Shown in pieces: positions 1-22,311 of a stretch of DNA of 22,311 nt. The notes below the pieces were generated by a model, which saw nothing but the letters and a program-made list of their open reading frames with translations, made no database searches and was not told the DNA's origin. Origin of the DNA: a virus; IMG/VR virus record IMGVR_UViG_3300042307_000376, positions 1-22,311 of that record; one strand, given 5' to 3'. Position 1 is the first letter of the stretch; every line of letters begins with the position of its first letter. The position numbers and the translations under genes were made by a program.

Positions 1-2
1 TA

Positions 3-710
3 TTTTCTCAAATTCCTTTAGTTGTAGGTTCTAAAATGTTAAAAGAGCAAATGTGTCCTGAAACATTGAGAACTAAATGGACATCTTCTCAATTAGGTGC
101 AGCAGCAAATCAAGAGACAGTTCCTTTCGCTGAATTAATCGCAAACGATAAAATAAAAAACATCGCTAAATATGTTGAAAACACAATTTGGCAAGGTGAT
201 GGAGCTACATTAGTTGGTTTATTAGACCAATGTTTGAATTCAAATGGTTCAATCAATTCAGCGGGTGCTTACACAGCATGGACTTCATCAACAGCTATTT
301 CAGAATTTTGGTTGAACGTTGGTTCATTAACGCCTGCATTACAAACTGAAGATGATTTAATCATGTACACTTCATACGCTAACTATCAAGCGTTAGTTGC
401 TGCATTGATTAACACAGGTGCTTCAGTTATCGGACAATTTGCACAAGTATCAAATGCAAGTGGTGTTAATGGCCCTAGCTCATTCGTTTTCCCTGGTACA
501 AACATCACAGTATATGCAGCGCCTGGTATTGACGAAGTTGCTCGTGTAATTATTGCTCCTAAAAAATACATGTTCTTTGGAACTGGTTTATTAGATGAAA
601 TGGATACATTCAAATTCTACTATAATGAAGCTGACGATGTTATGAATTTCAGTGCTAAATTCAGATTAGGAACTGCGGCTTACGTTTCTCAAGTAGTATC
701 AAATCTTTAA
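3..710 (+). CDS. Probable major capsid protein, 3' part
   Basis: This frame is open from the window's first full codon, so the gene begins upstream; the first ATG inside the window (36) is probably internal. The visible 235 residues mix helical stretches with an Ala/Gly/Thr/Ser-rich beta part, and the end (YYNEADDVMNFSAKFRLGTA, then a short tail) resembles the last beta strands of HK97-fold capsid proteins from Bacteroidetes phages. Support comes from position: a terminator follows, then another structural protein, and portal and connector genes lie within 3 kb. The call rests on overall similarity and context, not on a diagnostic motif. Another abundant structural protein is possible. Confidence 0.6.
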   Translation, partial: FSQIPLVVGSKMLKEQMCPETLRTKWTSSQLGAAANQETVPFAELIANDKIKNIAKYVENTIWQGDGATLVGLLDQCLNSNGSINSAGAYTAWTSSTAISEFWLNVGSLTPALQTEDDLIMYTSYANYQALVAALINTGASVIGQFAQVSNASGVNGPSSFVFPGTNITVYAAPGIDEVARVIIAPKKYMFFGTGLLDEMDTFKFYYNEADDVMNFSAKFRLGTAAYVSQVVSNL

Positions 711-714
711 TCAT

Positions 715-746
715 AAAAAAGGGAGCTAAAAACTCCCTTATTTTTC
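715..746 (+). terminator. Intrinsic terminator after capsid gene
   Basis: A 7-bp perfect stem (AAGGGAG 719-725 with CTCCCTT 733-739), a 7-nt loop and a following ATTTTT tract lie 9 bases after the capsid stop. The A-run before the stem could make it act on the other strand too. No promoter is visible before the next gene at 769, so some read-through is expected. Confidence 0.8.
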
Positions 747-768
747 AACTTTAAAAAATATTTAAAAA

Positions 769-1335
769 ATGGCATGTAGCATATTAACCACAATGAATTT
801 AGATTGTATGAGCGCTTTAGGTGGCGTAAATACTATCTATGTTTTTGCTGGTGACAATTTCGAAATCCAAACAGTAGTTTCAAATGAAGTTACTTTGGCT
901 GGTGGTAGTGGAGATTTCTACCAATATAAATTCGCAAAAGATACTGCGAAATTAACAGAAACTGCAACGATTTCAAACGCAAACGGAACAGTTTTTTATA
1001 CAACTGAATTAAGCGTTAACATCTCAAAAAGAGATATAAACAAAAGAAACGAATTTATGTTACTTGCAAAAAATCGTGAAATTCGTGTTATCGTTTTAGA
1101 TAACATGGGTCAATACTGGTTGTTAGGTAATACTCGTGGAGCGGTTTTATCTACATTAGTAGGTGAAGGCGGTCAAGCTATCGGAGACATGAACGGATAC
1201 ACATTTACGTTCCAATCAATGGAAGCGGATCCTATGCCAGGATTAAATGCATTAACAGCATCGGCAATTAATGGAATTGCACCTGGTTCAACAGCGGCAA
1301 TAGGTGGTTTTGATTTCCATACAGCAGCTAACTAA
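769..1335 (+). CDS. Structural protein, possibly tail tube
   Basis: A 188-residue protein with no signal peptide or membrane segment. It is rich in beta-forming residues and Gly/Ala/Thr, with an N-terminal MACSILTTMNLDC and a C-terminal stretch containing GQAIGDMNGYTFTFQSMEAD, a pattern I associate with structural proteins coded next to the capsid gene in Bacteroidetes phages. It is bracketed by two terminators, like the capsid gene, which suits a protein made in large amounts. A tail tube role is inferred from size, composition and position; no catalytic motif is seen. A head decoration protein is the main alternative. Confidence 0.5.
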   Translation: MACSILTTMNLDCMSALGGVNTIYVFAGDNFEIQTVVSNEVTLAGGSGDFYQYKFAKDTAKLTETATISNANGTVFYTTELSVNISKRDINKRNEFMLLAKNREIRVIVLDNMGQYWLLGNTRGAVLSTLVGEGGQAIGDMNGYTFTFQSMEADPMPGLNALTASAINGIAPGSTAAIGGFDFHTAAN

Positions 1336-1356
1336 TATTAACCTTTAAAAAAATAG

Positions 1357-1387
1357 GGCGGTGCGGTCAATCGCATCGCCTTTTTTT
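1357..1387 (+). terminator. Intrinsic terminator after structural gene
   Basis: A 9-bp stem (GGCGGTGCG 1357-1365 with CGCATCGCC 1372-1380, one G-T pair), a 6-nt loop GTCAAT and seven Ts form a strong terminator, and one of the most GC-rich spots in this AT-rich window. The next start codon (1393) comes 6 bases after the T-tract with no promoter visible between, so downstream genes must rely on read-through. Confidence 0.88.
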
Positions 1388-1392
1388 ATGTC

Positions 1393-1749
1393 ATGATTAA
1401 TCTAATAGAAGGAAAAAACGAGTTTATAATTTACGGAGACTTTACTCAAAACATGAATGACTATCAAATCCATTTATTCAATGGCTTTGATAGGATTGAG
1501 CATATATGTAAATTAGAGAACAAAACAAGTAGTACAAGATTTGCAGAATTTACCATCTACATTAACGATGGTATTACAGCCGATTATCATTTAAACGGAT
1601 TACCTTTTGGTAATTTTGATTATACGATTAACATAGTAAATGACATCTACAATCGTGGTCAAGCTATTTTAATGGGAGACACCGAAGTACAAAAAATTGA
1701 ATATATATCTGATAATGAAAAAAGCGAAAGCGTTATTTATGTAAGCTAA
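1393..1749 (+). CDS. Unknown small protein in head module
   Basis: A 118-residue acidic protein of alternating hydrophobic and polar residues, suggesting an all-beta fold. It has no signal peptide, membrane segment or recognised motif. The start at 1393 is chosen because ATG 1388 meets a stop after two codons. Its stop overlaps the next ATG (TAATG at 1747-1751), so the two genes are probably translationally coupled. Position between two structural genes and the portal suggests a minor virion or assembly protein, but the sequence does not show which. Confidence 0.6.
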   Translation: MINLIEGKNEFIIYGDFTQNMNDYQIHLFNGFDRIEHICKLENKTSSTRFAEFTIYINDGITADYHLNGLPFGNFDYTINIVNDIYNRGQAILMGDTEVQKIEYISDNEKSESVIYVS

Positions 1750-1946
1750 TGAAGACAATTATAGACACATTAAAAGAGCCCGTAAACGTACTAAACGCAA
1801 CGACTTTCGGAGTAAGTTTGACAACATTGCCAGAAGATTTAAAAATAGTTTTCTACATTGTATCAATTATTGCATCAATATTGGTTAGCGTGAAGTATTT
1901 TTACGAAATTATTTCATTGCGAAAAAACGCTAAAAAAGATATTTAA
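1749..1946 (+). CDS. Small single-span membrane protein
   Basis: 65 residues with one hydrophobic stretch at about residues 31-54 (rich in Ile, Val, Ser and Tyr), followed by a basic tail (RKNAKKD). The charge distribution predicts a cytoplasmic C-terminus. It overlaps the upstream stop in a TAATG junction and ends 6 bases before the portal gene. Size and topology fit a small holin or antiholin, but it lies outside the lysis block, where a better holin candidate exists at 4266. A role in lysis control is therefore only a suggestion. Confidence 0.55.
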   Translation: MKTIIDTLKEPVNVLNATTFGVSLTTLPEDLKIVFYIVSIIASILVSVKYFYEIISLRKNAKKDI

Positions 1947-1952
1947 TAGTAT

Positions 1953-3065
1953 ATGAACAATTTTGCATTCAATTCGATTTCACAAATTCAAATAAATTTG
2001 CCGACCTTCTCGGAGCGTGGTTCAAAAAAATGGATAAGCTATGGAGAGGACAATTTATATCCTCAATTTATAGCGAGTTTATTTTTGCGTTCTGCCATCA
2101 ATAGAACGGCAATACAATCAAAGATAGACGCAACCATAGGAAACGGATTAAAGACCACGGATGAGGCTTTGAATTACGTTTTAGTGCGTGCCAATCCGAT
2201 TGATAGTTGGAACGATGTGTTTGAAAAATGTGCGCAAGATTATATCACTTTTGGTGGCTATGCTTTGAATATAATTTGGTCAAACGATGGTAAGACAATA
2301 AGCGAAATTTATCATCTTGATTTCACAAAAGTAAGAAGCGGTAAAATTGAGCCAGGTGATGACGCACCAAAAGAATATTTTTATTCTACGAATTGGGAGA
2401 ACTCAAATAAATATAAGCCAACACAATATGCAACTTACAATCCTACTTTGTCAATTGAATGTCCTTCGCAAATTCTTTATGCGTTTGATTACGAACCTGG
2501 TAATATTTATTATCCTTTGCCAACGTATGCTGGTTCAATCAATGATATCCAAATCGATATTGAGGTTAGTAAATTTCACATCTCAAATTTAGCAAATAGT
2601 TTGAATCCATCTTTGTTTATTAGCTTAAACAATGGAATCCCAGCGCCCGAGGAACGCAAAGAAATATACGACGAGTTAACGATGGCTTATCGTGGAACTG
2701 AAAACGCTGGGAAAGCATTCGTTGCATTTAGCCAAGATAAAGAACACGCTCCCGAGGTTACGCCAATAACAAGCACAAATGATAATTATTATACGACCTT
2801 AGAAACTCGAATCACAACGAGAATCTTAACAGGGCATAGAATTACAAGCCCGTTATTATTGGGCCTTTACAATGGTGGCGCTGGCTTTAGCTCGAATGCA
2901 GATGAATTGGCGGTGGCGTATGGTCATTTTATAGGGACTTGTATTAGACCAATACAGAAAAGTATGTTAAGAGTATTCAACAACTTGATCCTAAATAGAG
3001 GTTACGAAACTGAATTACTTATCACTCCTACAACGATTATAGAACCAACAATAATAGCAGAATAA
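1953..3065 (+). CDS. Portal protein
   Basis: A 370-residue protein matching the layout of Bacteroidetes phage portals: an N-terminal segment with WISYGEDNLYPQFIASLFLR, then SAINRTAIQSKIDATIGNGL, a central helical and beta domain, and a late segment (TRILTGHRITSPLLLGLYNG) like the region before the crown and barrel. Portals form the dodecameric ring at one capsid vertex through which DNA is packaged. The connector candidate follows directly by a TAATG overlap. Oddly, it lies downstream of the capsid gene and some 14.5 kb from the terminase, whereas terminase-portal-capsid is the common order. Length is on the short side for the family. Confidence 0.75.
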   Translation: MNNFAFNSISQIQINLPTFSERGSKKWISYGEDNLYPQFIASLFLRSAINRTAIQSKIDATIGNGLKTTDEALNYVLVRANPIDSWNDVFEKCAQDYITFGGYALNIIWSNDGKTISEIYHLDFTKVRSGKIEPGDDAPKEYFYSTNWENSNKYKPTQYATYNPTLSIECPSQILYAFDYEPGNIYYPLPTYAGSINDIQIDIEVSKFHISNLANSLNPSLFISLNNGIPAPEERKEIYDELTMAYRGTENAGKAFVAFSQDKEHAPEVTPITSTNDNYYTTLETRITTRILTGHRITSPLLLGLYNGGAGFSSNADELAVAYGHFIGTCIRPIQKSMLRVFNNLILNRGYETELLITPTTIIEPTIIAE

Positions 3066-3652
3066 TGGCAGTTACTAACGTACTTTTCGTATCAGAAACG
3101 AAACTAAAATCATATACTTCAATTCATCAATCGGTTAGTCCTGATGACTTGCAACCATTTATCTTACAGGCTCAAGATATTTATTTGCAGAATTATTTAG
3201 GAGCTACGTTTTACCAAGAGTTACAAATTCAAATCACAAACAACACATTAACGATACCGAATAAAAAGATACTTGATGACTTTATAGGAGCGATGTTATG
3301 TAATTATGCGTTATATCATGCTTTGCCTTTTTTGAAGTACAAAGTATTTAACAAAAGTATCATGAATAATGATAGCGAAAGCGGTCAATCGATTGATTTG
3401 GAAGCGTTGAAATTCTTACAAAATGAAGTTCGTAGTGTAGCTGAAAACTATACCAAAATGATGACTACATATTTAAAGAATAATTTAAGCGATTACCCAG
3501 CCTATAATAGCTTTGATTTCTTGGATGGTATTACTCCCGACAAAGGCACTCCTTACTTTAGTGGACTTCAAACCAATTCGAGCTTCAATTTATCAAGACG
3601 TAGAATAAATAGACGTGGCGATTGTAACGATTGCAACGGATATGAATATTAA
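3065..3652 (+). CDS. Probable head-tail connector (DUF6712-like)
   Basis: 195 residues, starting in a TAATG overlap with the portal stop. The N-terminal half reads like Bacteroidetes phage connector-type proteins: SETKLKSYTSIHQSVSPDDL, then a helix with QAQDIYLQNYLGATFYQEL and later FIGAMLCNYALYHALPFLKY. This helical pattern recalls the gp6-like adaptors that dock beneath the portal ring. The C-terminus is polar and ends with RRINRRGDCNDCNGYEY, a basic and Cys-containing tail that I cannot explain. The gene after the portal is the usual place for such an adaptor. Confidence 0.62.
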   Translation: MAVTNVLFVSETKLKSYTSIHQSVSPDDLQPFILQAQDIYLQNYLGATFYQELQIQITNNTLTIPNKKILDDFIGAMLCNYALYHALPFLKYKVFNKSIMNNDSESGQSIDLEALKFLQNEVRSVAENYTKMMTTYLKNNLSDYPAYNSFDFLDGITPDKGTPYFSGLQTNSSFNLSRRRINRRGDCNDCNGYEY

Positions 3653-3682
3653 AAAATTTAACTAAAAAACAAATATAAAAAA

Positions 3683-3967
3683 ATGATTGACAATTCAAAA
3701 TTCATTATTACAAATGAAGTAGTGGTAGACAAGTATGACTTAATAATCCAAGCGGATGTAACTGGAGTGCCAGCTATTTTGCAAATTCAAAAAGCTAATT
3801 ATGGTATTGTATTTATTGGACACTATGCTTCGTTAAAATTCTTTATTGATGGTGATAAATTGGTAATTTTAGACAACAACTTTTATGGAGAATTTTCAGT
3901 AAATAACGTTGACGGATTTAACACGGCGCAAGATTTATTAGTTGCATTAAAATCTGGAATTAACTAA
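3683..3967 (+). CDS. Unknown small protein
   Basis: 94 residues, unrecognised. The sequence alternates short beta-prone segments (IVFIGHYASLKFFID, KLVILDNNFYGEFSV), has no Cys and no membrane segment, and looks like a small beta-rich domain. It starts after an A-rich 30-base leader with no Shine-Dalgarno sequence. It lies between the connector gene and the lysis genes, so a small virion or assembly role is possible but unsupported. Confidence 0.6.
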   Translation: MIDNSKFIITNEVVVDKYDLIIQADVTGVPAILQIQKANYGIVFIGHYASLKFFIDGDKLVILDNNFYGEFSVNNVDGFNTAQDLLVALKSGIN

Positions 3968-3979
3968 TAAATATAAACT

Positions 3980-4282
3980 ATGACAAAATTAATATTACAA
4001 GCGGGCCAACTTATTGATGTAATTAACTACAACGATAATCAATACTTTTCTTTAGTTGTTAGTGAAGATTTACCAATGCCAACGGCAATCTACAAAGAAG
4101 ATACATCAATCGGTGTTAACGTTCAAAGATTTATCGTAGATAGTGTAATCATTGCTAATATCAACACAAGCGAATCTTTAACAGATAACAATGGTAATGT
4201 TTACGAAAGAGTTGAAAGCGCAGCTATCCTTACTGAAAATAATTTTAAACCATTAAAAGAGACAGATGAAGCCGAAAATTAA
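3980..4282 (+). CDS. Unknown small protein
   Basis: 100 residues, unrecognised, acidic at the C-terminus (KPLKETDEAEN). It contains beta-prone segments (LILQAGQLIDVINY, QYFSLVVSEDL) and no Cys or membrane span. The start lies 12 bases after the preceding stop. Its last 17 bases overlap the start of the holin-like gene at 4266, so it is co-transcribed and probably coupled with the lysis block. Confidence 0.6.
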   Translation: MTKLILQAGQLIDVINYNDNQYFSLVVSEDLPMPTAIYKEDTSIGVNVQRFIVDSVIIANINTSESLTDNNGNVYERVESAAILTENNFKPLKETDEAEN

Positions 4283-4487
4283 ACATTGGTACGAATCAAA
4301 GACAATCGTAATGAACATTATGGTATCAATCACAATGGTAATGGCTTTATTACCGCCATTGTTTTTGGACCTAAAATTAGATGAAAATTTAACGTTAAGA
4401 TTGACTGTATTAGTAGGATTTATTACGAATGTTATTAATATTGGTTTACGTTTTATTTCTACTGATAAAATTAAGCGAAATGCCTAA
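4266..4487 (+). CDS. Holin-like membrane protein
   Basis: 73 residues with two predicted membrane spans, at about residues 13-35 and 43-62, a basic N-terminus (MKPKIKHWYESK) and a basic C-terminus (DKIKRNA). This matches the two-span topology of many small phage holins, which form lesions in the inner membrane and release or activate the endolysin. Context supports it: the M15 endolysin lies 230 bases downstream. It starts inside the upstream gene and its stop overlaps the next ATG (4480). No sequence motif defines holins, so the call rests on topology and neighbours. Confidence 0.6.
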   Translation: MKPKIKHWYESKTIVMNIMVSITMVMALLPPLFLDLKLDENLTLRLTVLVGFITNVINIGLRFISTDKIKRNA

Positions 4488-4701
4488 TTCAATCCTTAGC
4501 GCTAAGTTTGATTTAATGCGTTTGAATTTGCCTAAAAATAGCGAATTTACGCTCGATAACAATACGATTAAGGTAAAGCATTCAGACGTAACTTTAAAGG
4601 CTGAAATTGAGGCGCAAATAAAGAATATAACGGCTTCAATTGGGTGCGAAATAAACGACAAGTCAACAAGCGCAAAAATTAAGTTTGAAGTCAAATTTTA
4701 A
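4480..4701 (+). CDS. Unknown small protein in lysis block
   Basis: 73 residues from ATG 4480, which overlaps the holin stop by 8 bases. An earlier in-frame ATG at 4429 would add a hydrophobic 17-residue N-terminus lying wholly inside the holin gene, and I prefer the later start. The remainder is a charged, probably beta-alpha protein with VKHSDVTLKAEIEAQIKN and no membrane segment. If 4429 were used, the added hydrophobic stretch could act as a signal anchor, as expected for a spanin-like or export-linked lysis accessory. Function unknown. Confidence 0.5.
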   Translation: MPNSILSAKFDLMRLNLPKNSEFTLDNNTIKVKHSDVTLKAEIEAQIKNITASIGCEINDKSTSAKIKFEVKF

Positions 4702-4713
4702 TATCTATTTTTG
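4684..4713 (+). promoter_or_regulatory. Bacteroidetes-type promoter before endolysin
   Basis: TTTG (4684-4687), an 18-base spacer and TATTTTTG (4706-4713) match the Bacteroidetes -33/-7 consensus. The endolysin ATG comes 6 bases after the -7 box, so the transcript would have almost no leader. Confidence 0.5.
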
Positions 4714-4719
4714 TAACGA

Positions 4720-5196
4720 ATGAAGGTAAAAATATTTAGTCAAGCAGAACAGGAAAAGTATTTCGGCAAAGCAAATGCTGAAGGTAGTTATCTTACTATG
4801 ATTGATTTGCCTTATCAAATGTTTTACGATAGACAACCAGTAAAGCGTATGAGATGTCACAAAAAAGTAGCACAGGCTTTTAAAAATGTATTCAATGAAT
4901 TATTGAGTAGTTACGGAGAAAGAAAGATAAATGAATTGGGGATTAATGATTTCGGCGGGTGCTTTAATTACAGATTGATGAGAGGTTCAAGAACTAAACT
5001 TTCAGCTCATTCATGGGGTACGGCTATTGATTTGGATCCTAACAGAAATACATTAAAAGAAACTCATAAGACAGCACGATTTGCACGCCCTGACTACAAG
5101 GCAATGATTGATATCTTCGAAAAACATGGCTTTGCTTCATTGGGTAGATTAAAAGATAAAGATTGGATGCACTTTCAGTACGGATTACCGATATAA
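4720..5196 (+). CDS. M15-family peptidase endolysin
   Basis: 158 residues with the zinc-ligand pattern of the M15/VanY-like D,D- and L,D-peptidase family: H97 and D104 in AHSWGTAIDLD (H-x6-D) and H151 in DWMHF. R90 and S89 lie just before, where the family has a substrate-contact region. Such enzymes cut peptidoglycan peptide bonds (CwlK and phage T5 endolysin are relatives). There is no signal peptide, consistent with release through the holin coded at 4266, and no extra cell-wall-binding domain, which is usual for phages of Gram-negative hosts. It closes the lysis block and is followed by a strong terminator. Confidence 0.9.
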   Translation: MKVKIFSQAEQEKYFGKANAEGSYLTMIDLPYQMFYDRQPVKRMRCHKKVAQAFKNVFNELLSSYGERKINELGINDFGGCFNYRLMRGSRTKLSAHSWGTAIDLDPNRNTLKETHKTARFARPDYKAMIDIFEKHGFASLGRLKDKDWMHFQYGLPI

Positions 5197-5229
5197 ACTC
5201 GTTTTTTTCATAATTAAAATTTAGTTTTT

Positions 5230-5262
5230 AGGCTCTACTTTTCTAAGTAGGGCTTTTTTTTT
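5230..5262 (+). terminator. Strong intrinsic terminator after endolysin
   Basis: An 11-bp stem (AGGCTCTACTT 5230-5240 with AAGTAGGGCTT 5245-5255, including two G-T pairs), a TTCT loop and a continuous T-tract through 5262. It closes the head and lysis transcription unit; the next promoter begins at 5326. Confidence 0.9.
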
Positions 5263-5325
5263 AAAAATTTATAGCCTTTATTCATGCACCTTTCAGCGTA
5301 TTAACAAAAATAATTTGTAAAATAA

Positions 5326-5356
5326 TTTGGTAGTACGGAATAGTGGTGTATATTTG
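5326..5356 (+). promoter_or_regulatory. Bacteroidetes-type promoter, early region
   Basis: TTTG (5326-5329), a 19-base spacer and TATATTTG (5349-5356) match the Bacteroidetes consensus well, just after a strong terminator. The box lies inside the longer possible reading frame beginning at 5343, which shows that the real start of the next gene is ATG 5385. The element shares GTAGTAC and TATATTTGCATT at identical spacing with the promoter at 6033. Confidence 0.85.
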
Positions 5357-5384
5357 CATTTATAAAACAAATAAAAATAAAATT

Positions 5385-5597
5385 ATGATTACACTAACAC
5401 AACAAACAAGCGAACAAAACACATTAACTCAAAACCATTATGATATGGTTACAATGAATGAAGTTAAGAAAGTACATTTAGCATGTCAATTAGAGAGACT
5501 TGAAATTGAGATGCAACAACCACTTAAGAATTGGGATAAGATTGCCTTCTTAAAAACTGATATTTTTAGATTAAAAAACTACTTAAAAAATAATTAA
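5385..5597 (+). CDS. Small helical protein, first early gene
   Basis: 70 residues from ATG 5385. A GTG at 5343 is in frame but lies upstream of the promoter's -7 box, so it cannot be on the transcript. The start context AAATTATG recurs across this region. The protein is probably two helices (residues about 19-48 and 50-68) with MNEVKKVHLACQLERLEIEM having a heptad look, and a Gln/Thr-rich N-terminus. It is unrecognised. Being first in a promoter-driven early operon suggests early expression, perhaps host takeover or regulation. Confidence 0.6.
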   Translation: MITLTQQTSEQNTLTQNHYDMVTMNEVKKVHLACQLERLEIEMQQPLKNWDKIAFLKTDIFRLKNYLKNN

Positions 5598-5598
5598 T

Positions 5599-5805
5599 AT
5601 GCAAATAGTAAACACAACCATCGTAACATCAGTAGCAGAAATCAAAGAACTCATTCAACATTGTATTATACATAATATTGAAGGTCAGATAAACTTGACA
5701 TTTGAAGATAGTAAAATAATAGTTAGTGAACCATCAAAAGAAATAGCGCCCGACTTTATTGTGGATAGATTCCCACATTCAGATTGTATAGATAATTGCC
5801 AATAA
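5599..5805 (+). CDS. Unknown small protein
   Basis: 68 residues, unrecognised. It reads as a beta-alpha-beta domain (VNTTIVTSVAEIKELIQHCI, QINLTFEDSKIIVSEP) with an acidic, Cys-containing tail (DRFPHSDCIDNCQ). It begins 1 base after the preceding stop and ends 7 bases before the next start, so it is part of the operon from the 5326 promoter. Confidence 0.55.
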   Translation: MQIVNTTIVTSVAEIKELIQHCIIHNIEGQINLTFEDSKIIVSEPSKEIAPDFIVDRFPHSDCIDNCQ

Positions 5806-5812
5806 TAAAAAC

Positions 5813-6019
5813 ATGGAAAAAAATAAGAAACTAGGCCGTAAAAGTATTTACATTAATCCTAAAAACAACACGTTAAAGACTTATCGAAGTAACAATCACA
5901 AGCTACTGGATATAGTAAATAAATTGATTCAAAACAAACACAGGATCAATCCTCAAAAGCTAACTGATAAACAACGTCAAGACATTAGCGAAACTCTTAA
6001 CGAATTATTATTTATATAA
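5813..6019 (+). CDS. Small basic protein, possible DNA binder
   Basis: 68 residues, strongly basic, opening with MEKNKKLGRKSIYI and containing helices around KLLDIVNKLIQNKHRI and DKQRQDISETLNELL. The basic N-terminal patch and helical remainder would suit nucleic-acid binding, but no HTH or other motif is clear. It is last of three small genes before the second early promoter. Confidence 0.55.
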   Translation: MEKNKKLGRKSIYINPKNNTLKTYRSNNHKLLDIVNKLIQNKHRINPQKLTDKQRQDISETLNELLFI

Positions 6020-6032
6020 TTCTTAAAATAAA

Positions 6033-6063
6033 TTTTGTAGTACAAAACAAAAGCATATATTTG
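6033..6063 (+). promoter_or_regulatory. Bacteroidetes-type promoter with palindrome
   Basis: TTTG (6034-6037), an 18-base spacer and TATATTTG (6056-6063). The -33 element is part of a perfect inverted repeat, TTTTGTA-G-TACAAAA (6033-6047), which looks like an operator. It probably drives the block from 6095 through the recombination genes. Confidence 0.8.
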
Positions 6064-6094
6064 CATTCTATTAAACATTTAAAAAATAAAAATT

Positions 6095-6517
6095 ATGAAA
6101 ATTACAACAACACAAACACAGACAGAAATTAAAGAAATCGAAATCAATTTCCCATGCTTTACAAAGATAGTAGATGGATATTCTACAAGACTTTATTGTA
6201 TCAAATCAGAAAAAGACATTACAAGAGTTGAGCAGTACAACAGTGGTGGGATTACAAATGTTTCTAAATTTTCAAGTATTTCAGATCCTTTTACAGAAGG
6301 TTTTGAATATGTTAGTCAAGATGAATTTATGCAATATTATCTTGATACAATTGATAAATTATATGCAGATTTATCAGTTATGAAAGCTATGTTGCCTAAA
6401 CCTGAAAAATTTATGTTGCAGGATTTTATTGATGAAATGGCAGAACACGAAGAAAATAGAAAGCAAGACGAAGAAGGTTTTGAATATGATCCTGAAACTG
6501 AATCAATGGTAAGATAA
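6095..6517 (+). CDS. Unknown acidic early protein
   Basis: 140 residues, unrecognised. The N-terminal half is beta-prone (EIKEIEINFPCFTKIVDGYS); the C-terminal third is very acidic (EMAEHEENRKQDEEGFEYD), recalling phage proteins that mimic DNA or bind host proteins, though no specific family is identified. It is the first gene behind the 6033 promoter, with a 31-base A/T-rich leader. The gap to the next gene holds only a G-run facing a short C-run, too weak to call a terminator. Confidence 0.6.
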   Translation: MKITTTQTQTEIKEIEINFPCFTKIVDGYSTRLYCIKSEKDITRVEQYNSGGITNVSKFSSISDPFTEGFEYVSQDEFMQYYLDTIDKLYADLSVMKAMLPKPEKFMLQDFIDEMAEHEENRKQDEEGFEYDPETESMVR

Positions 6518-6558
6518 TATTAACGGGGGGTAAAATTCCCACTAAAAACAAAATAATT

Positions 6559-7248
6559 ATGAATAAAGAACTAGCAAAACAAACGAAGGCCACAATAACA
6601 AGCCTATTCAAACAATTAGATTTGGACGTAGTACCATTAGAGCAGTTGAATGTAATACTTTCAACACCACCGCCAGCGACATGGGTGAAACAACACCCAT
6701 TTATTAAAGGTTACAATTACCTACCGATTGACAAAGTGGAGTACTTACTTCGCAGATGTTTCAAAAAGTATCAAATCGAGGTTATTAAAACGGCCCAATT
6801 ATTCAATGCTATTGAAGTAACCGTTCGTGTTCACTATCTTAACCCAGCAACTAACGAAATGATGTACCATGACGGCGTAGGAGCTCAAGAGTTGCAAACT
6901 ACAAAAGGTAGTGGCAATCTTAATATGGATATGTCAAATGTAAATAAAGGAGCCGTAATGATGGCCCTACCGATTGCGAAATCAATTGCCATCAAAGATG
7001 CGTGCGATCATTTCGGAGATTTATTCGGAGCTAACTTGAATAGAAAGGATATAGTGCAATTTACAGGCGATACGGAGCTATTAAGCTCGGAAGCTATACA
7101 TACATCAAAAGAGAAAGAACGTGTCGAAAAACATATCCTAAATGCGAATAACGTAGAAACTTTGGTACAAGTTGAATCATTAATTAACAAATACGAATTA
7201 ACAGAAATTTTTAACAATAAAAAACAAACTTTACAAAATGGAAACTAA
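6559..7248 (+). CDS. Rad52-like single-strand annealing protein
   Basis: 229 residues. DGVGA (105-109) followed by KGAVMMALPIAKSIAIKDAC (130-149) and DHFGDLFGANLNR (150-162) resemble the Rad52-fold core, where a glycine motif is followed by a long helix with a K-D-A pattern and an FG turn. Such phage annealing proteins (Sak/ERF/RecT-like) pair complementary single strands in recombination-dependent replication. A PD-(D/E)XK exonuclease lies 250 bases downstream, the usual partner. The C-terminal third is variable and charged. Its last bases coincide with the start of the next gene. Exact subfamily is not decidable by eye. Confidence 0.7.
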   Translation: MNKELAKQTKATITSLFKQLDLDVVPLEQLNVILSTPPPATWVKQHPFIKGYNYLPIDKVEYLLRRCFKKYQIEVIKTAQLFNAIEVTVRVHYLNPATNEMMYHDGVGAQELQTTKGSGNLNMDMSNVNKGAVMMALPIAKSIAIKDACDHFGDLFGANLNRKDIVQFTGDTELLSSEAIHTSKEKERVEKHILNANNVETLVQVESLINKYELTEIFNNKKQTLQNGN

Positions 7249-7250
7249 AA
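7235..7250 (+). repeat. Direct repeat, left copy, gene junction
   Basis: AAAATGGAAACTAAAA, 16 bases, identical to 7497-7512. It contains the stop of the annealing-protein gene and the first codons (METK) of the next gene. Confidence 0.9.
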
Positions 7251-7510
7251 CTTATCGTTTAGAGTTTAACGAAAAAACTCAAAATTTTCACTATGATAAT
7301 GGTACTCATGAAGAGAATACTTTTGGATGGGAAACAATAACAGAACATTGTACTGATTTTGAGCTTATGTTATTTGATGCTTACATTAATAGAAAAGGAG
7401 AAAAAAAACATACTACAAAACAATTAAGACAAAGCGTTATTGAAATAAAAAACTTTATTTATAATCTCGCAAATTATAACCTTGAAATTACTAGAAAAAA
7501 TGGAAACTAA
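7238..7510 (+). CDS. Unknown small protein, repeat-bounded cassette
   Basis: 90 residues, unrecognised, mixed-charge, with an aromatic-rich first half (YRLEFNEKTQNFHYDNG) and a helical, basic second half. It starts inside the stop region of the annealing-protein gene and ends inside the start region of the exonuclease gene; both junctions are the same 16-base sequence, so both this gene and its upstream neighbour end in Asn-Gly-Asn. Removing it through the repeats would join annealing protein and exonuclease perfectly, which suggests it was inserted between them. Confidence 0.6.
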   Translation: METKTYRLEFNEKTQNFHYDNGTHEENTFGWETITEHCTDFELMLFDAYINRKGEKKHTTKQLRQSVIEIKNFIYNLANYNLEITRKNGN

Positions 7511-7512
7511 AA
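7497..7512 (+). repeat. Direct repeat, right copy, gene junction
   Basis: AAAATGGAAACTAAAA, identical to 7235-7250. It contains the stop of the 90-residue gene and the METK start of the exonuclease gene. The two copies are 262 bases apart. Confidence 0.9.
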
Positions 7513-8192
7513 TATTATTCAGATGCAGCGGTACTGGTTCATTAATGACAGAACCTAAATTAAAAGCAGACAAAGAAGCTGGCAATCTTTCAGAAACAGC
7601 CAAAACATTCGTAGAAGATAAATGGCTATTTGATGAGTTCGGATTTGCCGAACTACTCAAAAACGATTATATGGACAAAGGTAACGAATGTGAACAGGAC
7701 AGCATGGATTTAGTTAGTCAAGTTGTAGAAGGTGGCTTCCGTTCAAGATACAATACAAAGTTACAAAACGAGTACGTTATAGGAACTCCCGACATCGTGT
7801 TACAAGATTGTGTTGAAGACATTAAAACTTCGTGGAATCTAAAGACATTTTTTAATGCTGAATTATCAAAGATGTACTACGCACAGGCCCAGTGTTATAT
7901 GTGGCTAACTGGCAAAGAAAAGTATCGTTTAATCTATGCTTTAGTGCCAACGCCACAACACATGGTATTAAATGAATGCGAGAAGTTGGCCTGGAAGTAT
8001 GGCAAAAATTACGATAATGAGGATTATATCGCACAAACGCAACAAATCCAACGTAATAACGATTTAATTAAAGATTTACCGATTAAAAAACGAGTTAAGG
8101 TATTCGCATTTGATTATGATCCTGCATTCATTGAAAATCTAAAAACTAAAATCGAGAAAGCTAGAGAGTATTACAACACATTAAAATTATAA
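7500..8192 (+). CDS. PD-(D/E)XK exonuclease, YqaJ/Cas4-like
   Basis: 230 residues from ATG 7500. An ATG six codons earlier (7482) is in frame but sits inside the previous gene, and the METK start at the repeated junction is preferred. Catalytic pattern: E63 (GNECEQ), D98 in GTPD (95-98), then D107-I-K109 in EDIKTSW, and the helix YAQAQCYMWLTG (127-138) with the Gln residues typical of YqaJ/lambda-exonuclease-like enzymes. It should resect double-strand ends to feed single strands to the annealing protein at 6559, forming a recombination pair. Confidence 0.78.
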   Translation: METKILFRCSGTGSLMTEPKLKADKEAGNLSETAKTFVEDKWLFDEFGFAELLKNDYMDKGNECEQDSMDLVSQVVEGGFRSRYNTKLQNEYVIGTPDIVLQDCVEDIKTSWNLKTFFNAELSKMYYAQAQCYMWLTGKEKYRLIYALVPTPQHMVLNECEKLAWKYGKNYDNEDYIAQTQQIQRNNDLIKDLPIKKRVKVFAFDYDPAFIENLKTKIEKAREYYNTLKL

Positions 8193-8195
8193 ATT

Positions 8196-8546
8196 ATGAT
8201 AAAAATGGTAAAAATAATAACACCACCAATGTCAAATAATTCAAATGTGCTTTTAGGAGAAATTTTATCTAAACTAGCAAAAAAGCAACTTCAAGTAAAA
8301 TTATTAGTAGGTTATAATGATAGCTTAAATGGGTATGGATGGCACATAAAGTATTATATTGAAGTAACTGAATGTATTGAGTATTGTCCTAAATGTAGAG
8401 TAAAATATAATGTAAACTATAAAGATGACTATTATCCATTGCATCACCAACATTCACATCATCAAGAATACAAAACAATTTTTGCAAAAGAATTTATGTC
8501 TGAAAGTGATATGTGTATTGAATTATTAAATATAGATAAAAATTAA
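8196..8546 (+). CDS. Unknown Cys/His-rich small protein
   Basis: 116 residues, unrecognised. A CPKC pair with an upstream Cys (TECIEYCPKCRVKY) and a later histidine cluster (LHHQHSHHQEYK) could bind zinc. The region before it (GYGWHIKYYIEV) is beta-prone. It starts 3 bases after the exonuclease stop in the AAATTATG context; a second ATG at 8205 is also possible. Placement in the replication and recombination block is the only functional hint. Confidence 0.55.
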   Translation: MIKMVKIITPPMSNNSNVLLGEILSKLAKKQLQVKLLVGYNDSLNGYGWHIKYYIEVTECIEYCPKCRVKYNVNYKDDYYPLHHQHSHHQEYKTIFAKEFMSESDMCIELLNIDKN

Positions 8547-8558
8547 AAACTATAAATT

Positions 8559-8915
8559 ATGAAAAACGAAATAGAACAACACATCAAAACGCTAACAGCA
8601 TACGAATATACTTTGCTTAATACGATATGCGACTATTCAAAGATTAAATTAGATGATTTAGTAGGCCAAAAAAGAAAGCGCAAATTTGTCAACGCTCGAA
8701 AGATTGCAAGCTATCTTCTTAAAAAGAATGGATATACTCATCAAAACATAGGTCAAATTATAAGCCTAGTACCTAAAGACCATACGAGTATTATTTACAA
8801 TGTACGTTTGGCCCAGCATCACTACGAATTTGAGCCATTATTTAAAAACATTGTAGATAGTGTAGGCAATGTAGTAATTAAACAAGATTTCTCGGCTTTA
8901 AAACACATAAAATGA
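8559..8915 (+). CDS. Stand-alone DnaA domain-IV-like protein
   Basis: 118 residues. The segment from about 41 to 90 (RKFVNARKIASYLLKKNGYT, then IGQIISLVPKDHTSIIYNVR) matches the C-terminal DNA-binding domain of DnaA, including the DHTSIIY signature (normally DHSTVLHA-like) that contacts the DnaA box. There is no AAA+ domain, so it cannot act as an initiator ATPase alone. It may mark the phage origin, recruit host DnaA, or block host initiation. It ends in an ATGA overlap with the HTH gene. The domain call is good; the role is inference. Confidence 0.75.
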   Translation: MKNEIEQHIKTLTAYEYTLLNTICDYSKIKLDDLVGQKRKRKFVNARKIASYLLKKNGYTHQNIGQIISLVPKDHTSIIYNVRLAQHHYEFEPLFKNIVDSVGNVVIKQDFSALKHIK

Positions 8916-9400
8916 TTGAGTTAAATGATTATATAAAACAGAATCCTCAAATGAAATTAGAGCATATATCGAGGTTATACGGAGTGAGTGTGAGTGCAAT
9001 AAGCAAACGCAGAAAATCGCTAGGAATCAAGCACGAAACTGGGGAACTTTGTAAAAAAATAGCATCAATGCTACACAAAAGAAATATTGAAATAGCAACC
9101 GAATTAAAATGCTGCCAAAGATTAGTTGCATGTGTAAGATTTAAGTACAATAAAGAAAAAAGAATGAATAAAAAAGTAGAATTGAATCCCGAACAAATAA
9201 AATTAGTAAAGGCAAATTATGATAAGATAACCATTGATAAGCTCGCTAAATTAGTCGGAGTGACTAAAAGCATATTACGCTCTCGAATGATTGAGATGAA
9301 GCTATATAACGAGAAATCAAAGGTTAACTTTTATGGCTACGATTTAGACAATGGAAATGGCTATTTTGATTTAGATAAATATTTAAAAATTATGTACTAA
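8912..9400 (+). CDS. Protein with two HTH-like segments
   Basis: 162 residues with two candidate helix-turn-helix segments: LEHISRLYGVSVSAISKRRK (about residues 16-35) and IDKLAKLVGVTKSILRSRMI (about 107-126). A basic, Cys-containing linker joins them. Both have the A/V-x3-GVS/GVT-x-S pattern of the recognition turn. It overlaps the DnaA-like gene by ATGA and the next gene by TAATG. A transcription regulator or DNA-site-binding protein is likely; the target is unknown. Confidence 0.6.
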   Translation: MIELNDYIKQNPQMKLEHISRLYGVSVSAISKRRKSLGIKHETGELCKKIASMLHKRNIEIATELKCCQRLVACVRFKYNKEKRMNKKVELNPEQIKLVKANYDKITIDKLAKLVGVTKSILRSRMIEMKLYNEKSKVNFYGYDLDNGNGYFDLDKYLKIMY

Positions 9401-9759
9401 TGGATCCGAAATATTTAAAAAGCAATACCGACATCACTCTAATTTTGACATATGCAACGCAGATTAGCAGACTTTGTGAAAATGTTATCTTGGACATGCA
9501 GTTAACAAAGGACTACAAAACAGACTTTAAAGATGCAATAAAGGCTTCAAACAAAATTCATTCTTTGATTACAGGAATTACCAACTACGAAATGCGCAAA
9601 GAGATACATGAGCGAACTACGAACAATTACGATACAGGCGCCTTTGATAATATCATGTTTACAATTGGTCAAATGTCGGATGAACAACGTAATTTAGCAG
9701 ATGAAGTCTTGAGCGAAATATTAAATGGAACTTTAAAAATAAATAGAGAAAATGAATAA
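9400..9759 (+). CDS. Unknown helical protein
   Basis: 119 residues, unrecognised, predicted mostly helical (LILTYATQISRLCENVILDM, then MSDEQRNLADEVLSEIL), acidic, with no membrane segment. It begins in a TAATG overlap and its last 8 bases overlap the small basic ORF at 9752. It sits between the HTH gene and the SSB-like gene, so a replication-accessory role is possible. Confidence 0.6.
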   Translation: MDPKYLKSNTDITLILTYATQISRLCENVILDMQLTKDYKTDFKDAIKASNKIHSLITGITNYEMRKEIHERTTNNYDTGAFDNIMFTIGQMSDEQRNLADEVLSEILNGTLKINRENE

Positions 9760-9895
9760 AAATTTAAAAGGATTTGAATACCTCGGAAAAACAAAAAGCG
9801 ACAAAGGAAAAACATTTGAAACAAAAGAAATTGATGTCGCTAAAATGAAAGCGGTAAGAATTGATAAGAAAACAATCAAGTTAATTAAAAAGTAA
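9752..9895 (+). CDS. Small basic protein, 47 residues
   Basis: A short ORF starting with MNKNLKGFEYLGKTKSDKGK and ending VRIDKKTIKLIKK, extremely Lys-rich. Its ATG overlaps the preceding stop by 8 bases and it ends 17 bases before the SSB-like gene, filling what would otherwise be a 150-base gap in a densely packed operon. That placement is the main reason to accept it. It might bind nucleic acid, but no motif is recognised. Confidence 0.5.
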   Translation: MNKNLKGFEYLGKTKSDKGKTFETKEIDVAKMKAVRIDKKTIKLIKK

Positions 9896-9912
9896 ACAAT
9901 TAAAACAAATAT

Positions 9913-10257
9913 ATGAGTACAATGATTAGCGGTTACATTACCCTAGAAAAAATGAAAGAGATAGTAAAAGTATGCGAATCTAAAAACGAAACAGGCTTTA
10001 AATTTACAGCCAGTATTAGTGACCAGTCAAACCAATTTGGACAAAATGTGTCCTTTTTTGCAGAACAATCTAAAGAGCAAAGAGATGCAAAAGTTAGTAA
10101 GTATTATTTCGGTAATGGCAAGGTATTTTGGACGGATGGCAAAATAAATGTAGGAACTAAAGACCAGCCAATCCCTACAAGCGAAGTGAAATATCAAGGC
10201 GGTAAGGTTGAAGATGTAAGAGTATTACAGGCTGGATCCGATGACTTGCCTTTTTAA
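9913..10257 (+). CDS. SSB-like single-stranded DNA-binding protein
   Basis: 114 residues ending in DDLPF, the hallmark acidic tip of bacterial and phage SSB proteins (DDDIPF in E. coli) that recruits replication and repair partners. The body is beta-rich with aromatic residues (FKFTASI, VSFFAEQ, KYYFGNGKVFW), as expected for an OB fold, though shorter than cellular SSB and not matching it closely. A second start at M4 (9922) is possible. It is the last gene before the putative origin, and the primase-helicase follows, so a replication role is well supported by context. Confidence 0.7.
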   Translation: MSTMISGYITLEKMKEIVKVCESKNETGFKFTASISDQSNQFGQNVSFFAEQSKEQRDAKVSKYYFGNGKVFWTDGKINVGTKDQPIPTSEVKYQGGKVEDVRVLQAGSDDLPF

Positions 10258-10282
10258 GAACATTATTGAAAATCAATGATTT

Positions 10283-10305
10283 ATATATATTTATATTCCA
10301 CATGT
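10283..10305 (+). repeat. Inverted repeat, left arm (23 nt)
   Basis: Ends in TATATTCCACATGT. It pairs with 10452-10474 at all but two positions, one of which is a G-T wobble as RNA. The TATTCCACA part is close to the classic DnaA box TTATCCACA (7 of 9). Confidence 0.85.
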
Positions 10306-10379
10306 ATAAAAAAGTATGCGAAGTCTCTCTTATAGGAGTAGTTCAAACTAGAAAAATTTTTTTTTTCAAAATGGCAAAT

Positions 10380-10397
10380 CAATCCTGCAATCCTGCA
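10380..10397 (+). repeat. Short tandem repeat CAATCCTG
   Basis: Two exact 8-base units, CAATCCTG CAATCCTG, followed by CA, in the non-coding region between the inverted repeat arms. Could be iteron-like, but two units are few. Confidence 0.6.
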
Positions 10398-10451
10398 TGA
10401 AAATAAAAAAAGTCAATGTTTATAAGGGTTTCCTTCATATATAAATAAAAC

Positions 10452-10474
10452 ACATGTAGAATATAAATATATGT
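10452..10474 (+). repeat. Inverted repeat, right arm (23 nt)
   Basis: Begins ACATGTAGAATATAAATA. It is the reverse complement of 10283-10305 except at two positions; the arms are separated by 146 bases. Confidence 0.85.
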
Positions 10475-10488
10475 TTATTAAATTTAGT

Positions 10489-10521
10489 TTTGTTTAAGTC
10501 AAAAAATAATATATATTTTTG
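10489..10521 (+). promoter_or_regulatory. Bacteroidetes-type promoter, primase operon
   Basis: TTTG (10489-10492), a 21-base spacer and TATTTTTG (10514-10521), followed by CATT as in the two early promoters. A start site near 10527 gives a leader of about 140 bases before the gene at 10668, far longer than any other leader here. Confidence 0.7.
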
Positions 10522-10544
10522 CATTGAGTTCTTTAATTAATTAA

Positions 10545-10565
10545 ATGTGGTGTGAGAACCATTAG
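10545..10565 (+). CDS. Upstream ORF, MWCENH
   Basis: Six codons plus stop (Met-Trp-Cys-Glu-Asn-His), about 18 bases after the predicted start site. Its codons cover the 5' strands of both long-range pairings proposed for the leader, as expected of a regulatory leader peptide. No direct evidence of translation; a chance ATG is possible. Confidence 0.3.
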   Translation: MWCENH

Positions 10566-10667
10566 TTATAATCTTTTTAAATACCATTGTAGGTATTGCA
10601 AAAAAAGGAATAGTAGAAATATTATTCTGAATTCTCACTTGCAGTACTTACGATGGTTTTTTATTTT
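10545..10667 (+). promoter_or_regulatory. Structured leader with pseudoknot potential
   Basis: Three stems nest cleanly: GTGAGAA (10552-10558) with TTCTCAC (10632-10638), 7 bp, enclosing hairpin AATACC/GGTATT (10580-10585 with 10592-10597, 6-nt loop) and hairpin GGAATAGTA-GAAA-TATTATTCT (10607-10628, 9 pairs including two G-T, GAAA tetraloop). In addition CCAT (10559-10562) can pair with ATGG (10653-10656), or AACCAT with ATGGTT, crossing the first stem as a pseudoknot. A T-rich run (10657-10667) follows. It may be a translational or transcriptional switch for the primase operon, or an independent small RNA. I do not recognise a known riboswitch class. Confidence 0.5.
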
Positions 10668-10940
10668 ATGAACAAATTATGTCAAATTTGTAATTCTGAA
10701 AATATTGAAACTATTTTTAGTGATGGGTGTATGAACTATTTTTGTAAAGATTGCAATGCCTACAATGGTTCAGCTCACAATTATATTAGTACAGGATTAA
10801 AGTTTAGGTTCGGAAAATATAAAGGGAATTTAATAGAACTTTGTACAGATGCTAATTACCTTAAATGGATGCTAGAAGGTAGCAAAGTAGATAAAGGATA
10901 TAAAATAGCAATGATTAACAGATTAAACCAATTAAAATAA
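10668..10940 (+). CDS. Zinc ribbon plus DUF3820-like protein
   Basis: 90 residues from ATG 10668. An in-frame ATG at 10653 would add five residues but lies in the 3' strand of the leader pseudoknot. The N-terminus has two Cys pairs (C5-x2-C8 and C26-x2-C29) forming a likely zinc ribbon. The C-terminal half, FRFGKYKGNLIELCTDANYL followed by KWMLEG, matches the DUF3820 pattern (FGKYKG...YLKWLL) also found after some exonuclease domains. Probably binds nucleic acid. It starts the primase operon and ends 1 base before the primase-helicase gene. Confidence 0.68.
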   Translation: MNKLCQICNSENIETIFSDGCMNYFCKDCNAYNGSAHNYISTGLKFRFGKYKGNLIELCTDANYLKWMLEGSKVDKGYKIAMINRLNQLK

Positions 10941-10941
10941 C

Positions 10942-13335
10942 ATGCCACAAATAACAATATACAAATCATTTGGAGACGTTTCCGCTGGATATAATAGAGA
11001 TATATTTTTTATTCTCGATAGGATAAAAAAAGGAAGTTCAAAACAATTAGTTGAACAAATACGAAATTCGAGCGTAGAAGCCCAAAATTTGCTTAAAAAG
11101 AAATTACCAGCCATTCTATTCAGTGGGACATTTAGACAGCGAAATGACGCCTCTATTATCGAACACAGCGGTTTAATTTGTCTTGACTTTGATAAGTTTG
11201 AGAATAATGAGCTATTAAACGAATTTAGAGCCCAATTAATAGAAGATGCATATACGTTTAGTGTATTTACTTCACCTAGTGGAAACGGGCTTAAATGCCT
11301 GGTTAAAATACCAAATGAAATAGAGAATCATAAGTTATATTTTGAAAGCCTAAAAGATAAGTATAATTCAAAATACTTTGACATTAGTTGTTCAAATATT
11401 AGCAGAATTTGTTTTGAGAGTTACGATCCTGAAATTCACATAAACGAAGATAGTTTGACATGGATGGAAAAGAATGAGCCTGACATATACGAAGTTGAAA
11501 CGATAAACGTAAATATACCGATACGTTCAGAAAATAGAATAGTAGATAATTTGCGAAAATGGTTTACGAAATTCTCAATGAGTAAAGGAGAAAGGAATAA
11601 TAACCTATTCAAGTTAGCCATTGCATTCAATGATTTCGGAGTGCCAAAAAACGTATGCGAGAATGTATGCATGGAATATGTAAGAGACGACTTCCCTTTA
11701 CGTGAAATTCAGACTATAATCAAAAGCGCTTACCAACGAACTGGAAGTTTTGGAACTAAGTTTTTTGAAGATACTTTCACAAAGGATAAAATTGAAAAGC
11801 AAATTAGAAGTGGCAAGGACATCAAAGGAATTAAAAAACAATTTCCTGACTTACAGGAAAATGAGATTGAGAATGCCATCGAGAATGTAAAGGAAAATAT
11901 TAGTATAACTGACTTTTGGGAATATTCTAGCAAAGGCAATATTCAAATTTTACAGCATAAGTTTAAGTACTTCTTACAGGAACGTAATTTCTTTAAATTT
12001 TACCCAAGTGGAACGAATGGTTTTATCTTCATTAAGATATTTGAAAACTTACTTGAAGAGACTAACAAGGATATGATTAAAGATTATACCTTAAATTATT
12101 TAGAGTTCAAAGAAGATATAGGAATGAAGCCTTTTAACTACATGGCTGAAAAAACTAAATATTTCTCATTCGATTTCTTATCATTTTTAGAGACTAAAGA
12201 AGTCAAATTACTTGAAGATGACATCGATAATTGTTATTTGTATTTCAAAAATAAGATAGTATCAATATCAAAGAATGAAGTTAAACAAATTGACTACATT
12301 GATAGCGAAGGTTACGTATGGAAAAATCAAATAATAGATAGAGAATTCACATATATAAAAGTGGATAATTGCGTATTCTCTAAATTCTTATTTTACATAG
12401 CAAATGAGGAGACGCAACGATATAACTCACTACGTTCAGTTATTGGTTATTTATTGCACTCATTCAAAACAAGCGCAAATAACAAGGCTATAATTTTAAA
12501 TGATGAGACTATTTCAGATACTCCAAATGGGGGTAGTGGTAAGGGCTTGTTTTGGAATGCTTTAAGTCAAATGAAAAAACTTAATTCTTTAGATGGTAAG
12601 TCCTTTAGTTTTGGAGACCAGTTTAAGTATCAAACTATTTCAGCTGATTGTCAAATATTGGTATTTGATGACGTTAAAAAGAACTTTGACTTTGAGAGTT
12701 TATTTAGTTTGATTACGGAAGGTATTACTTTAGAGCGCAAAGGTCAACTAGCAATCAAGCTCCCAGTTAAAAAAAGCCCGAAAATATTAATTACAACGAA
12801 TTACACAGTTGGTGGCGTTGGTGGATCATTCGAGCGCAGAAAATTTGAAGTTGAATTCAGTAGTTTTTTTAATGCTAATAATACTCCATTACAAGTATTC
12901 AATCATTTACTATTTGATGAGTGGTCGGACATTGAATGGACTAAATTTGATAACTTTATGATTGATTGCGTTCAGTATTATTTAGCAAATGGATTAGTTC
13001 AGCACGAGTTTAAAAATCTTGAAGTACGTAAATTTATTAATAAGACATCAAGTGAATTTTACGAATTTTCTATTGAAGGGGAACATTTCAAAACGAATAC
13101 AAGAATTTATAATCAAGTTATATTTGAGGAGTTTTTAACAGATTATCAAGATTTCAGAAAGTGGTTAACTAGAAAGAAGTTCAAACAATGGATTGATACG
13201 TATGTAACATTTAAAGGACTTAACATTATTCACAGCAAAGATAACATGGGCGTATATTTTGAAATTATCGACAAAGTAAGCAAGCCTAAATACGAGATTA
13301 ATAATTTACCTATTGAAGACGGATTAACATTTTAA
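10942..13335 (+). CDS. Primase-helicase (VirE_N/BT4734 plus SF3-like)
   Basis: 797 residues. The N-terminal domain (about 1-165) carries the archaeo-eukaryotic primase-like pattern of the VirE_N/BT4734 family: LDFD (81-84), SPSGNGLK (111-118) and SNISRICF (151-158). A helical PriCT-like region (about 206-265) follows. The C-terminal half has a superfamily-3-type ATPase: P-loop NGGSGKG (529-535), Walker B ILVFDD (572-577), sensor TTN (618-620) and a likely arginine finger ERR (631-633). The P-loop ends in Gly where Ser/Thr is usual. It should prime and unwind at the phage origin, which probably lies just upstream. The family is common in Bacteroidetes mobile elements. Confidence 0.85.
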   Translation: MPQITIYKSFGDVSAGYNRDIFFILDRIKKGSSKQLVEQIRNSSVEAQNLLKKKLPAILFSGTFRQRNDASIIEHSGLICLDFDKFENNELLNEFRAQLIEDAYTFSVFTSPSGNGLKCLVKIPNEIENHKLYFESLKDKYNSKYFDISCSNISRICFESYDPEIHINEDSLTWMEKNEPDIYEVETINVNIPIRSENRIVDNLRKWFTKFSMSKGERNNNLFKLAIAFNDFGVPKNVCENVCMEYVRDDFPLREIQTIIKSAYQRTGSFGTKFFEDTFTKDKIEKQIRSGKDIKGIKKQFPDLQENEIENAIENVKENISITDFWEYSSKGNIQILQHKFKYFLQERNFFKFYPSGTNGFIFIKIFENLLEETNKDMIKDYTLNYLEFKEDIGMKPFNYMAEKTKYFSFDFLSFLETKEVKLLEDDIDNCYLYFKNKIVSISKNEVKQIDYIDSEGYVWKNQIIDREFTYIKVDNCVFSKFLFYIANEETQRYNSLRSVIGYLLHSFKTSANNKAIILNDETISDTPNGGSGKGLFWNALSQMKKLNSLDGKSFSFGDQFKYQTISADCQILVFDDVKKNFDFESLFSLITEGITLERKGQLAIKLPVKKSPKILITTNYTVGGVGGSFERRKFEVEFSSFFNANNTPLQVFNHLLFDEWSDIEWTKFDNFMIDCVQYYLANGLVQHEFKNLEVRKFINKTSSEFYEFSIEGEHFKTNTRIYNQVIFEEFLTDYQDFRKWLTRKKFKQWIDTYVTFKGLNIIHSKDNMGVYFEIIDKVSKPKYEINNLPIEDGLTF

Positions 13336-13336
13336 C

Positions 13337-13840
13337 ATGAACAGAGAAACCAAAAAAAGATTCCTACAAGCAAAGCGTGAACATCTAATTAGAAAATACC
13401 CAACGTGGACGGAAGATGATATCAAATCATTTAGTCATTACACGAAAACTGATAACGGAGCGAATGGATTGACAAGGTGCATTATTGATTGGATTACATT
13501 CAAAGGCGGTCAAGCTGAAAGGATAAACACAATGGGGCGCAGAATTGACAATACAAAGACAGTTAAGGATGTTTTAGGCTTCACAAGGGTAGTTGGTTCA
13601 GTTAGTTGGCAAAAGGGTACAGGAACGAAAGGAAGCGCTGATATAAGCGCAACTATCCCAATGGTAGTCAATAACATGAAAGTAGGAGTTAGTGTGAAAA
13701 TAGAGGTTAAGTATGGTAAGGACAGACAAAGCGAGGATCAAAAGAAGTACGAACATTCAATCAATGAAGCTGGGGGTATTTATGTAATCGCTCGAAATAT
13801 TGATGACTTCATTCAATGGTACGATGAAACTTTTAACTAA
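13337..13840 (+). CDS. VRR-NUC-like PD-(D/E)XK nuclease
   Basis: 167 residues. The C-terminal half shows a nuclease core: KGSADISATI (98-107, catalytic D102), then KIEVKYG (121-127, E123 and K125), then SEDQKKYEHSINEAGGIYVI with the helix and strand that follow in VRR-NUC/RecB-like and Holliday-junction-type enzymes. The N-terminal 80 residues are basic and may bind DNA. It starts 1 base after the primase-helicase stop. Likely resolves branched intermediates or nicks replication DNA; the exact substrate is not visible. Confidence 0.7.
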   Translation: MNRETKKRFLQAKREHLIRKYPTWTEDDIKSFSHYTKTDNGANGLTRCIIDWITFKGGQAERINTMGRRIDNTKTVKDVLGFTRVVGSVSWQKGTGTKGSADISATIPMVVNNMKVGVSVKIEVKYGKDRQSEDQKKYEHSINEAGGIYVIARNIDDFIQWYDETFN

Positions 13841-13893
13841 CGTGCATTATATTACACATAACAATCATTAACAAGTATATTTTATAACACATT

Positions 13894-14100
13894 ATGCAAA
13901 TAGAATTTAAGATTACAGGGGAAGACCAAAACGAGCTAATGCCGTACTTTCAAGCGAAAAATAGAGATGCTTTTTTATTTGAATTATTCCATAATTTTTT
14001 TAGACAATGGAAAAATACAGATTCACTAGTTGACATCGAAGATGTTAAAGAAAAGTTATTCATGCTTAAGAATGAACATAATATTATTTTAGTCAATTAA
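13894..14100 (+). CDS. Unknown small protein
   Basis: 68 residues, unrecognised, with a helical aromatic-rich centre (AFLFELFHNFFRQWKN) and a C-terminal helix then strand (LFMLKNEHNIILVN). No zinc or membrane motif. A 53-base A/T-rich gap precedes it, with a weak TATATTTT box but no matching -33 element. It lies just before the sigma-like gene and the two could be functionally linked. Confidence 0.5.
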   Translation: MQIEFKITGEDQNELMPYFQAKNRDAFLFELFHNFFRQWKNTDSLVDIEDVKEKLFMLKNEHNIILVN

Positions 14101-14116
14101 TTGTAGACTAACTTTG
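14087..14116 (+). promoter_or_regulatory. Promoter with inverted repeat before sigma-like gene
   Basis: TAACTTTG (14109-14116) fits the -7 consensus; the -33 position has only TTTT (14087-14090), so the promoter may need help. The inverted repeat TTAGTC (14089-14094)/GACTAA (14106-14111), centred on an AATTAATT palindrome, spans the spacer and overlaps both boxes, as an operator would. Confidence 0.5.
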
Positions 14117-14134
14117 TTTTCCAAATGAAGCTAA

Positions 14135-14593
14135 TTGACTGATATAGTTCAAGAATATCCTATCTTAATAGAAGCTAGTAAGAAGATTACTAACAACCAT
14201 GAATTACACATGGACTTGTTACACTATGCATTAGAGGAGCTATATAGTAAGAAAAACTATGAAGAAATTATTAATAGTGGTGGGGTAAGGTTTTATGTAG
14301 TCAGAATTATGCTTACTCAATGGCGTTCAAATACAGGCCCGTTTTATAAAATGTTTTTCAATCAGAAATCAAATGAGATAACTGATGACATTATTGAGTA
14401 TAAAGAATACGACCATAACGAGCTCGAATACATCAAAGCATTAGAAGACTTAGCCTGGTACGATAAGGAACTATTCAAAATATTTTCAGACAAACAACAT
14501 ACCATATCAAGCCTATCACGAGAAACTGGAATCCCGAGGTCAAGTGTTGACATTACCATTAAAAAAGTACGCAAAATATTACGCAAAATATGA
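14135..14593 (+). CDS. Sigma-factor-like protein
   Basis: 152 residues. The C-terminal part (HTISSLSRETGIPRSSVDIT, then basic IKKVRKILRKI) is an HTH like sigma-70 region 4, preceded by an acidic helix (ELEYIKALEDLAWYDKEL) in the usual linker position. The N-terminal part (DIVQEYPILIEASKKITNNH) fits small phage sigma-like proteins of Bacteroidetes phages. The only in-frame starts are TTG 14135, right after a stop, or ATG 14210, which would remove the conserved N-terminus. An out-of-frame ATG at 14125 lies closer to the promoter. It probably directs late or middle transcription. It ends in an ATGA overlap. Confidence 0.65.
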   Translation: MTDIVQEYPILIEASKKITNNHELHMDLLHYALEELYSKKNYEEIINSGGVRFYVVRIMLTQWRSNTGPFYKMFFNQKSNEITDDIIEYKEYDHNELEYIKALEDLAWYDKELFKIFSDKQHTISSLSRETGIPRSSVDITIKKVRKILRKI

Positions 14594-15222
14594 GTAGAGT
14601 ATTAGTAATCGGAGATATACACGAACCATTTTGTTTGGATGGCTATCTTGAACATTGCAAAAAACAATATAAGGATTTCAAATGTGATAAGGTAGTATTT
14701 ATCGGAGACTGTATTGATTCACATTATAGCTCATTTCATAGCACGGATCCCGATGGTTTGAGCGCAATCGATGAGCTCAATGCTTCGATTAAGAAACTTC
14801 GCAAATGGCACAAGGCGTTCCCAGGTGCAACAGTTATAATAGGAAATCATGATAGGATTGTGGCACGCAAGGCATTAGCCAATGGAATTAGCGCAAAGTG
14901 GATTAAGGAATTTAAAGATGTACTTGAAGTCCCAACTTGGAATTTTACTACGGATAAAATAATTGATGGAGTTTACTACGTTCATGGAGAAGGAGCAACG
15001 GCATTCATGAAAGCAAAGAATCAATTTAGATCCGTGGTTGCCGGCCATACACACACGAAATGTTATATCGAATATATTAACAATGTGTTCGGAATGCAAG
15101 TCGGTTGCGGAGTGGATGCGAAGGCTTACGCTATGGCATACGCTAAAAACTATGCACCGCCTCAGATAGCTTGCGGAGTGGTTATTGATGGTAAATTACC
15201 GATTATAATTAAAATGCACTAA
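14590..15222 (+). CDS. Calcineurin-like metallophosphoesterase
   Basis: 210 residues with the full metallophosphoesterase motif series: GDIH (8-11), GDCIDSH (39-45), GNHD (85-88), VHGEGA (131-136) and GHTHT (152-156). These residues bind two metal ions and hydrolyse phosphomonoester or diester bonds. In phages such enzymes may act on nucleotides, on nucleic-acid ends or on host phosphorylated signals; the substrate cannot be read from sequence. It is translationally coupled (ATGA) to the sigma-like gene. Length is that of a single catalytic domain with no extra parts. Confidence 0.88.
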   Translation: MSRVLVIGDIHEPFCLDGYLEHCKKQYKDFKCDKVVFIGDCIDSHYSSFHSTDPDGLSAIDELNASIKKLRKWHKAFPGATVIIGNHDRIVARKALANGISAKWIKEFKDVLEVPTWNFTTDKIIDGVYYVHGEGATAFMKAKNQFRSVVAGHTHTKCYIEYINNVFGMQVGCGVDAKAYAMAYAKNYAPPQIACGVVIDGKLPIIIKMH

Positions 15223-15239
15223 AATATATATTTAACTAT

Positions 15240-15521
15240 ATGAAATGGAAATTTGAAAATATAGACGTTATATTCAGTTGTCATGAGGATGACTTTGAAC
15301 GCACAAGTAATTATTCACGAAATAAACTAAAAACAGATGATAGAATTATTATTATTGACGGCGCTAATATCGATGGCAACGATTGCACTAATATTGAATC
15401 CGATATATGCGAAAGTAGTGAAGATATTATCAATACTGACAAACATAAACCTAGAAGGAAAGCCTCTAAAATGTCCGACGTGCCTACCATTTTGGATAAC
15501 GATGATAGCATTATTGAGTAA
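15240..15521 (+). CDS. Possible hydrophilic protein overlapping membrane gene
   Basis: 93 residues. The first 32 lie alone; the remaining two thirds share 185 bases with the membrane-protein gene at 15337 in another frame. The unique part (MKWKFENIDVIFSCHEDDFE, then RTSNYSRNKLKTDDRIIIID) looks like a real protein, and without it 114 bases would be empty in a dense operon. The shared part is acidic and Ser/Asp-rich, which may only reflect the hydrophobic codons of the other frame. No recognised domain. Either a true overlapping gene or a short real gene with a run-on tail. Confidence 0.4.
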   Translation: MKWKFENIDVIFSCHEDDFERTSNYSRNKLKTDDRIIIIDGANIDGNDCTNIESDICESSEDIINTDKHKPRRKASKMSDVPTILDNDDSIIE

Positions 15522-15606
15522 TGGAACTTCAATATTATATTGTATTCTTTTTAGTTTTTGCGCTAGCTACCTTGGGGAGTATTTTTTTAAAAGACTTACC
15601 TCATGA
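15337..15606 (+). CDS. Membrane protein with CPTC motif
   Basis: 89 residues with two or three hydrophobic segments (about 2-22, 50-64 and 66-83) and KCPTCLPFWI (about 44-53), a Cys pair followed by FW seen in small phage and bacterial membrane proteins. A stop at 15328 forces the start at 15337. It ends in an ATGA overlap with the HExxH gene. The role is unknown; superinfection exclusion or membrane association of neighbouring products are possible but unsupported. Confidence 0.65.
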   Translation: MIELLLLTALISMATIALILNPIYAKVVKILSILTNINLEGKPLKCPTCLPFWITMIALLSNGTSILYCILFSFCASYLGEYFFKRLTS

Positions 15607-15950
15607 GAAAGACTATTAAACTGAATATTTATGATTGTAAGGTAAATTTTATCCTATCATTAGATATCAATAAAGACATTAAGAGGATATCCACAAAGAA
15701 TAAACAACCTTTTATATTAGATAGTGAAGTTGAAGGCATTGTTTTTTACTTTAATTTAAGTGAATACTTCATATTGATTAACGATGATTATTTAACCCAT
15801 AATACATTGGCCCATGAGATTTATCATTTAGTTATCAAAGTAACCGAACCGAGAGATATAACAGATGAAGAAGCTCAAGCGTGGCTTTGTGGAAAGCTAA
15901 CTCAAGAAATATATAAATTTTTAGAAACAAACAAAGTAGAAATTAAATGA
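15603..15950 (+). CDS. HExxH protein, ImmA/IrrE-like
   Basis: 115 residues. LAHEIYHLV (69-77) contains the HExxH zinc-protease motif, and DEEAQAWLCGKL (88-99) fits the downstream glutamate helix of ImmA/IrrE (M78-type) peptidases, where the E-A pair supplies the third zinc ligand. Known relatives cleave phage or conjugative-element repressors. No repressor gene is visible here, so the target is unknown; a host protein or a repressor outside the window is possible. It is coupled by ATGA overlaps on both sides. The protein is short for the family but contains the catalytic core. Confidence 0.68.
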   Translation: MRKTIKLNIYDCKVNFILSLDINKDIKRISTKNKQPFILDSEVEGIVFYFNLSEYFILINDDYLTHNTLAHEIYHLVIKVTEPRDITDEEAQAWLCGKLTQEIYKFLETNKVEIK

Positions 15951-16162
15951 CAATGGTAATCACACAGGAAGATAAGGATATATTATTAGAGAATAGGAAG
16001 ATTATTCTTGACATAACGCACGGATATAAGATGGACGAATTAAAGGTATTATATGAGGTACATAATCGAATATATAAGACTAATAAGAGTCCAAACGGGT
16101 GCGGTTCATGTATTAGAAGCGTTATGATTTCGTTACAAAAAGCATTGTCTAAAGTATTATGA
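15947..16162 (+). CDS. Unknown small Cys-containing protein
   Basis: 71 residues, unrecognised. Two helices flank NGCGSCIRSVMISLQKAL, with a C-x2-C that might bind zinc if it dimerises. ATG 15947 overlaps the HExxH stop (ATGA); ATG 15953 is an alternative. It ends in an ATGA overlap with the methyltransferase gene, so the two are probably made together; a small accessory or terminase-related role could be considered. Confidence 0.6.
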   Translation: MTMVITQEDKDILLENRKIILDITHGYKMDELKVLYEVHNRIYKTNKSPNGCGSCIRSVMISLQKALSKVL

Positions 16163-17250
16163 AAATAAAATTAAACCCGAACAATCCTCGAATAATTAAG
16201 GATGACAAATTTAAAAAGTTAGTTCAATCAATAAAGGACTTTCCCGAAATGCTTGACATCAGACCTATCGTAGTCAATAAGGATGGGATTATTTTAGGCG
16301 GTAATATGCGATTTAAAGCGTGCTTAGAAGCTGGGATAAAAGAACCGCCATATAAGGTAGTTGACTTAACAGAAGAACAGCAAAAGGAATTTCTTATCAA
16401 AGATAATGTTAGTGGCGGAGAATGGGATTGGGATGCGCTTGCAAGTGAATGGGATGTTGAGCAATTAGATAGCTGGGGATTGGATATGCCTAGTGTAGAG
16501 GTTAAAGAATTAGAAGCTGAGGAAGATGACTTTGATGCACCCGAGTGCGGTATTGAAACGGATATAGTATTAGGTGATTTGTTTGAGATTGGTGAGCATC
16601 GATTGTTGTGTGGGGATAGTACGGATAGCGACCAAGTGGCAAAGCTAATGAACGGAGAAAAGGCTGATATTTGTTTAAGCGACCCACCTTACGGAATTTC
16701 TGCAATAGAAAAAAATTCAAGGATGAAACAATTAGGATGGGAGCAATATGAAAATGATAGCGATATTAATACAGCCGTTGATGCTTTTAATTTAGCATTT
16801 TCAATATGCGATAAATTAGTTTTTTGGGGTGCTAATCATTATGCAAATAAATTGCCAAATGTTGGCGGTTGGTTAATATGGGATAAACAAGATGGGAAAG
16901 ATACAACCACTTATTCAATGGGCGAATTAGCTTGGACAAATATTTTAAACAATGTACAAATCTTTAAACACATTTGGGATGGTTTTAGAAAAGATAGTGA
17001 AAAGGGAGAAGCAAGATTACACCCAAGTCAAAAGCCTGTTAAATTGCACGAATGGGTTTTAAATAAAATAGATGCAAATTTAGTGCTTGATTTATTCCTC
17101 GGTAGTGGTTCAACAATGGTTGCATCACACCAACTTAAACGCAAATGTTACGGGATGGAATTAGACCCGAAATATTGCCAAGTAATAATTGATAGAATGA
17201 AAAAACTAGACCCGAGTTTAGTAATTAAAAAGAACGGGGTTACAATGTAA
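16159..17250 (+). CDS. ParB-domain DNA methyltransferase fusion
   Basis: 363 residues. The N-terminal 110 residues form a ParB/Srx-like domain with GGNMRFKACLEAG (47-59). The catalytic domain follows: SDPPYGI (174-180, motif IV), LHPSQKPVKL (287-296) and DLFLGSGST (311-319, motif I for AdoMet). Motif IV before motif I indicates a beta-class amino-methyltransferase (N6-adenine or N4-cytosine). No restriction gene accompanies it, so it probably protects phage DNA from host restriction or marks DNA for packaging; it sits immediately before the terminase genes, an arrangement seen in other Bacteroidetes phages. Target sequence unknown. Confidence 0.88.
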   Translation: MKIKLNPNNPRIIKDDKFKKLVQSIKDFPEMLDIRPIVVNKDGIILGGNMRFKACLEAGIKEPPYKVVDLTEEQQKEFLIKDNVSGGEWDWDALASEWDVEQLDSWGLDMPSVEVKELEAEEDDFDAPECGIETDIVLGDLFEIGEHRLLCGDSTDSDQVAKLMNGEKADICLSDPPYGISAIEKNSRMKQLGWEQYENDSDINTAVDAFNLAFSICDKLVFWGANHYANKLPNVGGWLIWDKQDGKDTTTYSMGELAWTNILNNVQIFKHIWDGFRKDSEKGEARLHPSQKPVKLHEWVLNKIDANLVLDLFLGSGSTMVASHQLKRKCYGMELDPKYCQVIIDRMKKLDPSLVIKKNGVTM

Positions 17251-17259
17251 ATACAGAGT

Positions 17260-17598
17260 ATGGAAGGTAAAAACGGAGGTATATTAAAACCATTTGAAAA
17301 AGGCGAAAGCGGGAACCCAAACGGGCGCCCGAAAGGTTCAAAGAATCGAAGCACGATTGCACGTAGATGGCTTGAGGTCAATCAGAATTTAAAGAATCCG
17401 TTAACGGGAGAAAGTGAAAACATGAGCCAGGAAGATTTGATGACATTAGCTTTAATTAAGAAAGCCCGTGAAGGCGATACGAATGCTTACAAAGCATTGA
17501 TGGATAGCGGTTATGGCGCACCTATTCAACAAATCGACAATGACATTACCATAAAAGAATTCGACATTAGTAAACTCTATAATGGAGAAGCACAATAG
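17260..17598 (+). CDS. Terminase small subunit-like (DUF5681)
   Basis: 112 residues. FEKGESGNPNGRPKGSKN at about residues 12-29 is the signature of DUF5681, a basic DNA-binding N-terminus common just upstream of large terminases. A helical section (MSQEDLMTLALIKKAREGDT) and a short acidic tail follow. It overlaps the large terminase gene by 17 bases. It should recognise the packaging site and regulate the large subunit. Assignment rests on the motif plus adjacency. Confidence 0.75.
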   Translation: MEGKNGGILKPFEKGESGNPNGRPKGSKNRSTIARRWLEVNQNLKNPLTGESENMSQEDLMTLALIKKAREGDTNAYKALMDSGYGAPIQQIDNDITIKEFDISKLYNGEAQ

Positions 17599-18796
17599 TA
17601 CATGGAATTTATTAGGTTCAAAGAGTAGATACTTTGTAGTCACGGGCGGTCGTGGCTCGGGTAAGTCATTTGAGGTTGGTAGGTTCATAACGTTATTATC
17701 ATTCGAGCAAGGTCACAAAATACTATTTACACGGCAAACGATGACCAGTGCGCATCTATCTATCATTCCCGAATTTAAAGAGAAAATAGAGTTACTTAAA
17801 TTAGAAGACCTATTTAACATCTCAAAGAGTGAGATTAAGAATAAATTATCAAATAGTGAGATATTTTTTAAAGGCTTAAAGACTTCTAGCGGTGACCAAA
17901 CGGCAAACTTGAAATCTTTGCAAGGCGTAACAACTTGGGTACTAGATGAATCTGAAGAGCTAACAGACGAATCGACATTTGATAAGATTAATCTTTCAAT
18001 CCGTTCAAACGATAAACAAAACAGGATTATATTAATTCTTAACCCAAGCACGAAAGAGCACTGGATATATAGAAAGTTTTTTGAACAGGAAGGTATTAAA
18101 GAAGGCTTTAACGGGACTAAAGGCAATACGACATACATACATACTACCTATGAAGATAACATCAAAAATTTAGGCGTTTCTTTCTTACAAGAGGTTGAGA
18201 AAATTAAGATACATAATCCCGACAAATACAATCATGTTATTTTAGGTGGTTGGCTTGACAAAGCAGATGGAGTTGTATTTACAAATTGGGAGTTTGGCAC
18301 GTTCAATCCGAACTATCTTCAAACTTCATTCGGTATGGACTTTGGTTTCTCGATTGATCCCGATGCATTGGCTGAAGTTGCAATTGATGTGAAAAACAAA
18401 TTGTTATATGTCAAAGAACACATTTACCAACGTGGATTGAAGACGCATGAGTTGAGTAAGATGCTACTCGAAAAGACAAAAGGCGGTTTGATTATAGCAG
18501 ATAGTGCCGAGCCTAGATTGATTGATGATTTAAGATTTCAAAAGATAAACATTCAAGCGGTTAAGAAAGGAACTATTGAAAGCGGGATTGTAAGAATGCA
18601 AGATTTCAAGATAATAGTTGAACCGAATAGTACTAACATAGCTAAGGAGTTAAACAATTATTGTTATTTGAACAAAGGCTCAAAACTATATGTGGATAAT
18701 TGGAATCATATCATAGACGCTATTCGATACAATGTGATATACAACCTTGATAACCCGAGCCGTGGCACTTATGGTTTTTACAAAAAAGGTATGTAA
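17582..18796 (+). CDS. terL: Terminase large subunit
   Basis: 404 residues with the packaging ATPase and nuclease. Walker A is GGRGSGKS (22-29), Walker B VLDESEEL (120-127, D122 and catalytic E123), with LILNPS (151-156) as coupling motif. The RNase H-like nuclease has D253 in GMDFGF, D307 in IADSAEP and D379 in IIDAIRYN. It pumps DNA through the portal and cuts concatemers. The length suits a compact PBSX/Terminase_3-type enzyme. It overlaps the small-subunit gene and is followed by a 27-base gap and the tail genes. Confidence 0.92.
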   Translation: MEKHNSTWNLLGSKSRYFVVTGGRGSGKSFEVGRFITLLSFEQGHKILFTRQTMTSAHLSIIPEFKEKIELLKLEDLFNISKSEIKNKLSNSEIFFKGLKTSSGDQTANLKSLQGVTTWVLDESEELTDESTFDKINLSIRSNDKQNRIILILNPSTKEHWIYRKFFEQEGIKEGFNGTKGNTTYIHTTYEDNIKNLGVSFLQEVEKIKIHNPDKYNHVILGGWLDKADGVVFTNWEFGTFNPNYLQTSFGMDFGFSIDPDALAEVAIDVKNKLLYVKEHIYQRGLKTHELSKMLLEKTKGGLIIADSAEPRLIDDLRFQKINIQAVKKGTIESGIVRMQDFKIIVEPNSTNIAKELNNYCYLNKGSKLYVDNWNHIIDAIRYNVIYNLDNPSRGTYGFYKKGM

Positions 18797-18823
18797 TTTT
18801 ACAGATAAATTATATTTATAACC

Positions 18824-19294
18824 ATGCAAGGTAGTATATACGAAATTTTAATAAAGGATTTAAAAACATTGTGCTTATCTCATAAAGCGGTTAAGTCTTT
18901 CAGAGTGGGTGATATTAGCGCCATTGAACAACCAACAGGAAACGATGGACCTAATACAAATTCCTATGAATACATTGCAGTTCACTTAGTACCATCCACG
19001 GCAGTAATGAATGGACAATCTACAAAATTCGAGTTTGACATGGTAGTGTTCGACCTTTGCAAAGATGACTTGGAATTACAAGTTATTACACAATCTCAAT
19101 GTCTTGAAATTACACGAGATATAATAAGCAAATTTAACCTTACCGATTGGGAAGGCTTTAGATATAACATTCAACTACCTACGACATCCATGATATTTGA
19201 CGAATCGTTTGTGAATAGCGTGGCTGGTTATACAACACGAATCATAATTGAAGTAATTAGTCCGTTCACTTTATGCGAAAATCCTTTTAACTAA
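18824..19294 (+). CDS. Probable head-tail joining or tail terminator protein
   Basis: 156 residues without a motif I can name: an N-terminal helix (YEILIKDLKTLCLSHKAV), then a beta-rich body (FEFDMVVFDLC, TTRIIIEVISPF). The fold pattern of helix then beta sheet, and the position after the terminase and before the gp10-like gene, match neck or tail-terminator proteins in siphovirus and myovirus modules. It overlaps the next gene by TAATG. Function is inferred from order only. Confidence 0.5.
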   Translation: MQGSIYEILIKDLKTLCLSHKAVKSFRVGDISAIEQPTGNDGPNTNSYEYIAVHLVPSTAVMNGQSTKFEFDMVVFDLCKDDLELQVITQSQCLEITRDIISKFNLTDWEGFRYNIQLPTTSMIFDESFVNSVAGYTTRIIIEVISPFTLCENPFN

Positions 19295-19734
19295 TGGATC
19301 CGCAAAAGTTATATATTAGACAAGTTACCAAAGCCCTCGAATCATTGGGCCAAGAAATCTTGAATATAATGAAGGCACAAGCGCCAGTTAAGACTGGTAA
19401 GCTAAAGCGTTCAATAAGATATAAAGTAGTAACTAAGAATGGTAACCCAGCGTTATCGTTTTATTACATCTATTATGGCGTATATGTAGATTTAGGAACG
19501 TACAGCAATGCAGACAAAGCAAGCTATGGAATGAGTCAATTTATTATGCCTAGATGGAATCCGAAGCCAGGTAAGATTGGCAAAGGAATCATGCCAAGAT
19601 ATTGGACATCGTTAAGCGAAGACGCAACGGAGTTGATTGAGTATTTCGCAAGCAAACTTGAAAAGACAGTCGGAGCTGACATAGTGGAATTATTAACAGG
19701 TGTAACAACAAAAACAAGTAGAGCAACAACTTAA
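19294..19734 (+). CDS. HK97 gp10-like tail completion protein
   Basis: 146 residues. MKAQAPVKTGKLKRSIRYKV (about 28-47) is the characteristic APVKTG-L-x-S element of the HK97 gp10 family, followed by YYGVYVDLGT where the family has an (E/D)xGT turn, and a late MPRYW helix start. These proteins complete the neck between head and tail. It follows the neck candidate by a TAATG overlap and precedes the tail assembly chaperone, the usual order. Confidence 0.7.
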   Translation: MDPQKLYIRQVTKALESLGQEILNIMKAQAPVKTGKLKRSIRYKVVTKNGNPALSFYYIYYGVYVDLGTYSNADKASYGMSQFIMPRWNPKPGKIGKGIMPRYWTSLSEDATELIEYFASKLEKTVGADIVELLTGVTTKTSRATT

Positions 19735-19738
19735 AATT

Positions 19739-20398
19739 ATGATAAAGAAAATTAACAGCATTTCAATCAAAAAATTCATTGAGATTTCAGACTTAATCAA
19801 AGACGATGCAAGTATTCACGACCGAATGGAAGTGATACGAATTGTTAGCGAATGCGACATGGAAGAAATCCGTATAATACCAGCCAACGTACTTGATGGT
19901 ATTTGGAATGATTTTGTTAAGAATTGTTTTGATTTGGGCGATGGTTCGATTGATAACATCGTTACGATTGATGGTATATCGTATGGCTTAATAGACGTTA
20001 AGAAATTAAGCGTAGGAGAGATGGCTGATATTGACATTCTAAAAAACCATCCTAAATTAAATTTCAATCTACACAAGATTATGGCTATACTTTATAGACC
20101 ATTGAAAAGCAAATTACCTTTCGTAGTAGAACCATTTAATCCCGATACGTTTGAAGCTCGTGCTGAATTATTTGCAGAAAAAATGCCCGTTAAAGTGGCA
20201 TTAAACACGGCTGTTTTTTTTTTAAATATATTGGGCAACTTGAAAGAAGCTACAAAGGACTTTTTGGCGAAGCCGAAGGCGGAGAAGAAAAAGAAAATCT
20301 TGAGCGTGCTGACATCCGTTGCGCTCGAGGTTGGAATGCGTTTGTTTACTTCCTTGCTAAAGACGACATCCTTAAAATCGAAGAAGTTACAAAAATAG
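19739..20398 (+). CDS. Tail assembly chaperone, unshifted product
   Basis: 219 residues in the zero frame. The first 160 (for example GISYGLIDVKKLSVGEMADI, KIMAILYRPL and RAELFAEKMPVKVALNTAVF) look like a Bacteroidetes phage tail protein of the assembly-chaperone type. From the T10 tract (20214-20223) the zero frame continues for 57 residues of unusually Lys/Ser/Leu-rich sequence (KPKAEKKKKILSVLTS) that looks unlike a conserved domain. The -1 frame carries the better-looking continuation. This form may be the lambda-gpG-like product, or an artefact of a homopolymer length error. Confidence 0.6.
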   Translation: MIKKINSISIKKFIEISDLIKDDASIHDRMEVIRIVSECDMEEIRIIPANVLDGIWNDFVKNCFDLGDGSIDNIVTIDGISYGLIDVKKLSVGEMADIDILKNHPKLNFNLHKIMAILYRPLKSKLPFVVEPFNPDTFEARAELFAEKMPVKVALNTAVFFLNILGNLKEATKDFLAKPKAEKKKKILSVLTSVALEVGMRLFTSLLKTTSLKSKKLQK

Positions 20399-20460
20399 AA
20401 TTGATAACGGCCTATAATTTTTTAGCGCACCAAAAAAGCAAAAATGATAATACAAACTAA
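19739..20460 (+). CDS. Tail assembly chaperone, -1 frameshift product
   Basis: A -1 shift at T-TTT-TTA (20218-20224) after codon 162 gives a 240-residue product. The 78-residue extension begins KYIGQLERSYKGLFGEAEGG and includes RGWNAFVYFLAKDDILKIEE, then an ELITAYNFLAHQKSK end, a pattern like the C-termini of Bacteroidetes phage tail proteins. In the -1 frame the reading is open only from 20194, contains no start codon before the shift, and ends at 20460 overlapping the next gene by 17 bases, so a shift is its only way to be made. This mirrors lambda gpG/gpGT. Confidence 0.65.
20214..20224 (+). promoter_or_regulatory. -1 frameshift slippery site in T10 tract
   Basis: Ten Ts followed by AAA. 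Read in the zero frame the last part is T-TTT-TTA, a canonical slippery heptamer (X-XXY-YYZ). A run this long can also cause transcriptional slippage. I see no strong downstream pseudoknot by eye. Confidence 0.65.
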
Positions 20461-21904
20461 CTACTTACCATCTTACTTACAAGGAACTTACAATCCGATT
20501 ATATGGAGTGTTACGAGTGACGAAATAGCACAACCAAATTTTTCCTATGTATTTGATGTTTACATAAATGGAACTTTTGAAATAAGATTAAAAGTAAAAC
20601 CTAATCCCGCTGGTGCTGGTATGGTTGACATTAGTCAGATTTGTCAGGCGTATTTAAAGAACGATAGAATCCCCGAAACAACTATTAACACAACTTCGCA
20701 AAGTCATATTTTCGCAGATAATACTAATTCAAGTTTACATCTATTTTTAAAAGTTGGTGAGGAGTACGGCGGTACAATATACGATGGTAGTGGAGCGGCT
20801 GGTGAGCCTGATTATGAATTATATGCTCAAACTTTAGGCAATCAACAAAACGTACCCGTTCACGTTTGGAATAGTAGTTTGGAGTTTAGACTTCAACAAG
20901 ATGGTATGTCAAACGGAATATCATTGAGTGGCGGTTATGGATTATTGCCATCGAGAAACTTTACATACGATTGGGGTAATGCAGTTAGTAATAATACTTT
21001 GGCATATCCGTTGAATTATGCGCCTTTGAAACAAAATGTTTATTACAATGATTTAAACGTTTTATCATTTATAAATTGGAGTCAATACACGTTCAATATA
21101 GATGAAACTTATATTGCATTTTGCCAAATTACTTACTACGATGCAAATGATAATTTAATTGATTTCTTTGTTGCTAGTGCCGATACAAGTTTTGGTTATG
21201 CTCAAAAAGATAATTGTTATGATATTATTACAACTCAATTAGATCCTGAATTTGATATTATTCACGTTCAATGTAGATTAGCTTCTTTGATTGAAATAAT
21301 TAATGTCTATACAAGTAATTCTTATGTAATGACACCTGGTCAATATATTGAAGTCCAAATGCTGAATCACGCAAGCGGTAATGGATGTTTAGCAGATGTA
21401 CCAGTTACGCAAGTTAGCAGATTTACAATGTTAGAAGATTGTGATACATTATATACTCGTGTTCGATTAAGTTGGTTAAATGATTTGGGCGGGCGTGATT
21501 ACATGAACTTTACTGCATTTTTTGAAAAACAGACATCGACTACAAATGATAATTACTATCAAGAAGCAATGAATTGGAGTGCGTTAAAACCAGTTACTGA
21601 AAACGTAACAAATCCAAACTTTAATCTACAAACGAAAGGCGGTGATGTTATCTATAACAAACAAGCCATGACATCGTGGACATTGAATACGGATTGGTTA
21701 ACACAAGATGAAGTTAACTTATTAGAAGGCTTACAAAAGAGCTCAAATGTAATTGCTTATTTCAATGATAATGCTTACAATGTGTTAGTGCCATATAGCG
21801 TAAGAATAGGTCAAACAAGTTACAAGACAAAGAATATAAAACAAGTTAAGTTAGTACAAGGTGAATTTGAAATATTCTTAAACCAAACGCAAAAGATTAA
21901 TTAA
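20444..21904 (+). CDS. Large beta-rich tail structural protein
   Basis: 486 residues, rich in Asn, Tyr, Thr and Ser, predicted nearly all beta, with no signal peptide, membrane segment or coiled coil. The N-terminus (LPSYLQGTYNPIIWSVTSDE) and segments such as FDVYINGTFEIRLKV resemble proteins in tail or baseplate regions of Bacteroidetes phages. It overlaps the chaperone -1 frame by 17 bases and the next gene by TAATG. A tape-measure protein would be expected here, but this protein lacks the long helical character, so the tape measure must lie elsewhere. Exact role unknown. Confidence 0.6.
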   Translation: MIIQTNYLPSYLQGTYNPIIWSVTSDEIAQPNFSYVFDVYINGTFEIRLKVKPNPAGAGMVDISQICQAYLKNDRIPETTINTTSQSHIFADNTNSSLHLFLKVGEEYGGTIYDGSGAAGEPDYELYAQTLGNQQNVPVHVWNSSLEFRLQQDGMSNGISLSGGYGLLPSRNFTYDWGNAVSNNTLAYPLNYAPLKQNVYYNDLNVLSFINWSQYTFNIDETYIAFCQITYYDANDNLIDFFVASADTSFGYAQKDNCYDIITTQLDPEFDIIHVQCRLASLIEIINVYTSNSYVMTPGQYIEVQMLNHASGNGCLADVPVTQVSRFTMLEDCDTLYTRVRLSWLNDLGGRDYMNFTAFFEKQTSTTNDNYYQEAMNWSALKPVTENVTNPNFNLQTKGGDVIYNKQAMTSWTLNTDWLTQDEVNLLEGLQKSSNVIAYFNDNAYNVLVPYSVRIGQTSYKTKNIKQVKLVQGEFEIFLNQTQKIN

Positions 21905-22311
21905 TGAAATTATATGTAAATAGTACAACGGGGTATATATTGCTTGACTTAATGGAAGACAATCCGATTAAGTTAACAATGGCAGTCGCTGACATAATGG
22001 ATCCGACCGCAAGCCCTTCGACATATTCACAAACATTTAGAGTTCCCAACACGGCTAATAATAATTTGTTTTTTAAGAGTGCGTTCAATATAAATGCGCA
22101 AACTTTTGATGCTACGAAAAAAATAGATGCGTATATTGAAGATAGCAACGTGACTATTTCAGTTGGTAATATCCGATTGACAAATATCTTCACAAATAAC
22201 AAAGATAAGAACGTTGAATATGAAGTGACTTTCTTTGGTGAAGTGTCGGACTTTGCTGCAAAGATAGGCGGTGGCTTCATGAATAGTTTAAGCCTATCTC
22301 AATACAATCAC
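21904..22311 (+). CDS. Tail or baseplate structural protein, 5' part
   Basis: Starts in a TAATG overlap and remains open to the window end: 136 residues seen, C-terminus missing. It begins MKLYVNSTTGYILLDLMEDN and continues with IKLTMAV, DIMDPTASPSTYSQTFRVPN and a beta-rich series; the (S/T)xTFxVP pattern is common in structural proteins of Bacteroidetes phages. A long antisense reading frame over this stretch is a shadow. Function inferred from neighbours. Confidence 0.65.
   Translation, partial: MKLYVNSTTGYILLDLMEDNPIKLTMAVADIMDPTASPSTYSQTFRVPNTANNNLFFKSAFNINAQTFDATKKIDAYIEDSNVTISVGNIRLTNIFTNNKDKNVEYEVTFFGEVSDFAAKIGGGFMNSLSLSQYNH

Follow-up and report, generated by a model that had tools for sequence, protein, structure and literature searches.

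Antisense-controlled transcription attenuators and copy-control RNAs of plasmids (pIP501, pT181, and ColE1) combine loop-loop recognition with a terminator-like hairpin before a replication gene and with variable loop sequences. Purine, ZTP, and fluoride riboswitches are leader RNAs in which a tertiary loop contact is coupled to a terminator. The U-turn loops of antisense RNAs favor rapid recognition (PMC7430163, and in part general knowledge), and the role of the U-turn in pIP501 is cited in the same paper. In phages T4 and Aeh1, the expression of homing endonucleases (I-TevI, segB, and mobE) is limited by RNA hairpins, and terminators lying in the 5′ portions of mobE and segF have been reported (PMC2988022). 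Among the ornate structured RNAs of phages and bacteria, GOLLD, ROOL, and OLE are reported to form RNA-only homo-oligomers in a paper that also uses the term "kissing" (PMC12286853).

The DNA analyzed here (the window) is a whole viral record of 22,311 bases, a portion of a phage genome. Positions 10527 to 10667 of the window are read, with somewhat better than even confidence, as a cis-acting 5′ leader RNA belonging to a large undescribed family of phage RNAs and attenuating transcription of the gene downstream.

Genomic context of the leader

The leader lies in a 410-base intergenic region between the stop codon of a small gene (10257) and the replication genes. The small gene is described as single-stranded-DNA-binding (SSB)-like on the basis of an acidic DLPF tail together with its size and location; comparison of its protein with Pfam gave no match. 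A promoter had been proposed just upstream of the leader by an earlier sequence-only reading of this DNA, and one of the Bacteroidota type (TTTG-N21-TATTTTTG) was identified there, from which the RNA would start near 10527. The first gene downstream encodes 90 amino acids and showed weak matches, both below the cut-off, to an ExoX-like C-terminal domain and a zinc finger. It is followed by a replication primase. The features of the locus, in window coordinates, are as follows.

10489..10521, + strand: Bacteroidota-type promoter read from the sequence (TTTG, 10489-10492; 21-nt spacer; TATTTTTG, 10514-10521)
10547..10562, + strand: P1, the 5′ hairpin GTGGT-[GTGAGA]-ACCAT (MFE; covariation)
10552..10558, + strand: L1, kissing strand GTGAGAA, partner 10632-10638 (covariation)
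10583..10601, + strand: P2 5′ strand, ACCATTGTAGGTATTGCAA (MFE; covariation)
10607..10628, + strand: P3, hairpin with GAAA loop inside the P2 loop, 10607-10615/10620-10628 (MFE)
10632..10638, + strand: L2, kissing strand TTCTCAC in the P2 loop region, immediately preceding the P2 3′ strand (covariation)
10639..10657, + strand: P2 3′ strand, TTGCAGTACTTACGATGGT (MFE; covariation)
10658..10667, + strand: U-run TTTTTATTTT, directly 3′ of P2 and adjoining the start codon (sequence; intrinsic-terminator-like tail)
10668..10940, + strand: 90-aa gene, ATG at 10668
10942..13335, + strand: replication primase, 797 aa, with BT4734-like_N and PriCT_1 domains

Close relatives of the locus were collected through searches with the primase and the SSB-like protein. 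Among them, the 90-aa gene is variably present between the leader and the primase; it is missing in L002 and L003, where the leader lies directly upstream of the primase. A 21-nt inverted repeat (window positions 10285-10305 and 10452-10472; 95%, arms 146 nt apart) was also identified within a stretch of ~235 bp between the SSB stop codon and the leader promoter. This stretch is kept in L001 to L007 and absent from L014 to L031, in which the leader promoter follows immediately after the SSB stop codon, and it represents a candidate inserted element or replication origin.

Predicted fold of the leader

The sequence-only reading had described a structured leader, and the predicted MFE of the window leader was −37.5 kcal/mol compared with −19.3 kcal/mol for shuffled sequences (z, −5.2; 0/200 shuffles). 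The dominant element, overlooked by that reading, is the 19-bp stem P2 (10583-10601/10639-10657), followed by the U-run and then by the start codon at 10668. The three pairs of P2 that depart from Watson-Crick geometry all read G-U in the + strand, and the opposite strand would have A-C mismatches in their place; this points to selection on the + strand RNA. The loop of the small 5′ hairpin pairs with TTCTCAC in the P2 loop, such that the leader consists of two hairpins joined loop to loop with a terminator-like tail. The 7-bp pairing GTGAGAA/TTCTCAC (10552-10558/10632-10638) had been recognized correctly, but not as the outer stem enclosing the other elements; since P2 dominates the full fold, it forms a loop-to-loop pseudoknot. 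The nested two-hairpin structure drawn from that outer stem could at best be a transient intermediate of folding, at the stage when the transcript reaches no further than 10638, and folding of an RNA truncated there did not clearly recover it. Of its two hairpins, the 9-pair stem with the GAAA loop is present as P3 (10607-10615/10620-10628) and is specific to the subfamily to which the window belongs; the smaller one, AATACC/GGTATT, is absorbed into one strand of P2. Pseudoknot-free folding of two relatives (L015 and L046) gave two 7-nt loops that were perfectly complementary.

The T-run pointed out earlier lies directly after P2 and proved relevant, as the 19-bp stem followed at once by TTTTTATTTT has the form of an intrinsic terminator (a stable hairpin and an immediate U-run). 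A stem with a T-rich tail was found in all leader alleles tabulated, the T-run being part of the search descriptor, and some P2 stems are A/U-rich and may be weak terminators. The L1:L2 contact and the P2 terminator hairpin are mutually compatible rather than exclusive. No conserved antiterminator competing with the terminator was identified, and an alternative small hairpin involving the P2 5′ strand is confined to the window subfamily.

The position of P2 beside the start codon also bears on translational control, in which the hairpin would block ribosome binding in the manner of the T4 homing-endonuclease hairpins. The end of P2 falls within the ribosome footprint of the ATG, and homing endonucleases of T4 and Aeh1 are held down by hairpins over the ribosome-binding site (PMC2988022). 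However, the Shine-Dalgarno sequence and start codon are sequestered in the T4 type, whereas P2 includes neither the ATG nor the nucleotides immediately preceding it, the stretch that follows P2 has the U-rich character of a terminator tail, and a kissing design is unnecessary for blocking ribosomes. We regard control at translation as improbable.

Leaders at the SSB locus and in cultured phages

The relatives retain the design of the leader with other loop sequences. L001 to L003 carry GTGGAAG/CTTCCAC in place of the GTGAGAA/TTCTCAC of the window, and L044 carries GTGAGAG/CTCTCAC. In L006 and L007, the sequence is unrelated and the design is the same, with AAGAT-GTCGCAT-ATCTT preceding a stem whose loop contains ATGCGAC and which is followed by a T-run. 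Further L1 sequences at the SSB locus (CTGGTAC, ATGGTAC, CTAGTCC, CTTGTCC, GTTGCGG, GTTGCAG, GTGAGAG, GTGCGAG, and TTAAGGG) each find their exact complement in the next hairpin. At these SSB-anchored loci the leader remains upstream of an ORF, and the ORF varies (primase, DUF3987 helicase, ResIII helicase, DUF3223 protein, and others); Lin1244-like and HTH_36/Phg_2220_C proteins are additional products, likewise of replication or unknown genes, encoded downstream of leaders.

In two Flavobacterium phages, elemoF and elemoA, the leader is flanked by a tRNA-Met gene and the replication genes (loop pairs GTGGAGG/CCTCCAC and TGAGAGC/GCTCTCA), and its presence in cultured phages of the elemo group makes it experimentally testable. 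Together with the promoter type, these isolates suggest that phages of the leader family apparently infect Bacteroidota. A DNA similarity search with the leader in isolated phages returned weak short matches only, and an SSB scan across bacterial genome contigs gave no match.

Comparison of the relatives also clarified two further proposals of the sequence-only reading. A pairing of CCAT (10559-10562) with ATGG (10653-10656), suggested to cross the outer stem, is disrupted in L001, L003, and L044, and its ATGG is part of P2. The upstream ORF encoding MWCENH exists (10545-10565) and, since it overlaps P1 both in the window and in L004, could be imagined to act as a switch in which translating ribosomes open the leader. 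Conservation of the ORF did not hold up, as most relatives that carry this RNA lack the ORF or have another: no ATG-initiated ORF extends across P1 in L001, L003, L015, or L046, and those of L018 and L044 read MV* and ML*. Because the ORF and its peptide are not conserved, the idea that ribosomes expose TTCTCAC and ATGG is unsupported, and such a switch is scarcely credible.

Leaders of homing endonucleases and their recovery by search

A second leader was identified in the L006 record (7344-7419), immediately upstream of a GIY-YIG gene. A search with the endonuclease protein from this record was used to gather a set of GIY-YIG genes, and the arrangement was found in 19 of 58 upstream regions, compared with 3 of 1,160 shuffles, and in a few more by eye. 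One subfamily, family B, has enough conserved sequence around the loops to be retrieved with a DNA pattern. The genes downstream of family-B leaders are mostly GIY-YIG and in two cases of the HNH/NUMOD3 type, and a single 102-kb record carries four of these leaders; in L065, a leader lies upstream of a NUMOD4-HNH gene. The recurring design (a 5′ hairpin whose loop, mostly of 7 nt, is paired to the loop portion of a terminator-like hairpin, then a U-run and ATG) was found with ~43 different loop sequences.

A loose descriptor gave similar results in real and shuffled sequence and was too unspecific, and tighter criteria together with covariation were adopted. A strict scan with neither a promoter nor a start-codon criterion yielded 4 matches in real sequence (1.67 Mb) and 6 in shuffled sequence (3.34 Mb); thus, the strict descriptor alone is not specific, and the case rests on covariation and position. 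Each of the four real matches was preceded by TAnnTTTG and followed, 9 to 19 nt downstream, by the start of an ORF of at least 234 amino acids. TAnnTTTG was found upstream of 33 of the 35 distinct non-family-B leaders compared with 6.7% of shuffles, which is an upper figure because the list was pre-filtered with a looser promoter pattern, and in 13 of 19 members of the unfiltered homing-endonuclease set (counted by eye). In the table of 35 distinct non-B leaders, compiled with an ATG within ~33 nt as a filter, the distance from the end of the terminator-like hairpin to the ATG is 4 to 29 nt. A search of 395 Bacteroidota genomes with a family-B model under strict filters gave no match, an empty result that is uninformative about absence.

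These distances also bear on whether promoter, structured RNA, and terminator together make up an independent small RNA gene that acts on other targets and merely happens to lie before a gene. Such a gene would have its own promoter motif, a terminator-like end, and a compact fold of 85 to 140 nt, as these leaders do, and termination at the U-run would yield an RNA of ~135 nt, in keeping with this alternative. However, in the contexts examined a gene starts within those 4 to 29 nt of the terminator-like hairpin, which favors a cis leader, and an ORF also lies downstream in the four matches of the unfiltered scan and in the SSB-anchored loci. We consider an independent small RNA as improbable as translational control.

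A different motif, CTATTTATATTAAATAA, was identified upstream of the family-B leaders L167 to L169 (record G014) and of L224, L244, and L246. It also occurs elsewhere in the 50-kb record G014, on a single strand only, and is a candidate phage-specific promoter distinct from TAnnTTTG. Family-B leaders were further found in two contigs of record G022 (L254, C44:25467-25556; L255, C82:104-194) that had been binned to a bacterial metagenome-assembled genome and are probably phage; L255 precedes a gene for a cysteine-rich protein (MKICKKCLTEKSLDEF...).

Covariation

Covariation was scored in alignments of 30 family-B leaders (A2), the six leaders of the window subfamily (A3), and nine family-C leaders (A4). 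In A2, 97.9% of cells were paired, a percentage that, as in the other two alignments, is favored by reading the structures from alignment members, although this is insufficient to account for the double changes counted. The loop-loop helix of A2 was 99% paired, five of its seven pairs had changed on both sides, and all four Watson-Crick types were seen at two positions. The A2 score was 0.347 compared with 0.120 for shuffled and ≤0.078 for slid alignments, and none of 500 shuffles reached any of the five measures. A3 was 96.7% paired with a score of 0.360 (0.182 shuffled) and contained 11 pairs with changes on both sides, including three of the seven in the loop-loop helix (100% paired) and seven in the 19-bp P2 (99.1% paired); P3 was 90% paired with zero compensatory pairs. 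A4 was 100% paired, with a score of 0.700 (0.196 shuffled) and both-side changes in three of seven loop-loop pairs. P1 was 89 to 100% paired across the three alignments, with compensatory changes.

The compensatory changes in the loop-loop helix of A2, A3, and A4 are those of an intramolecular kissing-loop (pseudoknot) RNA and bear out the earlier description of the leader as pseudoknot capable. That description was to be abandoned if homologous leaders lacked compensatory changes; they were abundant.

In L061, L090, L096, and L110, an internal loop below L2 (AGUA/GAA) resembles the loop E (bulged-G) motif, and family C has UGAUA/UGAU at this position.

Loop sequences and exchange of the RNA

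Among 36 distinct 7-nt L1 loops (alleles that are not independent of each other), U was found at position 2 in 33 and a purine at position 4 in 29. This N-U-N-R pattern is U-turn-like, a hint of recognition that is sequence-specific and possibly in trans. In A2, the loops are variable and much of the scaffold is constant, part of it being fixed by the search pattern. The predicted pairing energy of alleles averaged −9.5 kcal/mol with self and −2.1 kcal/mol in cross combinations. Single phage records hold up to four leaders with different loop pairs (G014 and G024). Two leaders of G024, ATGCAAC and CTGCAAC, have six bases in common and would cross-pair, and given such near-duplicate alleles in one genome, no claim of orthogonality is made.

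The RNA was also found to be exchanged as a cassette. Between L018 and L015, the SSB genes share 88% and the next genes 87% identity, and the RNAs share 30%; the corresponding values for the window and L035 are 75%, 86%, and 32%. Conversely, the RNAs of L020 and L013 are 95% identical and precede different genes. With the RNA replaced between similar flanks and shared before different genes, it moves independently of both neighbors.

Loops that vary yet keep N-U-N-R, as the U-turn loops of antisense RNAs do (PMC7430163), together with swapping of the RNA between similar flanks and the presence of several loop pairs in one record, are what would be expected of an identity tag acting in trans. 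The terminated RNA would accumulate, and its L1 or L2 would pair with matching leaders while these are being transcribed from other genome copies or from a co-infecting relative, resulting in copy-number feedback or exclusion, much as plasmid antisense RNAs set incompatibility, and the loops would diversify against cross-talk. However, local pairing in cis should outpace pairing in trans, the two G024 leaders would recognize each other, the exchange is explicable by plain modular recombination, and the scaffold conservation of family B is partly built into the search pattern. An antisense promoter was also not enriched: TAnnTTTG, the promoter type scored, lay opposite 5 of 40 leaders compared with 15% of shuffles, and none was found in the tested stretch of the window. 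Although unlikely, an identity tag is the alternative to which we give most weight. In its more specific form, in which an allele would gauge how many copies of itself are present and shut out any co-infecting phage or homing element that bears the same loop, the proposal is somewhat less likely again; if true, it would constitute a phage incompatibility system made of a single RNA and would explain the loop diversity, the N-U-N-R rule, and the cassette exchange.

Proposed attenuation of the downstream gene

The promoter-like motif upstream, the start codon 4 to 29 nt downstream, and the contexts recovered by the unfiltered scan led us to read the leader as a cis-acting attenuator. Transcription would begin just 5′ of P1, so that the P1 hairpin is made first and the terminator-like P2/P3 afterwards, and pairing of L1 with L2 would then lock both loops. 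P2 and the U-run would act as an intrinsic-terminator-like element whose end lies 4 to 29 nt upstream of the start codon. The majority of transcripts would stop at the U-run as a short RNA of ~85 to 140 nt, and read-through would provide the mRNA. The loop-loop contact would fix the fold and, being compatible with the terminator, would most likely influence how fast or how stably the terminator forms, or else offer a surface to a protein. As an outcome, homing endonucleases and replication initiators would be produced at low or timed levels. The same sequence picture would result from a small RNA acting in trans or from translational control by a start-adjacent hairpin.

Read in this way, the leaders constitute a recurring regulatory RNA family of environmental phages, with ~43 loop alleles of which none is in Rfam, that links two dose-sensitive classes of phage genes, replication initiators and homing endonucleases. 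As any complementary loop pair that keeps the U-turn pattern seems acceptable, the family offers a natural set of many kissing-loop specificities. It also raises the question of why a structure acting in cis should diversify its recognition sequence so freely.

Comparison with known systems

Consistent with the earlier remark that the leader belongs to no known riboswitch class, Rfam 15 gave no match in the window at the gathering score and only tRNAs in ten relatives, and the best sub-threshold matches were far below the cut-off. A literature search, with thin coverage of subscription papers, found no description of the leader family. Like purine, ZTP, and fluoride riboswitches, it is a leader RNA with a tertiary loop contact and a terminator-like element; unlike in these, the loop contact is itself the variable part, and inspection across leader subfamilies identified no conserved ligand-binding core. 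It differs from the RNAs of pIP501, pT181, and ColE1 in that both loop partners lie on the same RNA strand and an antisense TAnnTTTG promoter is not enriched. GOLLD, ROOL, and OLE are large RNAs, whereas the phage leader measures ~85 to 140 nt and has its loop partners within one molecule. With the hairpins of T4 and Aeh1 it shares the position of a structured RNA immediately upstream of phage homing-endonuclease genes (PMC2988022). The T4 hairpins, however, lie over a Shine-Dalgarno sequence and are combined with late promoters, whereas the leader described here is promoter proximal, consists of loop-joined hairpins with covarying loops and a U-run before the ATG, and precedes replication genes as well. 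Attenuators and kissing loops are thus known kinds of element, and it is their combination with interchangeable loop pairs and with this set of genes that appears to be new.
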